DNA from: a virus
Virus record (IMG/VR): IMGVR_UViG_3300027861_000017
Span: 27,136-91,135 of that record
Length of the DNA: 64,000 nt
Strand: one strand, 5' to 3'
Shown here: positions 1 to 64,000 of the stretch, piece after piece
How positions within the stretch are numbered: position 1 is the first letter of the stretch
Layout: the number at the start of each line of letters is the position of its first letter
Notes under the pieces: model-generated
Seen by the model: only the letters and a program-made list of their open reading frames with translations
What the model was told of the DNA's origin: nothing
Database searches by the model: none
Translations under genes and position numbers: made by a program

Positions 1-96
1 AGCCCATATAACTGTATTAGTAATACCAAGAAAAATACCTGTTACTACAAATATATCCATTACAAAAAAAGCAATACTTAAATATAAATCATTCAT
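1..96 (-). CDS. Small membrane protein, C-terminus cut by window edge
   Basis: Reads MNDLYLSIAFFVMDIFVVTG and runs off the left edge after 32 codons. The visible part is one hydrophobic segment, so a small phage membrane protein is likely. A strong SD (GGAGGGG) lies 6 bases before the ATG. Just upstream an 11-codon ORF (136 to 101) repeats the last codons of the cytidylyltransferase gene (ILDK plus SD), which looks like a duplicated gene junction. Function unknown. Confidence 0.6.
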   Translation of the reverse strand, partial: MNDLYLSIAFFVMDIFVVTGIFLGITNTVIWA

Positions 97-138
97 CTCT
101 TTACCCCTCCTTATCTAATATACAACTTTCAAACATAT

Positions 139-852
139 TTATTCACCCTTATCTAATATGTATCGTTTGTGTAACATCTCTGCTATTTGAAAGTCTACCT
201 CGCTATCTATATCGAAAGCTTGCCAGTCTTCCATGTATAAAGGATAGTTCTTACTATTTAGCACATTGTTTATACCTTTGTCAAGCCATTTCTTATTGTA
301 TACGTATATACTTGCATTCATTTCATGTATTGCAGGAGCGTCCTGTCTCCTGAGATAATCACCTTCACACGCAGTCTTAGATTGACCAAATCTGTCAGTT
401 GTTACCATGTTGAAGTAGGGGTTTTTCCTGGCAGGGGATACAGAGAATACCACATCGAGTGTGGATCTATTGTTCATCATCTCGTGCATACCAACCGCCT
501 CATGGATGTTGATCATAGTTCTTAGTGGTGCTGATACATCTAGGTCTATTACGGTGTCGTATTCCCCCCCATACTCGGCTTCAGCAGCAGACACAGCCTC
601 ACGTATAGCTTCTATCTTAGGAGTGTCGTCTTGGGCTAGTTTAGGGTCTCTATCGTGGTGATATACTCCGTAGGCGTTGCAGAAATGTTTCATACCATCG
701 TAATCAGTTGATACCACTATATCAGCATCCCCATAGATGATAGCTTGAAGGAATGTCCAGTTTATTAAAGGTTGGCCATTCATGTCTTTCATGTTTTTGT
801 CAGGGAGTCCTTTAGACCCCTTACGTGCTAGTATTGTTATCAACTTATTCAC
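139..852 (-). CDS. CMP-sugar synthetase-like cytidylyltransferase (NeuA family)
   Basis: The 237-residue product begins with LITILARKGSKGLPDKNMKD, the nucleotide-binding signature of CMP-N-acylneuraminate and related cytidylyltransferases (CTP_transf_3), which join CMP from CTP to an acidic sugar. The family average is about 230 residues, so it appears full length. Asp-rich stretches (DTVIDLDVSAPLRT near residue 105) match the family. The sugar substrate cannot be told. It may act with the Gfo/Idh/MocA-like oxidoreductase at 6.1-6.8 kb in a small sugar pathway, for example surface or DNA glycosylation; that link is inference. Confidence 0.85.
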   Translation of the reverse strand: MNKLITILARKGSKGLPDKNMKDMNGQPLINWTFLQAIIYGDADIVVSTDYDGMKHFCNAYGVYHHDRDPKLAQDDTPKIEAIREAVSAAEAEYGGEYDTVIDLDVSAPLRTMINIHEAVGMHEMMNNRSTLDVVFSVSPARKNPYFNMVTTDRFGQSKTACEGDYLRRQDAPAIHEMNASIYVYNKKWLDKGINNVLNSKNYPLYMEDWQAFDIDSEVDFQIAEMLHKRYILDKGE

Positions 853-856
853 TATA

Positions 857-1093
857 TTACTCCTCCCAAAATCTACTAAATTTCATTACTGATTTGTCAC
901 AGTCAGGGTACGTATCTAATATATATTTCTTCCAAGCTTCAAAGATTCTATCTCTATATTTATCTCCAGATAAATTCTTGATTATATGATAACATTCTTC
1001 AAGAGCTTCATGAGCGTCACCTAAATTATCTATTAAATCTATACCGATAAAATTATTATTGTGATCGGTTATATGTCTATAAGATCCTGCCAT
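857..1093 (-). CDS. Hypothetical protein (78 aa)
   Basis: Not recognised. Soluble, mixed charge, with aromatic residues in the second half (FEAWKKYILDTYPDCDKS, FSRFWEE). Its ATG overlaps the stop of the upstream gene (TAATG), so translation is probably coupled. Confidence 0.6.
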   Translation of the reverse strand: MAGSYRHITDHNNNFIGIDLIDNLGDAHEALEECYHIIKNLSGDKYRDRIFEAWKKYILDTYPDCDKSVMKFSRFWEE

Positions 1094-1425
1094 TATGCGT
1101 CCTCGTTTTCTGGTAGGTTGGCTATCTGTAGTGCTATTTCGGATCTAAGTTTCATATCTCCCTCTGCGCCAGCTATCATGTATAAATCGTATAAGCCGGT
1201 ATCATCTTGATGGTCACAACGTCCTCCTGGCCATATTACTGGGCATGCGCTACATCCACCATAAATACCTGATGCGTATTGGCAACAGAAACAATCAGCA
1301 TTAACTTCGTCTATAGTTCCACCGTGGAACTTCCACCTAAGCCAATTCCATTTATGTTTCTCTGGGTTCTTTGCAAGCCATGTCCATAGCTCTCTGTGCA
1401 TTTTTATTGCGTATTGTTTATTCAT
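1093..1425 (-). CDS. Cys-rich phage protein (110 aa), probable metal binding
   Basis: The centre carries a cysteine cluster (ADCFCCQYA, GGCSACPVIWPGGRCDH) that could hold zinc or an iron-sulfur cluster. The N-terminus (MNKQYAIKMHRELWTWLA) is helical and aromatic. I recognise the layout as one common in phage hypothetical proteins, but no function is known to me. Confidence 0.7.
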   Translation of the reverse strand: MNKQYAIKMHRELWTWLAKNPEKHKWNWLRWKFHGGTIDEVNADCFCCQYASGIYGGCSACPVIWPGGRCDHQDDTGLYDLYMIAGAEGDMKLRSEIALQIANLPENEDA

Positions 1426-1463
1426 TATTCTTCTCCCAGTCTATATTATATATTCAACATGTA

Positions 1464-1724
1464 TCACTTTAAAATATCTAGTATTTTATTAAGAAACGAT
1501 TTCCTTTCAGGTGCTTTCTTATTGTGTGTACGCTTTCTCAACATTGTAAAATCTTCACATTGCCCTGATTTATTTTTATCTCCAGGGTTTAAACAACATC
1601 TTGAGATGATACCAAGATGTGTCACTGTCTCATATATATTATCGGGATGCAGACAATGTTCTGAGTCTCTTCCGCCATATCCATAATCTTTATAATATTC
1701 ACAATCTGGACAAAAATTAGCCAC
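1464..1724 (-). CDS. Cys-rich hypothetical protein (86 aa)
   Basis: Starts MANFCPDCEYYKDYG; CPDC and later Cys residues (EHCLHP, SRCCLNPG, GQCEDF) suggest a zinc-ribbon fold. The C-terminal third is very basic (RKRTHNKKAPERK), which could bind nucleic acid. Resembles the small CxxC proteins scattered over the window. Confidence 0.65.
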   Translation of the reverse strand: MANFCPDCEYYKDYGYGGRDSEHCLHPDNIYETVTHLGIISRCCLNPGDKNKSGQCEDFTMLRKRTHNKKAPERKSFLNKILDILK

Positions 1725-1904
1725 CTATATTTCCTCCCACTCTATATCTATTATATTCTCTAATAGTTTCTGTTTTATAACCCAGTCCAATGATACTGGG
1801 ATCTTGTAACTACCAAAATCTTCATGTAATTCATTATCATATATTACAAGATGTTTGTCGAATGTTATGTTGTTTATCTTTATAGATTTCTTATTCATCT
1901 TCAT
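1725..1904 (-). CDS. Hypothetical protein (59 aa)
   Basis: Basic N-terminus (MKMNKKSIKINN), acidic end (NIIDIEWEEI). I chose the ATG at 1904, 10 bases after the GGAGGGG SD, over a TTG one codon earlier. Overlaps the end of the upstream gene. No family recognised. Confidence 0.5.
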   Translation of the reverse strand: MKMNKKSIKINNITFDKHLVIYDNELHEDFGSYKIPVSLDWVIKQKLLENIIDIEWEEI

Positions 1905-2103
1905 CAAGCTTGTACCCCTCCTGTTTTATATAAAAACCACCGGTGCCATTTGATTTTTCTAACCATTCATCGAGGCATTTATGTAGAAACTTTTTATATT
2001 CTAAGTCATTCATATGTTTGGAATCACAATCAGGTGGGCATATGTCGGAGTGTATACCTATTTTACCATCTCTATCATACATAGATTCAGCGTGGACTTT
2101 CAT
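1891..2103 (-). CDS. Hypothetical protein (70 aa)
   Basis: Acidic; contains ICPPDCDSKHM and ends in YKLDEDE. Its start overlaps the stop of the upstream tail-bearing protein, whose final codons (GAGGAGAGA) supply the SD. Unrecognised. Confidence 0.55.
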   Translation of the reverse strand: MKVHAESMYDRDGKIGIHSDICPPDCDSKHMNDLEYKKFLHKCLDEWLEKSNGTGGFYIKQEGYKLDEDE

Positions 2104-2609
2104 TTTTTATCTCTCTCCTCTACCGCTTCATCTAGCTCTTCTAGAATTTCGGGGATGGGTCTGGTTGTTGTTTTAGGCGTATTTTCTTGTATTGGTTCAC
2201 CATTTAATGTGGTTCTAGCTAGATTGTTTTTTATATATAGTTTATCTTTTATATATCCGAACACACTGAAACCTAAAATACCTACACATGTAATTAGATA
2301 ATAAGGTGATAAAATGGTGCAACATAATACATATACAAACAAACACAATAAAGCAATTAAACACCACCTGATATCCCAATGTACCGAGTATCCTAAAAAT
2401 AAACTTAATATCCTAGGCATATATTTATAATTTTTACAATTATTATTATGATTAATATGATCACAAGTTGAAATGGAATATAAATTCCATTTAGAATAAT
2501 TACTGGCTGACCTTCTCATTTTGTTTTCTAGATTGGAAGGATGATAGCAATGACCCCAACCAGAAAGAAGTTCTTTATATTGACATGTGTCGCAATATAC
2601 TTTAGTCAT
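2100..2609 (-). CDS. Zinc-ribbon membrane protein with conserved C-terminal tail
   Basis: 169 residues in three parts: an N-terminal Cys/His module (MTKVYCDTCQYKE...HCYHP), two or three hydrophobic segments in the middle (CLIALLCLFVYVLCC; YYLITCVGILGFSVF), and a soluble tail RPIPEILEELDEAVEERDKK. The ATG at 2609 has a GAGAGGGG SD; the frame is open further upstream but has no RBS there. The tail is almost identical to that of the next gene upstream, and the N-terminal module resembles those of the genes at 3.0-4.1 kb. No function is known. Confidence 0.7.
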   Translation of the reverse strand: MTKVYCDTCQYKELLSGWGHCYHPSNLENKMRRSASNYSKWNLYSISTCDHINHNNNCKNYKYMPRILSLFLGYSVHWDIRWCLIALLCLFVYVLCCTILSPYYLITCVGILGFSVFGYIKDKLYIKNNLARTTLNGEPIQENTPKTTTRPIPEILEELDEAVEERDKK

Positions 2610-3009
2610 TGTTACCCCTCTCTTCCACAGCCTCATCTAGCTCTTCCAAGATCTCAGGGATGGGGCGTTTGGTTTTATGTATACCCCTTAATCTATCATA
2701 TATGTCATCGTTTGTCTCAGGCATACTATCATATAATTCCTTAAGATTATTGCTAAATGTATTTGTGGTTTTCTTTGGTGGAAAACTATTTTTGTGGACT
2801 TGGATTGTGAATTTATATATTTTTAGCATTAACCTAGGTGTTTTACGTAAACATGAATATGTAAATACAAATGGCAGAAAGATCCAAAATAAAATATAAC
2901 AATATGTTATTGGGCCTTCTGGATAGAAATCATCAGCATCCATTACCTCAACAGAAACCAAAGCCCATGCAAATAAATATAACACCAATGAAAATGCTAA
3001 AGTCTCCAT
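2602..3009 (-). CDS. Membrane protein with conserved C-terminal tail (135 aa)
   Basis: Two N-terminal membrane segments (LAFSLVLYLFAWALVSV and ITYCYILFWIFLPFVFTYSC), a cytoplasmic linker, then the tail RPIPEILEELDEAVEERGNND. Across the 17 residues RPIPEILEELDEAVEER this gene and the one at 2100-2609 differ at ten codons, all synonymous, so the tail is selected at protein level. It has no N-terminal Cys module, so the same tail sits on a different body. Confidence 0.7.
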   Translation of the reverse strand: METLAFSLVLYLFAWALVSVEVMDADDFYPEGPITYCYILFWIFLPFVFTYSCLRKTPRLMLKIYKFTIQVHKNSFPPKKTTNTFSNNLKELYDSMPETNDDIYDRLRGIHKTKRPIPEILEELDEAVEERGNND

Positions 3010-3557
3010 TACAGCTCCCTCCTATCTACTATACTCTCTACCCTATCTAGAAGAATAGGTAGTTCCTCTTCGGCCTTCGGGGAGGAGGGTGGGTTCATGT
3101 GAGAGGCTATCTCATCCCATATCGGGTCTTCGGTGGTAAACGGAGTGTTGTAGAGGTTGATCTTATTGCAATATTTTTTGTAATTATTAAGATAATATTT
3201 AATAGTGAATATTATTCCTACCACCCAAATTATAAATGGTATAGGGGAAGAAGATTCGCAGGATATTGCAACCATAGCTGCAAATGTTATCATAAAAGCA
3301 AGGATATTAAATACAACAAATGTATTGTCAACAATGTATGAACAACCATCACCCAATAATGAAGATAATATATTATACCCCTTGTAATTAGGGCAATCGT
3401 TATTGCAGTTTAATTTAGTTCCATGGATACTAACCTTATTATATTGCACCCCAACTGAAGTTTTTCGTATCTTTACATTGCTATAATGACAGCATAGGCT
3501 ACCACTGTATTCAGATTCATCGTAGTAGTAGCATTTATTGCAATATACGTCAGTCAT
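3009..3557 (-). CDS. Zinc-ribbon membrane protein, tail family (182 aa)
   Basis: N-terminal Cys module (MTDVYCNKCYYYDES, then LCCHYSN), two membrane segments (NTFVVFNILAFMITFAAMVAI; FIIWVVGIIFTIKYYL), the linker motif EDPIWDEIASHMNPP, and a C-terminal helix ELPILLDRVESIVDRREL. Paralogue of the next two genes upstream. Function unknown. Confidence 0.7.
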   Translation of the reverse strand: MTDVYCNKCYYYDESEYSGSLCCHYSNVKIRKTSVGVQYNKVSIHGTKLNCNNDCPNYKGYNILSSLLGDGCSYIVDNTFVVFNILAFMITFAAMVAISCESSSPIPFIIWVVGIIFTIKYYLNNYKKYCNKINLYNTPFTTEDPIWDEIASHMNPPSSPKAEEELPILLDRVESIVDRREL

Positions 3558-4090
3558 TACTCTTGTCTCCTATCTATCTCAATGTCTAGATCATCTAACA
3601 TTTGAGGTATTTTATCTTTTTTGGGTTGCGGGTCGCTCATGTGTTGGGCTATATCATCCCAGATTGGGTCTTCAGTGGTGAAAAATTCAGTACTGTGTTG
3701 TCTTATTTTTTTATGATATTTAGCCTCAGAATTCATTAGACTAAAGAAAACAGATACTACAATTCCTATCCAAGTTAGGAGGGGTATAAAAGAGCCCAAT
3801 CCACAAGTCATAGAAACAAAAAGAATTGATCCTGCAACCAGTAGAACGCTAAGAACCCCTATCATGAAGTCTTGAGCTATAAAAGCTGCACCATCACCAA
3901 AAAAGGCTGAAAATATTGTACCCTTCTTATAGAGATCGCAACTATTATATCTATTTAATCCCTCATATTCAATATCCAATGGCGTATATTCTATATCGAT
4001 AGGTGTTTCTGTGATAACCACGTTTTTAAAATGTCTACACTCAGAATTATCACTTGAGTAATGACAATCTTTACAATATACCTTAGTCAT
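3557..4090 (-). CDS. Zinc-ribbon membrane protein, tail family (177 aa)
   Basis: Same plan as its neighbours: MTKVYCKDCHYSSDNSECRH module, two hydrophobic segments around residues 80-125, linker TTEDPIWDDIAQHMSDPQ and tail KIPQMLDDLDIEIDRRQE. The last codons of the upstream gene carry its SD (AGGAGAG). Likely a tandem duplicate. Confidence 0.7.
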   Translation of the reverse strand: MTKVYCKDCHYSSDNSECRHFKNVVITETPIDIEYTPLDIEYEGLNRYNSCDLYKKGTIFSAFFGDGAAFIAQDFMIGVLSVLLVAGSILFVSMTCGLGSFIPLLTWIGIVVSVFFSLMNSEAKYHKKIRQHSTEFFTTEDPIWDDIAQHMSDPQPKKDKIPQMLDDLDIEIDRRQE

Positions 4091-4535
4091 TGTTATCTCT
4101 CCTATCTATCTCTGTATCTATCTTATCTAATAGATCAGGTATGATGTTTTTGGGTTGTTGCGGGTCGCTCATGTGTTGGGCTATTTCATCCCATATTGAG
4201 TCTTTGGTGGTCCAAAGTTTTGTCTTATCATCATGCATACTCCTTAGTTTAAATGCTATTGCTATCCATATAGCAGCAAAAACTAGAATAGGCCATACAA
4301 CTGAAATTACTGCTAGCAATATTAAATATATTAATGGTATTACACCTATAAAAAAGGCACAACAATCACTGTCATTCTTATATCTAGCAAAACCCAAAGC
4401 TGTTAGGTAGTAAAGATCTTCTCTCTTAACCCACTTATTGGTCATGTAAATTGAATTCAATATCCAATGCGATAATAAAACTAATGGGATTGACCATAAT
4501 ATAAGTTTCATAATACTACAATATATGTCTAACAT
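4083..4535 (-). CDS. Membrane protein, tail family (150 aa)
   Basis: Lacks the Cys module; begins with a hydrophobic segment (IMKLILWSIPLVLLSHWIL), has a long hydrophobic pair near residues 60-95, then TTKDSIWDEIAQHMSDPQ and tail IIPDLLDKIDTEIDRRDNND. The shared linker and tail on a different N-terminus support a modular family. Confidence 0.7.
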   Translation of the reverse strand: MLDIYCSIMKLILWSIPLVLLSHWILNSIYMTNKWVKREDLYYLTALGFARYKNDSDCCAFFIGVIPLIYLILLAVISVVWPILVFAAIWIAIAFKLRSMHDDKTKLWTTKDSIWDEIAQHMSDPQQPKNIIPDLLDKIDTEIDRRDNND

Positions 4536-4873
4536 TATTCATCCCTCTCTTCTATAGCTTCATCTAACTCTGTTAGTTTAATACTGACTTTATCTTGTAG
4601 CTTAGTTAGTTTCTTTTTGTTGTTCTTAATCTTATTCCAGAATGATTCTTCGTCTGTGTCTATGGGAGTTCCATAGTCTATTGGTTCGGGTGGTTCGGGG
4701 TTCATTCTTTTAATTAATATATCAATATCATATGTAGTACAATGATTAAACCAAGCATCTTCTATACAAACCCAACGCTCATACCCATCAAAAGACTTCA
4801 AATTAAAATACAAATATCCTAAAAACCATTTCCTAATAGCATATTTCCCATCATTAAATCTAACAATCTTCAT
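4535..4873 (-). CDS. Soluble tail-family protein (112 aa)
   Basis: Start taken at MKIVRFNDGKYAIRKW, six bases after GGAG; three ATGs stand in a row here. Aromatic-rich first half, a proline hinge (NPEPPEPIDYG), then EESFWNKIKNN and the tail LTELDEAIEERDE. No membrane segment. Function unknown. Confidence 0.65.
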   Translation of the reverse strand: MKIVRFNDGKYAIRKWFLGYLYFNLKSFDGYERWVCIEDAWFNHCTTYDIDILIKRMNPEPPEPIDYGTPIDTDEESFWNKIKNNKKKLTKLQDKVSIKLTELDEAIEERDE

Positions 4874-4923
4874 CATCATCTCCATATTGGGCCTGCCCCA
4901 CACAGACCCAACACAATTAAGTA

Positions 4924-5088
4924 TCAATCCCTGGCTGCTATTATCTTCTCCAATTCTTCAAACAAATCCTTTGACTTTCTTCTAAGTGGACTCTTAGCAT
5001 TCCTTACACTCTTAAAGAAAGAAGATATAACCCCTGTACGTTTATTAACATAATAAAGTATCCCACCTATTACAATAAGATAGAACAT
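4924..5088 (-). CDS. Short membrane protein with tail-like C-terminus (54 aa)
   Basis: Reads MFYLIVIGGILYYVNKRTG, one membrane segment, then a basic stretch (RRKSK) and DLFEELEKIIAARD, which resembles the neighbouring tails. Preceded by AGAGGTGTAAC. The upstream stop lies within the RBS region, so the genes are probably coupled. Confidence 0.6.
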   Translation of the reverse strand: MFYLIVIGGILYYVNKRTGVISSFFKSVRNAKSPLRRKSKDLFEELEKIIAARD

Positions 5089-5089
5089 G

Positions 5090-5323
5090 TTACACCTCTA
5101 CGTCTAGGATATTAGTATCAAGAAGCTTCTCATAATTAGCTACGAACTTGTCATAGATAGACTTAGCTTTGTTGATCTCAACTATCCTTGATTGGAGTAG
5201 AGCTATGACCTTCTCTTTTTTCTCACCAACCAGCTTTGTTCTGGCTTCTGCTTCGAGTGATCTTACTGTTGCTGCCATTTCATCGAAACTACCTACTGTA
5301 TCCCTTACTGTTCCTTCTGTCAT
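5090..5323 (-). CDS. Predicted coiled-coil protein (77 aa)
   Basis: Nearly all helix-forming, with Ala/Lys/Glu heptads (VRSLEAEARTKLVGEKKEKV, LLQSRIVEINKAKSIYDKFV). No known family seen. Confidence 0.6.
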   Translation of the reverse strand: MTEGTVRDTVGSFDEMAATVRSLEAEARTKLVGEKKEKVIALLQSRIVEINKAKSIYDKFVANYEKLLDTNILDVEV

Positions 5324-5324
5324 G

Positions 5325-5630
5325 TTAATTCTCCCTTCCTTCTAGTTTAAGGTTAATGTTATCCAAATCATCCTCTATGGAGTTATTGGGGTTATCTTTG
5401 TTGTCGTTCTTAACTCTCTCATCTATTATTTCATGCATGGCATATTCTATTCCATTGCACAAATGCAATTCTGCGTATTTATAATCAGTTTCAGGATGAG
5501 TATGAAAATAAGGGCATTCATCATTGCAATAGCCACCCCAGTCAGGATTAAGGCAAGCTTGCCTCTTGAAATAACTGCCCCTTTTAAAATATAACCAGCC
5601 TCCTTCATCTATCTTACATCTATGTGGCAT
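5325..5630 (-). CDS. Cys-rich protein with tail-like end (101 aa)
   Basis: N-terminal half has Cys/His positions (MPHRCKIDEGG, QACLNPDWGGYCNDECPYFH, HLCNG) suggesting zinc. The end SIEDDLDNINLKLEGREN matches the I..xLD....(E/D)xR pattern of the tail family. Soluble. Confidence 0.6.
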   Translation of the reverse strand: MPHRCKIDEGGWLYFKRGSYFKRQACLNPDWGGYCNDECPYFHTHPETDYKYAELHLCNGIEYAMHEIIDERVKNDNKDNPNNSIEDDLDNINLKLEGREN

Positions 5631-5631
5631 T

Positions 5632-5868
5632 CTATCCCCTCCCTTCTACCTTCTTATCTACTATATCTAAAGCTTCTTGTATTGTCAAGTTGTCTATGTG
5701 GTTTTTTATAGCTTGTTTATTGGTTATGGATTTATATGGTGGACGTTTAGACATTTCACATTCTTTAATGTAAATATCTTCATTAATACAAATGTAAATT
5801 GTATGCATTATTGCATAACCAATCAATAAACCTTCTGCAAATATCAATAACATGTCTAACTTTGTCAT
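5632..5868 (-). CDS. Small membrane protein, tail family (78 aa)
   Basis: Start at MTKLDMLLIFAEGLLIGYAI, behind an AAGGTGGGGGA SD; one membrane segment, then a soluble part ending NLTIQEALDIVDKKVEGRG. The tail is nearly the same as in the gene at 6842-7198. The tail codons also form a promoter-like TTGACA-17-TATAGT (5660-5688). Confidence 0.65.
   Translation of the reverse strand: MTKLDMLLIFAEGLLIGYAIMHTIYICINEDIYIKECEMSKRPPYKSITNKQAIKNHIDNLTIQEALDIVDKKVEGRG
5660..5688 (-). promoter_or_regulatory. Promoter-like motif inside tail codons
   Basis: Minus strand reads TTGACA, 17 bases, TATAGT. It lies in codons for LTIQEALDIV, so it may be only a by-product of the protein sequence, though it would serve the genes further left. 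Confidence 0.3.
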
Positions 5869-6065
5869 TCCCCCACCTTCTTCCACACAGTACAAAGAGG
5901 GAAGATCTTACCATCGCCACCGAACCCAGAACGCTCAAGCATCATACATACTATCCTGGCTTCATGGAGTGTATCATGGTAATCCCTGGTTTCTGAGAAT
6001 CCATATTCATCTTTAACATTTGAGTCTTCTGGCCATAATGCTATTGATATATATTCCTTAGTCAT
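5865..6065 (-). CDS. Hypothetical protein (66 aa)
   Basis: MTKEYISIALWPEDSNVKDE... with CMMLERSGFGGDGKIFPLCTVW near the end. Soluble, unrecognised. Overlaps the next start by ATGA. Confidence 0.6.
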   Translation of the reverse strand: MTKEYISIALWPEDSNVKDEYGFSETRDYHDTLHEARIVCMMLERSGFGGDGKIFPLCTVWKKVGE

Positions 6066-6066
6066 A

Positions 6067-6849
6067 TTATTCCCCCACCTTCTCTACTATCTTTCTAAAT
6101 AAAGGCTCTGCCTCAAAGATGTTATTCATCATACTAGGGTTGTCTATGTTTGTAAAGAAGTATTTTAATTGGTCTATGTATATTTGGTCTATCACTTTTA
6201 TATGGGTGGTGATTCCGGCTACCCTCAATAATCTAAGCTCTTGTGAGGAGGCTAAATCTAGCTCTACATGAGTTGAAGTAGAATCTTCATGGGTCAGTGT
6301 GTATTTGCCGTGTTTGTCGAAGGTGGAGCCATCTATGGATTGTATGGGGCCAAATAGGTATTGAGTGTAATCCAATTCGTGGGATAATTCAAAAAGGACG
6401 TGATCTAGTTCTCTTTGGGAGGGCCAATTGTTAGAATTGGTTTTACAGACAATTTCTCTGCGTGATGTTTCTTTTCCTGTTAGATGGGATTTGAGGTGGG
6501 TTATTACGTGGTTAAATCTAAGACAATATCCTATGTAGGTGATAACGCCTTCATCTTTAACTAATTTCAATAATATATCTAAGTTTTTATCACTGACATC
6601 AACCGGCTTCTCTATAAAAAGCCTCTTTATACCTCTTTCGATACAGTATATGGCTGCCTCGATGTGTTTGTCTGAGGGGTAGCATATAAATGCGGCATCG
6701 AAGTGGGATAAGTCCACATTACTGTTGCCTTTTATATCTAGCTCCTTGACATCGTATAAACGGTGGTCATAGTTCTTCTGGATTAAACTCCAGTGTTTAT
6801 TACCTATGCTGCCAAGACCGAAAAACAATATTTGCAAACTGTCATCCAT
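6067..6849 (-). CDS. Gfo/Idh/MocA-like NAD(P) oxidoreductase (260 aa)
   Basis: Rossmann start LQILFFGLGSIGNKHWSLI (GxGxxG variant GLGSIG), then AAFICYPSDKH, the hallmark EKPVD near residue 92 and GYCLRFNH near residue 120, all typical of this family of sugar or inositol dehydrogenases. Slightly short (usual length about 330), with a reduced C-terminal domain. Substrate unknown; the cytidylyltransferase at 0.1-0.9 kb suggests a nucleotide-sugar role. SD GGGAGGACAT upstream. Confidence 0.8.
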   Translation of the reverse strand: MDDSLQILFFGLGSIGNKHWSLIQKNYDHRLYDVKELDIKGNSNVDLSHFDAAFICYPSDKHIEAAIYCIERGIKRLFIEKPVDVSDKNLDILLKLVKDEGVITYIGYCLRFNHVITHLKSHLTGKETSRREIVCKTNSNNWPSQRELDHVLFELSHELDYTQYLFGPIQSIDGSTFDKHGKYTLTHEDSTSTHVELDLASSQELRLLRVAGITTHIKVIDQIYIDQLKYFFTNIDNPSMMNNIFEAEPLFRKIVEKVGE

Positions 6850-7198
6850 TGGTTGTTATGTCCTCCCTTTGTTTTACCTTATTGTCTAATATATCTAAAG
6901 CTTCTTGTATTGTCAAGTTGTCTTTGTAGTTTTGGATTGTTTGTTTTTGGGAGGGTGGTTGTGTTGCTGGATTGATGTAATAATTAACCCTTCCGGTTGG
7001 GTGTCTTGGTGGTGGGTTGTTAGTTCTACCACTAATGAAAAAACACCCACATAACATTGAGAGTGGGGCTGAAGACAAAGATAGGGAAGTTATCAAAGCA
7101 TACCAAGCAGGCTCCCATATATTACAAAGCGCAGTATAAGAAAATACAAATGTGAAAAGAGAAATAGAACAAAGTACAATTACATCTTCTTTATTCAT
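6842..7198 (-). CDS. Membrane protein, tail family (118 aa)
   Basis: Two membrane segments (DVIVLCSISLFTFVFSYTAL; WYALITSLSLSSAPLSMLCG), a Pro-rich linker (NPPPRHPTG, PATQPPSQKQ) and a tail NLTIQEALDILDNKVKQRED. The tail is shared with the gene at 5632. Function unknown. Confidence 0.65.
   Translation of the reverse strand: MNKEDVIVLCSISLFTFVFSYTALCNIWEPAWYALITSLSLSSAPLSMLCGCFFISGRTNNPPPRHPTGRVNYYINPATQPPSQKQTIQNYKDNLTIQEALDILDNKVKQREDITTNG
6888..6916 (-). promoter_or_regulatory. Promoter-like motif inside tail codons
   Basis: TTGACA, 17 bases, TATATT, at the same place in the tail codons as the motif at 5660-5688. Would read into the oxidoreductase gene. Confidence 0.3.
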
Positions 7199-7394
7199 CT
7201 TTTATAATCTCCCATCCTATATATGGTCCTACCGTGATTGGGGTTTCTGCTTCCATATCATTATCCCATTCGGCGAAATAGTCTAACTCAAAATCATTAA
7301 ACGCTTCGTTAGCTATATCTACTAATGAATCATCTGGGTATTTGTAGCTTTCGTTTAAGATGTATTGGATAGCTCTTCTGGTGTTATTATCCAT
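7191..7394 (-). CDS. Hypothetical acidic protein (67 aa)
   Basis: Start at ATG 7394 (MDNNTRRAIQYIL), overlapping the stop of the Cys/Gly peptide gene (TAATG); its SD GGAGG lies in that gene's last Gly-Gly codons. Very acidic (FNDFELDYFAEWDNDMEAE). Ends at YIGWEIIKDE. Unknown. Confidence 0.55.
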   Translation of the reverse strand: MDNNTRRAIQYILNESYKYPDDSLVDIANEAFNDFELDYFAEWDNDMEAETPITVGPYIGWEIIKDE

Positions 7395-7591
7395 TAGCAA
7401 CCTCCACTACCACAAGATCTTGCAGGTGATCCATGACCACATCCACCACTACCACAACCCACTGTAGATGATTCAGTGTCTCTCTTTATGACATACTTCT
7501 CTTTCTTAGTCTTTTTAGCGTTTCCCTCTAGAGCATCCAACCTCTCCGTAATCCTTTGCAATGCCTCTGCTATTTCTTCTAATACTCCCAT
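7394..7591 (-). CDS. Peptide with helical leader and Cys/Gly-rich C-terminus; candidate modified-peptide substrate
   Basis: 65 residues. The first ~30 form a charged amphipathic helix (MGVLEEIAEALQRITERLDA), then a Lys-rich hinge, then a 22-residue end with CGSGGC twice, four Cys, one His and no hydrophobic core. The layout (helical leader plus short Cys/Gly core) resembles precursors of ribosomally made, post-translationally modified peptides, and the gene ends two bases before a radical SAM gene's reading region begins upstream (7594). It could instead be a metal-binding tail. Function is inference. Confidence 0.6.
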   Translation of the reverse strand: MGVLEEIAEALQRITERLDALEGNAKKTKKEKYVIKRDTESSTVGCGSGGCGHGSPARSCGSGGC

Positions 7592-7593
7592 CT

Positions 7594-8424
7594 TTACCCC
7601 TCCGTATGTAATATTATATTTTTACCCCAATCGGCAGACAATGTTCCATCAGGATGAAATACACATTCATAAACTAAATCTAATCCTTCTGAAGGTTCTG
7701 GTATAGATGCCTTCCATGTAACTGGCATGCCATCTATTATCATCGTAGATGACCTACAAACTGGGCATCTATTCTCAGAAATAACCTTATAGTCCTTGAA
7801 CCAAAGCTCCTCATCTTGAGGCTCCAATGAGCAATCATCGTAATGCTGATGCCTAAAACATACACTTGATATGCTAGTATATTTACAAGACTCAATATGG
7901 TCTTCTATATCAGATTTATCTTGGAATTGTCCAACTAAAACACAATTAGCATTAACCTTTATCCCATTTTTATTGAAAAAGGTTGTAATATCCATTAAAT
8001 CTTCTGTATTTAATATAGGAGACATAATATCAAAACATTTTGCATCTTCATAGCTAATGAATGAATGTTTACTGATATTGATATAATCTATAACAATAAG
8101 ATCTGGCCTCATTAAGCCATCTATGAAATTCTGTAAATGATATCCATTTGTAGTTAAAACAATTTTTCGGAACTTGTCTCTATATTTCAGTAGCATCTTT
8201 AAAACATATGATAGATATGTCGAAGCAGTAGGCTCTCCACCAGTTAAGCTTATCTGATAAAATTGGTCCGGCAATGATGATAATACCTCCTCCAATCTAG
8301 ACATGTATGCTTCAAATGGCAATTCATAGGATCTCTCCCAGAAACAAAATCCACAATTGGCGTTGCAGGGTCCAGGGAGGATAATACTGAAGTTGGGATC
8401 TTCTATTGTTAGAATTTCGTCCAC
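7594..8424 (-). CDS. Radical SAM protein (276 aa)
   Basis: Contains PGPCNANCGFCFW (CX3CX2C, the 4Fe-4S/SAM motif) about 20 residues in, SLTGGEPT, VLTTNGYH and a beta-barrel-like middle (IDYINISKHSF). Further Cys near the C-terminus (SCKYTS, SSVCFRH, NRCPVCRSS, YECVF) could hold an extra cluster. Family members start radical chemistry on peptides, nucleosides or cofactors; the substrate is unknown, but the Cys/Gly peptide just downstream is the natural candidate. I chose GTG 8424 because AGGAGG lies 4 bases before it; an in-frame ATG at 8448 would add 8 residues. Confidence 0.8.
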   Translation of the reverse strand: MDEILTIEDPNFSIILPGPCNANCGFCFWERSYELPFEAYMSRLEEVLSSLPDQFYQISLTGGEPTASTYLSYVLKMLLKYRDKFRKIVLTTNGYHLQNFIDGLMRPDLIVIDYINISKHSFISYEDAKCFDIMSPILNTEDLMDITTFFNKNGIKVNANCVLVGQFQDKSDIEDHIESCKYTSISSVCFRHQHYDDCSLEPQDEELWFKDYKVISENRCPVCRSSTMIIDGMPVTWKASIPEPSEGLDLVYECVFHPDGTLSADWGKNIILHTEG

Positions 8425-8690
8425 AAAACCTCCTCGACTGCATCGCATATTTGGCCCATGCAATTCCTCACAATAGCTTCCTCAAGTGCCCTTCTACCTT
8501 CAGGAGTTAATCTGTATATAACATCATCACCCATCCAGGATGGTGGAGTCTCTTTTGAAGCGTATCCAGCTAAGACTAATTTCTCGAATCCAACTGAGTC
8601 TTCACAATCAAAGCTAGTACCAAACCAATTTCTGTCTGGACCGCTTATAGTGTGTTCCATTAAGCTTCTTTGGAAATTAGTGATTTTCAT
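8409..8690 (-). CDS. Winged-helix-like hypothetical protein (93 aa)
   Basis: Centre reads FEKLVLAGYASKE then VIYRLTPEGRRALEEA, the usual end of a winged-helix domain (Y-x-LT-x-x-G-x-x-x-L). DNA binding is therefore possible. Ends inside the radical SAM start. Confidence 0.55.
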   Translation of the reverse strand: MKITNFQRSLMEHTISGPDRNWFGTSFDCEDSVGFEKLVLAGYASKETPPSWMGDDVIYRLTPEGRRALEEAIVRNCMGQICDAVEEVLWTKF

Positions 8691-8962
8691 TAATCATCCT
8701 CCCACCATTTACTATTGGGTAAACCTTTAATGCGATGCTCGACTTCTCCCCAACCTATACACCCATCCATGCCATCACCTATACCCTCACCGTAAATTTC
8801 TATTCCACCAACTGCATTCATAATATCAGCATCTGGATCACCTATACGAACCGATAAATAACCCCAACGATATCTAACATAAACAGGTCTATTCTCAAAT
8901 GTTCTAAATTCCCATTGAGTGGGACAAGCACCACAAGTTTGTATTAATTCATCAATTTTCAT
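8690..8962 (-). CDS. Hypothetical protein (90 aa)
   Basis: MKIDELIQTCGACPTQWEF..., Gly/Asp-rich centre (GIEIYGEGIGDGMDGCIGWG). CxxC near the start. I see no assigned function. Confidence 0.6.
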   Translation of the reverse strand: MKIDELIQTCGACPTQWEFRTFENRPVYVRYRWGYLSVRIGDPDADIMNAVGGIEIYGEGIGDGMDGCIGWGEVEHRIKGLPNSKWWEDD

Positions 8963-9344
8963 ATATATGCCCCACTACCTCTAAATCGTTAGTTTGATTA
9001 CCAAAATATTCTATTTGGTTATGACCTGAGAATGGTACAAATATCCTCCATTCCTTATCTTTATTGACCCAATAGCCAAAAGCTCCTAGATGTTTTTCTA
9101 CTTCGATTATCCAGTGGCTAAATCTTAGCTTATCACCTTGATATATTTTGTTACCGTTTTTATCAATGATATCAATGAATTGCATAATTTCAGCTACGGC
9201 GGGGTAATAACCACCGTATTCATCTAGGCTTTCCTCTAATACAATAACTTTACCGTCCTCGATAGTTAATATAAAGTGGTCGTCATTGTAATCCCCATCT
9301 ATCATCTCTTCGCCAGCCCACGCTCTAAATTCATTATCATCCAT
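8952..9344 (-). CDS. YopX-like phage protein (130 aa)
   Basis: The central EIMQFIDIIDKNGNKIYQGD and the final LEVVGHIYEN match the YopX family of phage and prophage proteins of unknown function. Start at MDDNEFRAW, six bases from GGAG. Confidence 0.8.
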   Translation of the reverse strand: MDDNEFRAWAGEEMIDGDYNDDHFILTIEDGKVIVLEESLDEYGGYYPAVAEIMQFIDIIDKNGNKIYQGDKLRFSHWIIEVEKHLGAFGYWVNKDKEWRIFVPFSGHNQIEYFGNQTNDLEVVGHIYEN

Positions 9345-9355
9345 CATCCCCTCCA

Positions 9356-9562
9356 CTACGCTATGTCATCATCGTTGTCCAATTCCAACAGATTTTCAAA
9401 AAACGGAGTTAATTTTTTAAAAAGTTTATATATTGCCTCAGATTTATTCATAGCACTGATTATACATTCGTGGCCAGCTTGACCTTCTGACAGTCTTTCC
9501 ATTTCATAAAATATGTCATCAGTTAATTCATCTAGATCTATTTTGTATTTAGTATAACTCAT
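9356..9562 (-). CDS. Hypothetical acidic protein (68 aa)
   Basis: MSYTKYKIDLDELTDDIFYE... helical, acidic end (LELDNDDDIA). Overlaps the upstream stop by ATGA. Unrecognised. Confidence 0.55.
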   Translation of the reverse strand: MSYTKYKIDLDELTDDIFYEMERLSEGQAGHECIISAMNKSEAIYKLFKKLTPFFENLLELDNDDDIA

Positions 9563-10017
9563 TGATCTCCTCCCTTAACTATGGTCCTATATTGTATATG
9601 GCATCTAAGTAGTCTATCTATGTGCATCCTATCTGAACAATAATGAACATCATCATAGAAGTCCTCCACAGATGTTTCTATATGAAGAAGCTTGTAATTA
9701 AAGCCCCCTTCCCCCATATTAACAAAGTCTGCTATAGCTGCACTGTCCCATCCCATATCAATAAGATACCTTCTTAAATACAACTCCCATAATCTTATAA
9801 AGTCAGGATCTGCTTTAGAAGCCCATGAAATAACCTCATCTATGAAATCAGATCTACTTTTCTCTTCGGCTCTTCTTTGATAGTAATATTCTATCGTTTC
9901 ATAGTTTTCTGGCTTATCACCTTCTATAGCTTCTATCATGCATTCTTCACATACTTCCTCATCACCCTTACGAATGAACTCAGCTTCATCTTCACCGCAC
10001 CATTCACACTTACTCAT
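9559..10017 (-). CDS. Zinc-ribbon N-terminal hypothetical protein (152 aa)
   Basis: MSKCEWCGEDEAEF...EEVCEECM is a four-Cys zinc ribbon. The rest is helical with WxxYLRRYLIDMGW. Start at ATG 10017 rather than the GTG before it, because of the GGGGAAT SD spacing. Confidence 0.6.
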   Translation of the reverse strand: MSKCEWCGEDEAEFIRKGDEEVCEECMIEAIEGDKPENYETIEYYYQRRAEEKSRSDFIDEVISWASKADPDFIRLWELYLRRYLIDMGWDSAAIADFVNMGEGGFNYKLLHIETSVEDFYDDVHYCSDRMHIDRLLRCHIQYRTIVKGGDQ

Positions 10018-10183
10018 CACTATTCCCCTTAGTTAAAAACCTTTCACCCCATACACCAGCAAATATACCCCATGTGAAATAGAAAGCTGGCCATAACTCT
10101 ACCTCAGTTCCTCTATCTATAAACCATGCTAGAAACAAAGATCCGAAAATTATTGATAGTCCTATGATACTATTCTTCATCAT
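10010..10183 (-). CDS. Small two-segment membrane protein (57 aa)
   Basis: MMKNSIIGLSIIFGSLFLAW is one hydrophobic segment; FYFTWGIFAGVWGERFL a second. SD AGGGGAAAAC before the ATG. Confidence 0.6.
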   Translation of the reverse strand: MMKNSIIGLSIIFGSLFLAWFIDRGTEVELWPAFYFTWGIFAGVWGERFLTKGNSDE

Positions 10184-10191
10184 GTTTTCCC

Positions 10192-10596
10192 CTAAAAGCC
10201 CCAATAATCAGATTCTAAAACTATATCCTTGGGACCAAGCGGTTGTGTTGTTTTATATGAATTAGTGTTAACTATAATTCTATCCCATTTATTACATTCC
10301 ATATTGGAAATTAATATTCTGTCATCTGGATCATTTTTAGCTTTTACTTCTTCAAGTGTTAAGACTTCACCACCTAAATAATACATACCACTCCTTTCTG
10401 TCTCCTTGCTATCAAGCTCGTAATCCTCTCTGGCCCTAGTAGAAAAACGAAAACCATAAGGTAAGGCTCCGTATCTCTCTTTAATGTTTTTAGACATCTC
10501 AATAGCGGTGTCGATGTTCCAAGACTCGATTGGTTTCGTGGTTTCTTCGGATACAAAAGAACCTGGGCTTAAAAATGTTACAAAATGTTTTTCCAT
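10192..10596 (-). CDS. Conserved-looking phage protein (134 aa)
   Basis: MEKHFVTFLSPGSFVSEETT, then AIEMSKNIKERYGALPYGFRF; soluble, single domain. I have seen this type in large phages without a function. Preceded by the ACTTTAGGAG-like leader found three times in this area. Confidence 0.65.
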   Translation of the reverse strand: MEKHFVTFLSPGSFVSEETTKPIESWNIDTAIEMSKNIKERYGALPYGFRFSTRAREDYELDSKETERSGMYYLGGEVLTLEEVKAKNDPDDRILISNMECNKWDRIIVNTNSYKTTQPLGPKDIVLESDYWGF

Positions 10597-10629
10597 GTTA
10601 ATCTCCTAAAGTATAATATTATCAATAAG

Positions 10630-10711
10630 TTGGAGCGGAGGGATTTGAACCCTCAATCCTTTCGGCGCAGAGGCTTAAACCCTGCGTGTATACCAGTTCC
10701 ACCACGCTCCA
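10630..10711 (-). tRNA. tRNA-Leu (UAA)
   Basis: Acceptor TGGAGCG pairs with CGCTCCA; T8 G9; anticodon stem CAGGG/CTCTG with loop TTTAAGC (anticodon TAA); a 13-base variable arm typical of Leu; T arm GAGGG TTCAAAT CCCTC. The 3' CCA is not encoded (A then CTT), so a CCA-adding enzyme is needed. Confidence 0.95.
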
Positions 10712-10715
10712 TTAT

Positions 10716-10889
10716 TTATTTCCAGTTATCTAGTTTAGAAATTACCGTGCTTATAAACCAAGGTACTTGAGTTAAGACTAGAAGAAAACCCATTAAAAAA
10801 TCCACCTCTACCATTAGTATGCCATTCAAAGGCATAACCACAAAAACTACAAGAGCTGCATAATAGGGGCTTTTCATAAAATTAAACAT
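10716..10889 (-). CDS. Two-segment membrane protein (57 aa)
   Basis: MFNFMKSPYYAALVVFVVMP... then GILMVEVDFLMGFLLVLTQV. SD TAGGAGGA seven bases before the ATG. Lies just upstream of tRNA-Leu in the transcript. Function unknown. Confidence 0.65.
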   Translation of the reverse strand: MFNFMKSPYYAALVVFVVMPLNGILMVEVDFLMGFLLVLTQVPWFISTVISKLDNWK

Positions 10890-10916
10890 AGTATCCTCCT
10901 AAAGTGTTATCAAATT

Positions 10917-11078
10917 TCATCTATATTTTTTAAGCTCTCCATTGAAATATTCAGCCATTTCTTTAGTAAATCTTTCATTAGATGTATATAAATCAATCAT
11001 TTTAATTAATTTAATACGATCATCATAATCTAATACTCTAGCTATAGCATCTAAATCTATATCAATCTCTATTTTCAT
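10917..11078 (-). CDS. Hypothetical protein (53 aa)
   Basis: MKIEIDIDLDAIARVLDYDD..., alternating acidic strand then basic helix (RIKLIKMIDLY) ending LKKYR. SD GAGGGGAG. Unrecognised; could be a small regulator. Confidence 0.6.
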   Translation of the reverse strand: MKIEIDIDLDAIARVLDYDDRIKLIKMIDLYTSNERFTKEMAEYFNGELKKYR

Positions 11079-11081
11079 TAT

Positions 11082-11651
11082 TCAACTCCCCTCTACGACA
11101 GAATCGTAGAACTCTAACATATCTCTAACCAAAACTTTTTTCCAATTATTGAAGATCTTACTAGTACCATCACCCATATTGAACATCTTCCTAAGAGGCA
11201 ATACCACGGAGTCGTCTTCTCTGAATTCTGGTCTACAAGGCCTGTCAATATAAGCATTACGCTTTTTATAACAAGCTCGAAACCACCTATCCTTGAACTC
11301 GTATTGCTTATCCATCCAACGCCATTCTGGATGTTCAGCCACAACATCTCTATTTAACACACAGAAAGAGACATTAGACCAATTACACAGCTCTCCAGTA
11401 TCTATACTTTCTAACACATGGATAGTATCGAAACTATCATTCCTGGGTATCTTTTCTATGTACCATGATAAATACCATTCTGAAGCGGGTGCAGATTGTA
11501 ATGATACTAGATCTCCTACCTTCGGATCTTCTAAGGGCAAGAAAGCATTTTCGCCTAACCCACCTTGATTGTTTCCAATGCCATAATTACGAGATAAGCA
11601 AAATCTAGTTATGTAAGATAATATATCTATTTTAGCTCTGGTTTTAATCAT
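11082..11651 (-). CDS. Hypothetical protein (189 aa)
   Basis: Start taken at MIKTRAKIDILSY, 7 bases after AGGAG, rather than two codons upstream. Contains GDLVSLQSAPASEWYLSWYIE, which looks like a small beta-barrel, and a Trp/Arg-rich second half. An 11-codon ORF ending in TGA over this ATG may couple translation. Transcribed from the promoter at 11716-11744. Confidence 0.65.
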   Translation of the reverse strand: MIKTRAKIDILSYITRFCLSRNYGIGNNQGGLGENAFLPLEDPKVGDLVSLQSAPASEWYLSWYIEKIPRNDSFDTIHVLESIDTGELCNWSNVSFCVLNRDVVAEHPEWRWMDKQYEFKDRWFRACYKKRNAYIDRPCRPEFREDDSVVLPLRKMFNMGDGTSKIFNNWKKVLVRDMLEFYDSVVEGS

Positions 11652-11715
11652 CTCCATACTCCTAAAGTGTTATAAAGTCTCATTATTAAACTATCTCCTC
11701 CAATACAATAAAAAC

Positions 11716-11744
11716 ATTCTCCCATATGATCATATCATTGTCAA
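11716..11744 (-). promoter_or_regulatory. Sigma70-type promoter, cassette copy 1
   Basis: TTGACA, 17 bases, GAGAAT, followed by TGTTTTTATTGTATTGGAGGAG. The spacer holds the palindrome ATATGATCATAT. The -10 to SD block is almost identical to those at 60.0, 61.5 and 62.2 kb. Confidence 0.7.
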
Positions 11745-11755
11745 GCTAATAACAA

Positions 11756-11953
11756 TCACAAATCATTTTCATGTACAAGTCTCCTGGTGTAGACAAATCT
11801 ATCTTCAAAGCCATTGGCATAAACTACTATAATACCGGTTGAATCTTCCTTAAAGGTAGCATCATCTAACATTTCTATTATCTCTTCTAGGGTGTAATCT
11901 TCCATTAGAGATCTAGTTATATCCAATCTATCATCTTCACTTATTTCATACAT
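11756..11953 (-). CDS. Hypothetical acidic protein (65 aa)
   Basis: MYEISEDDRLDITRSLMEDY..., ends VYTRRLVHENDL. Own promoter upstream (11980-12008) and SD AAGGAGGATAAC. Unrecognised. Confidence 0.6.
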   Translation of the reverse strand: MYEISEDDRLDITRSLMEDYTLEEIIEMLDDATFKEDSTGIIVVYANGFEDRFVYTRRLVHENDL

Positions 11954-11979
11954 TGTTATCCTCCTTGAGTTTTCATCTT

Positions 11980-12008
11980 AATTTATCACGACAAATAATT
12001 GCTGTCAA
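11980..12008 (-). promoter_or_regulatory. Sigma70-type promoter
   Basis: TTGACA, 17 bases, TAAATT (or 16 bases, ATAAAT), then an AAACTCAAGGAGG leader before the 65-aa gene. Confidence 0.6.
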
Positions 12009-12022
12009 GCTAACATTAACTG

Positions 12023-12436
12023 CTAACCCATATTCCACCTACTTAACTCCATAGCTTGTCTTTTTGTTTTACGATGTGGCTCTCCATATCCAGATAATTG
12101 TTCTTCAAAATATTGTATATCTTCTTCACATCTATCAACAGCATTAAGATAATACTCTTCAATCCAACCATGATCAAGTATAGTTCTACCTTGGCTTGTT
12201 CCTCTATAAAACAACCCATGTGGGTCATTAGCTAAAACCACAACACATTCCACCTTAACGCCTCTCTCTAAACATAGCCTATTAACCCTATCTGCCTCTT
12301 TTAAATTCGCAAAAACTATTCTATCACCATCTTTAACGCTCTCAACAAGTGATGTGGTTCTATGGGTTGCCCTAGAAGCTTGAAAATAAACAAACAATGC
12401 AGCTTTTACAGCTTGACCTATTCCGAAAAAATCCAT
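12023..12436 (-). CDS. Phage protein of unknown function (137 aa)
   Basis: Start MDFFGIGQAVKAALFVYFQA after GGGAG; the frame is open upstream but overlaps the previous gene. Has KDGDRIVFANLKEADRVNR and FYRGTSQGRTILDHGWIE, a pattern I associate with phage proteins of unknown role and nucleotide-handling look. Helical C-terminus. Confidence 0.65.
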   Translation of the reverse strand: MDFFGIGQAVKAALFVYFQASRATHRTTSLVESVKDGDRIVFANLKEADRVNRLCLERGVKVECVVVLANDPHGLFYRGTSQGRTILDHGWIEEYYLNAVDRCEEDIQYFEEQLSGYGEPHRKTKRQAMELSRWNMG

Positions 12437-12437
12437 G

Positions 12438-12803
12438 TTATAATATCTCCCAATCATCGTCATTATTAAAATACTCACCTTCAACTCCCCAACCCTGATC
12501 AGGATCATCATCTGATTTGGTTTTGGGAACCTCACCTGTATAACATCTAGTGTGTATAGCTGCTATACCACTTGACTCATCTCCATCAAACATAAGACCT
12601 ACAACATCATCCCAATCCATATCCCATTCTATAGAATCATCTGAATCTTTAGTGAATACCCTCCCATAAGAATCATATTCACCACTCATATGTTGGACAA
12701 CATCTCCATTCTTTAACAAAAACAACTCCACTTTCTGACCTCTAAAACTATTAGATAAAATAGCTTTACCACACTCTTTACACATGAAACTAAAATAACC
12801 CAT
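12438..12803 (-). CDS. Phage CxxC protein (121 aa)
   Basis: MGYFSFMCKECGKAI followed by FRGQKVELFLLKNGDVVQHM and MSGEYDSYGRVF, a set I recognise from many phage hypothetical proteins. Acidic C-terminus. Expressed from the promoter overlapping the end of terL. Confidence 0.75.
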   Translation of the reverse strand: MGYFSFMCKECGKAILSNSFRGQKVELFLLKNGDVVQHMSGEYDSYGRVFTKDSDDSIEWDMDWDDVVGLMFDGDESSGIAAIHTRCYTGEVPKTKSDDDPDQGWGVEGEYFNNDDDWEIL

Positions 12804-12831
12804 ATTGTGATCTCCTTAAGTTTTTATCTTA

Positions 12832-12860
12832 ATTTATCATGATTGTTAGATGATTGTCAA
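12832..12860 (-). promoter_or_regulatory. Sigma70-type promoter overlapping the end of terL
   Basis: TTGACA, 17 bases, ATAAAT, followed by a leader with CTTAAGGAGATC before the 121-aa gene. The -35 lies in the last terL codons. Confidence 0.65.
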
Positions 12861-14522
12861 TCCTTTTTTTGCGTATTTGGTACCAGTTTTTTGAGTTCTT
12901 AATATTCTACACATAGCGTTTAAAGTAGCGGAGACACCATCGTATTTATTTGCGTCAATCTCTTTATAAGGGAATACGTTATCATTTTTGTCATGCCTTC
13001 CACAGGTATTGCCAATCATCCATTTGAAAACCGGATCACCATTATGATGAATCTTATTCTCGAACATAACGGCATCTAGCTCTTTCATAGGTTCAGATAG
13101 AAACTTAACAACCTGTGGTATTTCTACTACAGTTATTTTTAATTTCTGTAAAGTTTGAACTAATTGAGCGGCATTCCATGGATCGGTACAAACTTCTTGT
13201 ATTTGATATTCCTTACCTAATTCTAATAAATCTTCCAATAACACTTCATAGTCTACCATACTACCCATTGTGGTTGTGAGCCAACCTTCCTTAACCCACG
13301 TTTGATAATGAGTCTTATCTTCTCCTTCTGTGGCATCTTCTGGTAAATAGTTCTTAAGAAATGCATAGTAGTCATCATCACGCTTAAATAGTATAGCCAT
13401 TGATGTTATATCTAGCTTGCTAGATAAATCCAAACCTACCCAACAATCTTCGCCTTTAAAATCTTCCATTTTCAAATCTTTATCACCACACTTATCCCAT
13501 GCAACAATATTGAAATACCCTTTTCCAGAATTCATCCATTGATTCAGATGCTTACACCTATTTATATTCTGTTTTGAAGCTCTCTGCATCGCTTCGGTAT
13601 AGCGTGGTTTTAGCTTATCTTCCAATATGGAAATGCCGAAATTAGGGTTAGCCTTTTTCCACATTTCAAAATCAGTCCAATCATCTTCCTTATCCAGTGT
13701 GTAAATGATGCCATATATGTTTTCGTTATCTATACTGCCATCTAATATTTTACAAATCTGATTTCTCTTATCATAACAAGGAGAGCTAGTATCAACTCCT
13801 GCTGTCGTGATAACTAACATTAATGGTGACTCCCTAGATAGCATCCCAGTGATCATAGAATCATAAAGTACCGGTTTCTTGTGCTCATGAAATTCATCGC
13901 AGATCGCAAGGCTTGCTGAAGCACCGTCACCTGGGTCACCAATTAAAGGCTCGAATTTACTACCATTTTCGATACAACACAGATTTGATGCATTGGATAA
14001 TATGTCATAATGCTCCAAGAACCCTTCGGCTCTTTCTGCCATCCACTTGGCTGGCTGGAATACACACCAGCTCTGTTTTTCGCTTGTCGCGCCGGAGTAA
14101 ATCTCAGCACCTATCTCACCATCCTCTACAAACATATATAAACCAATAGCAGCGGCTAATATTGATTTACCGTTTTTTCTAGGTATTTCTAAATACGCTT
14201 CACCAAATCTTCTAGAACCATTACTTGTTTTAATCCAACCAAACATAGTTGTTACATTAAATATTTGCCATGGCTCTAATTTAAGTAATAATTTTTGTTT
14301 TGCCCATAACCCCTTTACATGGGGTAACCTCTCAATAAAAGCGCATATCTTGTCTGCTAAATAGGGTACAAAATAATAAGGAGCGTCTTCGTCGTTCCAA
14401 CGCTCCAAATCATCTTTCTGTCTTTGGCATGCTTGTTTAACCTGTTCGCATGCTGGTATTTTTTCGCTCAATATGTCTTCTATATATTGATTCGCAATAG
14501 CAACATAATCTTTATCAGCCAT
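12846..14522 (-). CDS. terL: Terminase large subunit
   Basis: 558 residues. ATPase domain: Walker A-like EIPRKNGKS near residue 115, adenine-region LLLKLEPWQIFNVTTMFGW before it, Walker B ASLAICDEFHEH near 205. Nuclease domain begins CWVGLDLSSKLDITSMAI near 365 with its metal Asp; a further acidic VCTDPWNA near 445. The motor cuts and packages DNA into proheads. Start ATG 14522 overlaps the terS stop (TAATG) with GGGGGGAC as SD; upstream in-frame codons lack one. Full length for the family. Confidence 0.97.
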   Translation of the reverse strand: MADKDYVAIANQYIEDILSEKIPACEQVKQACQRQKDDLERWNDEDAPYYFVPYLADKICAFIERLPHVKGLWAKQKLLLKLEPWQIFNVTTMFGWIKTSNGSRRFGEAYLEIPRKNGKSILAAAIGLYMFVEDGEIGAEIYSGATSEKQSWCVFQPAKWMAERAEGFLEHYDILSNASNLCCIENGSKFEPLIGDPGDGASASLAICDEFHEHKKPVLYDSMITGMLSRESPLMLVITTAGVDTSSPCYDKRNQICKILDGSIDNENIYGIIYTLDKEDDWTDFEMWKKANPNFGISILEDKLKPRYTEAMQRASKQNINRCKHLNQWMNSGKGYFNIVAWDKCGDKDLKMEDFKGEDCWVGLDLSSKLDITSMAILFKRDDDYYAFLKNYLPEDATEGEDKTHYQTWVKEGWLTTTMGSMVDYEVLLEDLLELGKEYQIQEVCTDPWNAAQLVQTLQKLKITVVEIPQVVKFLSEPMKELDAVMFENKIHHNGDPVFKWMIGNTCGRHDKNDNVFPYKEIDANKYDGVSATLNAMCRILRTQKTGTKYAKKGLTII

Positions 14523-15034
14523 TATAAGTCCCCCCAACCCTTATCTTTCTTTTTAGGGTTGTTGACTTTAATACGTGACCTAGCTGATGGACTGAGGCCC
14601 AACTCAGCACCAATCTTTCTCATCTGTTCGAAGGCTTTGTTGGAAACCCACAAATATGGTGAAGTTATGACATTGCCACCTGATTTTGTCTCCTCTATAG
14701 TTCCATCTCTTTTAGTTTTAGTGGTAACTTTTTGACCAGTTATAGATAGGGTTCCCTTCTCCAGAACTTTTTTTTCTGCTGCCACCCATCTGCTATAAGC
14801 TATACAGTACGCTTCTAGTAATGCGTGGTCCATCTCACACAAAATATCCACATTTAATAGCTCTACAGTTATTCTATCCCACTCTTCCTTAGCCAACTTA
14901 TCATTGGCTATCCATTCTGGACAGTCAGGGGCCTTGATCTCTGGCTTTGGCTCGTTTTCATTAAGGGGTCTGCCCCCTGGATTGTTCATTAATTTTTTTA
15001 TAGCCGTTGGTAATGGCTTTCGTCCTTTTGTCAT
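14522..15034 (-). CDS. terS: Terminase small subunit, P27 family
   Basis: 170 residues, starting MTKGRKPLPTAIKKLMNNPG and RPLNENEPKP, the family signature; then APDCPEWIANDKLAKEEWDR and, near the end, LGLSPSARSRIKV. Recognises the packaging site and hands DNA to TerL. Sits directly before terL as usual. Confidence 0.95.
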   Translation of the reverse strand: MTKGRKPLPTAIKKLMNNPGGRPLNENEPKPEIKAPDCPEWIANDKLAKEEWDRITVELLNVDILCEMDHALLEAYCIAYSRWVAAEKKVLEKGTLSITGQKVTTKTKRDGTIEETKSGGNVITSPYLWVSNKAFEQMRKIGAELGLSPSARSRIKVNNPKKKDKGWGDL

Positions 15035-15072
15035 TATTCATATCCTTTCCCCTCCATTTCTTGTTAATATTA

Positions 15073-15088
15073 TACCATCCCCATGGTA
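15073..15088 (-). other. Hairpin between HNH gene and terS
   Basis: TACCAT-GGGG-ATGGTA, six perfect base pairs, in the 68-base gap between the endonuclease gene and terS. No U-run follows, so not a standard terminator. Confidence 0.4.
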
Positions 15089-15102
15089 ATGAATTATTAA
15101 AT

Positions 15103-16266
15103 TTAAAATTTAAAGCCAAGTTGAAATTCGCCGTCCATCTTATTGTTTTTACGATTATTATCTATACCCCACAAAGGTTGTAAATTAGATAACATCCAAC
15201 ATCTTTTAAAATTTAAATGTTCTGGTTTTGTGAAATCAAAAAAACTTTGAGGTGTTATATGGTCAATTTCCCAACCATTTTTGCCATAATTATCCCAGTT
15301 CATGCCATCTGTAAACTGTTTTTCTAGATGGTTCCTTAGTTCATCTAAAGTATAACCAACTAAATCTTCCCAATGTCTTCCGGCTTTATTGCCATGTAAA
15401 GAGGCTCTAATAGCGTTAGAAATATTGGCATTCAACCTATTGGATGGGATTAACCTTGCTTTCTTGTTATATTCACTCTTATATTTTCTCTGACTTGGGG
15501 TTTTTCTATATTCTTTTTGATATGCACGTCTACGCTCTATAACATCTTGCCTAGAATTGTATTCTTTTCTAAAATTCTTTTTGTGTTCTATAACTTCAGG
15601 CCTTTGATAATATGCCTCAATGCGCTTTATAGTATCTGGCATTCTACGATATTCTCTTTTATGTAATTTCTTTTTCTCTTTTATGTCATCTCTAGAATTA
15701 TGTTTCTTATCATATTCTCTCTCTAATTTTTTAGTTTCCGGTCTACTCCTATATTCTTTTCTATATTCACTTCTTCGCTTTTTAACTTCTGGGTCATTAT
15801 GATACTTATCACGACAGTCAATGCACCTCGAACTTAGTCCATATTTTTTTGTTTTATCTTTATTGAACGCTCTAGCGGGTTTATTTTCTTCGCATCCAGT
15901 ACATTTCTTATAATCACATTTAATGTCACCACGTTTTTCCTTTTTATATTTCTCCCTATATTCTTTACATGATTCCCTTGAACAATCCTTACATTTATTA
16001 TCAAGCCCGTCTTTCGTGCTTCTATTATTATAAAACTCTTTTAATGATTTTTCATTATCACATCTACTGCATATTTTATGTCCATCTCTTGGTTTTATTT
16101 TCTTCTTTACTGTACGTGTTCCATTCTTGAGTTCTTTTTGATATCGTTCATAATATTCCCTCTTACATTCCTTGCAGGTGGTACTTAATTTATCCTTTTT
16201 ATTTATATCTTTATTAAATTCTACTAAATCCTTAACCTCTTTACAATTGCCACACTTTTTACCCAT
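15103..16266 (-). CDS. HNH homing endonuclease with repeated zinc modules (387 aa)
   Basis: Start MGKKCGNCKEVKDLVEF after GGAGGG. Three N-terminal CxxC...CxxC modules (residues ~5-35, ~70-100, ~125-155), then a long Arg/Lys/Tyr-rich helical stretch with EYR repeats (~160-275), then an HNH domain: NGWEIDHITPQSFF, RCWMLSNLQPLW, DNNRKNNK. Probably a free-standing mobile nuclease inserted upstream of the terminase genes. Confidence 0.9.
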   Translation of the reverse strand: MGKKCGNCKEVKDLVEFNKDINKKDKLSTTCKECKREYYERYQKELKNGTRTVKKKIKPRDGHKICSRCDNEKSLKEFYNNRSTKDGLDNKCKDCSRESCKEYREKYKKEKRGDIKCDYKKCTGCEENKPARAFNKDKTKKYGLSSRCIDCRDKYHNDPEVKKRRSEYRKEYRSRPETKKLEREYDKKHNSRDDIKEKKKLHKREYRRMPDTIKRIEAYYQRPEVIEHKKNFRKEYNSRQDVIERRRAYQKEYRKTPSQRKYKSEYNKKARLIPSNRLNANISNAIRASLHGNKAGRHWEDLVGYTLDELRNHLEKQFTDGMNWDNYGKNGWEIDHITPQSFFDFTKPEHLNFKRCWMLSNLQPLWGIDNNRKNNKMDGEFQLGFKF

Positions 16267-16277
16267 ATACCCTCCAC

Positions 16278-16751
16278 TCAAACATACTTACTATACATTC
16301 TCATGCCTCTAATAACTCCATGACCACCATTAAATTTAAAATAATACTGCTCATTATCATCCCTCCGTGAAAATAACTTAACATCTGGCAAATCTTTAAT
16401 CATTTCCAACAAAAATGCGTTAAGACCATGACCATCAAATTCAAGATATCCTTCTTTATCGCACTTATGACAAATCTTAACACTGAACTCTCCATGACAA
16501 ACTGGGCATGATCTTGAATCATATAGTAATTCGTAGGGAGGTAAATCAACCCATTCCCCATCCTGATCAGGCTGCCATTGAAGCGTATTTTTGATTGGAG
16601 CTTCACGGGTAACGCCCTCAACAGTATCAAGTGGGACCCTTATTATGATACACCCATTCGTAGCACAAGCCCATCCATCCATAACAAACGGGTAGTTAAA
16701 TTTAAAATCCTCATGCTTGTTGCAAAAGCTTTGTAATAAATCCTTATCCAT
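16278..16751 (-). CDS. Phage protein with zinc motif, paralogue of 18795-19388 (157 aa)
   Basis: MDKDLLQSFCNKHEDFKFNY..., a beta-rich part with GEWVDLPPYELLY, then CPVCHGEFSVKICHKCDKEG (one zinc hairpin) and FDGHGLNAFLLEMIKDLPDV. Ends GGHGVIRGMRMYS. The same blocks occur in the 197-aa gene 2.5 kb upstream, which has two zinc units. Confidence 0.75.
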   Translation of the reverse strand: MDKDLLQSFCNKHEDFKFNYPFVMDGWACATNGCIIIRVPLDTVEGVTREAPIKNTLQWQPDQDGEWVDLPPYELLYDSRSCPVCHGEFSVKICHKCDKEGYLEFDGHGLNAFLLEMIKDLPDVKLFSRRDDNEQYYFKFNGGHGVIRGMRMYSKYV

Positions 16752-16769
16752 TATTCATCTCCTTATTGT

Positions 16770-16913
16770 TTATTTTATCTCCCAATCCCCACACCCCTCC
16801 TGCCCAGCTCCAAAATACCCACCATCCTTCCCAGCTATAGAGCATGTTCCATGGCTCCATTGTATTTTGTAGAAGTTTTTGCAACTATCGCATCTTTTAA
16901 TCTCTTCACTCAT
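16770..16913 (-). CDS. Small zinc-binding protein (47 aa)
   Basis: MSEEIKRCDSCKNFYKIQW, then GTCSIAG and QEGCGDWEIK: four Cys spaced for one zinc. Start picked for the AAAAGGAT SD. Confidence 0.6.
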   Translation of the reverse strand: MSEEIKRCDSCKNFYKIQWSHGTCSIAGKDGGYFGAGQEGCGDWEIK

Positions 16914-17125
16914 ATTGATTTTATCCTTTTTACTTGAGATTCCAACAACCATCTTTCACCATCGAAAACATATCTAAATAAATATGTTGGCATAAATGGT
17001 AATTTTATTTTTTTGGATATCTCAAAATACACATCTCCTATATTAGCTTCTTTATTTTCGAATCTAAATTTATTACTAGGATATTGTTTTTGAATAAAAA
17101 ATATCTCCTTTAACCTCTTTATCAT
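16910..17125 (-). CDS. Hypothetical basic protein (71 aa)
   Basis: MIKRLKEIFFIQKQYPSNKF..., rich in Lys and aromatics, ends LESQVKRIKSI. Overlaps both neighbours by ATGA. Unrecognised. Confidence 0.55.
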   Translation of the reverse strand: MIKRLKEIFFIQKQYPSNKFRFENKEANIGDVYFEISKKIKLPFMPTYLFRYVFDGERWLLESQVKRIKSI

Positions 17126-17295
17126 TCTTCTACCTCCTTAAAACATCCATAATGAGAATTATAATCAGTATCTCTTTTTATCCACCATCCCCATTTGTCA
17201 CATGTGGTACCTACTATGCTGTCCATTATATCGGAATAATATTTACAGTTACTGCACTTCTTTTTATTGGAGGTTACAGCACTCTCTTTATTCAT
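17122..17295 (-). CDS. Small CxxC protein (57 aa)
   Basis: MNKESAVTSNKKKCSNCKYY, TTCDKWGWW, YGCFKEVEE: four Cys for a zinc ribbon, similar to other Cx2C...C proteins here. Its final codons (AAGGAGGTAGAAGA) form the SD of the next gene. Confidence 0.65.
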   Translation of the reverse strand: MNKESAVTSNKKKCSNCKYYSDIMDSIVGTTCDKWGWWIKRDTDYNSHYGCFKEVEE

Positions 17296-17584
17296 CTCTT
17301 ATCTCACTCTCATAAAGAGCTTGTTCTAGCTCCTCAACTCTATCTTCTAATTCCCTCACTCGTACAAATGCAACATCTGGTCGATGTCCAAACATCTTAG
17401 CTATATCAGCAAGCCTTTGATCTCCACCACAATATTTACAATTCTTACTGATCATATCCTCTGGATCGTCTAGGTATTCTTTGTGGGTCTTATTTAACTC
17501 GATGTATCTCCTCTCTAGACTGAGACAAGATACTACGGCTTGACGTTTACTCTCAAATAATTCTTCAAATTCTATATCGTACAT
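17288..17584 (-). CDS. Hypothetical coiled-coil protein with CxxC (98 aa)
   Basis: MYDIEFEELFESKRQAVVSC, NCKYCGGDQ at the centre, then a coiled coil VRVRELEDRVEELEQALYES ending in RDE. The end is weakly like the tail family. A GGAGGAG...CTCCTCC inverted repeat lies in the 58 bases upstream. Confidence 0.6.
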   Translation of the reverse strand: MYDIEFEELFESKRQAVVSCLSLERRYIELNKTHKEYLDDPEDMISKNCKYCGGDQRLADIAKMFGHRPDVAFVRVRELEDRVEELEQALYESEIRDE

Positions 17585-17642
17585 ATTATTTCCTTTTTTT
17601 ATTGGAGGAGGTAAGCTTTCTTTTTAATTGATACTCTCCTCC

Positions 17643-18044
17643 TTAACGGTTGGATTTTAAAACACTCAATATCCCATCAAGATCTAACCCAACATGAGCC
17701 CATCCACCTCTTTTATTTATAAGTTCAGCTACAGCCAATAAAGATTTATATTGTCCTTTGTCGAATCCATCAGGCACCACCTGGAATAGACAGAACTTAT
17801 CTTTAGTAAAAACGCTATCCACAGCCTCTGCTATGCTAAAAACTCCAGTCATCTCTTTTGTTATTACATATAAATGGAAATAACATTCCTCTTTCTGCCT
17901 GTATTCCTCTTCCTGACATTCTGGAGTCCAATCATCAACAACGGGATTAAAAAAATCTATCTTGTTGGCCTCTAAAAATGGTATTAGCTCATCTCTCCAA
18001 GTACTATTATTATATGTCCCACCTAAAAATACTTTCTTATCCAT
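17643..18044 (-). CDS. Nucleoside 2-deoxyribosyltransferase-like protein (133 aa)
   Basis: MDKKVFLGGTYNNSTWRDEL matches the start of family members (VFLGGT.. SxWR), followed by FFNPVVDDWTPECQEEE and an aliphatic TGVFSIAEAV segment carrying the usual Glu. Members swap bases between deoxynucleosides or act on modified nucleotides. Here probably nucleotide salvage or base modification. Confidence 0.75.
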   Translation of the reverse strand: MDKKVFLGGTYNNSTWRDELIPFLEANKIDFFNPVVDDWTPECQEEEYRQKEECYFHLYVITKEMTGVFSIAEAVDSVFTKDKFCLFQVVPDGFDKGQYKSLLAVAELINKRGGWAHVGLDLDGILSVLKSNR

Positions 18045-18069
18045 GTATCTTCTCCTCTATGAGTGTTTA

Positions 18070-18417
18070 TTAAACTTCCTTTTTATAGTTAAACCCGTAG
18101 TCTTTCCAATGTTCACCATCCACAACATCTTCCCAGTCTTTCACCTTCTTGACATGCCATTTTTCATCATTATTTACATCAACTGATGCAATCCCCATTA
18201 CGAAAGGATCGTTTTTTATGGTTGCGCCAACTAAATCTGGTCGGTCATCCACTACAACAGAAAGACCACAAAAATCCATAATCCCCAATTTATCTCTTGT
18301 AGCCAAGGAAACTATATCTCCAACCTCTAGCTTGTCTCCATAAGCATCAACTATGGTTGTTTTTATACCACACTCACCATGCTCACATTCCCCTGAATAT
18401 ACTCTCATCTTCTCCAT
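18070..18417 (-). CDS. Hypothetical protein, small beta-barrel look (115 aa)
   Basis: Contains YGDKLEVGDIVSLATRDKLG, a barrel-like turn, and Cys near the N-terminus (GECEHGECG). Two possible starts (18417 and 18408), both with purine-rich leaders. Function unknown. Confidence 0.55.
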   Translation of the reverse strand: MEKMRVYSGECEHGECGIKTTIVDAYGDKLEVGDIVSLATRDKLGIMDFCGLSVVVDDRPDLVGATIKNDPFVMGIASVDVNNDEKWHVKKVKDWEDVVDGEHWKDYGFNYKKEV

Positions 18418-18430
18418 ACCTTCCCCCTCA

Positions 18431-18577
18431 TCAATAAATAAACCTATTCTTCCACCACATTATAACCGCCCACCAATATTGAATCTTCCCACATATCGTT
18501 GCAGTCCAGCTATACCTATGCTCGTGATGTACAAAGTCGGAGCATGTCCAATAACCTATGCGCTTTCTTTTCTTCAT
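18431..18577 (-). CDS. Small Trp-rich protein (48 aa)
   Basis: MKKRKRIGYWTCSDFVHHEH... with KIQYWWAVIMWWKN near the end: basic N-terminus, two short aromatic stretches, may bind membrane. SD GGGGATGAGGGA. Confidence 0.55.
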   Translation of the reverse strand: MKKRKRIGYWTCSDFVHHEHRYSWTATICGKIQYWWAVIMWWKNRFIY

Positions 18578-18792
18578 TCCCTCATCCCCATTATAATTCT
18601 AACAATATCTTTACCAAAATGATCTTCTAAATCTTCTATTCCTTCTTTTAATTTATTTAATTCATACTCTATCTTCCATAAATCTTCGGCTATTGTTTTC
18701 GAAAACTCTACATCTAACTTGAAAAGTATATGGTCCTTCCATGCTTCACCATATCTATCTACTAAATAATCTTCAGCTTCTATGGAGTTCAT
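18574..18792 (-). CDS. Helical protein (72 aa)
   Basis: MNSIEAEDYLVDRYGEAWKD... mostly helix; ends VRIIMGMRE. The last 19 bases of the frame are repeated exactly at the end of the next gene upstream (GIIMGMRG), so the two genes share one 3' junction. Confidence 0.6.
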   Translation of the reverse strand: MNSIEAEDYLVDRYGEAWKDHILFKLDVEFSKTIAEDLWKIEYELNKLKEGIEDLEDHFGKDIVRIIMGMRE

Positions 18793-18794
18793 CT

Positions 18795-19388
18795 TTATCC
18801 CCTCATCCCCATTATAATCCCATGCCCACCATCAAACCTGAAATAAAAATGCTGTTTCTCATCCCTACGTGAAAATAGTTTAACTCCTGGCAGGTCTTTA
18901 ATCTTTTCTAGTAGGAGTGCATTAAGCCCATGACCATCAAATTCTATCCTTGAATAATCCACAGGGTACATATCTCCATCACCATCACACCTTCCACAAA
19001 TATCACCATCACCAGGGATAATGCCTTCACAATCACAATATTTACAATCGCATTCATAGCTGTTGAACTCTGAATCCAACTCAACATACCCGTCTCCGTC
19101 ACATTCAGGACAGATATTTATCTTACCCACACCTTGACAAGCATAGCATACCTCTTTATTGGGTAATTTGTAGGGAGGTAGATCAACCCACTCCCCTTCG
19201 ATACTTGGTTCCCATTGTAATGTTATAATGCTTCCTACTATATGAGCATAGTGCCAATCATATTGCCTTGGTATTCTTATTGCTATTTGTCCATCTGTAG
19301 CGCATATAAAATCGTCAATAATAAATAGTTCTTGAAATGGACTTGAAGCCGACTTACTGCAAAAGCTTTGTAATAGGTATTTATTCAT
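18795..19388 (-). CDS. Protein with DnaJ-type zinc domain, paralogue of 16278-16751 (197 aa)
   Basis: MNKYLLQSFCSKS..., GEWVDLPPYKLP, then two zinc units of CxxCxGxG type: CYACQGVG/CPECDGDG and CKYCDCEG/CGRCDGDG (residues ~80-145), then FDGHGLNALLLEKIKDLPGV and GGHGIIMGMRG. The zinc domain is like that of DnaJ but there is no J domain. Longer sister of the 157-aa protein. Confidence 0.75.
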   Translation of the reverse strand: MNKYLLQSFCSKSASSPFQELFIIDDFICATDGQIAIRIPRQYDWHYAHIVGSIITLQWEPSIEGEWVDLPPYKLPNKEVCYACQGVGKINICPECDGDGYVELDSEFNSYECDCKYCDCEGIIPGDGDICGRCDGDGDMYPVDYSRIEFDGHGLNALLLEKIKDLPGVKLFSRRDEKQHFYFRFDGGHGIIMGMRG

Positions 19389-19651
19389 CACTCCTCCTCT
19401 TGATCAATAATAATTACTGTCTCAAACGGTGGCATCGGTCCCATATAGTAATGCTGTCCTAGAGTAGACATTAAATCCCACATTTGCCAAGTTGACCATC
19501 CTTCCTCATCTTCTTTTTTTGGTTTATAAGTTTTCATATCCCCTAAAATACCAAGGGAACCACTAACAAATTCTTCATGCTGTTCCTTAAGTATCTTACG
19601 TCCTCTTTCTGTAAGCTTAACTTTAACGTAATGATTTATATTAAATTCCAT
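19388..19651 (-). CDS. Conserved-looking phage protein (87 aa)
   Basis: MEFNINHYVKVKLTERGRKI and LKEQHEEF, then WSTWQMWDLMSTLGQHYYMG. I recognise this as a widespread phage family of unknown function; the LTERGRKIL part looks like a winged-helix end. Confidence 0.75.
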   Translation of the reverse strand: MEFNINHYVKVKLTERGRKILKEQHEEFVSGSLGILGDMKTYKPKKEDEEGWSTWQMWDLMSTLGQHYYMGPMPPFETVIIIDQEEE

Positions 19652-20208
19652 CACTCCTCCCTCTCCTCAGCTTCAATTAGTCTTTTAGCCCATGCAAGAT
19701 ACTCGTCAATGTGTAGACGTGGATCGGCTTTTATGTCAGGTAGTCCTGGTTTATCGTCCATAATCTGCTCGATAGTTTCAGGCTTAATGGGTGGATCTAT
19801 GATCAAAACATCTTTATTCTGATCAAATGCCTTACATGCCTCTGTAAACCCATCTACGAATGAATTGAAATACAAATCCCCCTTATTAGGTATACCATAC
19901 CTAAGCCTGTCAGGGTCAATAACTCGCACTAACCTGTCTAAACCATCAGCTGTATAATCGTTATAGCTCTCCCCTAAGTCTAGATACACATTATCAATAT
20001 CTTCTGGTACCTCCCCAAACCATATAATAGCCACTCTTTTTGTTTTAGGCTCTTCTTTTACCTCTTTAAAGATATGATCTTTTTTACAATCAGCTTCTTC
20101 ACATAGCCTTGCTGCTGCTGCATCGCAATGATTACACGGTAAATCACCAACATAATACTCATGCTCAAAAACCTTCCCACCTATCTCTACTCTATCTGAT
20201 TCTTTCAT
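19651..20208 (-). CDS. Hypothetical protein (185 aa)
   Basis: N-terminal Cys set (LPCNHCDAAAARLCEEADCK) then an alpha/beta body with VAIIWFGEVPEDIDNVYLDL and a Pro-rich loop DPPIKPETIEQIM before the helix RLHIDEYLAWAKRLI. Distant sister of 22475-22930, which has the same order of parts. Confidence 0.65.
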   Translation of the reverse strand: MKESDRVEIGGKVFEHEYYVGDLPCNHCDAAAARLCEEADCKKDHIFKEVKEEPKTKRVAIIWFGEVPEDIDNVYLDLGESYNDYTADGLDRLVRVIDPDRLRYGIPNKGDLYFNSFVDGFTEACKAFDQNKDVLIIDPPIKPETIEQIMDDKPGLPDIKADPRLHIDEYLAWAKRLIEAEEREE

Positions 20209-20217
20209 ATCTCCCTC

Positions 20218-20388
20218 TTATTCCTTACTTAGTATATATTTACAAAGTGATATTATAGTTTCTTCAGTATCAGATAGAGGATCATCGGCTGATCCTAATA
20301 CACGCTTTCTTTGTCTGTATAAAACATAGCAATCCTTAAATAAAATGTTATAATGTGAATCGCTTTCATGTACTTTGTCTATTTCCAT
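20218..20388 (-). CDS. Hypothetical protein (56 aa)
   Basis: MEIDKVHESDSHYNILFKDC, RQRKRVLGSADDPLSD, TEETIISLCKYILSKE. Helical, mixed charge. SD GAGGTATAC is modest. Unrecognised. Confidence 0.55.
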   Translation of the reverse strand: MEIDKVHESDSHYNILFKDCYVLYRQRKRVLGSADDPLSDTEETIISLCKYILSKE

Positions 20389-20447
20389 GTATACCTCTTA
20401 TCTTTTTTTATTGGAGGAGAAGTTGTTCTCTATGTAGCTTTTGTCTA

Positions 20448-20528
20448 TTACTGTTTAACTACGGCAACAAAAAACCATGCTATAGCCCACACTACACCAA
20501 TAATGCATACACATTCTGGCCAACCCAT
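20448..20528 (-). CDS. Very small membrane peptide (26 aa)
   Basis: MGWPECVCIIGVVWAIAWFF then VAVVKQ: one membrane span. SD AGGAGAAACAAT at good spacing supports it; short length makes it uncertain. Confidence 0.4.
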   Translation of the reverse strand: MGWPECVCIIGVVWAIAWFFVAVVKQ

Positions 20529-20538
20529 ATTGTTTCTC

Positions 20539-20769
20539 CTATTGCGCAACCTGCCGTTGCATAAACTTCCTATACTCTTCCTGAAAGACTTCCACATCAT
20601 ACACCCCGCCATCTAACTCATACAAGGCACTCATAACATCTTCTGCCTTCTCAGATGTAGAGCTAACTTCACCCTCTATGCCCATCTCCATCATTAGTTC
20701 GTTTATTGCCATGTATAGATATATTAGTTTTTCTCTGCTTATTTTACTATCTGGTAATCTTGGATGCAT
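20539..20769 (-). CDS. Hypothetical protein (76 aa)
   Basis: MHPRLPDSKISREKLIYLYM, helical, ending FQEEYRKFMQRQVAQ. No family recognised. SD GGAGGGTAAAAT. Confidence 0.6.
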   Translation of the reverse strand: MHPRLPDSKISREKLIYLYMAINELMMEMGIEGEVSSTSEKAEDVMSALYELDGGVYDVEVFQEEYRKFMQRQVAQ

Positions 20770-20780
20770 ATTTTACCCTC

Positions 20781-21245
20781 CTAACTATTATCAACCAACA
20801 TTTTCAATACCTTCTTCATCTTGTCATCTTGTAGCGCATTTTTTATTAAAGATATTGTTTCCAATAACCCTTCCATTCTATAGGTATTAATACCTTCTAG
20901 GGCTTTATTTATTTCCTGTATATCTCTTTTAAGAGGTTCTAGGCTCTCTCTAACTTTATCCACCCTTTTATACATAGATGGCATTTGGCTGTCCATCTCT
21001 TCAAACATAGCATAAGAAGACTCTAATTGCTCATCCAAGGCTTCCCTATATGCCTTTTTGATCCTTGCAGACCACCCTTTAAATATAACAACATCCTCAT
21101 CTAACGCTTCGAGGCCTGTTTCTATATCTCGTTTTGATTTTGCTATATACTGTATAACTATCTCGCCAGCTTCTACATCATCCTCAAACGATTTGAATTT
21201 ATCAGCTATTTCCTTTGGTACGTATATGTGTTCTTTTTCACCCAT
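20781..21245 (-). CDS. Coiled-coil phage protein (154 aa)
   Basis: MGEKEHIYVPKEIADKFKSF, EAGEIVIQYIAKSKRDIETG, then long helices. A type seen in phages without known function. ATG overlaps the stop of the upstream small gene (TAATG). Confidence 0.65.
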   Translation of the reverse strand: MGEKEHIYVPKEIADKFKSFEDDVEAGEIVIQYIAKSKRDIETGLEALDEDVVIFKGWSARIKKAYREALDEQLESSYAMFEEMDSQMPSMYKRVDKVRESLEPLKRDIQEINKALEGINTYRMEGLLETISLIKNALQDDKMKKVLKMLVDNS

Positions 21246-21421
21246 TATTCTTCCCCCTCTTCATCTATTAATTCTATGCCTACTAGGGATCTATTTCTAT
21301 ATGTTCCTTTCTCCCTCAACCACATCTCCATAAAATGAACCTCGGTAAAAGTTACATGCTCTTCTCCCATGCCAAACCCATCTGGAGTGCAACACCTTTC
21401 TACACATATAAATTTAATCAT
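21245..21421 (-). CDS. Hypothetical protein (58 aa)
   Basis: MIKFICVERCCTPDGFGMGE, then EVHFMEMWLREKGTYRNRSL, ends IDEEGEE. Three Cys near the start. SD AGGGGAAG. Resembles small phage proteins with a CCTP motif, no function known. Confidence 0.65.
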   Translation of the reverse strand: MIKFICVERCCTPDGFGMGEEHVTFTEVHFMEMWLREKGTYRNRSLVGIELIDEEGEE

Positions 21422-21432
21422 TATTCTTCCCC

Positions 21433-21528
21433 TTAATACAATAATAAAAACGACCTAACTCCCATTACGACCATAAGAACGCCAACACCACAAAAGGTTA
21501 TTGAAAATACAATATCCCAGAACATCAT
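21433..21528 (-). CDS. Very small membrane peptide (31 aa)
   Basis: MMFWDIVFSITFCGVGVLMV...: single hydrophobic segment. ATGA overlap with the upstream stop and SD GGAGGA support it. Confidence 0.45.
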   Translation of the reverse strand: MMFWDIVFSITFCGVGVLMVVMGVRSFLLLY

Positions 21529-21956
21529 TCCTCCTCCCCATAGTAACAATCTAGTAAGTCTTTTATATCCTCTTCATCCCATCCATCATACTCTAAAGCT
21601 AATTGAGTTTCCTGACGATCACCCTCTTCAGATTCCCACTCACAACCACCGTCCAAAAATTGAGGGCAATAGATACCACAATCTCCATTAATGCCCACTA
21701 CTTCGCATACTGACATTCCAGCCGGATAATTACCATCTATAAAAGCCATAGCGTTACCACAATTATCTACGTCTTCCATAGTACGTATAGGTTTATACCC
21801 GCCATTAGCAGCAGCTTCCCCATAACCATCATACACTTCCTTCCTAGACTCTATGGCAGTTTCTTTCAACTCTCTTATGGAAGCCTTTTCTGGGAGTTTA
21901 TCTAGGGCTATTTCCTTAGCTCTTTTATCTAATTCATTTCTAGGACTAAATGTCAT
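21525..21956 (-). CDS. Cys-containing hypothetical protein (143 aa)
   Basis: A helical N-terminus (NELDKRAKEIALDKLPEKAS), then DNCGNAMAF, VCEVVGINGDCGIYCPQFLD and GGCEWES: five Cys suggesting a metal site. Ends CYYGEEE. Confidence 0.6.
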   Translation of the reverse strand: MTFSPRNELDKRAKEIALDKLPEKASIRELKETAIESRKEVYDGYGEAAANGGYKPIRTMEDVDNCGNAMAFIDGNYPAGMSVCEVVGINGDCGIYCPQFLDGGCEWESEEGDRQETQLALEYDGWDEEDIKDLLDCYYGEEE

Positions 21957-22207
21957 TATTCTTCCCCAATCTTCATAATAAGTTCTTTAAAAGTTGGTGC
22001 TGTGGTAACACTCCATGGGAAGCCACTGACAAGTGTTACGTCACCATCATCATTCATTTCTATTTCATAGCCATCCCTTATTAGAATACCCATCTTCTTA
22101 ATCCCAGCCTCCATAATGTCAGACTCACTGCGTAACTTACTATAACCTTTCACACAATCCTTAAGACAACTATTACATATTTCAAGTTCTTCTATTTCTT
22201 CACTCAT
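21956..22207 (-). CDS. Helical CxxC protein, paralogue of next (83 aa)
   Basis: MSEEIEELEICNSCLKDCVK, then KLRSESDIMEAGIKKMGILI. The gene just upstream has the same plan (ICEICNVES, RLRSELNIIKAGIEKLNKFM), so the pair is a tandem duplication. Confidence 0.6.
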   Translation of the reverse strand: MSEEIEELEICNSCLKDCVKGYSKLRSESDIMEAGIKKMGILIRDGYEIEMNDDGDVTLVSGFPWSVTTAPTFKELIMKIGEE

Positions 22208-22482
22208 TATTCTTTCTCCCCTACCATTTCAATCAAACTTAATAATGTTGATGCAGATTCTAATTTTGTTCCAACTTCGTCTATTAAATATACATACCGT
22301 TTATTAACGAAATAATTCATCTCACACTCTATGGTTCTGTCATCAAACCCAGTCATGAATTTATTTAATTTCTCAATTCCAGCCTTTATAATATTAAGCT
22401 CGGAGCGCAACCTGTCATTCTCTTTTATGGACTCAACATTACATATCTCACATATACCGCTTAGATCTCTTTCTTCACTCAT
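22207..22482 (-). CDS. Helical CxxC protein, paralogue of previous (91 aa)
   Basis: Start MSEERDLSGICEICNVESIK after GGAGGATAATA. Shares the Cys pair and the LRSE.(N/D)I..AGI segment with 21956-22207. Function unknown. Confidence 0.6.
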   Translation of the reverse strand: MSEERDLSGICEICNVESIKENDRLRSELNIIKAGIEKLNKFMTGFDDRTIECEMNYFVNKRYVYLIDEVGTKLESASTLLSLIEMVGEKE

Positions 22483-22930
22483 TATTATCCTCCTTCTCAA
22501 ATCTTTCAAGATCATCTTCCCATGCACAATATTTATCGTAGAAATCTTCTACTGAGTTAAACCATTCTGTTCTTGGTCTCCTAGCTATTAGCTCTTCATG
22601 AGATTCTTTTTTTATTATTGGAGGGGACACATACACACATCTTAATCCGTCATCTGGATGAACATCTATGGTAACTCGATCTGGATGTATAAGATCTACA
22701 TATCCATCAATATAATATGGGTTTAATTTAACATCATCTAATGGTTTCAGTATCTTTAAATTCTTTGATAATTTAACCTTCTGGATAATCCAGTAAGCAT
22801 TTTCTAATTTCGGTTCTTCCCTATCCTCTTTCTGTTTCATTGTTGCTAATTGATCTATGCATTTCTCACACCTTCCACATGAAAAATTCCCGACACAGAT
22901 ATCCCCACTGTATTGATTTTCATCTTTCAT
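22475..22930 (-). CDS. Hypothetical protein (151 aa)
   Basis: ICVGNFSCGRCEKCIDQL at the N-terminus, then a body with YIDGYVDLIHPDRVTIDV and SPPIIKKESHEELIARRP, ending in an acidic helix. Sister of 19651-20208. Confidence 0.6.
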   Translation of the reverse strand: MKDENQYSGDICVGNFSCGRCEKCIDQLATMKQKEDREEPKLENAYWIIQKVKLSKNLKILKPLDDVKLNPYYIDGYVDLIHPDRVTIDVHPDDGLRCVYVSPPIIKKESHEELIARRPRTEWFNSVEDFYDKYCAWEDDLERFEKEDNNE

Positions 22931-22933
22931 AAT

Positions 22934-23176
22934 TTATCCCTCCCTACTATCTAGAGCTTCATCTAATTCTTCCAAGATCTCAAATATTGAACGCCTAACT
23001 CTTGGTTTATATAGTTGCTCTTTTCCCTCCATATCCGGTATAAACTGAACTATGGGTTTCCCCGCCCTCAACTGACAATCAAAAGGTTCACCATCATGGT
23101 AGGGAGTTGGCTCCGACCTATGGCCCCTACAGCCACCTCTCTCACAAAAATCTTTTTTATTACAAACATACCTCAT
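22934..23176 (-). CDS. Cys-rich protein with the conserved tail, far from the main cluster (80 aa)
   Basis: MRYVCNKKDFCERGGCRGHR, FDCQLR, then the tail RRSIFEILEELDEALDSREG. The EILEELDEA core is identical to the tails at 2.1-3.0 kb, on an unrelated Cys-rich body 20 kb away. SD GGAGGAG. Confidence 0.7.
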   Translation of the reverse strand: MRYVCNKKDFCERGGCRGHRSEPTPYHDGEPFDCQLRAGKPIVQFIPDMEGKEQLYKPRVRRSIFEILEELDEALDSREG

Positions 23177-23178
23177 AA

Positions 23179-23652
23179 TCAACTCTCCTCCGCATGATGA
23201 TCTACATCGCCATCGTTTAATCTCTTAGCTGTGTTTAAAAATATTGCCGCTAATTCATCCGAATATCCGAATCTCTTTTGATTCATTAATATGCTCTTCA
23301 TTATATTGCCATCCTTGTATCTAAAACTAGCTGACTTCCAATCACATATCATTTCTATTAGATCAATTAGGTCCATGTCTTTTATACCGTTAGGGTGATA
23401 TTCTGGATGGTGGCTGTTATGTTTGTTATGATGATTAGCTCCAACTCTTGTCTTCTCTATGTATTGTTCATGTTCATCAGATCCGTAAGCGTAGGGTTTA
23501 TGAGTGTGTTTTTCGTATTCTTCTTTTTCGGGAGATTGTAGTTTAGTCTGATCGTGCTCCTCACCCCTAGTCATCAACTTTCTTATCACAAAATTAAGGT
23601 AGTTCCTAACTGTTTCCATGTGTCTTAAAGTCCTGAATTTAGATTCTGTCAT
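23179..23652 (-). CDS. DUF5662-type protein (157 aa)
   Basis: Opens MTESKFRTLRHMETVRNYLN, then RKLMTRGEEHDQTKLQSPEK and HHNKHNSHHPEYHPNG, and MDLIDLIEMICDWKSAS. The many His/Glu/Asp in set positions match DUF5662, an HD-like family of unknown function. Likely full length. Confidence 0.8.
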   Translation of the reverse strand: MTESKFRTLRHMETVRNYLNFVIRKLMTRGEEHDQTKLQSPEKEEYEKHTHKPYAYGSDEHEQYIEKTRVGANHHNKHNSHHPEYHPNGIKDMDLIDLIEMICDWKSASFRYKDGNIMKSILMNQKRFGYSDELAAIFLNTAKRLNDGDVDHHAEES

Positions 23653-23661
23653 ATTATCTCC

Positions 23662-23949
23662 TCAAGATAAATTCCACAAATGTTTTTCGACCATTTGTTT
23701 AAACCCGTTATCATCTTTTATGTTTTTTGATAGATATTTTAAAGTATCATTTCTCCAGTAAATGTAATCTCCCTTAAATTCATACTCACCAATCAAGCAT
23801 CCCTTGATCATTAAAGTTTTCTCATATTCAAATGGAGATAAGGTATCGTACATTTCAAACTGACACTTTCTACATCGGCACAATACCCTCCATCTACCTC
23901 TCCTAATACGCTGTACTTGGGAAGTGTTGCAATATACGCATCTATTCAT
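23662..23949 (-). CDS. Zinc-ribbon protein (95 aa)
   Basis: MNRCVYCNTSQVQRIRRGRW and VLCRCRKCQFEMYD make a CxxC...CxCxxC ribbon; the rest is aromatic and basic. I preferred ATG 23949 to a GTG four codons earlier. May bind nucleic acid. Confidence 0.6.
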   Translation of the reverse strand: MNRCVYCNTSQVQRIRRGRWRVLCRCRKCQFEMYDTLSPFEYEKTLMIKGCLIGEYEFKGDYIYWRNDTLKYLSKNIKDDNGFKQMVEKHLWNLS

Positions 23950-24163
23950 CTTCCGTTTCACCCCAAACTGTTACGGATGCATGCTTCATAGCATCTATTA
24001 ATAATAATATTAGTTCTGGATCGTCTAATTCTATAGTACCGGTGACAGCCCCACCTAAATCTTTCTGTTTAATCAATATATAATCATCGCCGTCTTCTAT
24101 ATCAAATGATCCATAACAATCGTTGTAGATTGTCCATTTAGTACCCACTGTATATTCTCTCAT
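23942..24163 (-). CDS. Hypothetical beta-rich protein (73 aa)
   Basis: MREYTVGTKWTIYNDCYGSF..., beta strands with DDYILIKQKDLGG, ends VTVWGETEDE. Unrecognised. Confidence 0.6.
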   Translation of the reverse strand: MREYTVGTKWTIYNDCYGSFDIEDGDDYILIKQKDLGGAVTGTIELDDPELILLLIDAMKHASVTVWGETEDE

Positions 24164-24173
24164 ATCCCCATCC

Positions 24174-24482
24174 TTAAAAATAAGTTTCTATCCAACAAAC
24201 TTTCTTACCGGCCCAATTGCTATCTAATGGGGTGTCTGCCCAATCATACAAGTCTTCCATCGCATAATTAAAGTCAACTTGTTCAGCTTCCTCATCTTCG
24301 GCCATCCTCTCAAACTCATCTACTAAATTATCTCTCAACCATATTAGATCTTCGTCTAACCCTTTGTTAATATTAGACAATCTCTTAGCAATTGTACCAG
24401 CTAACTCCTGTACTGATATCTCGTAATCGTTTGCCTTATCCCATACGTCTGATAGGTCTAATTTGTTTATCCAGTTAGCCAT
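24174..24482 (-). CDS. Conserved phage protein of unknown function (102 aa)
   Basis: MANWINKLDLSDVWDKANDY, then VQELAGTIAKRLSN and DLYDWADTPLDSNWAGKKVC. I recognise the opening as a family seen in many phages without assigned role. Soluble, helical. Confidence 0.75.
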   Translation of the reverse strand: MANWINKLDLSDVWDKANDYEISVQELAGTIAKRLSNINKGLDEDLIWLRDNLVDEFERMAEDEEAEQVDFNYAMEDLYDWADTPLDSNWAGKKVCWIETYF

Positions 24483-24488
24483 TACATA

Positions 24489-24851
24489 TCACCCCTCGTA
24501 CCTTATTTCTCCGTTATTATCTTCCCATTCTAATATGTGTTCATATCTTGAATTATCAGCACCACCAACCCACGCATCACATCTTAAGCAACGATCTTCT
24601 ATCCATATTTCTGGATATGGAACACCATGGTTAATATGGTAAGTAGTACTGCAACCACATTGAGGACAAAATACATAAGGCTTTATATCTACTATTTCAG
24701 ATCTATCTTCCTCATCTCTTATAATACGGACTGATTTAATTAATTCTTTTAGTTTTCTTTTATTTAGTTTTTTACCGAGTATCCTTTTCTTCAATTTTCT
24801 TGGTAATTTTTGCCCATAATGTGAATTATAATAATATTTATATTTAGCCAT
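24489..24851 (-). CDS. Basic zinc-ribbon phage protein (120 aa)
   Basis: Very basic N-terminus (KLPRKLKKRILGKKLNKRKL) and a four-Cys ribbon YVFCPQCGCSTTYH...DRCLRCDAW. Likely nucleic-acid binding. Also found widely in phages as an unknown protein. Confidence 0.7.
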   Translation of the reverse strand: MAKYKYYYNSHYGQKLPRKLKKRILGKKLNKRKLKELIKSVRIIRDEEDRSEIVDIKPYVFCPQCGCSTTYHINHGVPYPEIWIEDRCLRCDAWVGGADNSRYEHILEWEDNNGEIRYEG

Positions 24852-24857
24852 TTTATA

Positions 24858-25223
24858 TTATTCCTCATAATAATCGTAACTAATCATTACTGCTTCCATC
24901 ATATTCCAAACCTGCTCGCCTTCACGTATTACTTTACTCATATCGCCAAGGCTAGTGATTACATTGTTCATTGCATGATTTAGTACATGTTGTTGTATAA
25001 ATTCTTTTTTAGTCATTATTTTCTCCTTTTTTGTTTTTAATATTATATTCCCATCTGGATGCCTAGCAATATCTATTTTTATATGATTGCATTCAGGGCA
25101 ACTAGCCACTAATGGGTACCCTTCATATGTACCAAACTCTTTTACATATTTACATTCATTCCCATCACCAACCCAATCGCAAGTTAAGCAATGCAATTTC
25201 ATATGTTTTATTCTTTGCGACAT
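24858..25223 (-). CDS. Zinc-ribbon protein fused in frame to a helical protein (121 aa)
   Basis: Residues 1-69 are a ribbon protein (MSQRIKHMKLHCLTCDWVGD, VASCPECNHIK). At 25016 an in-frame ATG with its own AAGGAG SD begins MTKKEFIQQHVLNHAMNNVI, a 51-residue helical unit that looks like a gene on its own. The frame runs through with no stop, so either a fusion or two products from nested starts. Confidence 0.65.
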   Translation of the reverse strand: MSQRIKHMKLHCLTCDWVGDGNECKYVKEFGTYEGYPLVASCPECNHIKIDIARHPDGNIILKTKKEKIMTKKEFIQQHVLNHAMNNVITSLGDMSKVIREGEQVWNMMEAVMISYDYYEE

Positions 25224-25242
25224 TCTATTACCTCCTTTCCAG

Positions 25243-25503
25243 TTACCACCACTGATCTTTCTTTTTAATTTGGGTTGAATAGTTTCTAGTATCTGGGCCA
25301 ACAGAAGTTGAATATGGCCATATATTAAAAAATTTACCAGCTTGTTTATGTGAATCTTCTATTGTCTCTGTAGCTTTAATTATTTTATCGTATAAAACCA
25401 AATCTTCTTCTGTCAAAAAATCTGGGTTTACATCTAATATAGAATTATACCATTGTCGCATTAAATCTAGTTCATGCTTCTGAAATTTTACCCCTTTCGA
25501 CAT
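25243..25503 (-). CDS. Hypothetical helical protein (86 aa)
   Basis: MSKGVKFQKHELDLMRQWYN, helical; ends QIKKKDQWW. Overlaps the ParB-like gene's end. Unknown. Confidence 0.6.
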   Translation of the reverse strand: MSKGVKFQKHELDLMRQWYNSILDVNPDFLTEEDLVLYDKIIKATETIEDSHKQAGKFFNIWPYSTSVGPDTRNYSTQIKKKDQWW

Positions 25504-26081
25504 TCTATCCCATCCTTTTTAAATTTCTTCATAAGCTTCTTTTGTTCTGCTTCGCTATTGCATTCTACGATGATATCAAAGCATACCTCCTCGCCTTCTC
25601 CAGAACCCTCACTCCCACTATTGTCTTCTTCGTCCTTTGGTATCCAACACATTATATCTTCTATCTCATCATCATGAAATCCAGTAATACCTAAATTAAC
25701 ATTTTTACTATCTAAATCATTGAAAATATCTGCAAGTTTAGGATAGTCCCATTTGCCATCAATCTTATTTAGGGCTGCATTAAGTAACCTCTCATCATCA
25801 TCATCTAAATCTACAACTTTACAATCAACCTTAGTAAAGCCCAATTCAATCAACACCTTGAACGTTTGGTGCCCGCCTACTATATTACCAGATCTATCAT
25901 TAAAGCAAAGAACACCAACATGACCATATCTTTCTATGGAATTCTTTAGATCAATATAATCTTGATCGTCTGGCTGTAAATCCACACGGGGATTGTATGG
26001 ACTTGGGTTTATTTTATTAATGGATAATTTCTTAACCTTAGCTTTATCCATTATCTCTTTTAATTTCTCTTTAGTCTTCAT
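25488..26081 (-). CDS. ParB-like nuclease domain protein (197 aa)
   Basis: KVKKLSINKINPSPYNPRVD, LKNSIERYGHVGVLCFND, GNIVGGHQTFKVLIELGFTK and VDLDDDDERLLNAALNKIDG match the ParB/sulfiredoxin domain used in phage proteins. In phages it often sits with methylases or nucleases; none is seen here. C-terminus is acidic then basic. Confidence 0.85.
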   Translation of the reverse strand: MKTKEKLKEIMDKAKVKKLSINKINPSPYNPRVDLQPDDQDYIDLKNSIERYGHVGVLCFNDRSGNIVGGHQTFKVLIELGFTKVDCKVVDLDDDDERLLNAALNKIDGKWDYPKLADIFNDLDSKNVNLGITGFHDDEIEDIMCWIPKDEEDNSGSEGSGEGEEVCFDIIVECNSEAEQKKLMKKFKKDGIECRKG

Positions 26082-26319
26082 ATTCCCACCTCTCGCAATT
26101 AATAACGGTACATTTAAGTTTTACTTCATCCACTATATTTGGTGGATTAGAGCACATGTCATTAAACCAATAACTCAATCCACTAAACTCTAGAGAATGA
26201 AACTTACAAGAACTACATGCTCTATTTTTAGGATCACTAACACATTCTCTTTCATGTTCCAATATTGCATCTTCAGACCCAGTACGATCACAAAAACCAC
26301 ATTTATACAAAATATGCAT
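26071..26319 (-). CDS. Cys-rich zinc protein (82 aa)
   Basis: MHILYKCGFCDRTGSEDAIL EHERECVSD, a CxxC...HxxxxC finger, then CSSCKFHSL, DMCSNPP and INCERWEYED. Two zinc sites are plausible. Confidence 0.6.
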   Translation of the reverse strand: MHILYKCGFCDRTGSEDAILEHERECVSDPKNRACSSCKFHSLEFSGLSYWFNDMCSNPPNIVDEVKLKCTVINCERWEYED

Positions 26320-26320
26320 A

Positions 26321-26533
26321 TTACTCCTCCAATATACATCTACATGGTTCTATTGCTATATGCATGTCTAAAAACTCATCCACATTAACGTTATACTCCA
26401 AAGTGTCTCCACACTCAGAACAGGTCATTGTTTCTATACTAAGACTTAAAGAACTCTTAAAATACTCTGCAATATCATTGTCAACTAAGTTATCTATATT
26501 ACTAAATAATACCTCTCTTAATCCCTCTATCAT
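26321..26533 (-). CDS. Hypothetical protein with CxxC (70 aa)
   Basis: Helical first half, then METMTCSECG-like Cys pair (TMTCSECGDTLEY) and CRCILEE at the end: a four-Cys ribbon. Confidence 0.6.
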   Translation of the reverse strand: MIEGLREVLFSNIDNLVDNDIAEYFKSSLSLSIETMTCSECGDTLEYNVNVDEFLDMHIAIEPCRCILEE

Positions 26534-26839
26534 TTATTCCTTCCTCCAAACAGTAACTATTGTTTTGTATTTTCTATCATATACTACTACTAATTCTACA
26601 TCCCTAAACATTAATAAGTGTTGACATCTATTTGGGGATGTTCTTTTTATTGGAGTAGATATGCCCTCCTGTATTATATTAATTATCTCGTTGTATTCTT
26701 TATTGGTTATTATCCAACCTAATCTTTTAGAGAATCTTTTTTGAGCATGTAGTTTTTGACATTTAACATAAGACCTGCATTCGCCTCTAGGGATGCTATG
26801 GTTTTTATTTCTTTTTAATCTTTTCTTTACAATACCCAT
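26534..26839 (-). CDS. Basic phage protein, sister of 40283-40594 (101 aa)
   Basis: MGIVKKRLKRNKNHSIPRGE, then QKRFSKRLGWIITNKEYNEI, IIQEGISTPIKRTSPNRCQH and VVVYDRKYKTIVTVW. The block RFG..T...Y.EI..I..G ... VVYD....IVT.W is shared with the gene at 40.3 kb. The layout recalls small RelE-like folds, but catalytic residues are not clear. Confidence 0.65.
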   Translation of the reverse strand: MGIVKKRLKRNKNHSIPRGECRSYVKCQKLHAQKRFSKRLGWIITNKEYNEIINIIQEGISTPIKRTSPNRCQHLLMFRDVELVVVYDRKYKTIVTVWRKE

Positions 26840-27054
26840 CACATTACCATCCCATCTGAATACTTAGTGGCTATAGGCTTATAATCTTTCGAGGCTGTCT
26901 TATCACACTTCTTGCATCTTATCTTGAGGATGATCTCGCTATGGAAAAATCTATCATCATACCCATCAGATTCTTGTTCGTTGTCACAATGTTCACACTT
27001 ATAGATAGCTGTAAAGTCTCTTCTATGTTGCCGTATAATCTCTTTTATATACAT
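26839..27054 (-). CDS. Zinc-ribbon protein (71 aa)
   Basis: YKCEHCDNEQESDGYDD...IRCKKCDKTASK: four-Cys ribbon. Basic N-terminal helix MYIKEIIRQHRRDF. TGA stop overlaps the next ATG. Confidence 0.65.
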   Translation of the reverse strand: MYIKEIIRQHRRDFTAIYKCEHCDNEQESDGYDDRFFHSEIILKIRCKKCDKTASKDYKPIATKYSDGMVM

Positions 27055-27060
27055 CTTGTA

Positions 27061-27192
27061 TTATTCCTCCCTTTCGTCATCTATTATTTCTAAATCCCAT
27101 TGTGGTATATTTACATTATACTCTTCTTTATCTTTATGGCAATACACTATAATTTCTCCAGTATATGCATTGAATATTACAATATGACCCAT
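27061..27192 (-). CDS. Small hypothetical protein (43 aa)
   Basis: MGHIVIFNAYTGEIIVYCHK, then NIPQWDLEIIDDEREE; two beta strands and an acidic end. SD GGAGGAG 13 bases upstream, spacing is long. Confidence 0.5.
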   Translation of the reverse strand: MGHIVIFNAYTGEIIVYCHKDKEEYNVNIPQWDLEIIDDEREE

Positions 27193-27193
27193 G

Positions 27194-27568
27194 CTATACT
27201 ACACTCCTCCTAAATATAAACTTAACCCTCTCCCACCAGCTCATTCTCTCATAAGATACTAGAGTTTTAAAGGCTTCTCTGTATAACTCATCTAGTTGTT
27301 CTATTGTGTCTTTGTTATCGTCTATTGTAGTAGTCATATTATCGAATGTTTCGAAGGGTAGACCAACCGCTTTTTGTGCGTCATCATTCATACTAATGAC
27401 TATCTCTTCACCATCTGCGTTAGTAAATACCCTACCCTTTACCATGTCAGGAGTCATAAATACATCTTCATATAGTATAGGATCAAAGATGTATCTGTTA
27501 GCCATGTCTCTTATTTCTTTGGAGTCTTTATCGACCTTTATGACTTGTATTTTTCGTATGAGTATCAT
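27194..27568 (-). CDS. Hypothetical protein (124 aa)
   Basis: MILIRKIQVIKVDKDSKEIR, VFTNADGEEIVISMNDDAQK, LPFETFDN and a helical end WWERVKFIFRRSVV. Unknown. Confidence 0.6.
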   Translation of the reverse strand: MILIRKIQVIKVDKDSKEIRDMANRYIFDPILYEDVFMTPDMVKGRVFTNADGEEIVISMNDDAQKAVGLPFETFDNMTTTIDDNKDTIEQLDELYREAFKTLVSYERMSWWERVKFIFRRSVV

Positions 27569-27936
27569 GATCTTAATCTGTTTATAGCATCTTCCATAGT
27601 TGGATGTTTCTCATACATTCTTCCCTCTCTTGAACTTCTCTTATGCAATAAAAGTTTCAACATGCCTGGACCACTAGGCTTTATCTCAAACCGGATCATT
27701 CTGTCATGAGCCATAATGACAGCATTAGTAAGAAGGTTAAAATCATATGTTGACCAACCATTATTGGTGCAATTAACCTCTATTCCATTAGGTCCACATT
27801 CTTTCACCTTACCGCATAGATGATGTTCTCCACCCACCAGATCGCAGATCATACCAAAACATTTAAATTGATTATCGCTCATCCAGGGATAATAATTATT
27901 TCTAATACTAACCATCCACTCATCTTTTGTTGTCAT
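27565..27936 (-). CDS. Conserved-looking phage protein (123 aa)
   Basis: MTTKDEWMVSIRNNYYPWMS, CDLVGGEHHLCGKVKECGPN, NGWSTYDFNLLTNAVIMAHD, ending EDAINRLRS. Seen in other phages as unknown. Single soluble domain. Confidence 0.7.
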   Translation of the reverse strand: MTTKDEWMVSIRNNYYPWMSDNQFKCFGMICDLVGGEHHLCGKVKECGPNGIEVNCTNNGWSTYDFNLLTNAVIMAHDRMIRFEIKPSGPGMLKLLLHKRSSREGRMYEKHPTMEDAINRLRS

Positions 27937-28100
27937 AATAAAGACCCCTTATCCACCATCTCTGTTATTGTTTGTCGCACCATATCTTCATAAAACAACC
28001 AATAGCTAACATTCTTTGCTACCCAATAAGACCCAAATATAAAAGATACTGCCAATAACAAAACCAATATAACTATTAATATCCCACCTAAATCTTTCAT
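27933..28100 (-). CDS. Single-span membrane protein (55 aa)
   Basis: MKDLGGILIVILVLLLAVSF, then a soluble helix ending VDKGSLL. ATGA overlaps at both ends (phosphatase stop; next gene start) support it. Confidence 0.65.
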   Translation of the reverse strand: MKDLGGILIVILVLLLAVSFIFGSYWVAKNVSYWLFYEDMVRQTITEMVDKGSLL

Positions 28101-28783
28101 AAATAATCCTCCACGTTTACTATTGTTAAAATACCATCCTCGAACACTCCACCAGTGTCTATATAAAGCTGATTCTCGAACAATAACGGCTCGTTAGACT
28201 TTATGGGTGTATGTCCAAATATGAATAAATCTGCACCCTCTATTCGTTTAGTTTTACCCCTTATAGATGAGTGTATTCTATTCCTATCCCACATAGCGTA
28301 ATGGGCATCACTGTAATCATCCTTACCCTTATCAAACTCGTATTCGTTGTATGGGTAATCTGAATGACATACTATAATCTTCTTACCTTTGAAATGAGCC
28401 TCTATAACAACTGGATAATTAACCGCATTCTCTATCAATTCCCTGGCGTGATCTTTCTTATCTTCTGGGAGTTGATCATACCATCCACCGCCATTCCCTT
28501 CCATTATCCATGTCTGTTTAGAGAACCAATCATCCCAAAATGATCTCATAGCCAAATCTTCGTGATTCCCTAATACAGGATGGAACCATTTCTTCTGGGC
28601 AAGTTCCATGCATTTTATGTTATCCTTGCCTCTATCAGCTAGATCACCAACAGATAACATAGTATCTTCTGATTTCTTAAATCCGACTTCTTTTAGTTTT
28701 TCTTGGAATTCGTCGTAGCATCCGTGGAGATCGCCAACAGCAAACAATCTGCCTTTTTTACGTCTTAGTCTTTTATATATCAT
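28097..28783 (-). CDS. PP-type metallophosphatase (228 aa)
   Basis: Shows every metal motif of the phosphoprotein phosphatase family like lambda phosphatase: GDLHGC (residue ~17), VGDLADRG (~46), GNHE (~72), CHSD (~140) and FGHTP (~189). Could act on phosphoproteins or nucleotides. Length (228) is usual. Confidence 0.9.
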   Translation of the reverse strand: MIYKRLRRKKGRLFAVGDLHGCYDEFQEKLKEVGFKKSEDTMLSVGDLADRGKDNIKCMELAQKKWFHPVLGNHEDLAMRSFWDDWFSKQTWIMEGNGGGWYDQLPEDKKDHARELIENAVNYPVVIEAHFKGKKIIVCHSDYPYNEYEFDKGKDDYSDAHYAMWDRNRIHSSIRGKTKRIEGADLFIFGHTPIKSNEPLLFENQLYIDTGGVFEDGILTIVNVEDYL

Positions 28784-29136
28784 CTTATCTCATCCAGTAT
28801 TTTATCAACAATTTCTCTAGCCTTATTATTATCATATTCATACAAAGCTTGTTTTAATTTATACATATCTCTAATTAAAAAACCAAAGATTTCTTCATTC
28901 AATCTTTTAGAAACTATTTTTTTCATATGCGGGAGATCTTCGTCAGTACATTTTACTTCTTGGCCCCATTTAGCACCAATATAATATTCATATAATCTCT
29001 TGTCTTCATCATGATAGGGTTGATAATCTTTGCTTTCTTCAGTAAATGGTTCTACTAATTCTGTAAGTTTTGGCAATAAATGTGTGTACAAATCTGATAT
29101 CAAATGAGCTTCTATATTTTTTATTAATTTATTCAT
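28780..29136 (-). CDS. Helical hypothetical protein (118 aa)
   Basis: MNKLIKNIEAHLISDLYTHL..., almost all helix, ending REIVDKILDEIR. ATGA overlap with the phosphatase start, so probably co-translated. Confidence 0.6.
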   Translation of the reverse strand: MNKLIKNIEAHLISDLYTHLLPKLTELVEPFTEESKDYQPYHDEDKRLYEYYIGAKWGQEVKCTDEDLPHMKKIVSKRLNEEIFGFLIRDMYKLKQALYEYDNNKAREIVDKILDEIR

Positions 29137-29139
29137 GTG

Positions 29140-29328
29140 CTACCACTCCTCGAAATCAGTTAAATTTATCTTCTCACCACATAAACATTCTACTACAGCA
29201 CATACACCAAGACTTGTAGGTATAAACTTAAAGGCGTGTCTACCTCCTATAGCACCACCATCAGTATCGCAATGATCTTTCCATTCTAGGTATTTATCGT
29301 ATTGTTCCTTGGTTAATTCAAATATCAT
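29140..29328 (-). CDS. Conserved-looking phage protein (62 aa)
   Basis: MIFELTKEQYDKYLEWKDHC, GAIGGRHAFKFIPTSLGVCA, CLCGEKINLTDFEEW. This set is familiar from many phage genomes, function unknown. Start chosen inside a longer open frame. Confidence 0.75.
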   Translation of the reverse strand: MIFELTKEQYDKYLEWKDHCDTDGGAIGGRHAFKFIPTSLGVCAVVECLCGEKINLTDFEEW

Positions 29329-29332
29329 TGTA

Positions 29333-29665
29333 TCACCATGTGTCACTCACGTTATGCCCACGTATTATTTGAGGTTCCCATTCGCCATACGTCATCTCAA
29401 CCCAACGCCAAGACGTTTCACCATTCTCATCATCCCCTATTCTATCTATAAAGCTATTCCTTAGCTCATCGTATTCGTCATCTGGGTATTGGCCGTAATT
29501 AGATCCATCCGGTAACATTACCACTGTAACATGCCCGTTCATTACTTCTGGAGCCACATAGAATAATTCTGGACAATCAGTCGATTTTATAAATTTTTTT
29601 ATACTTTCGACTTCTTTTTTATCACATGTAGTTGCTAATACGGCGTTGTGTTGTATAATCCCCAT
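29333..29665 (-). CDS. Conserved-looking phage protein (110 aa)
   Basis: MGIIQHNAVLATTCDKKEVE, VTVVMLPDGSNYGQYPDDEY, WRWVEMTYGEWEPQIIRGHN. A common phage type without known role; always small and soluble. Confidence 0.7.
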   Translation of the reverse strand: MGIIQHNAVLATTCDKKEVESIKKFIKSTDCPELFYVAPEVMNGHVTVVMLPDGSNYGQYPDDEYDELRNSFIDRIGDDENGETSWRWVEMTYGEWEPQIIRGHNVSDTW

Positions 29666-29675
29666 ACCATCCCCC

Positions 29676-30215
29676 TTAAAGTTTCACAATCCTCAATGGC
29701 TTAGTAACACCACCGTTAAACTTACACGCTGCCTTTAACGCTGTCTTAACCCTGGCTTCTGGAGAATCCCAATCCTCAGATGTATACATGGACCCTAAAG
29801 CATATTCATTGCCCACACCTATGGATTCATACTTCAATACACCTTCTCCTACCTGATAATCGGAATCTATCTCAAACAACCTACTCTTATAGCCCACTAA
29901 CCATCTACCACCTTCCTCTCTCCCCTTAGAATCACTACCTGCATATCCACCTTCAGTAAAACATTCCCTAACTGAATCGACAAAATCAGTTACCATATAC
30001 CTCATAATACCCTTTTTACTTGATCTTTTGGGTGGTTTAAACTTATACCTTAATAATTGCCCCATTCTAAAAGAAGATGTAAATCCCATTATAAACTCGC
30101 CATTAGTGAATACCTTACTATCCTTCCTCTCTGTTATATTATAACCTTCTACCCCTGCTGAATCACCACCCATATACACTGTACCATTATCAACCAACCC
30201 AACTATGCAAGTCAT
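29676..30215 (-). CDS. Proteasome/HslV-like Ntn hydrolase (179 aa)
   Basis: Starts MTCIVGLVDNGTVYMGGDSA, matching the N-terminal strand of HslV and proteasome beta subunits where Thr after the removed Met is the nucleophile; Asp18 in GGDSAG and Lys33 (RKDSKVF) fit the catalytic set, and a Gly-rich VGVGNEYALGSMY follows. No ATPase partner is visible. Substrate unknown. Confidence 0.75.
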   Translation of the reverse strand: MTCIVGLVDNGTVYMGGDSAGVEGYNITERKDSKVFTNGEFIMGFTSSFRMGQLLRYKFKPPKRSSKKGIMRYMVTDFVDSVRECFTEGGYAGSDSKGREEGGRWLVGYKSRLFEIDSDYQVGEGVLKYESIGVGNEYALGSMYTSEDWDSPEARVKTALKAACKFNGGVTKPLRIVKL

Positions 30216-30217
30216 AT

Positions 30218-30682
30218 TTATCCCTCATAATCTGGAAGATTGTCGAATTCCTCTTCTGTCATATATTCCATCGTGACCCTATAGTACTCATCTAGGGTGG
30301 ACCATGCATCTAACATTAATTCATATTCTGTTGGTTGGTAAAATGATTTGAGATTACTGCCACCTAAATCTAAACAATCTACTCTGTAATATGGTTTCTT
30401 CTCTTGTTTTGGAGGCTTGGAAGGCAGCATTGACCGGGCATACTCACCTTTTGGTAGCCATACATCTTCATTTAAAATTTTTTTAGGAGGTAAATCTGGA
30501 GGATCTGGCCACGGCCCTGGTGCTTCCATTTTATCCTTAGTAGTCTCACCCCATGTGACGGGGTCATTGAATATCCTAGATGTAGGTGGATCTCCCAATG
30601 TGCTAGTCCTGGGTTGATAGCCATCATGATTATCCCTATGCGGTATCTTAAATAAACCTTTAAACCATTTTAAATCAAACAT
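30218..30682 (-). CDS. Pro-rich hypothetical protein (154 aa)
   Basis: MFDLKWFKGLFKIPHRDNHD, then Pro-rich stretches (EAPGPWPDPPDLPPKKI, LPSKPPKQEKKP) and an acidic helix at the end. Probably largely disordered in the middle. Confidence 0.6.
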   Translation of the reverse strand: MFDLKWFKGLFKIPHRDNHDGYQPRTSTLGDPPTSRIFNDPVTWGETTKDKMEAPGPWPDPPDLPPKKILNEDVWLPKGEYARSMLPSKPPKQEKKPYYRVDCLDLGGSNLKSFYQPTEYELMLDAWSTLDEYYRVTMEYMTEEEFDNLPDYEG

Positions 30683-30685
30683 ATT

Positions 30686-30772
30686 TTACCCCAATTTAGA
30701 TGTTAGTATTTGATGATATACAAGAAGTATAGTTGCCCAGAATATTATGTACCCAGCTATTATATATTTCAT
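30686..30772 (-). CDS. Very small membrane peptide (28 aa)
   Basis: MKYIIAGYIIFWATILLVYH and QILTSKLG: a single span. ATGA overlap with the upstream stop makes it credible. Confidence 0.5.
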   Translation of the reverse strand: MKYIIAGYIIFWATILLVYHQILTSKLG

Positions 30773-31425
30773 AATCCAACCCTCATTTTAGCTATTTCTT
30801 CTACATATCCATATAAATGCAAACCATCACTAGCTGCAATCATAGGACCACATTTAACCCCTATCTCATCTGCCATATATTTCTGGAGAACAGCTATTGC
30901 TGCTAAATTTGCACTAAATGCCGTCCAAAGCTCCCAGGACCGCCATGCTAAATTGAACCGTAATTCATTGTCTATAATTTTAACAGTGATCATTCTAAGA
31001 CAGGGTGGATCTTTAAGCTTAAAGTCGTTTGGTTGTGCTACTTGCAATACTGCCTGATTAGTGTTGGGGGTTTTCTTTAAAATATCAATCCAATAGTTGA
31101 TCTGCTCATAAATCCTATTACCGTAGGAATAATCCTCCCCTGGCTCTACATTGTCTGTCATTATATAGGGTAGGTATTGTTCTATATATCCACCAGCTAC
31201 TGGATTTGGGATATTAAGATGAGCTGGTATTTGAGGCAGCATAGAGTCATATGGCTCCGAGTATGGCTTGTTTATTCTGATAACAATATACGGGTATTGC
31301 AACCTTGTTTCTCCTTCGTATGAACCGTGTTCTACAATATATTTTTCTCCGTTATCCCATATATTAAAGAGACATTGGAACCAAGCATCACTGATTGTTG
31401 TAGCCTCTATTGTAACCACCTTCAT
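30769..31425 (-). CDS. Thymidylate synthase-like protein, archaeal-type (218 aa)
   Basis: DPPCLRMITVKI holds the catalytic Cys (ThyA PC motif), followed by WRSWELWTAFSANLAAIAVL and GLHLYGYVEE; YSYGNRIYEQINYWI precedes. This order and the RSWxLW..F.ANL block fit the short thymidylate synthase/dCMP hydroxymethylase branch found in archaea and phages. PCLR instead of PCH is unusual. It might make dTMP or hydroxymethyl-dCMP. Start MKVVTIEAT after AGGGGGAG. Confidence 0.85.
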   Translation of the reverse strand: MKVVTIEATTISDAWFQCLFNIWDNGEKYIVEHGSYEGETRLQYPYIVIRINKPYSEPYDSMLPQIPAHLNIPNPVAGGYIEQYLPYIMTDNVEPGEDYSYGNRIYEQINYWIDILKKTPNTNQAVLQVAQPNDFKLKDPPCLRMITVKIIDNELRFNLAWRSWELWTAFSANLAAIAVLQKYMADEIGVKCGPMIAASDGLHLYGYVEEIAKMRVGL

Positions 31426-31426
31426 A

Positions 31427-31621
31427 TCACTCCCCCTTCTCTTCAAAGCATTCTTGTTTATCTGTGAATTTACTGATCAAGGCACCCTCTACGCCAAACC
31501 CTTTAGACCATTTGGTAGCCTTTTTAATAACTTCAGGTGTTAAAGCTCTATGGCAATCATCACCATGCTTGCATTCTTTGTAGAATTGGCAGAACCATTG
31601 GTCTCCATAAGATATGCACAT
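31427..31621 (-). CDS. Cys-rich small protein (64 aa)
   Basis: MCISYGDQWFCQFYKECKHG DDCHRAL: four Cys and His in the first 25 residues, a zinc knuckle-like set, then a helix. Ends ECFEEKGE. Confidence 0.6.
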   Translation of the reverse strand: MCISYGDQWFCQFYKECKHGDDCHRALTPEVIKKATKWSKGFGVEGALISKFTDKQECFEEKGE

Positions 31622-31783
31622 TTATTTCATCCCCCTTAAGTATTTGATTAAGTCTATGTGTTCTTTTTGTAGCTCTATGTATTTATAGTATATGTCTATG
31701 TATTCTTTTTGTATTTTATTGGAGTAGTAGCAGAACCCTATGGGTATACAAGCTAATATGAGGAGAATTATTAATGCTCCCAT
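31622..31783 (-). CDS. Single-span protein with coiled coil (53 aa)
   Basis: MGALIILLILACIPIGFCYY then a Tyr/Lys/Ile helix (KEYIDIYYKYIELQKEHIDL). Recalls phage spanin-like or other small anchored proteins, but nothing specific. SD GAGGAGTAAT. Confidence 0.6.
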   Translation of the reverse strand: MGALIILLILACIPIGFCYYSNKIQKEYIDIYYKYIELQKEHIDLIKYLRGMK

Positions 31784-31786
31784 ATA

Positions 31787-32341
31787 TTACTCCTCATCAT
31801 CTTCAAGTCTATGTACACCGAAAAGATCATAACGAGGTGGCACAATCCTACATTCCAACCACTCTTTACGACATTTATCACATAAAACCTTCACCCACGC
31901 AGATTTATCAGTCTTGCCAGCTTCCCCACACACCTCGCAAACTTTGTAGGATTTAGTACCGTATTCAATCACTAAATTTTGTATTACATTATAAAGCTCA
32001 CCTTTACTGGCCCACCTCCATATCCTATATTTCTTAAATAGCTTGCGCTCTATCTCCATTGGAAAATGTAGAATGGCGTAGAATATTTTCCTCCAAATAC
32101 CTATATCGTAAGTGTCATCTAAGTGGTAATAGATGGTCATCATACCAAACTTCTCTTTAACTTGATCCAACACAACACAATCATACTTATCAAGCTTACC
32201 TAATAGCTCATCAAATAAATCGTACCAGCCATCATCAAAGCATATTCCCCAATACATACATGTTTCTTGTGGTGACCCATCCGCATCCCGAAATAATTTA
32301 GGATATTTTTTAATTAATTTATCTTCTAATTCTGGATTCAT
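31787..32341 (-). CDS. Conserved phage protein with C-terminal zinc ribbon (184 aa)
   Basis: CMYWGICFDDGWYDLFDELL, LDQVKEKFGMMTIYYHL and KVCEVCGEAGKTDKSAWVKV LCDKCRKEW are a set I know from many phage proteins of unknown function. One zinc site at the C-terminus. Confidence 0.8.
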   Translation of the reverse strand: MNPELEDKLIKKYPKLFRDADGSPQETCMYWGICFDDGWYDLFDELLGKLDKYDCVVLDQVKEKFGMMTIYYHLDDTYDIGIWRKIFYAILHFPMEIERKLFKKYRIWRWASKGELYNVIQNLVIEYGTKSYKVCEVCGEAGKTDKSAWVKVLCDKCRKEWLECRIVPPRYDLFGVHRLEDDEE

Positions 32342-32349
32342 TTATACCT

Positions 32350-32538
32350 CTATCGCACCATCATTAATTGTAACCACTCGTAAACTCCAGTCTTAGTCAA
32401 AGCCCAGTATATACAATATATCCAACTAAAAAAGAAATGTAATATACACCAAAGAACAGACTTATTAGCTATCCAAGATAGCACTACTGCTGATATGCTT
32501 CCTATCAACCCTATGTTATACCCATTATTATCACTCAT
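32350..32538 (-). CDS. Two-span membrane protein (62 aa)
   Basis: MSDNNGYNIGLIGSISAVVL SWI and VLWCILHFFFSWIYCIYWAL: two spans. This small type is common in phages. Confidence 0.65.
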   Translation of the reverse strand: MSDNNGYNIGLIGSISAVVLSWIANKSVLWCILHFFFSWIYCIYWALTKTGVYEWLQLMMVR

Positions 32539-32771
32539 CTCGTACCCTCTCCTTCCATCTCATCTAACTCTCTTTTTATTTTAGAATTAAGCCAAAATTC
32601 ATCAATACATATTTGTATATCACCTAATTGTCTAGCATAGCAATTGGCTCTGGCAGCTTCCCTGTATCCTTTTTCGACTAATTCAATCAATAATAAATTC
32701 TCAGCCTTAAGAGCTATATTGGATGCGTGTAGACCATTAATTACTTCCTTTTTCGTTGGGATCATACTCAT
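32535..32771 (-). CDS. Helical hypothetical protein (78 aa)
   Basis: MSMIPTKKEVINGLHASNIA, then two long helices (LKAENLLLIELVEKGYREAA); ends MEGEGTR whose codons carry the next SD. Start within a longer frame, chosen for GAGGTATAATAAA. Confidence 0.6.
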   Translation of the reverse strand: MSMIPTKKEVINGLHASNIALKAENLLLIELVEKGYREAARANCYARQLGDIQICIDEFWLNSKIKRELDEMEGEGTR

Positions 32772-32775
32772 TTTA

Positions 32776-32964
32776 TTATACCTCATCTTCCGGCTCTAGC
32801 ACATACCCAAACTGTTCCTGCTCTTCTTTTGAAAGGTGGTCGAAAAGATCATACATAGCTGCGAATGGATCATCTCCTGTACCCATAGCATGGTGATATG
32901 AAGCTTTGAATGCATGGTCATTGTCGTTTGTAGCTCTTCTTGGTCTTATCTTTATCTCATTCAT
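32776..32964 (-). CDS. Hypothetical protein (62 aa)
   Basis: MNEIKIRPRRATNDNDHAFK, DDPFAAMYDLFDHLSKEEQE. SD AAAGGAGAAAAAT. Unrecognised. Confidence 0.6.
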   Translation of the reverse strand: MNEIKIRPRRATNDNDHAFKASYHHAMGTGDDPFAAMYDLFDHLSKEEQEQFGYVLEPEDEV

Positions 32965-33172
32965 ATTTTTCTCCTTTGAATATATTGTCATATTTCACCT
33001 TGGTCCAAAAATATGTCTTATAAATAGTTGACACGCCAGGGGAATCGCAAGAATCTAATTCCTTTGCAGGAAATTCACTGGGACCATAGTAATAACATCC
33101 ATCTATATCGTCTATAAAAATCTTTTTTTCGGCTCCTGAAAGAGTAATAAGTTCTTCAATTACATCCATCAT
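32957..33172 (-). CDS. Hypothetical protein (71 aa)
   Basis: MMDVIEELITLSGAEKKIFI, then DGCYYYGPSEFPAKE. Two ATGs in a row at the start. Unknown. Confidence 0.55.
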   Translation of the reverse strand: MMDVIEELITLSGAEKKIFIDDIDGCYYYGPSEFPAKELDSCDSPGVSTIYKTYFWTKVKYDNIFKGEKYE

Positions 33173-33184
33173 ATTTCCTCCATA

Positions 33185-33427
33185 TCAATGCAACTTGCTC
33201 TTATCTGGTTTAGTACCACCACCCATAGCTTCTGACATCTTAACCAACATCTCTAGCATCCTTCCAAACCCTCCCGATAGAAGGGTTACGCCTGGGAGTC
33301 CTATGGTTCTAGCCAACATAACAGCATTATATACTGTATTAAACAGATCATTGCAATATCCATCCTTAGTATACAGAGCTATTATAGCACTTAAGTTACT
33401 GGTATCTAATTTATTATCCTTATTCAA
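33185..33427 (-). CDS. Hypothetical protein (80 aa)
   Basis: MNKDNKLDTSNLSAIIALYT, NAVMLARTIGLPGVTLLSGG, ending KPDKSKLH. Hydrophobic middle but short. Unknown. Confidence 0.55.
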   Translation of the reverse strand: MNKDNKLDTSNLSAIIALYTKDGYCNDLFNTVYNAVMLARTIGLPGVTLLSGGFGRMLEMLVKMSEAMGGGTKPDKSKLH

Positions 33428-33836
33428 TTTTCTTCTCCTTTTCTGTATCTTCTTTTATCACGAATCCTATTTGCTTTTTGGGGCCATCAGCGTTTATCAT
33501 AATAGCCATATCTTCCATCTGAGCTAGTGTTAATTGTTTGTCCTTGTAATAATTAGTACAATCTTCTATTGGATCTTGAGCACTTAATCGCATCTCAAAG
33601 TCATAGCATCTAGCTCCCATATTACCCCATATGGTTTTATAACATTGAAGCTTTTGACAATCGTAGCATATGCCCAACACATCCTTATCGAATGCCGGTT
33701 TAACTTTATCTTCACCCCATGAGCTAAAGCCTAAGCGATTAGCACCTTGCCTTATCTCTTTTCTTTCTTTTTTTATAGGGTCTTCGGAATCACTATCAAA
33801 AAAATCATCAAAAAAGCTTTCTGTTCTTTTTACCAT
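33420..33836 (-). CDS. Cys-containing phage protein (138 aa)
   Basis: Acidic N-terminus (FFDDFFDSDSEDP), then GICYDCQKLQCYKTIWGNMG ARCYDFEMRLS with four Cys, and a C-terminal helix LTLAQMEDMAIMI. A Cx2C...C cluster suggests metal binding. Confidence 0.6.
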   Translation of the reverse strand: MVKRTESFFDDFFDSDSEDPIKKERKEIRQGANRLGFSSWGEDKVKPAFDKDVLGICYDCQKLQCYKTIWGNMGARCYDFEMRLSAQDPIEDCTNYYKDKQLTLAQMEDMAIMINADGPKKQIGFVIKEDTEKEKKIE

Positions 33837-34123
33837 ACACCCCTCACATTATTCCAATAACTTTCAAACGCATTATATACAGCATCAATTAATTCTCTAC
33901 CCCTCTCTTCTGACATAACCCAATTAGACCCATCCCATTTTATATTCGGCTCCTCTCCAGTTTCATCATATTTAATAGTGGCATCACATAGCTCTATGTG
34001 GTGTTTCTCGCAAAGAGAAAAAGTGTGTTCATCTTCGTTGTAAAACGAATCGTCAATTTTACCTCTAAAAAGTGGTATATATACCTTTATCTTCAATAGG
34101 TTTATGGAATTTACATGGAGCAT
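33830..34123 (-). CDS. Hypothetical protein, start uncertain (up to 97 aa)
   Basis: Open frame from ATG 34123, but that ATG lies inside the upstream gene and has no SD. The clear part is DDSFYNEDEHTFSLCEKHHI ... MSEERGRELIDAVYNAFESY. An SD-like AGAGGT precedes an ATT codon near 34060. Function unknown. Confidence 0.45.
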   Translation of the reverse strand: MLHVNSINLLKIKVYIPLFRGKIDDSFYNEDEHTFSLCEKHHIELCDATIKYDETGEEPNIKWDGSNWVMSEERGRELIDAVYNAFESYWNNVRGVW

Positions 34124-34280
34124 CTAGGTCATCTATCTTGCGATCTTCTATATCAGCCCAACTGTTTATATTATTATTATCTGACTTACAATAAAACAAT
34201 TGATCTGTTTCACCAGTAGTAAGATCGGGTATCCATCTATAGCGCAATTTTCCACATGTATAGCAATTATTATCTGTCAT
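34065..34280 (-). CDS. Cys-ribbon protein, sister of next (71 aa)
   Basis: MTDNNCYTCGKLRYRWI, LFYCKSDNNN, DLDAPCKFHKP. The Cx2C...C...PC.(F/D)(H/Y) set recurs in the next gene upstream. Confidence 0.6.
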   Translation of the reverse strand: MTDNNCYTCGKLRYRWIPDLTTGETDQLFYCKSDNNNINSWADIEDRKIDDLDAPCKFHKPIEDKGIYTTF

Positions 34281-34765
34281 TACGCAACCCTCTTACATTG
34301 TGTCCAATGAATGTTATCATTTGATTCCACAACTGTTTGCAACCATCTATCATATTTATAATCAGATTTTGTACTCCCATATGTAGCACAATTATATATC
34401 AATAATACTGGACTATTATCAGATAACTCAAAAAAATGATCTTCTTGATGTATTGATTTTAATTGTTTTATAAGATATTTAGCTTCACCATATGTACAAC
34501 CCCAATTCTGGAGGAACCCGCACAGGTTGTCATAATAATCCCACGGGTCGGGGGAATGGGCGGGGGTGGCAGCGGCGGCATGCTTGGAGATGGACTCAGC
34601 GTAATCCTTGCAGGGAAGATCGGGCTTTGTTATCTCGTGGTCTTCATACCATTTAAGAAGAAGGTTAGCATCGTTTGGCTTCTTACCTCTTATATTGCAA
34701 TAGTACCTTTTCTGGTTCTCTGTATACAATCCCTTGCATGTGTGGCAATTCTTTTTAGTCATCAT
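34280..34765 (-). CDS. Cys-ribbon protein with extra C-terminal half (161 aa)
   Basis: MMTKKNCHTCKGLYTENQKR, YYCNIRGKK, KPDLPCKDYAE repeat the layout of the 71-aa neighbour. After an Ala/Pro linker (HAAAATPAHSPDPWDY), whose DNA is GC-rich unlike the surroundings, a second unit with FLQNWGCTYGEAKYLIKQLK follows. Confidence 0.6.
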   Translation of the reverse strand: MMTKKNCHTCKGLYTENQKRYYCNIRGKKPNDANLLLKWYEDHEITKPDLPCKDYAESISKHAAAATPAHSPDPWDYYDNLCGFLQNWGCTYGEAKYLIKQLKSIHQEDHFFELSDNSPVLLIYNCATYGSTKSDYKYDRWLQTVVESNDNIHWTQCKRVA

Positions 34766-34943
34766 TCCCCTCTAGTGTGTATATGGTCTCAAATTGGCTT
34801 ACCCTCATACTTGATCTAGTCCCAGTCTTCAGGTATTCATATTGTACATATCCATCTAGGATTTGGATTGTTCTGACTTTTTTTACATCAGTATTGAATG
34901 GGTCTCTATTGTTTAATATGTAAATCTTTTCAGCCTTTATCAT
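34755..34943 (-). CDS. Hypothetical protein (62 aa)
   Basis: MIKAEKIYILNNRDPFNTDV, DGYVQYEYLKTGTRSSMRVS, ends YTLEGNDD. Beta-rich. First gene after the promoter at 34963-34992. Confidence 0.6.
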   Translation of the reverse strand: MIKAEKIYILNNRDPFNTDVKKVRTIQILDGYVQYEYLKTGTRSSMRVSQFETIYTLEGNDD

Positions 34944-34962
34944 AGTTACACCTCTAATATTT

Positions 34963-34992
34963 AATTTACCACAATACGGTTTAATAAGTCAA
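34963..34992 (-). promoter_or_regulatory. Sigma70-type promoter
   Basis: TTGACT, 17-18 bases, GTAAAT/TAAATT, just downstream of the terminator, followed by AGAGGTGT before the 62-aa gene. Confidence 0.65.
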
Positions 34993-35013
34993 TATATTTC
35001 TTATATGTAGTAT

Positions 35014-35040
35014 AAATAAAATAGGGGGCGTTTAGCCCCC
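35014..35040 (-). terminator. Rho-independent terminator
   Basis: On the minus strand GGGGGC-TAAAC-GCCCCC (six G:C pairs) followed by TATTTTATTT. It ends the unit that runs in from the right; a new promoter follows within 40 bases. Confidence 0.85.
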
Positions 35041-35068
35041 ACACATCAAAAATATTTTCCCCACTCTC

Positions 35069-35416
35069 TCACACTCTCATTAGCCGTCTCTCCATCGCAT
35101 TTAAGCCACTCAGGTCATCACTATATACACTCTTATATGCCGGAACTTCGACGAAGTTATCACTAAACATCTTCAAAGGCTTTGGATGAACTATATCCAT
35201 CGTTGATTCCATTCTCTTTATAGCCTTCGCAGCTCTTCCCTTTGCTATGGTTCTACCCTCTTTCTTATTGGGCATGTCTAGATCACTTGCTACTGCTATC
35301 CCCCTGAAATACTCATTAGACTCATAGTTTACTATCAAGCATACCGTTATTGCCGGTCTGTTCTGTTCGTCTCTTAGATAGTAATAGTATTCCTTTATTT
35401 TTACTGACTCACTCAT
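35069..35416 (-). CDS. Hypothetical protein (115 aa)
   Basis: MSESVKIKEYYYYLRDEQNR, VCLIVNYESNEYFRGIAVAS, then a basic helix (GRTIAKGRAAKAIKRMES). Last gene before the terminator. Unknown. Confidence 0.65.
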   Translation of the reverse strand: MSESVKIKEYYYYLRDEQNRPAITVCLIVNYESNEYFRGIAVASDLDMPNKKEGRTIAKGRAAKAIKRMESTMDIVHPKPLKMFSDNFVEVPAYKSVYSDDLSGLNAMERRLMRV

Positions 35417-35460
35417 TGTTCTTCTCCTTCTTTATTGGTTAATGTAGTTACTCTTGCCTG

Positions 35461-35751
35461 TTATTGATCATCTTCATCAAAATCGTCAAAGACCCATGGC
35501 TCGTGCCCCCTATCCTTCTTTGTTATTATAGGCTTCAATACATCAGTATATCTTCCTAACCATGATAAATAAGCAGGGAATGCTAACTCCTCTTCTCTGT
35601 CATCCATTACATTGTCACACTCTTCTGGATCAATATAGGATAAGCCTATTAACATATCTCTTAGGTGTCCTATATCACTAGAGGGTATTGTAACATCCTC
35701 TCCGTTAATGTCAAGTTTTATTTCTTTTAGTTTGATCATATCTAGGGCCAT
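35461..35751 (-). CDS. Hypothetical acidic protein (96 aa)
   Basis: MALDMIKLKEIKLDINGEDV, LIGLSYIDPEECDNVMDD, ending VFDDFDEDDQ. Unrecognised. Confidence 0.6.
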   Translation of the reverse strand: MALDMIKLKEIKLDINGEDVTIPSSDIGHLRDMLIGLSYIDPEECDNVMDDREEELAFPAYLSWLGRYTDVLKPIITKKDRGHEPWVFDDFDEDDQ

Positions 35752-36050
35752 CTTCTGTGAGCTTCGTGTATCTCTTCATAACCATCGTATTCATCTATTA
35801 CCCATTCAACGCCATCTGGGATATTAATTATTCTTACTTCAGCGTATTTACCATTAGATTGTTCTTCCCCAACTTTCTCTATTGCTGCTATAAGTTTTGG
35901 ATAAGCACGATATCTATAATTATAATCATCCTCAATGGCAAATGATTCATTTCTTAATTTACCATAACCGTCCCAAGGTATCCCCAACTCATTAAACAAA
36001 GCCTCACTTAAACCAAACCCACCGTAACATCTATTTATAGCTATCTTCAT
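35742..36050 (-). CDS. Conserved phage protein (102 aa)
   Basis: MKIAINRCYGGFGLSEALFN ELG, then AYPKLIAAIEKVGEEQSNGK and VEWVIDEYDGYEEIHEAHRRW. This family is frequent in phages; function unknown. Start after GGGGGAG inside a longer frame. Confidence 0.8.
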   Translation of the reverse strand: MKIAINRCYGGFGLSEALFNELGIPWDGYGKLRNESFAIEDDYNYRYRAYPKLIAAIEKVGEEQSNGKYAEVRIINIPDGVEWVIDEYDGYEEIHEAHRRWP

Positions 36051-36079
36051 ATCTACTCCCCCTGTGGATATTCCCCTAA

Positions 36080-36196
36080 TCACATTCCGGCACATATAAT
36101 CCACATCATCCATACGTACCAAAAAACAATGAAATTAGCCAAAGCCAATCCGCATAACCCAATAAAAATGCCTATAGCTCTTACATATTTATTCAT
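36080..36196 (-). CDS. Small membrane protein (38 aa)
   Basis: MNKYVRAIGIFIGLCGLALA NF, then IVFWYVWMMWIICAG: two short spans. SD GAGGAATATAGGG. Confidence 0.55.
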   Translation of the reverse strand: MNKYVRAIGIFIGLCGLALANFIVFWYVWMMWIICAGM

Positions 36197-36264
36197 CCCT
36201 ATATTCCTCTTCAACGTCAACTCGTAGTGTGCTCCAGAATGTATATCATACACTATTTATCCAT

Positions 36265-36510
36265 CTACTGTAGCTCATTAGACTCTTCCTTTAATAGCTT
36301 ATTAACAACCCTAGTTGCCCTTAGCTTTAAAATATAATTATCTTCATTGACTTTATTTTCCAATAAAGCTTTCTTAAACCAACCGCTATAATATACTTCC
36401 CTGCTATTATATGTAAGCATTACGCTTAAACGTATCCAATCACCATCAGTCTTTATTTCTCTATATGTGAGGTTTTCGATATCATCAGTTGTTATTGATT
36501 TTATCCTCAT
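36265..36510 (-). CDS. Hypothetical protein (81 aa)
   Basis: MRIKSITTDDIENLTYREIK, LSVMLTYNSREVYYSGWFKK, ends KEESNELQ. Beta then helix. Unknown. Confidence 0.6.
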   Translation of the reverse strand: MRIKSITTDDIENLTYREIKTDGDWIRLSVMLTYNSREVYYSGWFKKALLENKVNEDNYILKLRATRVVNKLLKEESNELQ

Positions 36511-36779
36511 TCCTCCAACTCCTCAGCATCATAAAGCACGTCTGGTTCTGCGCTTATTCTGAACTTCTTACCATTAACTGTGATTACAACACTATCGTCC
36601 ATAAGATAATAGTCATTCTCACAATTAGAGCGTTCTGCATACTCCAAGGCAGCATCTTCCTCATCCATTGCGTACCTCTCATATTCATCGCCATCCTCAT
36701 TTATGATTGCGAATAATTTGCAATGACATTTAGTTACACGATCAAGTCTATATTTTCCACATTTATCACATCTCCACAT
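36507..36779 (-). CDS. Conserved-looking zinc-motif phage protein (90 aa)
   Basis: MWRCDKCGKYRLDRVTKCHC KLFAI: zinc ribbon, then a beta domain with EDAALEYAERSNCENDYYLM and VVITVNGKKFRISAEP. Familiar from many phages as an unknown protein. Confidence 0.75.
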   Translation of the reverse strand: MWRCDKCGKYRLDRVTKCHCKLFAIINEDGDEYERYAMDEEDAALEYAERSNCENDYYLMDDSVVITVNGKKFRISAEPDVLYDAEELEE

Positions 36780-36780
36780 A

Positions 36781-37005
36781 TTAATGATACCCCCCTTTGT
36801 AACCCAAAGCTAATGGTCCCCTATAGATTTCCTTCCCAGTGCCACCACAAGCACCACATGGCGGTGATCCGTTGTTATCATAATAGCCAGACCCGTTACA
36901 TGCTGTGCAAGCTCGTAGCCTCCACCCATATACAAACCTATCAAAATATTCTTTTCTTTCTGCTTTACGCTCTTTCCAGGTCAAACTGTGCCTCTTATAT
37001 ATCAT
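36781..37005 (-). CDS. DnaJ-type zinc-motif protein (74 aa)
   Basis: RACTACNGSGYYDNNGSPPC GACGGTGKE: two CxxCxGxG units, the core of a DnaJ zinc finger, preceded by a basic helix (KERKAERKEYFDRF). May bind protein or RNA. Confidence 0.75.
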   Translation of the reverse strand: MIYKRHSLTWKERKAERKEYFDRFVYGWRLRACTACNGSGYYDNNGSPPCGACGGTGKEIYRGPLALGYKGGYH

Positions 37006-37313
37006 ATATCGTAATAGAAGTCTAGACGTTTCTGTAAGCTATTAAACCTCTTGAATAGTCTAGCCCTTGTTAGGGGTTTGTCTCTAGCCTCTTCGTATGC
37101 ATCTTCTATCTTCTCTAGGATCTTTAGTTTCCAATTATCATGAGGTCTTATTCCTGACTGAACATACCAATGTCCTCTTCTCCAGGCTGTGCCGAGCTTA
37201 CTACTGTTCCATATTCTTATGGGAGTAGGTAGTGACTCTATGTAGTGATTATCACATAACTTGAGGTTGGGTTTCTTTTTAAGTATGTCTGGGTCTTTAA
37301 GTCTTCTTTTCAT
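37002..37313 (-). CDS. Basic hypothetical protein (103 aa)
   Basis: MKRRLKDPDILKKKPNLKLC, AWRRGHWYVQSGIRPHDNWK, ends LQKRLDFYYDI. Highly basic, could bind nucleic acid. Confidence 0.6.
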   Translation of the reverse strand: MKRRLKDPDILKKKPNLKLCDNHYIESLPTPIRIWNSSKLGTAWRRGHWYVQSGIRPHDNWKLKILEKIEDAYEEARDKPLTRARLFKRFNSLQKRLDFYYDI

Positions 37314-37491
37314 CTATCCCTCCATTATAATTATCACATATCCCATATTCATCTATAGGACAAGGGTGTTTTGGGTCTATATTGCAATAATAATCCATTA
37401 CTTGGCACCCTGGATTGTAGCTTTCGATTACATATATACAACTAAAACACTGTGGTGCTTCTCTTTTGTAATTGGGTCGTTTATCTGCCAT
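37297..37491 (-). CDS. Cys-rich small protein (64 aa)
   Basis: MADKRPNYKREAPQCFSCIY, GCQVMDYYCNID, CPIDEYGICDNYN: six Cys, two zinc sites possible. Start uncertain; spacing to GGAGGAG is long. Confidence 0.55.
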   Translation of the reverse strand: MADKRPNYKREAPQCFSCIYVIESYNPGCQVMDYYCNIDPKHPCPIDEYGICDNYNGGIDEKKT

Positions 37492-37567
37492 CCAATCTAC
37501 CACTCCTCCTTTATCGTGCAATATACGCAATATATTATGCAATTATTGCATATTGGTGGTATATTAG

Positions 37568-37912
37568 TTAACACTTCCTCCCGCCATGTCTGTAGGGTCT
37601 TGTCTTGTTAAAATTGTGTTTCTGAAGCATCCCTTTCTGGAGATCTATATTAAGATGGCCACACATATCTAATATTCGTATAACTACGTCTACTATCTCC
37701 TCTTCGAATTTCTTCATGTTGCCCTTGCGATATTCTTGTAGGGCTTCTGATAGCTCACAATGTATTAAAGCCAAGAGTTCCGGTATAGATCTCTTGACCT
37801 TTATGTTAATGCCTATCTTCCTTAATAATCTAGCGTGCCATTTCTGGCTGTCGTACCAGCCCTTCTTGACTGCTAGTTCGTGGACCTGCTTTTGTAAAAC
37901 ATTTATCTGCAT
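37568..37912 (-). CDS. MazG-like nucleotide pyrophosphohydrolase (114 aa)
   Basis: IPELLALIHCELSEALQEYR followed by KFEEEIVDVVIRILDMCGHL: the ExxE and ExxD motifs of MazG-type all-alpha NTP pyrophosphohydrolases, here E-LSEA and EEIVDV. N-terminal NVLQKQVHELAVKKGWYD also fits. Likely hydrolyses an NTP or dNTP to the monophosphate. Confidence 0.85.
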   Translation of the reverse strand: MQINVLQKQVHELAVKKGWYDSQKWHARLLRKIGINIKVKRSIPELLALIHCELSEALQEYRKGNMKKFEEEIVDVVIRILDMCGHLNIDLQKGMLQKHNFNKTRPYRHGGRKC

Positions 37913-38082
37913 ATCCTGAAATCCTTAAATTTAACTAATGTCTGTACATCACCTATACATGTTATATCATCTGGAACTTGGTGGTCTTCGTCATCTTCTA
38001 TCCATTTTAAGAAAATGAGATGCTTGTTATCGGGTATTACATACCAGTTATCGTTGTAATCACAGTCTAATACATATTCCAT
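37903..38082 (-). CDS. Hypothetical protein (59 aa)
   Basis: MEYVLDCDYNDNWYVIPDNK, WIEDDEDHQVPDDITC, VKFKDFRICR. First gene after the tRNA region; SD AAAAAGGAGATCAAC. Overlaps the MazG start. Confidence 0.65.
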   Translation of the reverse strand: MEYVLDCDYNDNWYVIPDNKHLIFLKWIEDDEDHQVPDDITCIGDVQTLVKFKDFRICR

Positions 38083-38103
38083 GTTGATCTCCTTTTTAAA
38101 GTT

Positions 38104-38130
38104 GTGGCCCCATTATCCTTATGAGGCCAC
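38104..38130 (-). other. Hairpin downstream of the tRNA region
   Basis: GTGGCC...GGCCAC, six pairs plus an inner CAT/ATG, just 3' of the tRNA. No U-run, so more likely a processing or protective hairpin than a terminator. Confidence 0.45.
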
Positions 38131-38135
38131 GTAAG

Positions 38136-38208
38136 TTATGATTGATGGAATTGAACCATCAACACCATGTTCTCAAAACATGTGCTCTACCTATTGAGCT
38201 AAATCATG
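38136..38208 (-). tRNA. tRNA with UGA anticodon, short variable loop
   Basis: Complete cloverleaf: acceptor CATGATT/AATCATA with a C1:A72 mismatch, D arm GCTC/GAGC, anticodon stem CATGT/ACATG with loop TTTGAGA (anticodon TGA, codon UCA), 5-base variable region, T arm GATGG TTCAATT CCATC, A73; no encoded CCA. By anticodon it would be Ser, but a Ser tRNA normally has a long variable arm, so the charged amino acid is uncertain. Confidence 0.8.
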
Positions 38209-38232
38209 TGTTGATTATACGATATGTTAAAT

Positions 38233-38341
38233 ATTAAACTGAATAATGCAGATGTCGTACCACTAGACCACTAAGCCATATGTGTTTATTGGAGGCTTAG
38301 GAAGGATTCGGACCTTCGTCTTCCGCAATTAGTAATTTAAT
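38233..38341 (-). tRNA. Circularly permuted tRNA gene (3' half precedes 5' half)
   Basis: In transcript order: anticodon 3' stem GCGGA, variable AGAC, T arm GAAGG TCCGAAT CCTTC, CTAAGCC, T73 and CCA (38326-38290); a 12-base spacer; then GGCTTAG, TG, D arm with AGTGGTA loop, A26 and TCTGC (38277-38248). GGCTTAG pairs perfectly with CTAAGCC, TCTGC with GCGGA. Sequences outside both halves also pair (TAAT/ATTA, then ATTAAATT/AGTTTAAT), extending the anticodon stem. The anticodon itself cannot be fixed since the join is unknown. U73 and four-base variable loop fit Gly or Cys type. Confidence 0.65.
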
Positions 38342-38478
38342 CGCACAATCAAAATTTAAACTAAAACTGTTGGTGTAATAAACTAAAGCTTAATCTTGAA
38401 TCTTATTGTGTTCATATTGCCATTTACCCTAAATGGTAGACAATACATAACACATTGACTATGAAACTGCACCAAACT
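38342..38478 (-). other. Non-coding stretch, structured
   Basis: No gene seen. Holds the hairpin CCATTTA-GGG-TAAATGG near 38430 and a possible long-range stem TTGGTG/CACCAA closing about 100 bases. Probably leader RNA of the tRNA region. Confidence 0.4.
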
Positions 38479-39231
38479 TTATTCAGAGAATAGATATCCA
38501 AATATATCTCTACCCACTTCTTTCCTAGTAACCTCTACAGAGTTTGCCTTCTGTCTAGCCTTCTTACATCCCATTATCATGTCGTTTAATCTCTGGATCA
38601 ATTTACGCTTCCCATTAGGACTCATACTTGAAAACCATTCCACTTTAGTATATGCGCCTACGTTTTCCTGCTCTGACCACTTCTCTATCTGCGCTGGATG
38701 TTCTTTTGTGGCATCGTATAGGACTTTATGTTTAATCCTGTTTGCTGTCTTAAATGTCCTTTCTGGATCTCTTGTTTTAAAGATATTGTCTGCGACATCC
38801 TCATCTAAAACGTAATCACGTCCAGGTGGTAATGTTGGTATAGTGTCAAGTGCGTTCTTTAGCACCTTCAATCTACTTTCCATCCCAAGAAGAAAGGTTG
38901 CTGGTAGATCTTTAGATATAGTTTCCCCATTTACAATAAGATCTGCTTTTGCCATCTGATTTGTGGACTCCTTGGCCAACATAACATCGAAATACCTAGA
39001 AGAATGATCCGACACACTCTTAAGTATTTCATCTACAACATATGTTACCTGCTGTGTTTCTGGTGGATAATGTGTACCATCATCACCATCAAACATCTCC
39101 AATTCTCTTTTGAAGCCATGAAAGAATGCTGGAGTACTGAATTTAGTCTTAGCATCATGCATAGCATCCTTTGCTCTAGCCTCAAGATCCCCCTCTACTG
39201 CTAGAATTTCATGAAGTTTTGTTTCACCCAT
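38479..39231 (-). CDS. Phage protein of unknown function (250 aa)
   Basis: MGETKLHEILAVEGDLEARA, FFHGFKRELEMFDGDDGTHY, LPATFLLGMESRLKVLKNAL, LPPGRDYVLDEDVADNIFKT, ending VGRDIFGYLFSE. I recognise the pattern from phage and prophage genomes as a conserved protein without function. Sits between the two tRNA-like regions. Confidence 0.75.
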   Translation of the reverse strand: MGETKLHEILAVEGDLEARAKDAMHDAKTKFSTPAFFHGFKRELEMFDGDDGTHYPPETQQVTYVVDEILKSVSDHSSRYFDVMLAKESTNQMAKADLIVNGETISKDLPATFLLGMESRLKVLKNALDTIPTLPPGRDYVLDEDVADNIFKTRDPERTFKTANRIKHKVLYDATKEHPAQIEKWSEQENVGAYTKVEWFSSMSPNGKRKLIQRLNDMIMGCKKARQKANSVEVTRKEVGRDIFGYLFSE

Positions 39232-39269
39232 TTTATTTTCCCTCCCTTTTAATATACTTTGTTTTTATT

Positions 39270-39414
39270 TGGTGGATTGCGGCAGAGGACTCACACCTCT
39301 ACACGGCTCATCTACTCATCGGCATCTGTAACTATATCGTCATATAGTTGGGTAGAACCAATTACTACAGTGCGTCGCCTCGTGAATGCGTCTATTTCTT
39401 TCGCCACGCAACCC
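39270..39414 (-). ncRNA. tRNA-like structured RNA (degenerate or intron-split tRNA)
   Basis: Ends look like a tRNA: GGGTTGC pairs with GCAATCC followed by A and CCA, and a T-arm-like AGAGG TGTGAGT CCTCT lies near the 3' end, but three extra bases separate it from the acceptor. The 5' part (GGCGAAAGAAATAGACGC) resembles a tRNA-Leu D arm; ATTCA/TGAGT could be an anticodon stem around a 63-base loop that contains the hairpin AACTATAT-GACG-ATATAGTT. Total 145 bases, too long for a plain tRNA. Confidence 0.4.
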
Positions 39415-39415
39415 T

Positions 39416-39447
39416 TTTACTATAGCGAATTTGTCGGGTATAGTAAA
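39416..39447 (-). other. 9-bp hairpin before the tRNA-like RNA
   Basis: TTTACTATA and TATAGTAAA enclose 14 bases, right after the stop of the upstream gene. No U-run. Might mark RNA processing. Confidence 0.45.
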
Positions 39448-39454
39448 CTTTATG

Positions 39455-39817
39455 TTATTTTAATGGTGGTAAATCAGCCCACTCATCTACAATATACCAA
39501 TCGAGCAAAAAGGCATTATTATAAAATTTAGCTGAAGCAATTGTCTTATTCATGTCTATAACGCTATTTATCACTGCTGCATTCTCAATATTACCTGGTT
39601 TATCCCTAGCCAACTCCAATGTTTTAGCGGTAGCTTTATATTTCTCTATAAAACATCTACCTTCTAATCGTGAAATTGGCAAAGAAATTAATGAAATTAA
39701 AAGACAAAAACCACTAATAACAGTAAACAATTGTGTAATATCATATGCATCGTTATATTCCTTTTTCCATAAAACTATACCCACTATAAAAATTATTGCA
39801 AATACTACAGGTAACAT
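39455..39817 (-). CDS. Two-span membrane protein (120 aa)
   Basis: MLPVVFAIIFIVGIVLWKKE and FTVISGFCLLISLISLPISR spans, then a soluble helix and WYIVDEWADLPPLK. Start after GGGGAGGGGAATT. Confidence 0.65.
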   Translation of the reverse strand: MLPVVFAIIFIVGIVLWKKEYNDAYDITQLFTVISGFCLLISLISLPISRLEGRCFIEKYKATAKTLELARDKPGNIENAAVINSVIDMNKTIASAKFYNNAFLLDWYIVDEWADLPPLK

Positions 39818-39850
39818 AATTCCCCTCCCCAACATTGTTTTATATTAATA

Positions 39851-40132
39851 TTATATCCCATCCCCATCCTGATAACAATCTAACGCTTCAGCTATAGCCG
39901 CTGCCTTATCATATGTCTCATCTGATACATAGCTCAATTCCCCAAACCCGCCTAAACTATAGCCTATTAACTGAGCAAATTGTTCCCTATCATCATCACT
40001 GAAGTCTATTATAGCTAGGTTATTCATGTCATGTTGACTGGTATCTAATAGAAATCTGACCATAGCATTCTTCTTGAACCTTATAGAGCCGTGTTTATCT
40101 TTATATAGTGGTTGTATTGGGTGATTTGTCAT
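39851..40132 (-). CDS. Conserved-looking phage protein (93 aa)
   Basis: MTNHPIQPLYKDKHGSIRFK KNAMVRFLLD, then DREQFAQLIGYSLGGFGELS and DKAAAIAEALDC. A common phage type with unknown role. ATGA overlap upstream. Confidence 0.75.
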   Translation of the reverse strand: MTNHPIQPLYKDKHGSIRFKKNAMVRFLLDTSQHDMNNLAIIDFSDDDREQFAQLIGYSLGGFGELSYVSDETYDKAAAIAEALDCYQDGDGI

Positions 40133-40281
40133 GCCTTCTCCACCGGTGCATCATCTGACGCATCTGTTAATGTTATCATGTCCGGCCAAATGAGAGCTAC
40201 AATTGGTAAAAATAACGCCATCACTATTATTACCGGCATAGCTATTAAAGATATTGCGAATTTCTTAGGTCTATTTTTCAT
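40129..40281 (-). CDS. Single-span membrane protein (50 aa)
   Basis: MKNRPKKFAISLIAMPVIIV then ALFLPIVALIWPD, acidic end. SD GGAGGAAGGGATAAC. Confidence 0.65.
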   Translation of the reverse strand: MKNRPKKFAISLIAMPVIIVMALFLPIVALIWPDMITLTDASDDAPVEKA

Positions 40282-40282
40282 G

Positions 40283-40594
40283 TTATCCCTTCCTCCTGTA
40301 AGGTGACGGAATTTGCTGTTGGTTATGGTATCTTTTTTTTAACTTATATTTATATTTATAAGCTGTTAGAACTACACTCCATTTCCTTGTATATAATAAA
40401 AACATATCTTTATTCTTAAACCTAGTCTTCCACCTTGTAACATGTCTACTAACTCTATTTATAAAAACTGCTTCTTGTGTTTGTATTCTTCTTTTTAATT
40501 CCGTATGATCATCATCTGTTAGAGCAATTCCAAATCTTTGCCACATTCTATTTTTTAAATGTTTATATTTGTTTTCCAAATGATCAATAGTCAT
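40283..40594 (-). CDS. Basic phage protein, sister of 26534-26839 (103 aa)
   Basis: MTIDHLENKYKHLKNRMWQR FGIALTDDDHTELKRRIQTQ, then a basic beta part with WSVVLTAYKYKYKLKKRYHN. Shares the RFGI.LT...H.EL...I block with the 26.5 kb gene. Could be a RelE-like fold, unproven. Confidence 0.6.
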   Translation of the reverse strand: MTIDHLENKYKHLKNRMWQRFGIALTDDDHTELKRRIQTQEAVFINRVSRHVTRWKTRFKNKDMFLLYTRKWSVVLTAYKYKYKLKKRYHNQQQIPSPYRRKG

Positions 40595-40596
40595 AG

Positions 40597-41088
40597 TTAT
40601 AACCACTCCAGATTTCTAAATTTTTGAGTGTATGTTTCTTCGGTTTCTACTATACGGGTGTTTTCCTTGAAATTTTTAAGTTGATCTATTATCTCTTTAG
40701 CTAGATGTAACTTAAACTCATCACTCATGTAATCGGAATAATCAGCAGCGTGTAAAAGGATATAGCAAAATTCGTTTATCTCATCATTAGCTAAATCAGC
40801 GTATTCCATCAATTCATCTTTCTTATCTTGTATATCACATAGATCTTCACTTTGAACTTTCTCTATTTTTAAAAACACTATGTCACTATCATTAGGTAAA
40901 TCGCTAAATTGCCATTTCTTACCACAATCACATATAAATGGAGCATGGCGATTGGCATCTAATGCTACATCTTTAGGAACGGAATCATAGTTATAAAATC
41001 TTAGAATACAAGATCCACTTTTAGATTGCCCACTAAGTTCGGTTCCACAAGCTGGACATTCAAAACAAATTGTGTCGTATGTTCCCAT
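40597..41088 (-). CDS. Zinc-ribbon protein (163 aa)
   Basis: ICFECPACGTELSGQSKSGS and FICDCGKKWQFSDL form a four-Cys ribbon; helical rest ends with KFRNLEWL. Sits after a stem-loop leader. Unknown function. Confidence 0.65.
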   Translation of the reverse strand: MGTYDTICFECPACGTELSGQSKSGSCILRFYNYDSVPKDVALDANRHAPFICDCGKKWQFSDLPNDSDIVFLKIEKVQSEDLCDIQDKKDELMEYADLANDEINEFCYILLHAADYSDYMSDEFKLHLAKEIIDQLKNFKENTRIVETEETYTQKFRNLEWL

Positions 41089-41102
41089 TATTACTCCTTT
41101 TA

Positions 41103-41178
41103 AAAATTTGGGCTATGGCATATTAGCTGATCAAGGGAGTTGAGATATGCACTCTTTGGAACTCCCGCTACATAGCCT
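41103..41178 (-). promoter_or_regulatory. Nested stem-loop with U-run before 40597-41088
   Basis: GGCTATG/CATAGCC outer helix, TAGC/GCTA, then GGGAGTT/AACTCCC; five U residues follow. Could be a terminator or attenuator for the RNA cluster, or a leader of the next gene. The SD GGAG follows right after. Confidence 0.5.
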
Positions 41179-41180
41179 CG

Positions 41181-41234
41181 GACTATAAATCGGAATCGAA
41201 CCGACAAAACTAGTATCACCAATTGCTATAGTCC
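41181..41234 (-). ncRNA. T-arm-like hairpin in a 9-bp helix (minimal tRNA or group I P7-P8 look)
   Basis: GGACTATAG pairs with TTATAGTCC around GTCGG TTCGATT CCGAT, a perfect T arm with the TTCGA loop, but only 19 bases stand where D and anticodon arms should be. Either a tRNA that lost its anticodon arm, or the P7/P8 part of a group I intron core, whose S strand often reads ATATAGTCC. Confidence 0.35.
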
Positions 41235-41353
41235 TTTCACAATAAGCTCTAGTAACCACTCTTACTTCTCTCCACTTACAAGCTTCAATTTAAATGGCCA
41301 TCAGCTTCGGGCCTAGAAAGTTAAGATATTTCACTAGGTTATTGTAAACTGTA
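41235..41353 (-). other. Non-coding stretch between RNA elements
   Basis: No gene seen. Contains short stems (CCTAG/CTAGG, GGCC/GGCC) but no assignable RNA. Confidence 0.4.
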
Positions 41354-41544
41354 AGATGAGGTTGGATTTGCACCAACGTACCCACCAATGTGACCAGCAC
41401 TGGTTTGATCTTGGGTCTCAGGCATTACCACAATTATCTAGAATTTCATGATAATGGTTCTTGACTCCACATCCCTGCATGTGTCATTAACGCTTATGAT
41501 GTGTCGAATGTCGTCCTGGGCATTGCTACTTTGCTACGTCATCT
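41354..41544 (-). ncRNA. tRNA-Thr(GGU)-like 3' half with distant 5' half
   Basis: CAGTG CTGGTCA CATTG forms an anticodon arm with GGT, followed by an 8-base variable region, T arm GTTGG TGCAAAT CCAAC and CTCATCT. AGATGA at 41544 pairs with TCATCT, and TAGCAAAGTAGC after it is D-arm-like, but about 120 bases lie between. Could be a tRNA with an intron ahead of the anticodon stem, or decayed. Confidence 0.35.
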
Positions 41545-41551
41545 ATATAAT

Positions 41552-41625
41552 TGGCAGGCCATGGAAGAATCCAACTTCCGACGACAGGGCCAAGACCTGT
41601 TATGTTAGCACTACACCAATGGCCT
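41552..41625 (-). tRNA. tRNA-Gln (UUG)
   Basis: Acceptor AGGCCAT/ATGGCCT, D arm GTGT/ACAT, anticodon stem ACAGG/CCTGT, loop TCTTGGC (TTG), four-base variable loop, T arm GGAAG TTGGATT CTTCC, G73, encoded CCA. The weak A1:U72 pair and G73 suit Gln. Base 33 is C rather than the near-universal U, and the D loop lacks GG. Confidence 0.85.
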
Positions 41626-41646
41626 ATAACTCATTAATATTATTGA

Positions 41647-42024
41647 CTAGAAAGGGATTTCCCCACCCTCAACTGGTGGTCCTTCATCATCTGGTCTAGC
41701 ACCCTTACCAGACCCCAACATCTGCATCGACTGGACTACAAACTCATGGTTATATCTATTATTGCCGTCCTTGTCTTCGTATTTTCTAGTTTGATATTTA
41801 GCTGTTACTTGAACTTTATCACCACTAGCAAGATATTTCGCACAAATCTCAGAAAGTTTCCCCCATGCTACTAAATTAACCCATGTAGTGGTTTCGGTAT
41901 CCTTATATTTACTATTAACAGCTATTGAAAAATTGGACACTGATGTCCCACTTTCTATGAATCTTTCTTCTACGGCCTTACCTAAATTGCCAATAAACAC
42001 ACATAAATTTAAATCATTCCCCAT
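41647..42024 (-). CDS. ssb: Single-stranded DNA-binding protein
   Basis: MGNDLNLCVFIGNLGKAVEE, SVSNFSIAVNSKYKDTETTT WVNLVAWGKLSEIC, LASGDKVQVTAKYQTRKYED: a bacterial-type OB fold. The short acidic end (GGEIPF) copies the SSB C-terminal partner-binding tip. 125 residues, short for SSB. Coats ssDNA during replication. Confidence 0.95.
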   Translation of the reverse strand: MGNDLNLCVFIGNLGKAVEERFIESGTSVSNFSIAVNSKYKDTETTTWVNLVAWGKLSEICAKYLASGDKVQVTAKYQTRKYEDKDGNNRYNHEFVVQSMQMLGSGKGARPDDEGPPVEGGEIPF

Positions 42025-42038
42025 ATTATACTCCCTTG

Positions 42039-42254
42039 TTAAAGATTTTCGAATTCCGTTTCCAATTGCCTCTTCTTATGTTCTAGATTAGCGATTGTAT
42101 TATTCTTTAGTGCGGTGAAATCTTCCTTTATAATATGCTCAAAATAATAAAAACAATCTTCAGGCTCTTTGCTCTTCCAACTATTAATAGCTTCTTGGTG
42201 ATCTTCTATCTCTTCTAATAATTTACTAGCTGTTTTTAATTTATCAATATTCAT
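42039..42254 (-). CDS. Coiled-coil protein (71 aa)
   Basis: MNIDKLKTASKLLEEIEDHQ..., Glu/Lys helix, ends KKRQLETEFENL. SD GGTGGGATGACG lies in the end of the upstream gene. Confidence 0.6.
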   Translation of the reverse strand: MNIDKLKTASKLLEEIEDHQEAINSWKSKEPEDCFYYFEHIIKEDFTALKNNTIANLEHKKRQLETEFENL

Positions 42255-42447
42255 CGTCATCCCACCATTCATCTTTATATCCAGAATCAATTACAATATC
42301 CATGTCGCTTTCCCAACAGTCAGCGTTTTGATCACTGAAAAAGTCAACCATGCATTTAGCTACTTCTTTCTTTTTTTCTTGGGGGAGATAGCTACTTATT
42401 TTATTATAGAGTTCATCTGCTATCATGCTTCCTCTGCACCATCCCAT
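42244..42447 (-). CDS. Hypothetical protein (67 aa)
   Basis: MGWCRGSMIADELYNKISSY, then YLPQEKKKEVAKCMVDFFSD and an acidic end (KDEWWDDDEY). Two starts possible (42447 with AGGAG, 42426 with GAGGAAG). Confidence 0.55.
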   Translation of the reverse strand: MGWCRGSMIADELYNKISSYLPQEKKKEVAKCMVDFFSDQNADCWESDMDIVIDSGYKDEWWDDDEY

Positions 42448-42450
42448 ATT

Positions 42451-42612
42451 CTACTCCTTTTCATCCGGATCATTTATATGAAATATCAAACAACACTCAT
42501 AGCATTCTATATCTCTACCTATTTCATCTTCCTCTATCTCATGCTTCTCTCTACAATATGGACAATCTACTAAAATAGGGATGTAAGGAACTGCACTTTT
42601 TATTTCACTCAT
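42451..42612 (-). CDS. Zinc-ribbon protein (53 aa)
   Basis: VDCPYCREKHEIEEDEIGRD IECYECCLIFHI: four-Cys ribbon with an FE-like core seen in phage zinc ribbons. Start MSEIKSAVPYI after GGGGAGATATGG. Confidence 0.7.
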   Translation of the reverse strand: MSEIKSAVPYIPILVDCPYCREKHEIEEDEIGRDIECYECCLIFHINDPDEKE

Positions 42613-42775
42613 CCATATCTCCCCATAAATCATTCAGGTGTGATATTGGAACATAAAGAAACTTTGCTAACTTGAATTTCATATGAGCTATTTCTCTTTC
42701 AAGTTTTACTATCTCATCTTCCTTGTCTTTTAACATTCTCTTTAATTCAATTGTTCTTTCAGTTTCTTCACTCAT
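42605..42775 (-). CDS. Coiled-coil protein (56 aa)
   Basis: MSEETERTIELKRMLKDKED, EIVKLEREIAHMKFKLAKFL, ends DLWGDMDE. Classic heptads. Overlaps both neighbours by a few bases. Confidence 0.65.
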   Translation of the reverse strand: MSEETERTIELKRMLKDKEDEIVKLEREIAHMKFKLAKFLYVPISHLNDLWGDMDE

Positions 42776-42962
42776 CTATCTCTTCCTTGAAGCCCATTTC
42801 CATGTTACCATATTTGAATGTATTTATAAAAAATACATTCTCGCAATGGGGGCATTCACGTTCTTTATTTAACTCTCCTATGGCCACAGAAAAATAAGTT
42901 TTACAATGGGGGCAACCAACACGAAATAACACCATATGCGGTCTAGCTTTTAGTAGTGTCAT
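42768..42962 (-). CDS. Zinc-ribbon protein (64 aa)
   Basis: VGCPHCKTYFSVAIGELNKE RECPHCENVFFI: four-Cys ribbon. Start MTLLKARPHM after AGGGGGATAAGG. Similar to the ribbon gene at 42451. Confidence 0.7.
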   Translation of the reverse strand: MTLLKARPHMVLFRVGCPHCKTYFSVAIGELNKERECPHCENVFFINTFKYGNMEMGFKEEIDE

Positions 42963-43260
42963 CCTTATCCCCCTTATGTTTCTTGAGTATTTCATTTACG
43001 TATGCCTTTGCATCATCTGGAGACATCTTCTTAATATACATATAACCCACTACTGGTAATTGGAAGCCTACAAACCAAGATGTTGTTGCGTTTATTATAA
43101 AGGCTATTATGTATAATGCTGATACTAAGAGACAGGGGGACATTACATGCCACCAAGACCAATCTACTGCTCCTGATAGTTTCATTATTATAAATAGTAT
43201 ATTGGTGGGGACAATCAAACCCGTACTTTGTGATTGTGCTTTTGGTAAATTGGGGTCCAT
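42943..43260 (-). CDS. Two-span phage membrane protein (105 aa)
   Basis: MDPNLPKAQSQSTGLIVPTN ILFIIMKLSGAVDWSWWHVM, spans at CLLVSALYIIAFIINA and FVGFQLPVVGYMYI, cytoplasmic end with KKHKGDKDD. I have seen this N-terminus in several phages as an unknown membrane protein. Confidence 0.75.
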   Translation of the reverse strand: MDPNLPKAQSQSTGLIVPTNILFIIMKLSGAVDWSWWHVMSPCLLVSALYIIAFIINATTSWFVGFQLPVVGYMYIKKMSPDDAKAYVNEILKKHKGDKDDTTKS

Positions 43261-43261
43261 A

Positions 43262-43441
43262 TTAAATCCTTTCGTTCCAAGCTTTAATCATATCTTCTTT
43301 TGTTTCGCCATTGTATCCTGTTTCTGAGCATGGTATCTTACATCCCTCACACCAGATAGCCCAGTTTTGTTGATCTCCACCGAGACTTCCCATTCTAGGT
43401 TGTCTACCACAGAATGGACATGGTTTCAATGTTTCTGTCAT
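43262..43441 (-). CDS. Lar-like restriction-alleviation protein (59 aa)
   Basis: LKPCPFCGRQPRM at the start, WAIWCEGC at the centre and MIKAWNERI at the end match the Lar family (CPFCG ... W..C..C ... WN.R). Lar of Rac modulates type I restriction; many phage copies have no proven role. One of three in this window. Confidence 0.8.
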   Translation of the reverse strand: MTETLKPCPFCGRQPRMGSLGGDQQNWAIWCEGCKIPCSETGYNGETKEDMIKAWNERI

Positions 43442-43464
43442 ATATTACCTTTAGGAGGTGTATA

Positions 43465-43546
43465 TGGGAGAGGAAGGAATCGAACCTACATGCATTTAAG
43501 CGAGTGATTTACAGTCACCGAGACACACCACCTGTCTAACTCTCCC
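43465..43546 (-). tRNA. tRNA-Tyr (GUA)
   Basis: Acceptor GGGAGAG/CTCTCCC, D arm AGAC/GTCT with GGTGG loop, anticodon loop CTGTAAA (GTA), long variable region as in bacterial Tyr, T arm with TTCGATT, A73. CCA not encoded. Confidence 0.93.
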
Positions 43547-43557
43547 AAAAAATTTCT

Positions 43558-43624
43558 ATTATTCATGTGCCGGTGAGGAGTAGAATTGACATTTGGAGGA
43601 TGTACATGAATAATCCCCACCGAC
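43558..43624 (-). promoter_or_regulatory. Crossing inverted repeats (pseudoknot or switch) before tRNA-Tyr
   Basis: The perfect 11-bp inverted repeat ATTATTCATGT/ACATGAATAAT and the 7-bp pair GTCGGTG/CACCGGC cross each other, so the RNA forms a pseudoknot or two exclusive folds. It sits between the promoter and tRNA-Tyr. Confidence 0.55.
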
Positions 43625-43635
43625 ACGAATAACTA

Positions 43636-43664
43636 TTTATAACATTTTGATCTATATAAGTCAA
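43636..43664 (-). promoter_or_regulatory. Strong sigma70-type promoter for tRNA-Tyr
   Basis: TTGACT, 17 bases, TATAAA with an extended TGT before it. Transcription would start near 43628, at the crossing repeats. Confidence 0.8.
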
Positions 43665-43746
43665 GGGTTAATTAAGTTTTCTTATAATCTTCCCATGCCA
43701 TCACTTATAAAGCCTAGAAACATAACTGTTCCCCATTTAAAGATTA

Positions 43747-43977
43747 TTAAATTCTATTTCTAGTTGTTTTTTTTATTCTCTCACAATCTAATAATATTAT
43801 TTCTTTTATTTTATCAAAAGCTTCATTGGATAAATAATATGTATCAAAACTCTGGAAACTATAATAATCGTAATTATATGTCTTTTTTAATGTCTCCTGA
43901 CTATATCTGTTAACACTCTCTATTTCTCTCATTATTTCTACGCCTCTCTTAAATCTCTCTAAATCATTTAAATCCAT
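43747..43977 (-). CDS. Helical hypothetical protein (76 aa)
   Basis: MDLNDLERFKRGVEIMREIE, SFDTYYLSNEAFDKIKEIIL, ends RIKKTTRNRI. Start behind AAGGAGTGATT. Just downstream of the helicase. Confidence 0.6.
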   Translation of the reverse strand: MDLNDLERFKRGVEIMREIESVNRYSQETLKKTYNYDYYSFQSFDTYYLSNEAFDKIKEIILLDCERIKKTTRNRI

Positions 43978-43979
43978 AA

Positions 43980-45296
43980 TCACTCCTTGTATAAATTATC
44001 GAATCTGGTCTGTTCTTTCTTGAAGAGGAGATCTATCTTGCCTGTAGCTCCATTCCTCTGCTTTGCTATTATTAGCTCTGCTTTGCCTTTGTTGTCTGCA
44101 TTTTTATTGTATTGTTCATCACGATACATAAACAATATTAAATCACTATCCTGCTCCGTCGATCCAGAATCTCTCAAATCAGCCATGTGAGGACGTTTGT
44201 CTGGCCTATCCTCTACCTTTCTATTTAATTGAGAAAGTAGTAATACAGGAGCACCGAAATCCTTAGCAAGGGCTTTTGCTCCCTTAGTTATATTGGCCAC
44301 TTCGTTTTCCCTGTTATACCCCTCTCCTTCAACAAGACCTAAGTAATCAATAACCACTAAGGCTATATCACCAACCAGCCTGACTATCTTTCTTAATGCC
44401 GATCTCATGTCTAATATGCTAATACCTGATCTGTCATCTATGTACATTGGGAATCCGGATAGTTTGTTTGCACTGTCTGTTATTTTGGACCAATGATCGT
44501 CTTTTAATGTTCCGGTTCTTAGTTTATTGGAGTCTACACCCGAATCCAAGCTAATCAACCTTACTCCCAGTGATTCCTTTGACATCTCCAGGCTGAATAT
44601 AGCTATAGCTTTGTCCGTAACTTTCGAGGCATTGTACGCTACGTTAATGGCAAAGGCTGTCTTGCCCATACTAGGTCTACCTGCCAACACAATAAGATCG
44701 GTAGGCTGAAGCCCTGCTGTCATTCGATCTAAATCATGAAAGCCAGTTGGTAAACCAGTTAAAGATCCCTCGGTGCTGTAGGCCCTCTCTATCTCCTTAA
44801 ACGACTCTTTCATAACATCGTTCATGGGAGACAGCTCCACGTCGCTCTTGACTTGGGCTATATCGTGTATCCCGTGTTCTGCAAGCTCTATTAACTCTTT
44901 CGTTTCTAGACTCTTATCAAAGCATGACTCTATCGTGTTGGAACAAGATATGATAAGCCTACGCCTAACAGACAGGTCTCTGATTATTTCAGCATGATAT
45001 GTTATCCCTGCTGATGTAGACATGCCGTCTATAAGAGATGTTATATACTCATTGCCACCACATTTTTCTATCTTACCCTTTTTAGTTATATGCTCAGATA
45101 GTGTAACGAAGTCAATTACTTCTGATTCCTCATAGATACATAACATACTATCAAATATAGTTTGATGCCCTTCTCTATAGAAATCTAATGGTGATACAAT
45201 ATTAATGATCCTGTCTATTGAATCATTGTTAAGTAGTATGCCGCCTAAGACTGCCCGTTCAGCATCTAAATTATGTGGGGGAGGCTTTGATATCAT
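43980..45296 (-). CDS. dnaB: Replicative DNA helicase, DnaB family
   Basis: 438 residues. N-terminal domain PPHNLDAERAVLGGILLNND, FDSMLCIYEESEVIDFVTLS; a linker; RecA-like domain with Walker A LAGRPSMGKTAFAINVAYNA (~residue 204), Walker B ALVVIDYLGLVEG (~315), LRDSGSTEQDSDLILFMYRD arginine-finger region (~375). Unwinds DNA at the fork; the RepO-like protein at 55 kb is the likely loader or initiator partner. Confidence 0.97.
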   Translation of the reverse strand: MISKPPPHNLDAERAVLGGILLNNDSIDRIINIVSPLDFYREGHQTIFDSMLCIYEESEVIDFVTLSEHITKKGKIEKCGGNEYITSLIDGMSTSAGITYHAEIIRDLSVRRRLIISCSNTIESCFDKSLETKELIELAEHGIHDIAQVKSDVELSPMNDVMKESFKEIERAYSTEGSLTGLPTGFHDLDRMTAGLQPTDLIVLAGRPSMGKTAFAINVAYNASKVTDKAIAIFSLEMSKESLGVRLISLDSGVDSNKLRTGTLKDDHWSKITDSANKLSGFPMYIDDRSGISILDMRSALRKIVRLVGDIALVVIDYLGLVEGEGYNRENEVANITKGAKALAKDFGAPVLLLSQLNRKVEDRPDKRPHMADLRDSGSTEQDSDLILFMYRDEQYNKNADNKGKAELIIAKQRNGATGKIDLLFKKEQTRFDNLYKE

Positions 45297-45430
45297 CTAG
45301 TAATCGTCTTCTCACACACTGTGCATCTAAATCCCTTATTATCATCCATAAGATTCATGACTCTGAGTTTTTTACCGTATCTCTTGTCTTGGAATTCGCT
45401 TTTACAAGAACATCTTTTTATTACAACCAT
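45293..45430 (-). CDS. Small zinc-ribbon protein (45 aa)
   Basis: MVVIKRCSCKSEFQDKRYGK, RVMN, FRCTVCEKTITR: four-Cys ribbon of a type widespread in phages next to replication genes. ATGA overlap with dnaB. Confidence 0.75.
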   Translation of the reverse strand: MVVIKRCSCKSEFQDKRYGKKLRVMNLMDDNKGFRCTVCEKTITR

Positions 45431-45437
45431 GTTAACC

Positions 45438-45596
45438 TCAATAATTAATTAATAAATTCACACCCACCAGGGAAACCAAAGTGCCACATAAAAACATATT
45501 CATATTTTTGAACAATAATGATTCTATCACAAGGAGGATACCTCTAAGTATAACAAATATAGATATTATGTCTAAAATCATTAAAAATGTCTCCAT
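45438..45596 (-). CDS. Two-span membrane protein (52 aa)
   Basis: METFLMILDIISIFVILRGI, LFKNMNMFLCGTLVSLVGVN. SD GGGAGAGATTAGGT formed by the end of the upstream gene. Confidence 0.6.
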   Translation of the reverse strand: METFLMILDIISIFVILRGILLVIESLLFKNMNMFLCGTLVSLVGVNLLINY

Positions 45597-45598
45597 AC

Positions 45599-45820
45599 CT
45601 AATCTCTCCCTGTAGGTATTGTACCAGCTAACTCTATAAGTTGTGTCTCGGTCATATGGTTAATTCTACCAAGGACATCTAAGTATGCCATATCATCAGA
45701 CACTGTAACTCCAGATATAATACCATCTGTACCTACTCTAGTAACTACAGATTTAATACCTACCATCTTTGCTATTGTTACTATTGCTGTTGTTGCCATT
45801 TTCCTGTACTTTTCTTTCAT
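45599..45820 (-). CDS. Hypothetical protein (73 aa)
   Basis: MKEKYRKMATTAIVTIAKMV, TRVGTDGIISGVTVSDDMAY, ends AGTIPTGRD. Beta-rich; unknown. Confidence 0.6.
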   Translation of the reverse strand: MKEKYRKMATTAIVTIAKMVGIKSVVTRVGTDGIISGVTVSDDMAYLDVLGRINHMTETQLIELAGTIPTGRD

Positions 45821-45846
45821 GTCTGCTCTCCTTGTAATCTATATGG

Positions 45847-46221
45847 TTAGTTGGCTCTAAAGCTGACTGATTCATTGTAATATCCGTTACTCTCTCCATA
45901 CCAGCTTATTGTGACAGATCCCTTAATAGTTGATAGCTTGTAAAATGTCCAAGTAAAACAATCTTGATACTCTGGTATATTTACACCTTCTGGATTCACA
46001 TCCGGTTCATTATCAATCTCCTCTGCTATTAATAGGGGAGAATCTATTAAATCTTCTAAATCTCCTACGATATCAACTATATCGCATGATTCACATCAAT
46101 CTTGTTCGTGATATAAATAATATTTCTTGCCAGTGTTAGTAATAAAAAGCATTAGATCATCACCTACGCCACCCTCAATTTTAGCTATCGACCTACCTTT
46201 CAAATCTTCGAATTTATCCAT
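45847..46221 (-). CDS. Phage DUF7448-type protein interrupted by in-frame UGA at codon 42
   Basis: Frame from ATG 46221 (SD GGAGGATGAGG) reads [12 protein letters not shown] (46098-46096), [20 protein letters not shown], then [11 protein letters not shown] and [16 protein letters not shown] to TAA. Family members I know read YH.QDCCE at this place, so UGA stands for the first Cys. The part after the UGA is intact, with no own start. A hairpin TGCGATAT-AGTTG-ATATCGTA begins 10 bases after the UGA. UGA is a normal stop elsewhere here. Recoding (Sec or Cys), a fresh nonsense mutation or a sequencing error are all open. Confidence 0.7.
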
Positions 46222-46441
46222 CCTCATCCTCCTTGTTGTATATTTTCTCACAAAGTAACTCCATCATTTCATGGAAGCCTTTCGATACATCATAATCCTC
46301 AAATGTTATATGCATTACTGGGCCAACTACCGGACCATCTTGTTTACCATCTCTATGAAGCCAAACGCTTATACAATTATCATCATAACTATATGTGAAT
46401 ATTGCGTTTTCTGGTATCATTATATCTAATGTTTTCATCAT
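46214..46441 (-). CDS. Hypothetical protein (75 aa)
   Basis: MMKTLDIMIPENAIFTYSYD, CISVWLHRDGKQDGP, ends YNKEDEDG whose codons carry the SD of the UGA-interrupted gene. Beta-rich, unknown. Confidence 0.6.
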   Translation of the reverse strand: MMKTLDIMIPENAIFTYSYDDNCISVWLHRDGKQDGPVVGPVMHITFEDYDVSKGFHEMMELLCEKIYNKEDEDG

Positions 46442-46656
46442 TACTTTATCTCTTTGTAGTTTAATATTGTTAACATTTTAACATCACGATAACCAACTTC
46501 TTCCTTAAGGTATTCACATTCTATTTGAGTTTCTAGTCTTTTTAAATCCCCATTATTTGATATACTGCCACCATCAAAATAAATTATAGTACTGCCAAAA
46601 TCACTACGCCATGTATCGGAAGAGTAAAAATTAAACGATACGAAGTATTTCATCAT
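46441..46656 (-). CDS. Hypothetical protein, sister of next (71 aa)
   Basis: MMKYFVSFNFYSSDTWRSDF..., strand then SNNGDLKRLETQIECEYLKE and ILNYKEIK. The next gene has the same plan (KYFVHYRILL, SNEDMDDLIEFLRN, IINLSKL). Confidence 0.6.
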   Translation of the reverse strand: MMKYFVSFNFYSSDTWRSDFGSTIIYFDGGSISNNGDLKRLETQIECEYLKEEVGYRDVKMLTILNYKEIK

Positions 46657-46661
46657 TCCCT

Positions 46662-46886
46662 TTATAATTTCGATAAATTAATTATATCTATATTAGGATA
46701 TCTACTACTAATCTTGTAATAATTATTTCTTAAAAATTCTATTAAATCATCCATATCTTCATTACTTGATATTTCTTTAAAATTAATGACCTCACTCACG
46801 TAGTCCTTTTCTGGGTGCGGCGGCCCTATTGTTCCAGATTTTAAAAGTAATATTCTATAATGCACAAAGTATTTTTTATATTGCAT
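46662..46886 (-). CDS. Hypothetical protein, sister of previous (74 aa)
   Basis: MQYKKYFVHYRILLLKSGTI, ISSNEDMDDLIEFLRNNYYK, ends IDIINLSKL. A diverged tandem copy of 46441-46656. Function unknown. Confidence 0.6.
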   Translation of the reverse strand: MQYKKYFVHYRILLLKSGTIGPPHPEKDYVSEVINFKEISSNEDMDDLIEFLRNNYYKISSRYPNIDIINLSKL

Positions 46887-46914
46887 CAATTAACATCTCC
46901 TATTATTTATAAAT

Positions 46915-47433
46915 TTAAATATTTGTACGCACACAACGCACATTAAATCTACTAGTTCTAAAGGTAGAATCCACACTCCCACAATTTAAATTAACCCACC
47001 AAGCTTCATACGTACTAGCTACACACGGATAAAGCGTCCAATAACAGCCATCTAGATACCCTGGCCTCAAAGTAGTGAACCCAGGGAAATTGGTAGCCGG
47101 TTCATAACTTTCATAACTAATTAAGTCAACTAATTCTTTTACAGTGGGCAATCTCCAATCACAATAACCATCATCTCTTAAATTTTTAGCATATTCCATC
47201 GCTTCATCCCATTCCATTTTACCTGCTACCCTTGCTTGCCATATTATATTATTCGAAGAATGACTACTGGGCTTGGCTTCAGACTTGCTTGGTAATAATT
47301 TATATTCTTTGGAAATATGTGCATCTACCATCATACTAATTATATTAAATAATAATTCCAATTTAGTTTCAGATAGAGGCATTTTATTATAATCCATACA
47401 ATCTAAATGTAAATCTTTGCTTAACCGTTCCAT
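46915..47433 (-). CDS. DUF1566 (Lcl C-terminal) protein (172 aa)
   Basis: From residue ~65: IWQARVAGKMEWDEAMEYAK, GYCDWRLPTVKELVDLI, CYWTLYPCVASTYEAWWVNL NCG, FNVRCVRTN: the DUF1566 fold, related to C-type-lectin-like domains. N-terminal 60 residues are helical. A 7-codon ORF (start near 47454) with a good SD ends over this ATG (TAATG), suggesting coupled translation. Confidence 0.85.
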   Translation of the reverse strand: MERLSKDLHLDCMDYNKMPLSETKLELLFNIISMMVDAHISKEYKLLPSKSEAKPSSHSSNNIIWQARVAGKMEWDEAMEYAKNLRDDGYCDWRLPTVKELVDLISYESYEPATNFPGFTTLRPGYLDGCYWTLYPCVASTYEAWWVNLNCGSVDSTFRTSRFNVRCVRTNI

Positions 47434-47517
47434 TAATTCCGATATTGATCTGACATTTTTATACTACACTCCTGTTTGTATATTTTTATAATCTACTAGA
47501 CCACATCATTATTTTTA

Positions 47518-47603
47518 TGGCGGCAAAGCCCAGAATCGAACTGGGACAAGTTTTACCTTGGACGGTTTAGCAAACCGCTGGATTACCATTCTCCCACTTT
47601 GCC
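47518..47603 (-). tRNA. tRNA-Ser (GCU)
   Basis: Acceptor GGCAAAG/CTTTGCC, anticodon stem GCGGT/ACCGT, loop TTGCTAA (GCT), long variable arm, T arm CCCAG TTCGATT CTGGG, G73 and encoded CCA. Ends one base after the next gene's stop codon. Confidence 0.95.
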
Positions 47604-47792
47604 TTATTTCCTCAACTCTATTAATGCCTGAGACAGATCCATACTAGCTCTCTTAAGAGAAGCGGTTTCCTTGCAACCCCATTTTAATGCTGATTTGTCA
47701 CTTTCTATTCTCTTTTTTAATATATTAAGCTTATCCATAAATCTTTCTATCTCATCCTCAACTTCTAATATATTATACTCAGTTATCCCCAT
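47604..47792 (-). CDS. Coiled-coil protein (62 aa)
   Basis: MGITEYNILEVEDEIERFMD, KLNILKKRIESDK, SLKRASMDLSQALIELRK. Directly upstream of tRNA-Ser, with no gap. Confidence 0.6.
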   Translation of the reverse strand: MGITEYNILEVEDEIERFMDKLNILKKRIESDKSALKWGCKETASLKRASMDLSQALIELRK

Positions 47793-47967
47793 TCTTTATC
47801 TCCTCCTGATATTCATAGCAAAGCTCACCCTTCCTCACTGAAAACACATCGCTTAACACGCATGCAGTTTCTAAGTGCGGGAATTTCCAATACTTGCAAG
47901 TTTTATTACAATCAACAAGCTCCTTCCCCTCTAGCTTGTTAAGTTTATCATTAATTAAGTGTGCCAT
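47779..47967 (-). CDS. Cys-containing small protein (62 aa)
   Basis: LVDCNKTCKYWKFPHLETAC VLSDV, GELCYEY: a four-Cys set repeated in phage proteins of the CxxxCKYW type, possible zinc. Confidence 0.65.
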   Translation of the reverse strand: MAHLINDKLNKLEGKELVDCNKTCKYWKFPHLETACVLSDVFSVRKGELCYEYQEEIKNGDN

Positions 47968-47976
47968 CTCTCCCCC

Positions 47977-48153
47977 TTAATCTCTATCTAATGCTCCTTG
48001 CGCAATTCTTATACACTCCTTGTATATTTCTATCATCTCTTCTATATTATCCTTATTTTTACGGGCGGTGTCAAGTCCTTTTTGAGCTTGCGCCAATAAT
48101 TCTTTTATTGCCATTGTCTTACTATCACATTCACAGTTAGAACATCCACTCAT
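47977..48153 (-). CDS. Small Cys/helical protein (58 aa)
   Basis: MSGCSNCECDSKTMAIKELL, AQKGLDTARKNK, CIRIAQGALDRD. CxxCxC at the start then one helix. SD GGGAGACTAAT. Confidence 0.65.
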   Translation of the reverse strand: MSGCSNCECDSKTMAIKELLAQAQKGLDTARKNKDNIEEMIEIYKECIRIAQGALDRD

Positions 48154-48164
48154 ATTAGTCTCCC

Positions 48165-48350
48165 TTATTGAAATTCATCATCAATGTAATTTTGAAATAG
48201 TTTCATATTCATAGGTTCCCACTTAGTGTCAATTAATGATACTCCAGGGACATAACATTGACATGGACAGGATGTTGGATTGTCCTCTTCATCCTCTACG
48301 ACCAAAACACATAAATTTTCACAGTAATCACATCTATAAATTGTTTTCAC
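48165..48350 (-). CDS. Cys-rich protein (61 aa)
   Basis: IYRCDYCENLCVLVVEDEED NPTSCPCQCYVPG: zinc ribbon-like. Ends FQNYIDDEFQ. Overlaps the upstream HNH-like gene. Confidence 0.65.
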   Translation of the reverse strand: MKTIYRCDYCENLCVLVVEDEEDNPTSCPCQCYVPGVSLIDTKWEPMNMKLFQNYIDDEFQ

Positions 48351-48654
48351 TTATGTACTCCGTTTGATAATCTATGATTTTCATTTTGATATCTATATTA
48401 TGTTTATCCCAAAAACTAAATCCAGTGTCGTGTCTTTCTCTGTGATGTTTATTGCACATTGGAACAGATCTAGTGTCGTCGCATTTAATGCTAGTTCCAC
48501 CACCTTTAAATTTCTCATGATGGGCATTGGACTGTGGCGATCTTTTACATATTAAACATGGCTTACCCCTTATAAAGTCAAGATAATCCTCAGATCTAAA
48601 TATCTTTACTTTTGGTTGGGGGTTGAAATGTAAGTCTCTAATCCATCTATCCAT
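48334..48654 (-). CDS. HNH-like nuclease of the DUF968 type (106 aa)
   Basis: YLDFIRGKPCLICKRSPQSN AHHEKFKGGGTSIKCDDTRS VPMCNKHHRERHDTG: CxxC, AHH, VP.C..HH..RH, the set of small phage HNH nucleases linked to recombination. FW...HNIDIKMKI follows. Probably a Holliday-junction or ssDNA-acting nuclease; role inferred. Confidence 0.8.
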   Translation of the reverse strand: MDRWIRDLHFNPQPKVKIFRSEDYLDFIRGKPCLICKRSPQSNAHHEKFKGGGTSIKCDDTRSVPMCNKHHRERHDTGFSFWDKHNIDIKMKIIDYQTEYISENNL

Positions 48655-48895
48655 TTAGCACCATATACTTGATATAATTCAAAACGTATCTAAATATGTT
48701 TCTGTCATTCCATTCACGTACAGCTCGTGTGCTATAATCATACCACTTAGAGGCGAATCCGCACCCATCGTTATTCATATCACACATAACTATGAACTGA
48801 TAAGATATGTGTTTTCTGTCTTTACATTCCGTTGAATCGAAAAGAGCTGGTGATTTAATTGTCCCACATTTGGGACATGGTTTTAAATTATTCAC
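48647..48895 (-). CDS. Lar-like protein (82 aa)
   Basis: LKPCPKCGTIKSPALFDS, IVMCDMNNDGCGFASKW, STRAVREWNDRNIF: Lar-family layout with CPKCG. Second of three copies; C-terminus adds RYVLNYIKYMVLNG. Confidence 0.75.
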   Translation of the reverse strand: MNNLKPCPKCGTIKSPALFDSTECKDRKHISYQFIVMCDMNNDGCGFASKWYDYSTRAVREWNDRNIFRYVLNYIKYMVLNG

Positions 48896-49169
48896 CTTTA
48901 ACTGTTTTCTCGTTATTCCTAGTATTCCATTTTTTTATAACGCCTTCTTTGGTTCCAGCTCCAATCTGAGCATCGCACCCTCCAAACCTAGAATTACATA
49001 AAACATAAAACCTTATTTCATCATTATTATCGTAAGAACCTCCTCGTGACATATAAACAGGAGCCTCGCAAGATCCACAAAAAGGACATTTATTTATACC
49101 TAAATATTCATTTTCTATTCCGTTTTGTTCTCTTCTCAATCCTTGCCCACTATTAAAATAACTCATCAT
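48888..49169 (-). CDS. Lar-like protein (93 aa)
   Basis: INKCPFCGSCEAPVYMSRGG, YVLCNSRFGGCDAQIG, EGVIKKWNTRNNEK: third Lar-like copy, next to the second. Longer N-terminus than usual. Confidence 0.75.
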   Translation of the reverse strand: MMSYFNSGQGLRREQNGIENEYLGINKCPFCGSCEAPVYMSRGGSYDNNDEIRFYVLCNSRFGGCDAQIGAGTKEGVIKKWNTRNNEKTVKGE

Positions 49170-49510
49170 TCCCCCTTAGCTGTTTTCTCGTTATGACATG
49201 CTCTACACAATGATTCTAGATTATTCCAATCATATAGTAAGTCTACATCTCCATTATGTTTAATCTTATGGTGAACGTCTTTTACTGGAGTTACATGGCC
49301 ATTTCTGAGGCATTCCTCACAAAGAGGGTGTGCTTCGACATATCTATTCCGTAGCTTCTGCCATCTAGTTCCATACCCTCTATCCGTAGCTGTTCCTCTT
49401 TGTTTCTCATATCTACCGTTGATAATCTTATCGTGTTCTTCGCAATATCCATTATCTACTAGTTCGGGGCAGCCTGGGTATCTGCATGGTTTCTGGGGTT
49501 TGGTTGGCAT
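49166..49510 (-). CDS. HNH endonuclease (114 aa)
   Basis: N-terminal zinc part KPCRYPGCPELVDNGYCEEH, then RWQKLRNRYVEAHPLCEECL, VTPVKDVHHKIKHNGDVDLL YDWNNLESLCRACHNEKT: standard phage HNH with both CxxC pairs. Often encoded near terminase; here near replication genes. Confidence 0.92.
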   Translation of the reverse strand: MPTKPQKPCRYPGCPELVDNGYCEEHDKIINGRYEKQRGTATDRGYGTRWQKLRNRYVEAHPLCEECLRNGHVTPVKDVHHKIKHNGDVDLLYDWNNLESLCRACHNEKTAKGE

Positions 49511-49513
49511 ATG

Positions 49514-49981
49514 TTACTCCTCTAAATCAATATGTATATATTGTATATTACACTCATCTAGAACTTCTTTAGATTCAGGGTATATGGCGGGAGAAACACC
49601 CCCATAGTAGACTGTTGTTATTCCGGCGTTCACTATAGCTCTAGCACACATAACACAAGGGAATCCTGTACAATATAAGACTGAATCTTTAATCGAGGTT
49701 CCACTATATGCAGCAGATATTATCGCATTCACTTCACTATGAATACTCTCACAGGCCTCATACCTCTCACCAGACGGTATGTTTAGTTTTTCCCTGATGC
49801 ATCCAGTTTCAGTGCAATGTTTATATCCAGACGCAGACCCATTATATCCTGTCGTCAAGATTCTATTATCTTTAACGATGATAGATCCATGCTGCCGTCT
49901 AATACATGTTGATCTCTTGGAGACTAGATAAGCCATCTCCATAAAATATTTATTCCAACTTATCCTGCTTTGAATAGTCAC
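49514..49981 (-). CDS. dcd: Deoxycytidylate deaminase
   Basis: ISWNKYFMEMAYLVSKRSTC at the start, HSEVNAIISAAYSG (zinc His and catalytic Glu, ~residue 80) and CTGFPCVMCARAIVNAGI (two zinc Cys, ~105): dCMP deaminase. Turns dCMP into dUMP, the substrate of thymidylate synthase, whose homologue lies at 31 kb. Start GTG is weak, but the N-terminus is typical. (Symbol follows common usage for the function.). Confidence 0.93.
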   Translation of the reverse strand: MTIQSRISWNKYFMEMAYLVSKRSTCIRRQHGSIIVKDNRILTTGYNGSASGYKHCTETGCIREKLNIPSGERYEACESIHSEVNAIISAAYSGTSIKDSVLYCTGFPCVMCARAIVNAGITTVYYGGVSPAIYPESKEVLDECNIQYIHIDLEE

Positions 49982-50276
49982 CTGATTTTAAAAACCTCTT
50001 TACGTATCTCTTAAAACATGTTTGTAATTTGACACATGTTTGTGTGTACATCTTCTCTGTTCTGTAGAATTCCCTAAGCGTATCTTCTACATCGTATAAA
50101 CATAAATACATGTCTGCTAATTCTATAAACCCATCTTCGCTAATAGAATATTTGTAAGGCTCACAAGATAACCATAACCCTACATTGTGATAAAATTTCT
50201 CGTTCTTTAATGGGCATGGTCTTACGTTACAATCCATACTCCCGTTATACAAACACTTCCTTTTCCTCTTTGTCAT
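49950..50276 (-). CDS. Cys-containing hypothetical protein (108 aa)
   Basis: MTKRKRKCLYNGSMDCNVRP CPLKNEKFYHN, LSCEPYKYS, then a helical part with TQTCVKLQTCFKRYVKRFLK. Its GGGGG SD is buried in the hairpin at 50285-50318. Confidence 0.6.
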   Translation of the reverse strand: MTKRKRKCLYNGSMDCNVRPCPLKNEKFYHNVGLWLSCEPYKYSISEDGFIELADMYLCLYDVEDTLREFYRTEKMYTQTCVKLQTCFKRYVKRFLKSGDYSKQDKLE

Positions 50277-50284
50277 ACGTACCC

Positions 50285-50318
50285 CCCCCTATGTAATTTC
50301 GCTCTTTACATTAGGGGG
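50285..50318 (-). promoter_or_regulatory. Hairpin hiding the SD of 49950-50276
   Basis: CCCCCTAATGTAA pairs with TTACATAGGGGG, 12 bp with one bulge. The G run is the only SD of the next gene, so the hairpin may block translation until opened. Confidence 0.6.
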
Positions 50319-50326
50319 AATATAAC

Positions 50327-50656
50327 CTAATTTTGTAGGTTTTTTCTTAATGTTTCTCTATATTTTTTTATTATCTTATTAATGTAGGGTTGAGAAAGTC
50401 CAAGTATATCAGCTATTTGCTGTTGAGTTTTTCTAAATTTGCCACCCTTTAAAAAATATTCAAAAATAATAATTTCTTCCTTATTAGTTATATTTTTAGG
50501 GTCGTCTATGTCGGAAAAAACGGCATCGTAGTCATTACTGTCATTGTATTTTACGACGCTTTCCATGGGTGGAATATAATCTTGATCAGCATACTTTTCG
50601 GCTTTCTTACACAATTCAGTGCATTTATCTCTTTTATTACATTCGTTACATAACAT
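50327..50656 (-). CDS. HTH regulator, sigma70 region-4-like (109 aa)
   Basis: N-terminal Cys set MLCNECNKRDKCTELCKKAE, then an HTH TQQQIADILGLSQPYINKII KKYRETLRKNL like sigma region 4. Might be a transcription factor for later genes. Has its own promoter. Confidence 0.75.
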   Translation of the reverse strand: MLCNECNKRDKCTELCKKAEKYADQDYIPPMESVVKYNDSNDYDAVFSDIDDPKNITNKEEIIIFEYFLKGGKFRKTQQQIADILGLSQPYINKIIKKYRETLRKNLQN

Positions 50657-50678
50657 GAAATCACCTACCTTTTATCGG

Positions 50679-50707
50679 CATATAACATATTTTTAGAACA
50701 ATGTCAA
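50679..50707 (-). promoter_or_regulatory. Sigma70-type promoter for the HTH regulator
   Basis: TTGACA, 17 bases, TATATG with TGT before it, then AAAAGGTAGGTG before the ATG at 50656. Confidence 0.7.
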
Positions 50708-51162
50708 TTTTTATTTATCATTTCTATTGCAATTTTATTATATTTATTTCTTAAACCCTCTGTATTAAAATTATAATTAACTTCTTCTAATATAAAAATC
50801 ATAAATTTTAAAACGGAAATAGAAGCCCTCATTGGGAATATACTAACAACTTTATCTATAATTATTAAAATATAATAATCTAATATATTATCCCAGTTTT
50901 TTTTCTTTTTACATTTATTAACATACAGTTTGTTATAATTCTTAATTGTTATCCACTCATCTTTAGCGTCTAGAATTACCTTATATGGATTATTGTCAAT
51001 ATTTACCATTCCGAATAAATCGTTAACTATTATTAACCCAAGCTTATGTAATATATTGTTGATTTTTATCACGCCATGACATTGATAGAATATATCTTCA
51101 CTAATATATTCATTGGTATTTAATAACTCATCTAAGATATTACTTCCGTCACTAATGATCAT
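50704..51162 (-). CDS. Hypothetical protein, strongly AT-rich (152 aa)
   Basis: Ile/Asn/Lys-rich (NNILHKLGLIIVNDLFGMVN; YNKLYVNKCKKKKNWDNIL; MRASISVLKFMIFILEE). Composition is more AT-rich than its neighbours, perhaps a recent arrival. No family seen. Confidence 0.6.
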   Translation of the reverse strand: MIISDGSNILDELLNTNEYISEDIFYQCHGVIKINNILHKLGLIIVNDLFGMVNIDNNPYKVILDAKDEWITIKNYNKLYVNKCKKKKNWDNILDYYILIIIDKVVSIFPMRASISVLKFMIFILEEVNYNFNTEGLRNKYNKIAIEMINKN

Positions 51163-51653
51163 TTTTCATATATCTCAAAATAAGCTACAGCTAATGCGAA
51201 GGCTTGCCAAATATCAGCTCGGAATCCATAAAAAAATCCAGGAGCTTTCTTCGTGCCTTTACCATAATTCTTTTGTCCATATGCAAATCTATCTATCAGG
51301 GCTTGTTTTATGACTTTATCATTTATCTTGGGGCCACCAGCACCGGTTAAAGCTATCCTTACATCATTTCTGGATATATATACCACCTTACCACCTTGAC
51401 CCTCCCATGATTCCTGGAACCTACCAGACCATAAGAGTGTATCTCTGGTGGTTTTACCCATAGTATAAGGATTAATTTTCTCTATAACTAATACGGTTTT
51501 AAAATCTTTGAGTGTGGCATTCTTCAACTTATTCCTAAGACATCTTATAATTATCTCATTAGATTCTTTGTTCTTGTTTATAATATGTTTATTATCCCAC
51601 GTAACATATCCAGATTCGGTAGTGCCTGGGTCTATTGCTATTATCTCTGTCAT
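51159..51653 (-). CDS. RuvC-like Holliday-junction resolvase (164 aa)
   Basis: MTEIIAIDPGTTESGYVTWD (first Asp), VLVIEKINPYTMGKTTRDTL (Glu), ... FRADIWQAFALAVAYFE (last Asp): RuvC-type RNase H fold with the catalytic acidic set at residues ~7, ~62 and ~150. Cuts recombination or replication junctions before packaging. SD GGAGGCAG. Confidence 0.85.
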   Translation of the reverse strand: MTEIIAIDPGTTESGYVTWDNKHIINKNKESNEIIIRCLRNKLKNATLKDFKTVLVIEKINPYTMGKTTRDTLLWSGRFQESWEGQGGKVVYISRNDVRIALTGAGGPKINDKVIKQALIDRFAYGQKNYGKGTKKAPGFFYGFRADIWQAFALAVAYFEIYEK

Positions 51654-51889
51654 ATTGATTCTGCCTCCTTCCAATAAGTGCAATTGTAACACATTGGATC
51701 ATAAGGTGATGAGTCACCTTGTTGTTCTGTGTAACTGAACCCCCATGGGGATTTGGCGTTTATTATTTTTAATTTAGCCCTTTTCTCACACGAACTTCTT
51801 TGTATTATAGCGTTACCAAATCTTTTAGTGCATTTAATGTAATCGTGTTTCTTTACAAATTCGTCTATCTGTTCTTGTGTTATTGTCAT
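51650..51889 (-). CDS. Cys-containing hypothetical protein (79 aa)
   Basis: MTITQEQIDEFVKKHDYIKC TKRFGNAIIQRSSCEKRAKL, then DPMCYNCTYWKEAESI. Similar to zinc-type phage proteins with CYNC.YW. Confidence 0.65.
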   Translation of the reverse strand: MTITQEQIDEFVKKHDYIKCTKRFGNAIIQRSSCEKRAKLKIINAKSPWGFSYTEQQGDSSPYDPMCYNCTYWKEAESI

Positions 51890-51929
51890 AAAATCTCCAT
51901 CATATTAATTTTAAATCCAATATCTCCCT

Positions 51930-52307
51930 TCAAGGAGAGATCGCAATTCTTCCAAGGTGTGTGAATCCTAATTCATTTCTATACACATGAAACATTGCGT
52001 CGGTTATTCTAAATCTACCCATTATGTGTTGCTTAGTCATTTCTACAAATCCGTTCTCATCCATAACATTTATAATCTTACGCTTACTATCTTCTTTTCT
52101 TTGAGTCGCTGCCTTATTTGTCTTAGTGTCTCTCGGAATTCCTATTTCATTCATTTTTTCCCGAAGTGTGTATGAGCTTATTCCTAAATAATCCGCATAT
52201 ACTTCCATATCACCAAATATGCTGTAATCAGTTCTTAACATTTCCTCAACGGAGTCGAATTTTAAAAAAACAGCCCACTCCTCCCATTCCTCGTTATGTA
52301 TCGTCAT
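51930..52307 (-). CDS. HTH-like phage protein (125 aa)
   Basis: Two possible HTH units: YADYLGISSYTLREKMNEIG and MTKQHIMGRFRITDAMFHVY. May be a regulator. SD GGAGGTAGATAAAT. Confidence 0.6.
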   Translation of the reverse strand: MTIHNEEWEEWAVFLKFDSVEEMLRTDYSIFGDMEVYADYLGISSYTLREKMNEIGIPRDTKTNKAATQRKEDSKRKIINVMDENGFVEMTKQHIMGRFRITDAMFHVYRNELGFTHLGRIAISP

Positions 52308-52329
52308 ATTTATCTACCTCCTTGAATTA

Positions 52330-53352
52330 TTAATGTGCCATCCTATCATATTCCCTTAATTCAGAATGGACACTCAGGTGTTCGGTTACTAGCGTCTTAA
52401 CCGCTTCTCTTCGTTTATTAGACCATTTGAAGTGCCTAGCTATACGCTCCACCATATCCCCACCAAGATAGTCGTGATAATAAAAATGAGAATAACCCTT
52501 TTTCTCAAATGCAACAAACGGCTTGGCTATATCGTGCAATAAAGCAGCCCACCTCATATTAATATCCAGAGGAGTGGCATCTACTGTTAACTTAGTATGT
52601 GTCCATAGGTCATATTGGTGATGTTCGTTATTTTGATCATAACCATCTTGGATGGACAGTTCAGGTAGTATAAATTTAAACAATCCAGTATCCATTAGGA
52701 TATCTAATCCAGCAATAGGGTTATTCGACATTAATATCTTATCTAACTCCTGCATCCAGCGTTCTTTGGATATATGTAGGATTTTATAGGCGCACTTTTT
52801 AATATACCCATAAAGGTATTGGTCAACCTCAAACCCTAATTGCGAGCCAAATCTGGCACACCTGAGCATCCTTAAGGAGTCTTCCTTGATCCTCTTCTTG
52901 GGTTCACCAACAGCTTTAATGTTACCAGTCATAATATCTATTCTACCGTGATGTGGATCTATAAATCTACCATCTCTATACGCTATAGCATTCATAGTAA
53001 AATCACGTCTAGATAGATCTGCCGTTATATCCTGTACAAACTCAACTTCCGGTTTTCTGTTATTGTGAGAATAGGTCTCGGTTCTAAAGGTGGTAATCTC
53101 TACATCATGTCCAAACACTTTACAACCTAAAGTACCAAACCTTTTCCCTATATCGTAAGCCTTCCTGTTGTCGCCATGCTCATTTTTAGATTGCCTAATG
53201 AGGCTTTCTATTTCGTTTGGAGTGTGTGGGCAGCAGAAATCATAATCCTTAGGTTCCCTGTCCAGTAATATATCTCTTACAGAACCACCAACAAGATAAA
53301 CTGGGGATAATATGCTTTTAACTTCTTTATATATCTCCTCGTATTCCTTCAC
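52330..53352 (-). CDS. CCA-adding-type tRNA nucleotidyltransferase (340 aa)
   Basis: VYLVGGSVRDILLDREPKDY DF (GGSVRD and DxD of class II), DLSRRDFTMNAIAYRDGRFI, EDSLRMLRCARFGSQLGF, then an HD-like part MRWAALLHDIAKPFVAFEKK and EHLSVHSELR. Adds or repairs CCA. Fits the phage's tRNAs that lack encoded CCA. GTG start overlaps the stop of the upstream gene (GTGA), SD AAGGAGG. Confidence 0.93.
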   Translation of the reverse strand: MKEYEEIYKEVKSILSPVYLVGGSVRDILLDREPKDYDFCCPHTPNEIESLIRQSKNEHGDNRKAYDIGKRFGTLGCKVFGHDVEITTFRTETYSHNNRKPEVEFVQDITADLSRRDFTMNAIAYRDGRFIDPHHGRIDIMTGNIKAVGEPKKRIKEDSLRMLRCARFGSQLGFEVDQYLYGYIKKCAYKILHISKERWMQELDKILMSNNPIAGLDILMDTGLFKFILPELSIQDGYDQNNEHHQYDLWTHTKLTVDATPLDINMRWAALLHDIAKPFVAFEKKGYSHFYYHDYLGGDMVERIARHFKWSNKRREAVKTLVTEHLSVHSELREYDRMAH

Positions 53353-54014
53353 AGATTCATCCTCCTTATCTTAATCAGCACATCGTTTATTCTTTTGTAA
53401 TCTGGCTCATCTGGTAACGAGGTTTTAATCTCCTTAAACTCCTCATATGTAGTTGAGAATAATCTCATCATATCATTGATTTCCATGTCGCTAATATTAA
53501 ACAATATTTCTAGGTCTTCTACTTTGACATTTAATACACTATTCTCTAACAATTCCCTACCTTGTTGTAATAATCTAAAACAATGCCTAGCGTGTTGTTT
53601 GTGTCTAGTGTGTGTCTCGCCTATTTCATGTTTATTATATAACTCTTTAGCCTCATTTAGTGCATATTTCCCATATGAAAGATATATACTAGTGTGTAAA
53701 AAAGAGTCCCTAATATCAATAAGCATTTGACCTTCTCTTGTCAATGCAGTGTATTCATTTAAATACATAAGTTCTAATATTGTTGGATTACATTTAAGTG
53801 CCAATGTGAAATATTTCTCTACCTCGTGATATTTAATATCGTGAGAGTTTAAATTAGGGTTTGTCTTAAATATTGTCTTTTCACCTTTGTGTAAAGATAG
53901 AGTTTTAACAGTAGGATGAAGAAATATCCCCATCATGTCAGTATCGCTTTCTGGAGTGTCAATCCCGTAGGCCTTAGATCCTACTACTCCCTCTAAAATA
54001 ATCTTTTCATCCAT
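53349..54014 (-). CDS. Nucleotidyltransferase of the RlaP/YcgL type (221 aa)
   Basis: ILEGVVGSKAYGIDTPESDT DMMGIF carries the GS...SDxD motif; PTILELMYLNEYTAL and RHKQHARHCFRLLQQGRELL follow as in RlaP, a nucleotidyltransferase linked with RNA-ligase repair operons. Overlap with the CCA enzyme suggests an RNA-repair pair. Confidence 0.8.
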   Translation of the reverse strand: MDEKIILEGVVGSKAYGIDTPESDTDMMGIFLHPTVKTLSLHKGEKTIFKTNPNLNSHDIKYHEVEKYFTLALKCNPTILELMYLNEYTALTREGQMLIDIRDSFLHTSIYLSYGKYALNEAKELYNKHEIGETHTRHKQHARHCFRLLQQGRELLENSVLNVKVEDLEILFNISDMEINDMMRLFSTTYEEFKEIKTSLPDEPDYKRINDVLIKIRRMNL

Positions 54015-54246
54015 TATATTTATACCTCGTATTAGCAATCATGTATATTAAATTATAACCATCTCCAGGACATAACCTTAAAAACTGGATCATATAATCA
54101 CCTACACAGGTTTTATGTACTAGCGTAGCTAACATATTTTCACCATCTTCACTTCCATCTATCGGCAAAAGGAAACATTCCCCATTTTCGTTAGTGCCGC
54201 AAATCGGACAAATATCCCCTTCTGGGAACTTTTCAAAATAATCCAT
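54007..54246 (-). CDS. Cys-containing protein (79 aa)
   Basis: GDICPICGTNENGECFLLPI and HKTCVGDYMIQFLRL: four Cys/His for zinc, of a type seen in phages. Start ATG 54246 preferred to GTG two codons earlier. Confidence 0.65.
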   Translation of the reverse strand: MDYFEKFPEGDICPICGTNENGECFLLPIDGSEDGENMLATLVHKTCVGDYMIQFLRLCPGDGYNLIYMIANTRYKYNG

Positions 54247-54345
54247 ATACACCCCCTTCTTGACGTTGTTTTTAAAAACCTATACTCTGGTACCCTTTTT
54301 ATTTTTTGTGGCAGCCTCGTGGCTCCTGATAGCCTTAAATTAAAC
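54247..54345 (-). other. Intergenic, nothing assigned
   Basis: About 100 bases with A-rich and inverted AGCC/GGCT sequence. No promoter or terminator stands out. Confidence 0.3.
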
Positions 54346-54939
54346 TTAAAGGGCATATCTAACACCCCACATTAACCCATCTCGATTAAACCCAGTGGAA
54401 ACGTAAGAACTTAGGTTGGACTTGACTGAGATCCTATTTTGGTTTATCCAAGTCTTTAGTAAAACGAGTGACAATAACTCCAACTTACTAATATCTGAGT
54501 ACTTTTCCATCCTGACAGGATCATGGCTTAGGTTATTATCATCGAAACTGAATGAATATATCGTGTACAATAAAAAATAGTAATTAGTTATATATATCAG
54601 TGATTTATTATAAGTTGTCGGTTTAATGTGATATGAATCTAGTGCTATTTCAAACAACACACTACTGGCCATGTCGCCAGATGCACCAAAACCGAATTGT
54701 CTTTCTTTTGGGATATTATCAACCGATACATACCCTACATGTAAGTTATTGTTTTCTTTATGGAAAAATTTAATATCTGGATTCATATCGTAATATTCTG
54801 CGTAGGCATAGTGGCCTAATTCGTGGGTTAGAATGTGTGTGCCGTAAGCTAAGCCGATAGATCCTAGATCCTCCAGGAGAGCTGCATTGGATGTAGTAGA
54901 GAATAATAAAAAAAGTAATATAATTAAGAGTCTAGACAA
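54346..54939 (-). CDS. Exported HExxH metalloprotease-like protein (197 aa)
   Basis: Signal peptide-like start LLIILLFLLFSTTSNA with an A-x-A-like end, then THILTHELGHYAYAEYYD, a zinc-protease HExxH (HELGH) inside a helix. Hydrophobic segments near 125-140. Third zinc ligand not certain. TTG start (SD GGAG 11 bases before) at the end of the repO gene. Possible role against host envelope or in superinfection; unproven. Confidence 0.7.
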   Translation of the reverse strand: MSRLLIILLFLLFSTTSNAALLEDLGSIGLAYGTHILTHELGHYAYAEYYDMNPDIKFFHKENNNLHVGYVSVDNIPKERQFGFGASGDMASSVLFEIALDSYHIKPTTYNKSLIYITNYYFLLYTIYSFSFDDNNLSHDPVRMEKYSDISKLELLSLVLLKTWINQNRISVKSNLSSYVSTGFNRDGLMWGVRYAL

Positions 54940-55712
54940 AATTTACATACTCCTTTTCCTGGTATAAGTGTTATGTTGGTACCACCGCATCCTGGGCATG
55001 TACCGGTACCATCGTTATTTGATTCTGCTTTAAGCTCTTGCTTTAAAAAATTATTTTTAGGATCTACCTCCTCCAAAAACTTCTCCAGTCCTCTTTTCAG
55101 GAAATCCTTAAGGTTCCACTTGTAGGAGAAATAATATTTATCAGATTTTAATATTTCACAGTAATTGCATAGTGCTGAATAAATATCTTCTAATTCATAT
55201 AATTTTACCGCCTTCTTGATAGAAGATGCATATTCTGTTAAGAATATATCTTTATGCACAACTATTCCTAACTCATTCCAAAAATCAAAAATATCACTAT
55301 AAATATTCTTTTGTATAGTTTCTTTTGTATAGTTTCTTTTGTGTTCCCCTGTACTGGTTACTCCAAAACCTGAATTGGTTACTCTAGAACCTGAATCGGT
55401 TATAACCTGTTTAGGTAACTCCGTCCATAATTCGTAATCTTTTTGAAATGATGTATAGTGACCATCCCTTATTATTATATTACGTTTTTTTAATTCGTTT
55501 AATGCTCTAGAAACGTGTTGTTTCTGTATTCCGGTTATTTCATTTAACTGACTATTACTTATCCAATCGCTTTTCTTATTCCAACCATAGGTTTTCCTTA
55601 ATATACATAGCATGATTCTAGTTTGATAGGATGATAAGTTGATTTTGCACAATGCTTCCATTATCTCATTGGCTATATTAGTGAAACCATTCTCTTTTTG
55701 TGGATTTGCCAT
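54924..55712 (-). CDS. Phage replication initiator, RepO-like (262 aa)
   Basis: ENGFTNIANEIMEALCKINL SSYQTRIMLCILRKTYGW: the phage replication protein O N-terminal domain (winged helix); SQLNEITGIQKQHVSRALNE LKKRNIII follows. Middle is disordered (TDSGSRVTNSGFG), then helical, and a C-terminal zinc ribbon TCPGCGGTN...CKFCLDS. Binds the origin and recruits DnaB. Confidence 0.88.
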   Translation of the reverse strand: MANPQKENGFTNIANEIMEALCKINLSSYQTRIMLCILRKTYGWNKKSDWISNSQLNEITGIQKQHVSRALNELKKRNIIIRDGHYTSFQKDYELWTELPKQVITDSGSRVTNSGFGVTSTGEHKRNYTKETIQKNIYSDIFDFWNELGIVVHKDIFLTEYASSIKKAVKLYELEDIYSALCNYCEILKSDKYYFSYKWNLKDFLKRGLEKFLEEVDPKNNFLKQELKAESNNDGTGTCPGCGGTNITLIPGKGVCKFCLDS

Positions 55713-55767
55713 ATTTTTATCCTCTAGAAAATAAAGGTTTTATATCCTCTTCTATTTTAATTTTTTA

Positions 55768-55920
55768 TCAATCAAAAAACTCCACCTGAATCCCACATCC
55801 TGGGCAATGAAAATACACAATATCTAAATAAGAATCCTTGTATTCTAATAAACTCTTCTTATCTCCACACCACTTACATCCAGAACATATTATCTTACTC
55901 TCTTTCTTCTTTTTTGACAC
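55768..55920 (-). CDS. Zinc-ribbon protein (50 aa)
   Basis: IICSGCKWCGDKKSLLEYKD, FHCPGCGIQVEFFD: four-Cys ribbon. GTG start behind GGGAGGGTAAAA. Confidence 0.65.
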   Translation of the reverse strand: MSKKKKESKIICSGCKWCGDKKSLLEYKDSYLDIVYFHCPGCGIQVEFFD

Positions 55921-56245
55921 TTTTACCCTCCCTAAGTGTAAATTCCAGTTCAGCTAAAATATTCCAAGCTTCATGAGCCTTATGTAGTAGTTTCGAATCT
56001 TTGTCATAGTCACACAAATGTCCCTTTAGTAGGTGTCTCCATTTCGCATCCCTATACCGTCTCTTACCATCTTTAACTTCCTCCCACCCATTCCTACTAT
56101 ATTTTTTAGCACCAAATGTACCAACTTCAGCCACAGCCAGCAAAGCTAATCCAAAGCCCTCTAATAGCGAGGCCATAACCTTGCCATTATCTAGTTTAGC
56201 TCCAGGTGTATGGGAATCTATACCGTTAGGGTCTTTCTCTGTCAT
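55895..56245 (-). CDS. DUF5664-type (dATP/dGTP diphosphohydrolase-like) protein (116 aa)
   Basis: DSHTPGAKLDNGKVMASLLE GFGLALLAVAEVGTFGAKKY, GWEEVKDGKRRYRDAKWRHL, HEAWNILAELEFTLREG: the DUF5664 family, annotated in databases as dATP/dGTP diphosphohydrolase-like. In phages with modified bases it removes competing nucleotides; here role inferred. Start MTEKDPNG after GGAGGAAGTGG. Confidence 0.85.
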   Translation of the reverse strand: MTEKDPNGIDSHTPGAKLDNGKVMASLLEGFGLALLAVAEVGTFGAKKYSRNGWEEVKDGKRRYRDAKWRHLLKGHLCDYDKDSKLLHKAHEAWNILAELEFTLREGKSVKKEERE

Positions 56246-56444
56246 CCACTTCCTCCAGCCAGTTGCATTGTTTAGGTTTTCTCCATTTGTACGCATTTAT
56301 AAATAAATCATCTAGACTATATTTATCACATGGATCACTATTATGACTAGGATTATAACCCTTAGATTCTACAGGGCACATTATCTTGGACATATAGTTT
56401 TTACATGTTCCACATATGGGTGGATATTTATTATCTTGTTTCAT
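56226..56444 (-). CDS. Cys-containing protein (72 aa)
   Basis: YPPICGTCKNYMSKIMCPVE, DPCDKYS, QCNWLEEVDDRERP: zinc-like. Directly follows the upstream stop; SD weak. Confidence 0.55.
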   Translation of the reverse strand: MKQDNKYPPICGTCKNYMSKIMCPVESKGYNPSHNSDPCDKYSLDDLFINAYKWRKPKQCNWLEEVDDRERP

Positions 56445-56445
56445 A

Positions 56446-56664
56446 TTAATGTTTCGTTTTATCTTGGTTATTAATTTCTTCCATATTGTGAGTAACTTCA
56501 CTCATTAGATCTAATAAAGCATCTTGATTCCCTGCTATTAGTGATCTAGATAATAATACCACAAAATCATGCAGAAAGCCATAGAAGGTTTCATTTTTAA
56601 TTAGGTGTGGCAGAGCCTCCATCATTTCTTCTTTTTTTATGGACTCTTCTTGTGGATTATTCAT
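56446..56664 (-). CDS. Helical hypothetical protein (72 aa)
   Basis: MNNPQEESIKKEEMMEALPH, FYGFLHDFVVLLSRSL, LLDLMSEVTHNMEEIN. Hydrophobic helix in the middle. Unknown. Confidence 0.55.
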   Translation of the reverse strand: MNNPQEESIKKEEMMEALPHLIKNETFYGFLHDFVVLLSRSLIAGNQDALLDLMSEVTHNMEEINNQDKTKH

Positions 56665-56866
56665 GTTTTTCTCCCATGTTTTTCTTGTTGTTATCGTATT
56701 CTATTTTCATCCTTAAAATCTTTTTATCCCAATATATTCTAAACGCAAAATCCCACCATGGTCTATAATAACAAAATGTAATTGCTGAGAATGAGGCACA
56801 TATTATGTCAATCCAAGACGACACCCAATGGCCAAACCATATTAAAATCCTTATCTTTCTATTCAC
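56657..56866 (-). CDS. Membrane protein with HWxSSW motif (69 aa)
   Basis: MNRKIRILIWFGHWVSSWID IICASFSAITF, two short spans, basic end. Shares FHRW/GHWVSSW..I.D.I with 61715-61903. Confidence 0.6.
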   Translation of the reverse strand: MNRKIRILIWFGHWVSSWIDIICASFSAITFCYYRPWWDFAFRIYWDKKILRMKIEYDNNKKNMGEKHE

Positions 56867-57159
56867 ACCTTCTCCCCCATCTTCTTTGCAGATTTATATT
56901 TTTCCGGTAACTCTTTCTTTTTCTCTCCAGGACCAGTCTCATATCCGATAAATTTTTCAAACATGCATTCTAGATTATCGGTTATATTTTTTTGTTGTTG
57001 AGCGACATTTAATAAAGTCAGTGAGGACGCAGTTATATCACCTAATATAATTTGATATTGCATATTTGTGTCTTTTCTACCTTCCGCATATCCTATAAAA
57101 GCAGCGCAAGCTGTTGATATTAAAGCAAAAAATACAATTACGCCTGATAGTTTACTCAT
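56863..57159 (-). CDS. Membrane-anchored helical protein (98 aa)
   Basis: MSKLSGVIVFFALISTACAA FIGYAEG span, then a Gln/Asn helix and basic end (GEKKKELPEKYKSAKKMGEK). Start ATG after GGGGGGTGTGTG. Confidence 0.6.
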   Translation of the reverse strand: MSKLSGVIVFFALISTACAAFIGYAEGRKDTNMQYQIILGDITASSLTLLNVAQQQKNITDNLECMFEKFIGYETGPGEKKKELPEKYKSAKKMGEKV

Positions 57160-57298
57160 CACACACCCCCCTATACAATTTCGCTGTGTTAGCTAACCTT
57201 TTGATATAATTACGCATCTTCCCTTTAAATCCACAAGCCCAACAATAAGACCCGTCATAATCGTAATAACCACAAGCTGGACATTTATAACCTCCCAT
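57152..57298 (-). CDS. Zinc-ribbon protein (48 aa)
   Basis: YKCPACGYYDYDGSYCWACG FKGKMRNYIKRL: four-Cys ribbon with basic end. SD GGAGGAATAAT. Confidence 0.7.
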   Translation of the reverse strand: MGGYKCPACGYYDYDGSYCWACGFKGKMRNYIKRLANTAKLYRGVCDE

Positions 57299-57299
57299 A

Positions 57300-57488
57300 T
57301 TATTCCTCCTTTCTAGGCAACAACACTAACTTGCAATATGGAGGACATCTATACATTGCGCCAGTGCTCTTAGCTTGCCATTCTATATTTATTTTAGTCC
57401 AAATTTCGTCCCCAGTATCTTGTTTTGCCATAGTTCCTATTGGATAACTAGACCAAGATTCCTTTGACATTTTTATCCACTCTCTCAT
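57300..57488 (-). CDS. Hypothetical protein (62 aa)
   Basis: MREWIKMSKESWSSYPIGTM, IWTKINIEWQAK, AMYRCPPYCKLVLLPRKEE. Start after GGGAAGGTGAT. Unknown. Confidence 0.6.
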   Translation of the reverse strand: MREWIKMSKESWSSYPIGTMAKQDTGDEIWTKINIEWQAKSTGAMYRCPPYCKLVLLPRKEE

Positions 57489-57489
57489 A

Positions 57490-57921
57490 TCACCTTCCCT
57501 TAAATGCTCTATCATACAATACTACATTAACCGTAGCAGCGAGATTCATGCATCTCTCTGTAGGTATATATATCACATCCCTGCAAAATGATAAAGTCTT
57601 TTCTCCTAAAGTGGAATCCTCTGGCCCAAATATATAAAAAGCTCTTTCAGGATGCACATAATCATATAACGGAACAGCTCCTTCTATAATATCTACAGCT
57701 ACCGGTACACAATCGTAAGGTATAACACTTCTTAGATCATCTACCTGGAGGAGAGGACAGTGCCTATACTGTTTCATAGTGTCAGTTGATACCTTCTTAT
57801 ACCTTCCGCCACTTATGGCCAGCATAGCGGCCTTGTAGACCCCCACAGCACGTAATGCAGATCCTATGTTGGAATTATATTTAGGATGGTTAAGCCCTAT
57901 GCAAGCGTATCCCTTACTCAC
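57490..57921 (-). CDS. SpoU/TrmH-family RNA methylase (143 aa)
   Basis: NIGSALRAVGVYKAAML (motif 1 N.G...R), FYIFGPEDSTLGEKTL (motif 2) and VIYIPTERCMNLAATVNVVL YD (motif 3): SPOUT fold with a trefoil knot. Acts on 2'-O-ribose in tRNA or rRNA. Short, without extra RNA-binding domain. Target might be a phage tRNA. Confidence 0.88.
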   Translation of the reverse strand: MSKGYACIGLNHPKYNSNIGSALRAVGVYKAAMLAISGGRYKKVSTDTMKQYRHCPLLQVDDLRSVIPYDCVPVAVDIIEGAVPLYDYVHPERAFYIFGPEDSTLGEKTLSFCRDVIYIPTERCMNLAATVNVVLYDRAFKGR

Positions 57922-58097
57922 TATTTTTCATCCTTTATTATTAATAGTAAAATCTCTGTAAATATTCTACCAAGAAAACCACCACCTATAATCCACCACC
58001 AGGATTTAGGATCTAATCCCCATCCATGAATAAGAACAACTACACCCAAGATAAAAGATACCACCATTATTGAAAATACTGCTATTAATTTACTCAT
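57921..58097 (-). CDS. Two-span membrane protein (58 aa)
   Basis: MSKLIAVFSIMVVSFILGVV VLIHGWG, then WWWIIGGGFLGRIFTEILLL II. SD GGAGGATTATAG. Stop overlaps the methylase GTG. Confidence 0.65.
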   Translation of the reverse strand: MSKLIAVFSIMVVSFILGVVVLIHGWGLDPKSWWWIIGGGFLGRIFTEILLLIIKDEK

Positions 58098-58098
58098 T

Positions 58099-58413
58099 TT
58101 ATTCTATAATCCTCCCATCTTTCTTATAAACCTTCTTTTTTTGCCATTTTGCGCCCTTCCAACTCTTCTTTTGAGTCTCATCTACCGGTTCAGGCTCACT
58201 TTCTCCCTCAAAATACCCTTCACTTACGTGATTATAGATGTATTTTCGTTTCCCATTGACTTTTAGTAGTCTAGACCAGCTAGTATAGACTTCAGCATCA
58301 CAGATACACTCTTTTCTGGAGCATTTACGACAATTCCAGCGCATTTTATCGTAAGTGTCTAGAAAATCCTTGTTCATTGTCTTCTGTCCTGGGCTATATA
58401 AGTTTTTAGTCAC
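58099..58413 (-). CDS. Basic Cys-containing protein (104 aa)
   Basis: MRWNCRKCSRKECICDAEVY, then Lys/Trp-rich end (KKSWKGAKWQKKKVYKKDGR). Could bind nucleic acid. GTG start after GGAGGG. Confidence 0.6.
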   Translation of the reverse strand: MTKNLYSPGQKTMNKDFLDTYDKMRWNCRKCSRKECICDAEVYTSWSRLLKVNGKRKYIYNHVSEGYFEGESEPEPVDETQKKSWKGAKWQKKKVYKKDGRIIE

Positions 58414-58669
58414 CGATCAAACCCTCCGAGTCAACATCAATCTTTACTAAATTAATATTTTCGTCATATACACTTATATCCCAAAAATAATTAACATTAA
58501 TATATTTGCCGTTTAAATTTTTATCTAATAATATAAACTCATCGTAATCTATAGCGTAAATATCGCAATCAGGATATGTTGTTTTAAAATGGACAATAGC
58601 ATCAGATTGATTACCACACCCACAAAATACACCTAATAAAATAAATATTAATATTATATTTTTAATCAT
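58406..58669 (-). CDS. Lipoprotein-like exported protein (87 aa)
   Basis: MIKNIILIFILLGVFCGCGN QSDA: signal peptide with lipobox-like Cys; mature domain 65 residues. Might work at the envelope. Confidence 0.65.
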   Translation of the reverse strand: MIKNIILIFILLGVFCGCGNQSDAIVHFKTTYPDCDIYAIDYDEFILLDKNLNGKYINVNYFWDISVYDENINLVKIDVDSEGLIGD

Positions 58670-58853
58670 CATTCTCCTCCATATCCTTAAATTCTGCGTC
58701 ATAAGGCACATATTTTTCACTTCTTATTACGGTTTTAGTCCCTTCTATACCAAATCTTGTGTATAACCACCCTCTAGGCACTCTAGTAGCAGAAAAATTA
58801 AAACTTATACCTGTGGATTCGTGTAATTTTAGATCGTATATGTTTTTAGTCAT
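58662..58853 (-). CDS. Hypothetical protein (63 aa)
   Basis: MTKNIYDLKLHESTGISFNF SATRVPRGWLYTRFG, VPYDAEFKDMEEND. A familiar small phage protein of unknown role. Confidence 0.65.
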   Translation of the reverse strand: MTKNIYDLKLHESTGISFNFSATRVPRGWLYTRFGIEGTKTVIRSEKYVPYDAEFKDMEENDD

Positions 58854-58865
58854 GTTTTATCTCCT

Positions 58866-59222
58866 TCAATAAAATGAACATGTTTCTTGAGTTGCGCCAG
58901 CACTTATACCCCAATCATTAACATTATTTTCTAGATGCTCTACTAGAACATCCACATCAATAACACCATCCCTAATAAGTGTTATTATGTAATTAAAGAC
59001 AGCTATACTCGATTCTACTAAGTGTTGCTGTTTAGCCATTAAACTACTGGAAGGGCCAGGATGACATAGGAGATAATCTTTATTATTGTGCTTATTAATA
59101 ATAGTGATTCCAATGTCTCTGTCACAACCTACAACTATGCCAATTTTATTGTGCGCTTTGTATTTATTGTTAATATCTACAAATTTAACTTCTCCACCCT
59201 CTAATACTGAATAATCTACCAT
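58866..59222 (-). CDS. Tandem family member 1 (118 aa)
   Basis: VVGCDRDIGITIINKHNNKD YLLCHPGPSS, then a helical part and a TCSFY end. First of three paralogues sharing VVGCD.DIG(I/V)TI and (Y/L)LC..GPS. Confidence 0.7.
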   Translation of the reverse strand: MVDYSVLEGGEVKFVDINNKYKAHNKIGIVVGCDRDIGITIINKHNNKDYLLCHPGPSSSLMAKQQHLVESSIAVFNYIITLIRDGVIDVDVLVEHLENNVNDWGISAGATQETCSFY

Positions 59223-59234
59223 ATCTATCTCCTT

Positions 59235-59576
59235 TTATTTATTAAACGCACATGTGTGAGACCCTACATCTGATCCAGTCTCCTGATTATATTTTCTACA
59301 TATCTCCTCTATTATGCCCATATCGAGAAATCCCTCCTTAAACATAGCTATAATATTCTCGAATTCCTCATTATAATGTTTATAATCTAAATCATTGTCT
59401 TTATAATATTCTGGCATCGCAGACGGACCTCTTAGGCAATATAAATAATCGTCTCTATTTTTATTTTCAACTATAGTAACACCTATGTCGAAATCACAAC
59501 CAACTACATACCCGTCAGTATTTATATTCTGTTCTAGATCTATATACCTAATTACCTTTCCCTCTAACTCTTCCAT
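59235..59576 (-). CDS. Tandem family member 2 (113 aa)
   Basis: MEELEGKVIRYIDLEQNINT, VVGCDFDIGVTIVENKNRDD YLYCLRGPSAM, ENIIAMFKEGFLDM, TCAFNK end. Closest to member 3. Function unknown. Confidence 0.7.
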   Translation of the reverse strand: MEELEGKVIRYIDLEQNINTDGYVVGCDFDIGVTIVENKNRDDYLYCLRGPSAMPEYYKDNDLDYKHYNEEFENIIAMFKEGFLDMGIIEEICRKYNQETGSDVGSHTCAFNK

Positions 59577-59590
59577 AATGATTTCTCCTT

Positions 59591-59926
59591 TTATTTATTA
59601 AATGCGCAACCTTCCGGACTTGCGATACCAGGCTCTTTAGTACCATATTTCATATCTATTTCATGATCTATATTTACATCAATAAAACCTTTTTTAAACA
59701 TCGCTATAAGGTTTTCGAATGTTTCATTATAATACGCACGATCAACATTACTTCTGTAAATCTCAGGATTCGCAGATGGACCGACAAGACAATATAAATA
59801 ATCGTCTTTATCTTCAGTATTAACTATTGTGACACCGATATCATAGTCACACCCTACTACAAGTCCACTAAACATAACTTTACCATCTTTAATAATTTTT
59901 ACTACCTTACCTTCGTATTGTTCCAT
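59591..59926 (-). CDS. Tandem family member 3 (111 aa)
   Basis: MEQYEGKVVKIIKDGKVMFS, VVGCDYDIGVTIVNTEDKDD YLYCLVGPSAN, LIAMFKKGFIDVN, GCAFNK end. Served by the promoter at 60002-60031; a 22-codon ORF between promoter and this ATG overlaps it. Confidence 0.7.
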   Translation of the reverse strand: MEQYEGKVVKIIKDGKVMFSGLVVGCDYDIGVTIVNTEDKDDYLYCLVGPSANPEIYRSNVDRAYYNETFENLIAMFKKGFIDVNIDHEIDMKYGTKEPGIASPEGCAFNK

Positions 59927-60001
59927 TTTTCTCCTCCCATATCTCCTGTTGATGTTATGTCAATTACCATATTATATTCTCTCCTCCAATATAATAAAAA
60001 C

Positions 60002-60031
60002 ATTCTCCCATTATACCCTATACACTGTCAA
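60002..60031 (-). promoter_or_regulatory. Sigma70-type promoter, cassette copy 2
   Basis: TTGACA, 18 bases, GAGAAT, then TGTTTTTATTATATTGGAGGAG. Nearly identical downstream block to those at 11.7, 61.5 and 62.2 kb. Confidence 0.7.
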
Positions 60032-60099
60032 GAACTATCTCATACTCCTACAATAATAAATTGTTTCACGGTCCAAGGAGTCCGGTTTTAATATTGTGC

Positions 60100-60552
60100 T
60101 CATTTAAATCTTTTCTTTAAGCGTATATAAAATGGTGGTATATATCCTCCATCATTCTTCCCTCTTATGTGCCAAGCCAACTTGTCATGGTCAAAGAAAT
60201 CTAGAACACCCTCATTACCGGGAAAAATTTCTTTATACTCTAATATATTCATCCCCCAACACATTTTATCTTCTCTGACCACATCGCTGTCAATATATAC
60301 AATATCTCCCCTTCTATATTCTCCATGTCTATATTCTGGGTGATTGTCGTAATCTTCTTCTTCACACTCTATAAAGTGTCCCCTCAAATTCCTCATAGAT
60401 ATCCCAGATTTTTTTAATTCTTCTCCTGTTCTTATAGTCTCCCCAAAAGAATAACCTTCACAGTTAAAAAATATACTGAACGATACACAATTATCTACAC
60501 TATTTAATTTTAATTCGTCATGTAGCCTTTTTATGGCTTCATGTATACTCAT
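60100..60552 (-). CDS. Hypothetical protein (150 aa)
   Basis: MSIHEAIKRLHDELKLNSVD, VSFSIFFNCEGYSFGE, GDIVYIDSDVVREDKMCWGM, LAWHIRGKNDGG, ends LKKRFK. Beta-rich. Start after TTGGAGGAATGAT. Confidence 0.6.
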   Translation of the reverse strand: MSIHEAIKRLHDELKLNSVDNCVSFSIFFNCEGYSFGETIRTGEELKKSGISMRNLRGHFIECEEEDYDNHPEYRHGEYRRGDIVYIDSDVVREDKMCWGMNILEYKEIFPGNEGVLDFFDHDKLAWHIRGKNDGGYIPPFYIRLKKRFK

Positions 60553-60553
60553 A

Positions 60554-60751
60554 TCATTCCTCCAATATTTTAGTCTTACCAAATGATTCCAATAGAGATA
60601 AAGCTCCATTCTTAATATCATAATATGCTATATTATTTATTTCTTGTATAGATAAATATGGTAAACCATCGCCATTGGGTTTATATCTAGCTATATCATA
60701 AACAAAACCCATTAATAATCTATATCTTTCGTTTTTATCCGTTACTTTCAT
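60554..60751 (-). CDS. Hypothetical protein (65 aa)
   Basis: MKVTDKNERYRLLMGFVYDI, YLSIQEINNIAYYDIK, LLESFGKTKILEE. Unknown. Confidence 0.6.
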   Translation of the reverse strand: MKVTDKNERYRLLMGFVYDIARYKPNGDGLPYLSIQEINNIAYYDIKNGALSLLESFGKTKILEE

Positions 60752-61036
60752 TTATTCCTCCGATATAATATAATCAAAATCATTACCCACTACTTCATAA
60801 AGACACTCAAACGGTATTCTATCAGATAACACTCTTTGAGCCTCATTGAATATAGTGTTACAAGTTAAACACATCTTATAACTACATATATCTCCATCCC
60901 ATTTACCGTCTATACGCCAATATTGCTCCCCTTTATCTATCTGGGAGTTACATTCGCCGCATTTATGCTCCTTTCTGGCTATTGGCATTGATTCCGTGTA
61001 GAATTCTGGCCATGCAGCATTTCCTAGTGTACACAT
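60752..61036 (-). CDS. Zinc-containing phage protein (94 aa)
   Basis: MCTLGNAAWPEFYTESMPIA RKEHKCGECNSQIDKGEQYW RIDG, YKMCLTCNTIF: RKEHKC.EC...I..G..Y is a phage zinc-domain signature I know. Start after GGTGGAGGAATAAT. Confidence 0.8.
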   Translation of the reverse strand: MCTLGNAAWPEFYTESMPIARKEHKCGECNSQIDKGEQYWRIDGKWDGDICSYKMCLTCNTIFNEAQRVLSDRIPFECLYEVVGNDFDYIISEE

Positions 61037-61037
61037 A

Positions 61038-61217
61038 TTATTCCTCCACCAACTGTTCACTATATACCCATTCCCACTCATCTATAGGATACTTTAACAG
61101 AGCTTCCTCAAGAGTTAAAGAAATATCGCAACAATCTTCCTTAAAAACCCAATTTGTGTACCAATATCCTTGATTCTTAAAGGCTCTACATGTGAATTTT
61201 ATTTCTTTTTTGATCAT
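61038..61217 (-). CDS. Hypothetical protein (59 aa)
   Basis: MIKKEIKFTCRAFKNQGYWY, WVFKEDCCDISLTLEEALLK, ends YSEQLVEE, whose codons (GTGGAGGAATAA) supply the next SD. Unknown. Confidence 0.65.
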   Translation of the reverse strand: MIKKEIKFTCRAFKNQGYWYTNWVFKEDCCDISLTLEEALLKYPIDEWEWVYSEQLVEE

Positions 61218-61221
61218 AGTG

Positions 61222-61494
61222 CTATTCCTCCAATCCTATTATATTATCTACTAAATCACTACAACCACAATCATAAAGCCTAAATATTATATGAGCCTGT
61301 TCTGGGGTTATTTTTCTGCAATGCCTATAATAAGGGTGATGGTTTAGACCGTCTTCAACTCTGTAAAAGTTTCCTATTTTGTCTTCGCCCATTTCTTTTA
61401 GAAATCCAATATACCAAGGATCATTAAGATCTCCGTCTGACCATCTACTAACAAACACGTAATCCCCTAGTTTGATGCCGCTCTCTTCTCGCAT
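61222..61494 (-). CDS. Hypothetical protein (90 aa)
   Basis: MREESGIKLGDYVFVSRWSD, GFLKEMGEDKIGNFYRVEDG, then CRKITPEQAHIIFRLYDCG. First gene after promoter copy 3; start follows the cassette GGAGGAGG. Confidence 0.65.
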   Translation of the reverse strand: MREESGIKLGDYVFVSRWSDGDLNDPWYIGFLKEMGEDKIGNFYRVEDGLNHHPYYRHCRKITPEQAHIIFRLYDCGCSDLVDNIIGLEE

Positions 61495-61523
61495 AAAATT
61501 ACCTCCTCCAATATAATAAAAAC

Positions 61524-61552
61524 ATTCTCCCATAAGGAGATAATGATGTCAA
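61524..61552 (-). promoter_or_regulatory. Sigma70-type promoter, cassette copy 3
   Basis: TTGACA, 17 bases, GAGAAT; spacer has TCTCC-TTAT-GGGAGA inverted repeat reaching the -10. Same downstream block as copies 1 and 2. Confidence 0.7.
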
Positions 61553-61722
61553 GGACTAATATAGAAATAAGGCACTAACATTATATACCCAAGCATTATC
61601 AATCCAACAATAAGACAATACAGGGACTTTACTGTTAGATCAACAATATAAGGCATTATATAAAGAGAATGTGTGCCCAAGAGCACTATTATAACCCATA
61701 TTACTATTCCTATCTCATCCAA
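61549..61722 (-). CDS. Two-span membrane protein (57 aa)
   Basis: TTG start (SD AAAGG) gives DEIGIVIWVIIVLLGTHSLY then YCLIVGLIMLGYIMLVPY. Its end overlaps the -35 of the next promoter. Confidence 0.5.
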   Translation of the reverse strand: MDEIGIVIWVIIVLLGTHSLYIMPYIVDLTVKSLYCLIVGLIMLGYIMLVPYFYISP

Positions 61723-61903
61723 AAGTTTTATTACCTTTTGAATATCTTCTTTTTAATAAATATTTTACTGTTTCCAAATGAAAAGAACTATATATAATGC
61801 CTAAGCTTAAAACACCTATTATACCATCTAATATTTGCATCCACGAACTTAACCAACGATGGAAACTTTTATCTCTTGGTGTTATGGTTATTATTTTATC
61901 CAT
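61715..61903 (-). CDS. Membrane protein with HRWLSSW motif (62 aa)
   Basis: MDKIITITPRDKSFHRWLSS WMQILDGIIGVLSLGII; one span, basic end. Relative of 56657-56866. Confidence 0.6.
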   Translation of the reverse strand: MDKIITITPRDKSFHRWLSSWMQILDGIIGVLSLGIIYSSFHLETVKYLLKRRYSKGNKTFG

Positions 61904-61924
61904 ATTATTCCTCCAATAATTAAT

Positions 61925-62185
61925 CTACCATCTTGCCCTAAACCAATCTAGTATATCCTCTCCATATATAAGCATAAGTGTCGTTTCTAATATATCACCT
62001 TCGCAACCCCTTAGAAAGTCAGACGTGTATTCTTGGGTCAATTTTTCTGCATAATACTCACATACATCTACTAATTTATACATTCTTGGTTCTGAAAAAG
62101 GCAATACTTTGGGCATTTTAATCATCTCATTGCGTCTTTCTAATTCTCTCAGCAAATCTTGTGTCGTTAGGTCTTCTAATTTCAT
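61925..62185 (-). CDS. Hypothetical helical protein (86 aa)
   Basis: MKLEDLTTQDLLRELERRNE, MYKLVDVCEYYAEKLT, ends ILDWFRARW. The frame is open through the promoter upstream, but the cassette SD GGAGGAG fixes this ATG. Confidence 0.65.
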   Translation of the reverse strand: MKLEDLTTQDLLRELERRNEMIKMPKVLPFSEPRMYKLVDVCEYYAEKLTQEYTSDFLRGCEGDILETTLMLIYGEDILDWFRARW

Positions 62186-62210
62186 TTTCTCCTCCAATAT
62201 AATATAAAAC

Positions 62211-62239
62211 ATTATCCCATTAGTGGGAGATAGTGTCAA
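62211..62239 (-). promoter_or_regulatory. Sigma70-type promoter, cassette copy 4
   Basis: TTGACA, 17 bases, GATAAT; spacer inverted repeat TCCCA-CTAA-TGGGA; downstream block TGTTTTATATTATATTGGAGGAG. Confidence 0.75.
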
Positions 62240-62245
62240 GGATTA

Positions 62246-62434
62246 TTATAGCATTTCTCTCTCTAACGACTTAGATAATACATGAGAAGACCTAACCAAT
62301 TCTAATACCTCTATCACTTCTGATAATGCCAAGTTTAAGTCTTCGCATGATTCTAAAAAATATACGAATTTATTCAACTCTTCTTTAGGTAATTCGTCTA
62401 TTTGATGCATAATGTTTTTTTTAATTGGTTCCAT
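62246..62434 (-). CDS. Helical hypothetical protein (62 aa)
   Basis: MEPIKKNIMHQIDELPKEEL, NKFVYFLESCEDL, VIEVLELVRSSHVLSKSLER. Its RBS region is the left copy of the 39-bp repeat. Confidence 0.6.
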   Translation of the reverse strand: MEPIKKNIMHQIDELPKEELNKFVYFLESCEDLNLALSEVIEVLELVRSSHVLSKSLEREML

Positions 62435-62470
62435 ATTAAAATCCTATCCCTATCTCTAATTTAGGCCTAT
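62432..62470. repeat. 39-bp direct repeat, copy 1
   Basis: Identical to 63523-63561. There it covers the last codons of the 90-aa gene plus the next RBS and ATG; here it stands as leader of the 62-aa gene. Confidence 0.9.
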
Positions 62471-62471
62471 A

Positions 62472-63233
62472 TCATTCTTCCATCTCATAGACTATTTTAG
62501 CATTAGTTCCAGAATGTAATCTCCATTTTTCACCATCGAAGCTGGGAACTAAATCGCGTTCCCAAAGATTTATACAACACTGGAAGGGATTTTCTCCCTC
62601 TTCATGATCAATGCTTTGCCATTTGTTTAATTGAAAAAATGATGACACATAAGCCCCAACACTATCCCTAACACTATCCCTAACACTATCCCTAACACTA
62701 TCCCTAACACTATCCCCAACACTATCCCCAACACTATACCAAACACTATACCCAACACTATACCTAATACTCTCCCCAACACTATACCCAATACTCTTCT
62801 TAACACTATTCCAAATATTATTCCAAACACTATTCCAAACACTATACCCAACACTATACCTAACACTAGCCCATTGCTTTAGGTTTTTAATATCTTTTTT
62901 AGAAACTTTATATCGTGTTTTATTGAAGGGATTATGGATTTCTTTAATGATTAACTGAGGTACGATCTTAGAAAAATCCAGCTTTTTAACCTTCCTTTCG
63001 ACTCTGATTGAATCATCTTTATTGTTAAGCATATCAACTGCAAACCTTTCTGTGATAGGATTATATTCGTATTTATTGCATTTATCTTCCCTTAATTTAT
63101 AATAATCACAGATACTTGCATGGGAATCATGCTCATAAGATAATTCTCCATCAATTATCCTTTTCCTAATATCCCAATCAAAATACCAAATATTCCCTTT
63201 CCCATTACTCACACAACTAAAAAAATCACACAT
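62472..63233 (-). CDS. Tetrapeptide-repeat phage protein (253 aa)
   Basis: N-terminus MCDFFSCVSNGKGNIWYFDW, then LDFSKIVPQLIIKEIHNPFN and a middle of about 18 units of four residues x-S-V-x (YSVG, NSVW, DSVR), then WERDLVPSFDGEKWRLHSGT. I recognise N-terminus and repeat as a phage family with no known role. The regular repeat suggests a solenoid. Promoter directly upstream. Confidence 0.85.
   Translation of the reverse strand: MCDFFSCVSNGKGNIWYFDWDIRKRIIDGELSYEHDSHASICDYYKLREDKCNKYEYNPITERFAVDMLNNKDDSIRVERKVKKLDFSKIVPQLIIKEIHNPFNKTRYKVSKKDIKNLKQWASVRYSVGYSVWNSVWNNIWNSVKKSIGYSVGESIRYSVGYSVWYSVGDSVGDSVRDSVRDSVRDSVRDSVGAYVSSFFQLNKWQSIDHEEGENPFQCCINLWERDLVPSFDGEKWRLHSGTNAKIVYEMEE
62660..62868. 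repeat. 12-bp tandem repeat coding x-S-V-x
   Basis: Unit CACTATCCCTAA on the plus strand, exact in five neighbouring copies, then diverged. Prone to length change. Confidence 0.9.
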
Positions 63234-63265
63234 TTTGTTTCTCCTTCAATAATTAATTTTTACCC

Positions 63266-63294
63266 ATTATCCTATTATAGGTATTAGATGTCAA
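63266..63294 (-). promoter_or_regulatory. Sigma70-type promoter
   Basis: TTGACA, 17 bases, GATAAT; spacer palindrome CCTATAATAGG. Leader ends in GAAGGAG before the repeat-protein gene. Confidence 0.75.
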
Positions 63295-63297
63295 GGA

Positions 63298-63525
63298 CTA
63301 TTCTTTCCCCCACCTAATGTAGTCATCCATCAACTCACTAATAGTTTCCAAACTCAATCTATGGTAGTCGTACATTGTTAAATGATATAAATAAGTATTA
63401 GATGACGGATCAACTCCATTTTGTTTTAATTCATACATTGTGTCCCTATGGTAAATTGTTTCGGCTTTATGCTCCAATCTAATAGCGTCCATTTTATGTT
63501 CAGCAAATTTTCTAATGTCAGTCAT
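63298..63525 (-). CDS. Helical hypothetical protein (75 aa)
   Basis: MTDIRKFAEHKMDAIRLEHK, HRDTMYELKQNGVDPSSNTY, LETISELMDDYIRWGKE. Unknown. Confidence 0.6.
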   Translation of the reverse strand: MTDIRKFAEHKMDAIRLEHKAETIYHRDTMYELKQNGVDPSSNTYLYHLTMYDYHRLSLETISELMDDYIRWGKE

Positions 63526-63561
63526 ATTAAAATCCTATCCCTATCTCTAATTTAGGCCTAT
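63523..63561. repeat. 39-bp direct repeat, copy 2
   Basis: Codes RPKLEIGIGF, stop, and the ATG of the next gene. Copy 1 at 62432-62470. Confidence 0.9.
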
Positions 63562-63799
63562 GTATCTTGTTGCTAATTTTACGTGCCACTTTATATGTTG
63601 TTTGGCGTTCACCGTAAGGATTCTCTCCAAGGAGTAGGCTGGCGTATGTTTCTTTGATATCGCTTTTGGGGCTTTCGTGGGCTTCTCCTGGTTGCGTTTC
63701 GATATATTTCTCTATCGAGCCTTCAAATGTGAAATCTTTGATGATTTCATCCCAAACTGCTATGTCTCCGTTTTTCCTAAGAATTATTTGTCTTTCCAT
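63527..63799 (-). CDS. Hypothetical protein (90 aa)
   Basis: MERQIILRKNGDIAVWDEII, EKYIETQPGEAHE, LLGENPYGERQTTYKVARKI. First gene after the rightmost promoter. Unknown. Confidence 0.6.
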   Translation of the reverse strand: MERQIILRKNGDIAVWDEIIKDFTFEGSIEKYIETQPGEAHESPKSDIKETYASLLLGENPYGERQTTYKVARKISNKIHRPKLEIGIGF

Positions 63800-63867
63800 T
63801 TTGATTCTCCTTTTTGTTATTTCACCTTAAAATTGATTCAAAGCCTATCTCTGCTTTGTTTTAGCGT

Positions 63868-63896
63868 ATTATTACATTTAGACAATAGCGTGTCAA
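63868..63896 (-). promoter_or_regulatory. Sigma70-type promoter
   Basis: TTGACA, 17 bases, AATAAT. Rightmost promoter, leading into the 90-aa gene. Confidence 0.7.
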
Positions 63897-64000
63897 GGAT
63901 TATTTTTAAACCACAAATGTATTCTATTTTTCAAATATATATTTTCAATAAAGTGGATTTACCCCAGTATGGTTTATAAACGCCGGAGCGTGAGAAATCC
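63897..64000. other. Right end, nothing assigned
   Basis: About 100 AT-rich bases with no clear gene; a plus-strand ATG at 63970 opens a frame that leaves the window. Confidence 0.3.

What the first reader, a model, noticed from the sequence alone, without database searches (positions are those of the whole stretch)
38233..38341. A circularly permuted tRNA gene in a phage
The 3' half (anticodon 3' stem, T arm, CTAAGCC, T, CCA) stands before the 5' half (GGCTTAG, D arm, TCTGC), 12 bases apart. The acceptor pairs at 7 of 7, the anticodon stem at 5 of 5 (one G:U), and flanking leader and trailer pair in a further 4 and 8 bp, which would bring the future splice ends together. No ordinary partner half lies nearby. 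Permuted tRNAs are established for some algae and archaea; a phage one would need cutting and ligation in the anticodon loop.
Basis: partly seen in the sequence, partly recalled or inferred. Interest (0 to 1): 0.85.

Follow-up and report, generated by a model that had tools for sequence, protein, structure and literature searches.

The report
Phage tRNA-mimic RNA beside DUF7873
The odd back-to-front tRNA in this phage is real and is repeated next to the same unknown protein gene (DUF7873) in dozens of other phages; it is most likely not a working tRNA but a tRNA look-alike RNA, akin to the Y RNAs that partner the Ro60 protein, here paired with a protein nobody has studied.

Summary
On the minus strand the 3' half of a tRNA (38326-38290, with CCA) precedes the 5' half (38277-38248) by 12 nt, with acceptor 7/7 and anticodon stem 5/5. 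It is not a one-off relic. It lies 152 nt downstream of a DUF7873 gene (PF25283, function unknown). Of 83 other DUF7873 loci, 73 have a permuted tRNA-like RNA within 600 nt downstream; strict hits number 68 in 75 kb there against 1 in 2.25 Mb elsewhere in the same contigs. Acceptor and anticodon stems covary strongly.

The relatives argue against a tRNA that must be spliced. U33 and the anticodon loop are not conserved. The broken 'anticodon loop' is a basal stem with a conserved internal-loop motif (UNARNNNNA). Rfam's YrlA (bacterial Y RNA, a tRNA mimic with the same permuted order) matches several members below threshold. Phage Ro60 genes in two of the same phages carry look-alike RNAs. Actinobacterial homologues have short acceptor loops.

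Best reading: a Y-RNA-like tRNA mimic forming a ribonucleoprotein with DUF7873. A truly permuted tRNA is not excluded: NCCA is conserved, and this phage carries RtcB, RlaP and a CCA-adding enzyme. New variant of a known kind.

The parts
38290..38326 (-). 3' half of the tRNA-like RNA: 3' strand of the anticodon-like stem (38322-38326), variable AGAC, T arm (38301-38317), acceptor 3' strand CTAAGCC (38294-38300), U73, CCA (38290-38292)
38278..38289 (-). 12-nt acceptor-loop spacer ending UAU; N(-3) is U in 51 and N(-2) a purine in 63 of 65 distinct family members
38248..38277 (-). 5' half: acceptor 5' strand GGCTTAG (38271-38277), U8, D arm, 5' strand of the anticodon-like stem TCTGC (38248-38252)
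38327..38352 (-). leader strand of the basal stem: AUUAAAUU (38334-38341) pairs 8 bp with 38233-38240; a 13-bp alternative uses 38340-38352
38211..38247 (-). trailer strand of the basal stem; contains the family motif UNARNNNNA (here UCAGUUUAA, 38242-38234); alternative 13-bp partner at 38211-38223
38218..38350 (-). full extent of the RNA by a family covariance model built without the window
   Evidence: 68.8 bits, E 3.6e-17
38479..39231 (-). DUF7873 (PF25283) protein gene, upstream partner; conserved basic C-terminal helix KKARQRAN
52330..53352 (-). CCA-adding / poly(A) polymerase family enzyme (possible role in maturation, not shown)
53349..54038 (-). RlaP, RNA-repair-pathway nucleotidyltransferase (possible role, not shown)

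Best explanation
The element is a small noncoding RNA that imitates a tRNA, built in the permuted order of bacterial Y RNAs: the 5' and 3' ends pair into a basal stem with a conserved internal-loop motif, and on top sit a T arm, an acceptor stem closed by a loop containing NCCA, and a D arm. It is the RNA partner of DUF7873, encoded just upstream, much as YrlA is the partner of Ro60. Most likely mechanism (inferred): DUF7873 binds the basal stem, and the tRNA-like head is recognised by tRNA-handling enzymes of the host (RNase P, tRNA-modifying enzymes, PNPase or another nuclease), so that the complex captures or redirects RNA processing or decay during infection. Shown here: the anatomy, the conserved linkage to DUF7873, the covariation, the basal motif. 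Inferred: binding, expression and the effect.
For: (1) 73 of 83 other DUF7873 loci carry a permuted tRNA-like RNA within 600 nt downstream; strict hits 68 in 75 kb there versus 1 in 2.25 Mb elsewhere in the same contigs, tRNA arrays included, and 1 of 1660 shuffled windows. All but one of the other ten loci show a weaker or more distant candidate; the last contig ends 125 nt after the gene. (2) Acceptor, T and D stems 99.0% paired, covariation 0.86 against 0.21 shuffled; anticodon-like stem 93.6% paired, 1.27 against 0.26. (3) U33 in 29 of 63, so no decoding loop is kept. (4) Motif UNARNNNNA after the stem in 50 of 63 against 19 shuffled; basal helix score above the control that pairs leader and trailer of different loci. 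(5) Rfam YrlA matches: 48.7 bits, E 5.7e-8 in L051, and weaker hits in L053, L048, L045, L093. (6) In phages with a TROVE/Ro60 gene (4 of 26), the RNAs next to Ro60 in two of them (L189, L190) have the same permuted shape and match the DUF7873-RNA model at 48-50 bits. (7) Streptomyces and Nonomuraea plasmids and several named phages have two such RNAs after DUF7873, like multiple Y RNAs beside Ro60. (8) The window RNA is a clear member.
Against: Rfam YrlA matches are all below the curated cut-off (69 bits), part of the score comes from tRNA-likeness itself (a tandem tRNA pair scored 31 bits), and the window element itself gave no YrlA hit. NCCA is kept in 57 of 65 distinct members and U(-1), G1:C72 are common, which suits RNase P/CCA handling of a real tRNA 3' end; Rfam YrlA has no CCA there. 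DUF7873 shows no Ro60/TROVE or other known fold. No expression or binding data.
Confidence: 0.7

Rival explanations
1. A genuine circularly permuted tRNA family: leader and trailer are cut off, the ends are ligated at the anticodon (phage or host RtcB), RNase P and 3' processing open the acceptor, giving a mature tRNA.
For: Perfect acceptor pairing with conserved NCCA (57/65) and common U(-1)/G1:C72; canonical U8, G18G19, T loop; this phage encodes RtcB, RlaP and a CCA-adding enzyme.
Against: U33 and an anticodon are not conserved; flanks here give only U/A-rich loops with U37. No bulge-helix-bulge. RtcB found in only 8 of 26 DUF7873 phage records (records may be incomplete). Discriminators and acceptors are very varied (57 different acceptor strands in 65). 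Actinobacterial members have acceptor loops too short for ordinary end processing.
Confidence: 0.13
2. A two-piece tRNA-like RNA: RNase P and 3' trimming remove the spacer, leaving two fragments held by the stems and the basal helix, as in two-piece tmRNA; CCA may be charged or only recognised.
For: NCCA and the base pattern before the 5' half (U -3, purine -2, mostly U -1) are conserved; leader/trailer helix would hold the pieces.
Against: In a subset CCA is paired with a downstream UGG in a hairpin (seen in L009, L010, L017, L052, L057, L075), which would hide it; some members lack CCA; short-loop actinobacterial forms.
Confidence: 0.12
3. A processing or protecting element at the 3' end of the DUF7873 mRNA (tRNA-like cleavage signal), acting in cis.
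For: Always downstream of and in the same orientation as DUF7873.
Against: Two tandem copies in several genomes; 100-580 nt between gene and RNA, with a promoter annotated there in Klebsiella phage FBKp24; relatives sit beside Ro60, not only DUF7873.
Confidence: 0.04
4. A relic: tandem duplicated tRNA genes that lost their outer halves.
For: The genome has other damaged tRNA-like pieces (41180-41245, 41361-41377).
Against: Conserved place, covarying stems and motif in dozens of divergent phages; no ordinary tRNA at this place in relatives.
Confidence: 0.01

Closest known systems
YrlA / bacterial Y RNAs with a tRNA-like domain (Rfam RF02553; partner Rsr/Ro60)
   Same: Permuted order (T arm, acceptor stem closed by a loop, D arm between paired 5' and 3' ends), basal stem with conserved internal loop, one or more copies beside a protein gene, known in phages
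   Different: Partner gene is DUF7873, not TROVE/Ro60; own basal motif UNARNNNNA; NCCA and longer acceptor loops in most phage members; Rfam scores below the cut-off
Circularly permuted tRNA genes of red/green algae and Thermofilum (Soma review PMC3978253; Chan et al. PMC3218864)
   Same: 3' half before 5' half, short spacer in the acceptor loop, paired leader and trailer; CCA encoded in the two archaeal cases
   Different: Those keep U33 and an anticodon and have a bulge-helix-bulge for the splicing endonuclease; here neither
Two-piece (permuted) tmRNA
   Same: Permuted gene, tRNA-like domain of two strands, CCA
   Different: Full D and T arms, no tag reading frame seen, DUF7873 linkage
Ro60-RtcB RNA-repair operons (rsr-yrlBA-rtcBA)
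   Same: Tetra-theme of tRNA mimic, RNA-binding partner, RtcB in the same genome (here RtcB is about 41 kb away)
   Different: No Ro60 in this phage; RtcB not adjacent and absent from most relatives' records

Membership tests
Circularly permuted tRNA | 3' half encoded upstream of 5' half, pairing as a tRNA | tested here: met
Circularly permuted tRNA | Joined halves give a normal anticodon loop (U33, usable anticodon) | tested here: not met
   U33 in 29 of 63 relatives; the possible joints here give UAU or UAA with U37
Circularly permuted tRNA | Bulge-helix-bulge at the junction | tested here: not met
   Predicted fold has a 6x6 internal loop without the 3-4-3 pattern; in relatives the internal loop is asymmetric, typically ~5-12 nt on the leader side and ~11-16 nt on the trailer side
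Circularly permuted tRNA | Circular or ligated RNA product in cells | not testable with these tools
   needs RNA
YrlA / bacterial Y RNA | 5' and 3' ends pair in a basal stem carrying a permuted tRNA-like domain | tested here: met
YrlA / bacterial Y RNA | Match to Rfam RF02553 above its gathering score | tested here: not met
   best 48.7 of 69 bits in relatives; none for the window
YrlA / bacterial Y RNA | Encoded beside a Ro60/TROVE gene | tested here: not met
   no TROVE in G000; DUF7873 instead; TROVE in 4 of 26 related records
YrlA / bacterial Y RNA | Binds Ro60/Rsr by the basal stem | not testable with these tools
   needs binding assay
DUF7873-linked permuted RNA family (described here) | Within ~600 nt downstream of DUF7873, permuted tRNA-like core, basal motif UNARNNNNA | tested here: met
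Ordinary tRNA | 5'-to-3' cloverleaf called by ARAGORN or Rfam | tested here: not met

The most novel reading that the evidence does not exclude
DUF7873 and its RNA are a self-contained phage system in which circularly permuted tRNAs are matured (RNase P at the acceptor, cutting and RtcB-type joining at the basal loop, with DUF7873 as nuclease or chaperone) into real or two-piece tRNAs: the first permuted tRNAs of bacteria-infecting viruses.
Probability: 0.15. Interest if true: 0.92.

Novelty: new variant of a known kind. Interest (0 to 1): 0.7.

Why it matters
Bacterial Y RNAs are tRNA mimics known as partners of Ro60. Here a widespread set of phages (Rhizobium, Vibrio, Gordonia, Arthrobacter, Klebsiella and many uncultured ones) and some actinobacterial plasmids carry closely similar RNAs beside a different, structurally novel protein family with no known function. 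That makes DUF7873 testable as a second kind of Y-RNA protein, gives phages a recurring RNA-based device in their tRNA clusters, and explains stretches now left blank or called odd tRNAs. If some members are truly matured as permuted tRNAs, that would be a first for bacteria and their viruses.

Tried and rejected
The exact-pattern hit L001 in IMG/VR was a chance match with no tRNA arms. The exact 5'-half pattern found nothing and a 74-nt blastn of the rejoined tRNA nothing in phages. Group I permuted intron-exon and self-cleaving ribozymes: no Rfam match in the region; the trailer is under 40 nt before the next tRNA. Single-protein DUF7873 scan failed; the alignment query worked. DUF7873 function: no PDB sequence match, no Foldseek match with E <= 0.001 in PDB or BFVD although pLDDT is 91.7, no PHROG, PADLOC or convincing NCBIfam hit, no paper naming it. 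Ligation by a phage RtcB as the general rule: not supported, 8 of 26. Relic by duplication and deletion: rejected by conservation. The Chen 2014 YrlA paper is not held in the library; what is said of it rests on the Rfam model, PMC8394870, PMC7790460 and PMC12282133.

Full report
Observation. The element lies on the minus strand, like all the larger genes of this 91-kb IMG/VR phage record. Read 5' to 3' it is leader - GCGGA AGAC GAAGG TCCGAAT CCTTC CTAAGCC T CCA - ATAAACACATAT - GGCTTAG TG GTCTAGTGGTACGAC A TCTGC - trailer. Acceptor 7/7 Watson-Crick, T stem 5/5, anticodon stem 5/5 with one G:U, D stem 3 bp. Rejoined with a 7-nt loop it is called a tRNA by ARAGORN. The only clear departure from tRNA consensus is C for U55. 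A scan of the window finds no other T arm whose perfect acceptor partner lies downstream. A covariance model of 22 phage tRNAs permuted by me scores it 48.3 bits, E 1.4e-11.

It is a conserved family. The gene 152 nt upstream encodes DUF7873 (PF25283, E 3.3e-70). An alignment of DUF7873 proteins was used to scan IMG/VR and gave 80 loci; three named phages were added. A script looking for T arm, downstream acceptor partner, D arm and anticodon stem found a permuted RNA within about 600 nt downstream of DUF7873 in 73 of these 83 loci, 65 distinct cores with the window, 57 different acceptor strands. Controls: strict hits 68 in 75 kb downstream of DUF7873 against 1 in 2.25 Mb elsewhere in the same contigs, and 1 of 1660 dinucleotide-shuffled windows. 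Of the ten loci missed, eight show a relaxed or more distant candidate, one is found by the covariance model (L092, 65 bits), and one contig ends 125 nt after the gene. Named phages with it include Rhizobium RHph_TM21B and TM16, Vibrio D505, Gordonia Ziko and Phendrix, Arthrobacter Talia1610 and Klebsiella FBKp24; the Gordonia, Arthrobacter and Klebsiella phages, and Streptomyces and Nonomuraea plasmids, have two in a row.

Covariation. In 44 distinct sequences aligned by MAFFT without structure, acceptor, T and D stems are 99.0% paired, covariation score 0.86 against 0.21 for shuffles and at most 0.135 when slid; all seven acceptor pairs change on both sides. In the 25 members with a 4-nt variable loop the anticodon-like stem is 93.6% paired, 1.27 against 0.26. 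Caveat: members were picked by a scanner that asks for pairing; the place next to DUF7873 and the controls are independent of that. A second model built from 27 relatives without the window, basal flanks included, finds the window at 68.8 bits, E 3.6e-17, top of its search.

What it is not. A tRNA that is cut and joined in the anticodon loop should keep U33 and an anticodon. Position 33 is U in 29 of 63, about what the A+T-rich context gives. Here the possible joints give loops such as AUUAUUU or AUUAAUU, with U at 37. There is no bulge-helix-bulge. Instead leader and trailer form a basal helix (score 6.3 against 3.9 for mismatched leader/trailer pairs) and the trailer side of the internal loop carries a motif UNARNNNNA (50 of 63 against 19 by shuffling). 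RtcB, which this phage has at G000:C1:23185-24264 (E 1.5e-68), is found in only 8 of 26 DUF7873 phage records; records may be incomplete.

What it resembles. The same order - basal stem, T arm, looped acceptor stem, D arm, basal stem - is that of YrlA, the tRNA-mimicking Y RNA of bacteria whose basal stem holds Rsr/Ro60 and whose tRNA-like domain binds PNPase (PMC8394870). Rfam YrlA matches five of the six loci scanned at the right place with 33 to 49 bits, below the cut-off of 69; in the sixth it hit a pair of tandem tRNAs instead at 31 bits, so part of the score is mere tRNA-likeness. Four of 26 DUF7873 phage records also have a TROVE/Ro60 gene, by coordinates within roughly 8 kb of DUF7873, and next to Ro60 in two of them lie permuted RNAs of the same shape, most with NCCA. 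So phages carry the same kind of RNA beside Ro60 and beside DUF7873.

Mechanism. Shown: anatomy, linkage, covariation, basal motif. Inferred: DUF7873 binds the basal stem as Ro60 does; the head engages tRNA-handling enzymes; the complex redirects RNA processing or decay in infected cells. DUF7873 folds confidently (pLDDT 91.7) into something without match in PDB or BFVD at E <= 0.001, with a conserved basic C-terminal helix (KKARQRAN) that could bind RNA. NCCA conservation (57 of 65), U at -3 and purine at -2 before the 5' half, G1:C72 point to recognition of the acceptor end by RNase P or CCA-reading enzymes; this leaves room for a two-piece or a truly permuted tRNA.

Judgement. Filed as a new variant of a known kind.

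Noticed in passing
L004:9686-10765 (G000:C1:23185-24264, outside the window); window 52330-53352, 53349-54038, 57490-57921: RNA-repair and tRNA-handling set in this phage: RtcB ligase, CCA-adding enzyme, RlaP nucleotidyltransferase, SpoU-type methylase.
   Followed up: partly
window 38135-38208: ARAGORN calls tRNA-Ser(UGA), but the body is class I and closest to phage tRNA-Phe (84-87.5% over 56 nt): a Phe-like tRNA with a serine anticodon.
   Followed up: no
window 41180-41245 and 41361-41377: tRNA-like piece with 7-bp acceptor, D-like region and T arm but no anticodon arm, and an orphan T arm, in a long noncoding stretch 41089-41550.
   Followed up: partly
L189 136-214, L190 122-193 and 277-351: Permuted tRNA-like RNAs just upstream of phage TROVE/Ro60 genes (one in an uncultured phage, two in Rhizobium phage RHph_TM21B), some with NCCA, which Rfam's YrlA model lacks.
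   Followed up: partly
L179 3834-4051, L180 3932-4150, L181 3805-4022: DUF7873 followed by two permuted tRNA-like RNAs on Nonomuraea and Streptomyces replicons, with short acceptor loops.
   Followed up: partly
L195 2512-2591 (Klebsiella phage vB_KpM_FBKp24): Deposited annotation tRNA-Sup-TTA overlaps the second permuted RNA (2554-2648) and is probably an artefact of it.
   Followed up: no
L009, L010, L017, L052, L057, L075 acceptor loops: In a subset the CCA pairs with a downstream UGG in a hairpin within the acceptor loop, which would hide or extend the acceptor end.
   Followed up: no
window 139-852; L004 2441-9482: Run of genes that look like nonulosonic (sialic/legionaminic-type) sugar synthesis and LPS modification: NeuA-, NeuB- and NeuC-like proteins, aminotransferase, epimerases (read from sequence).
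   Followed up: no
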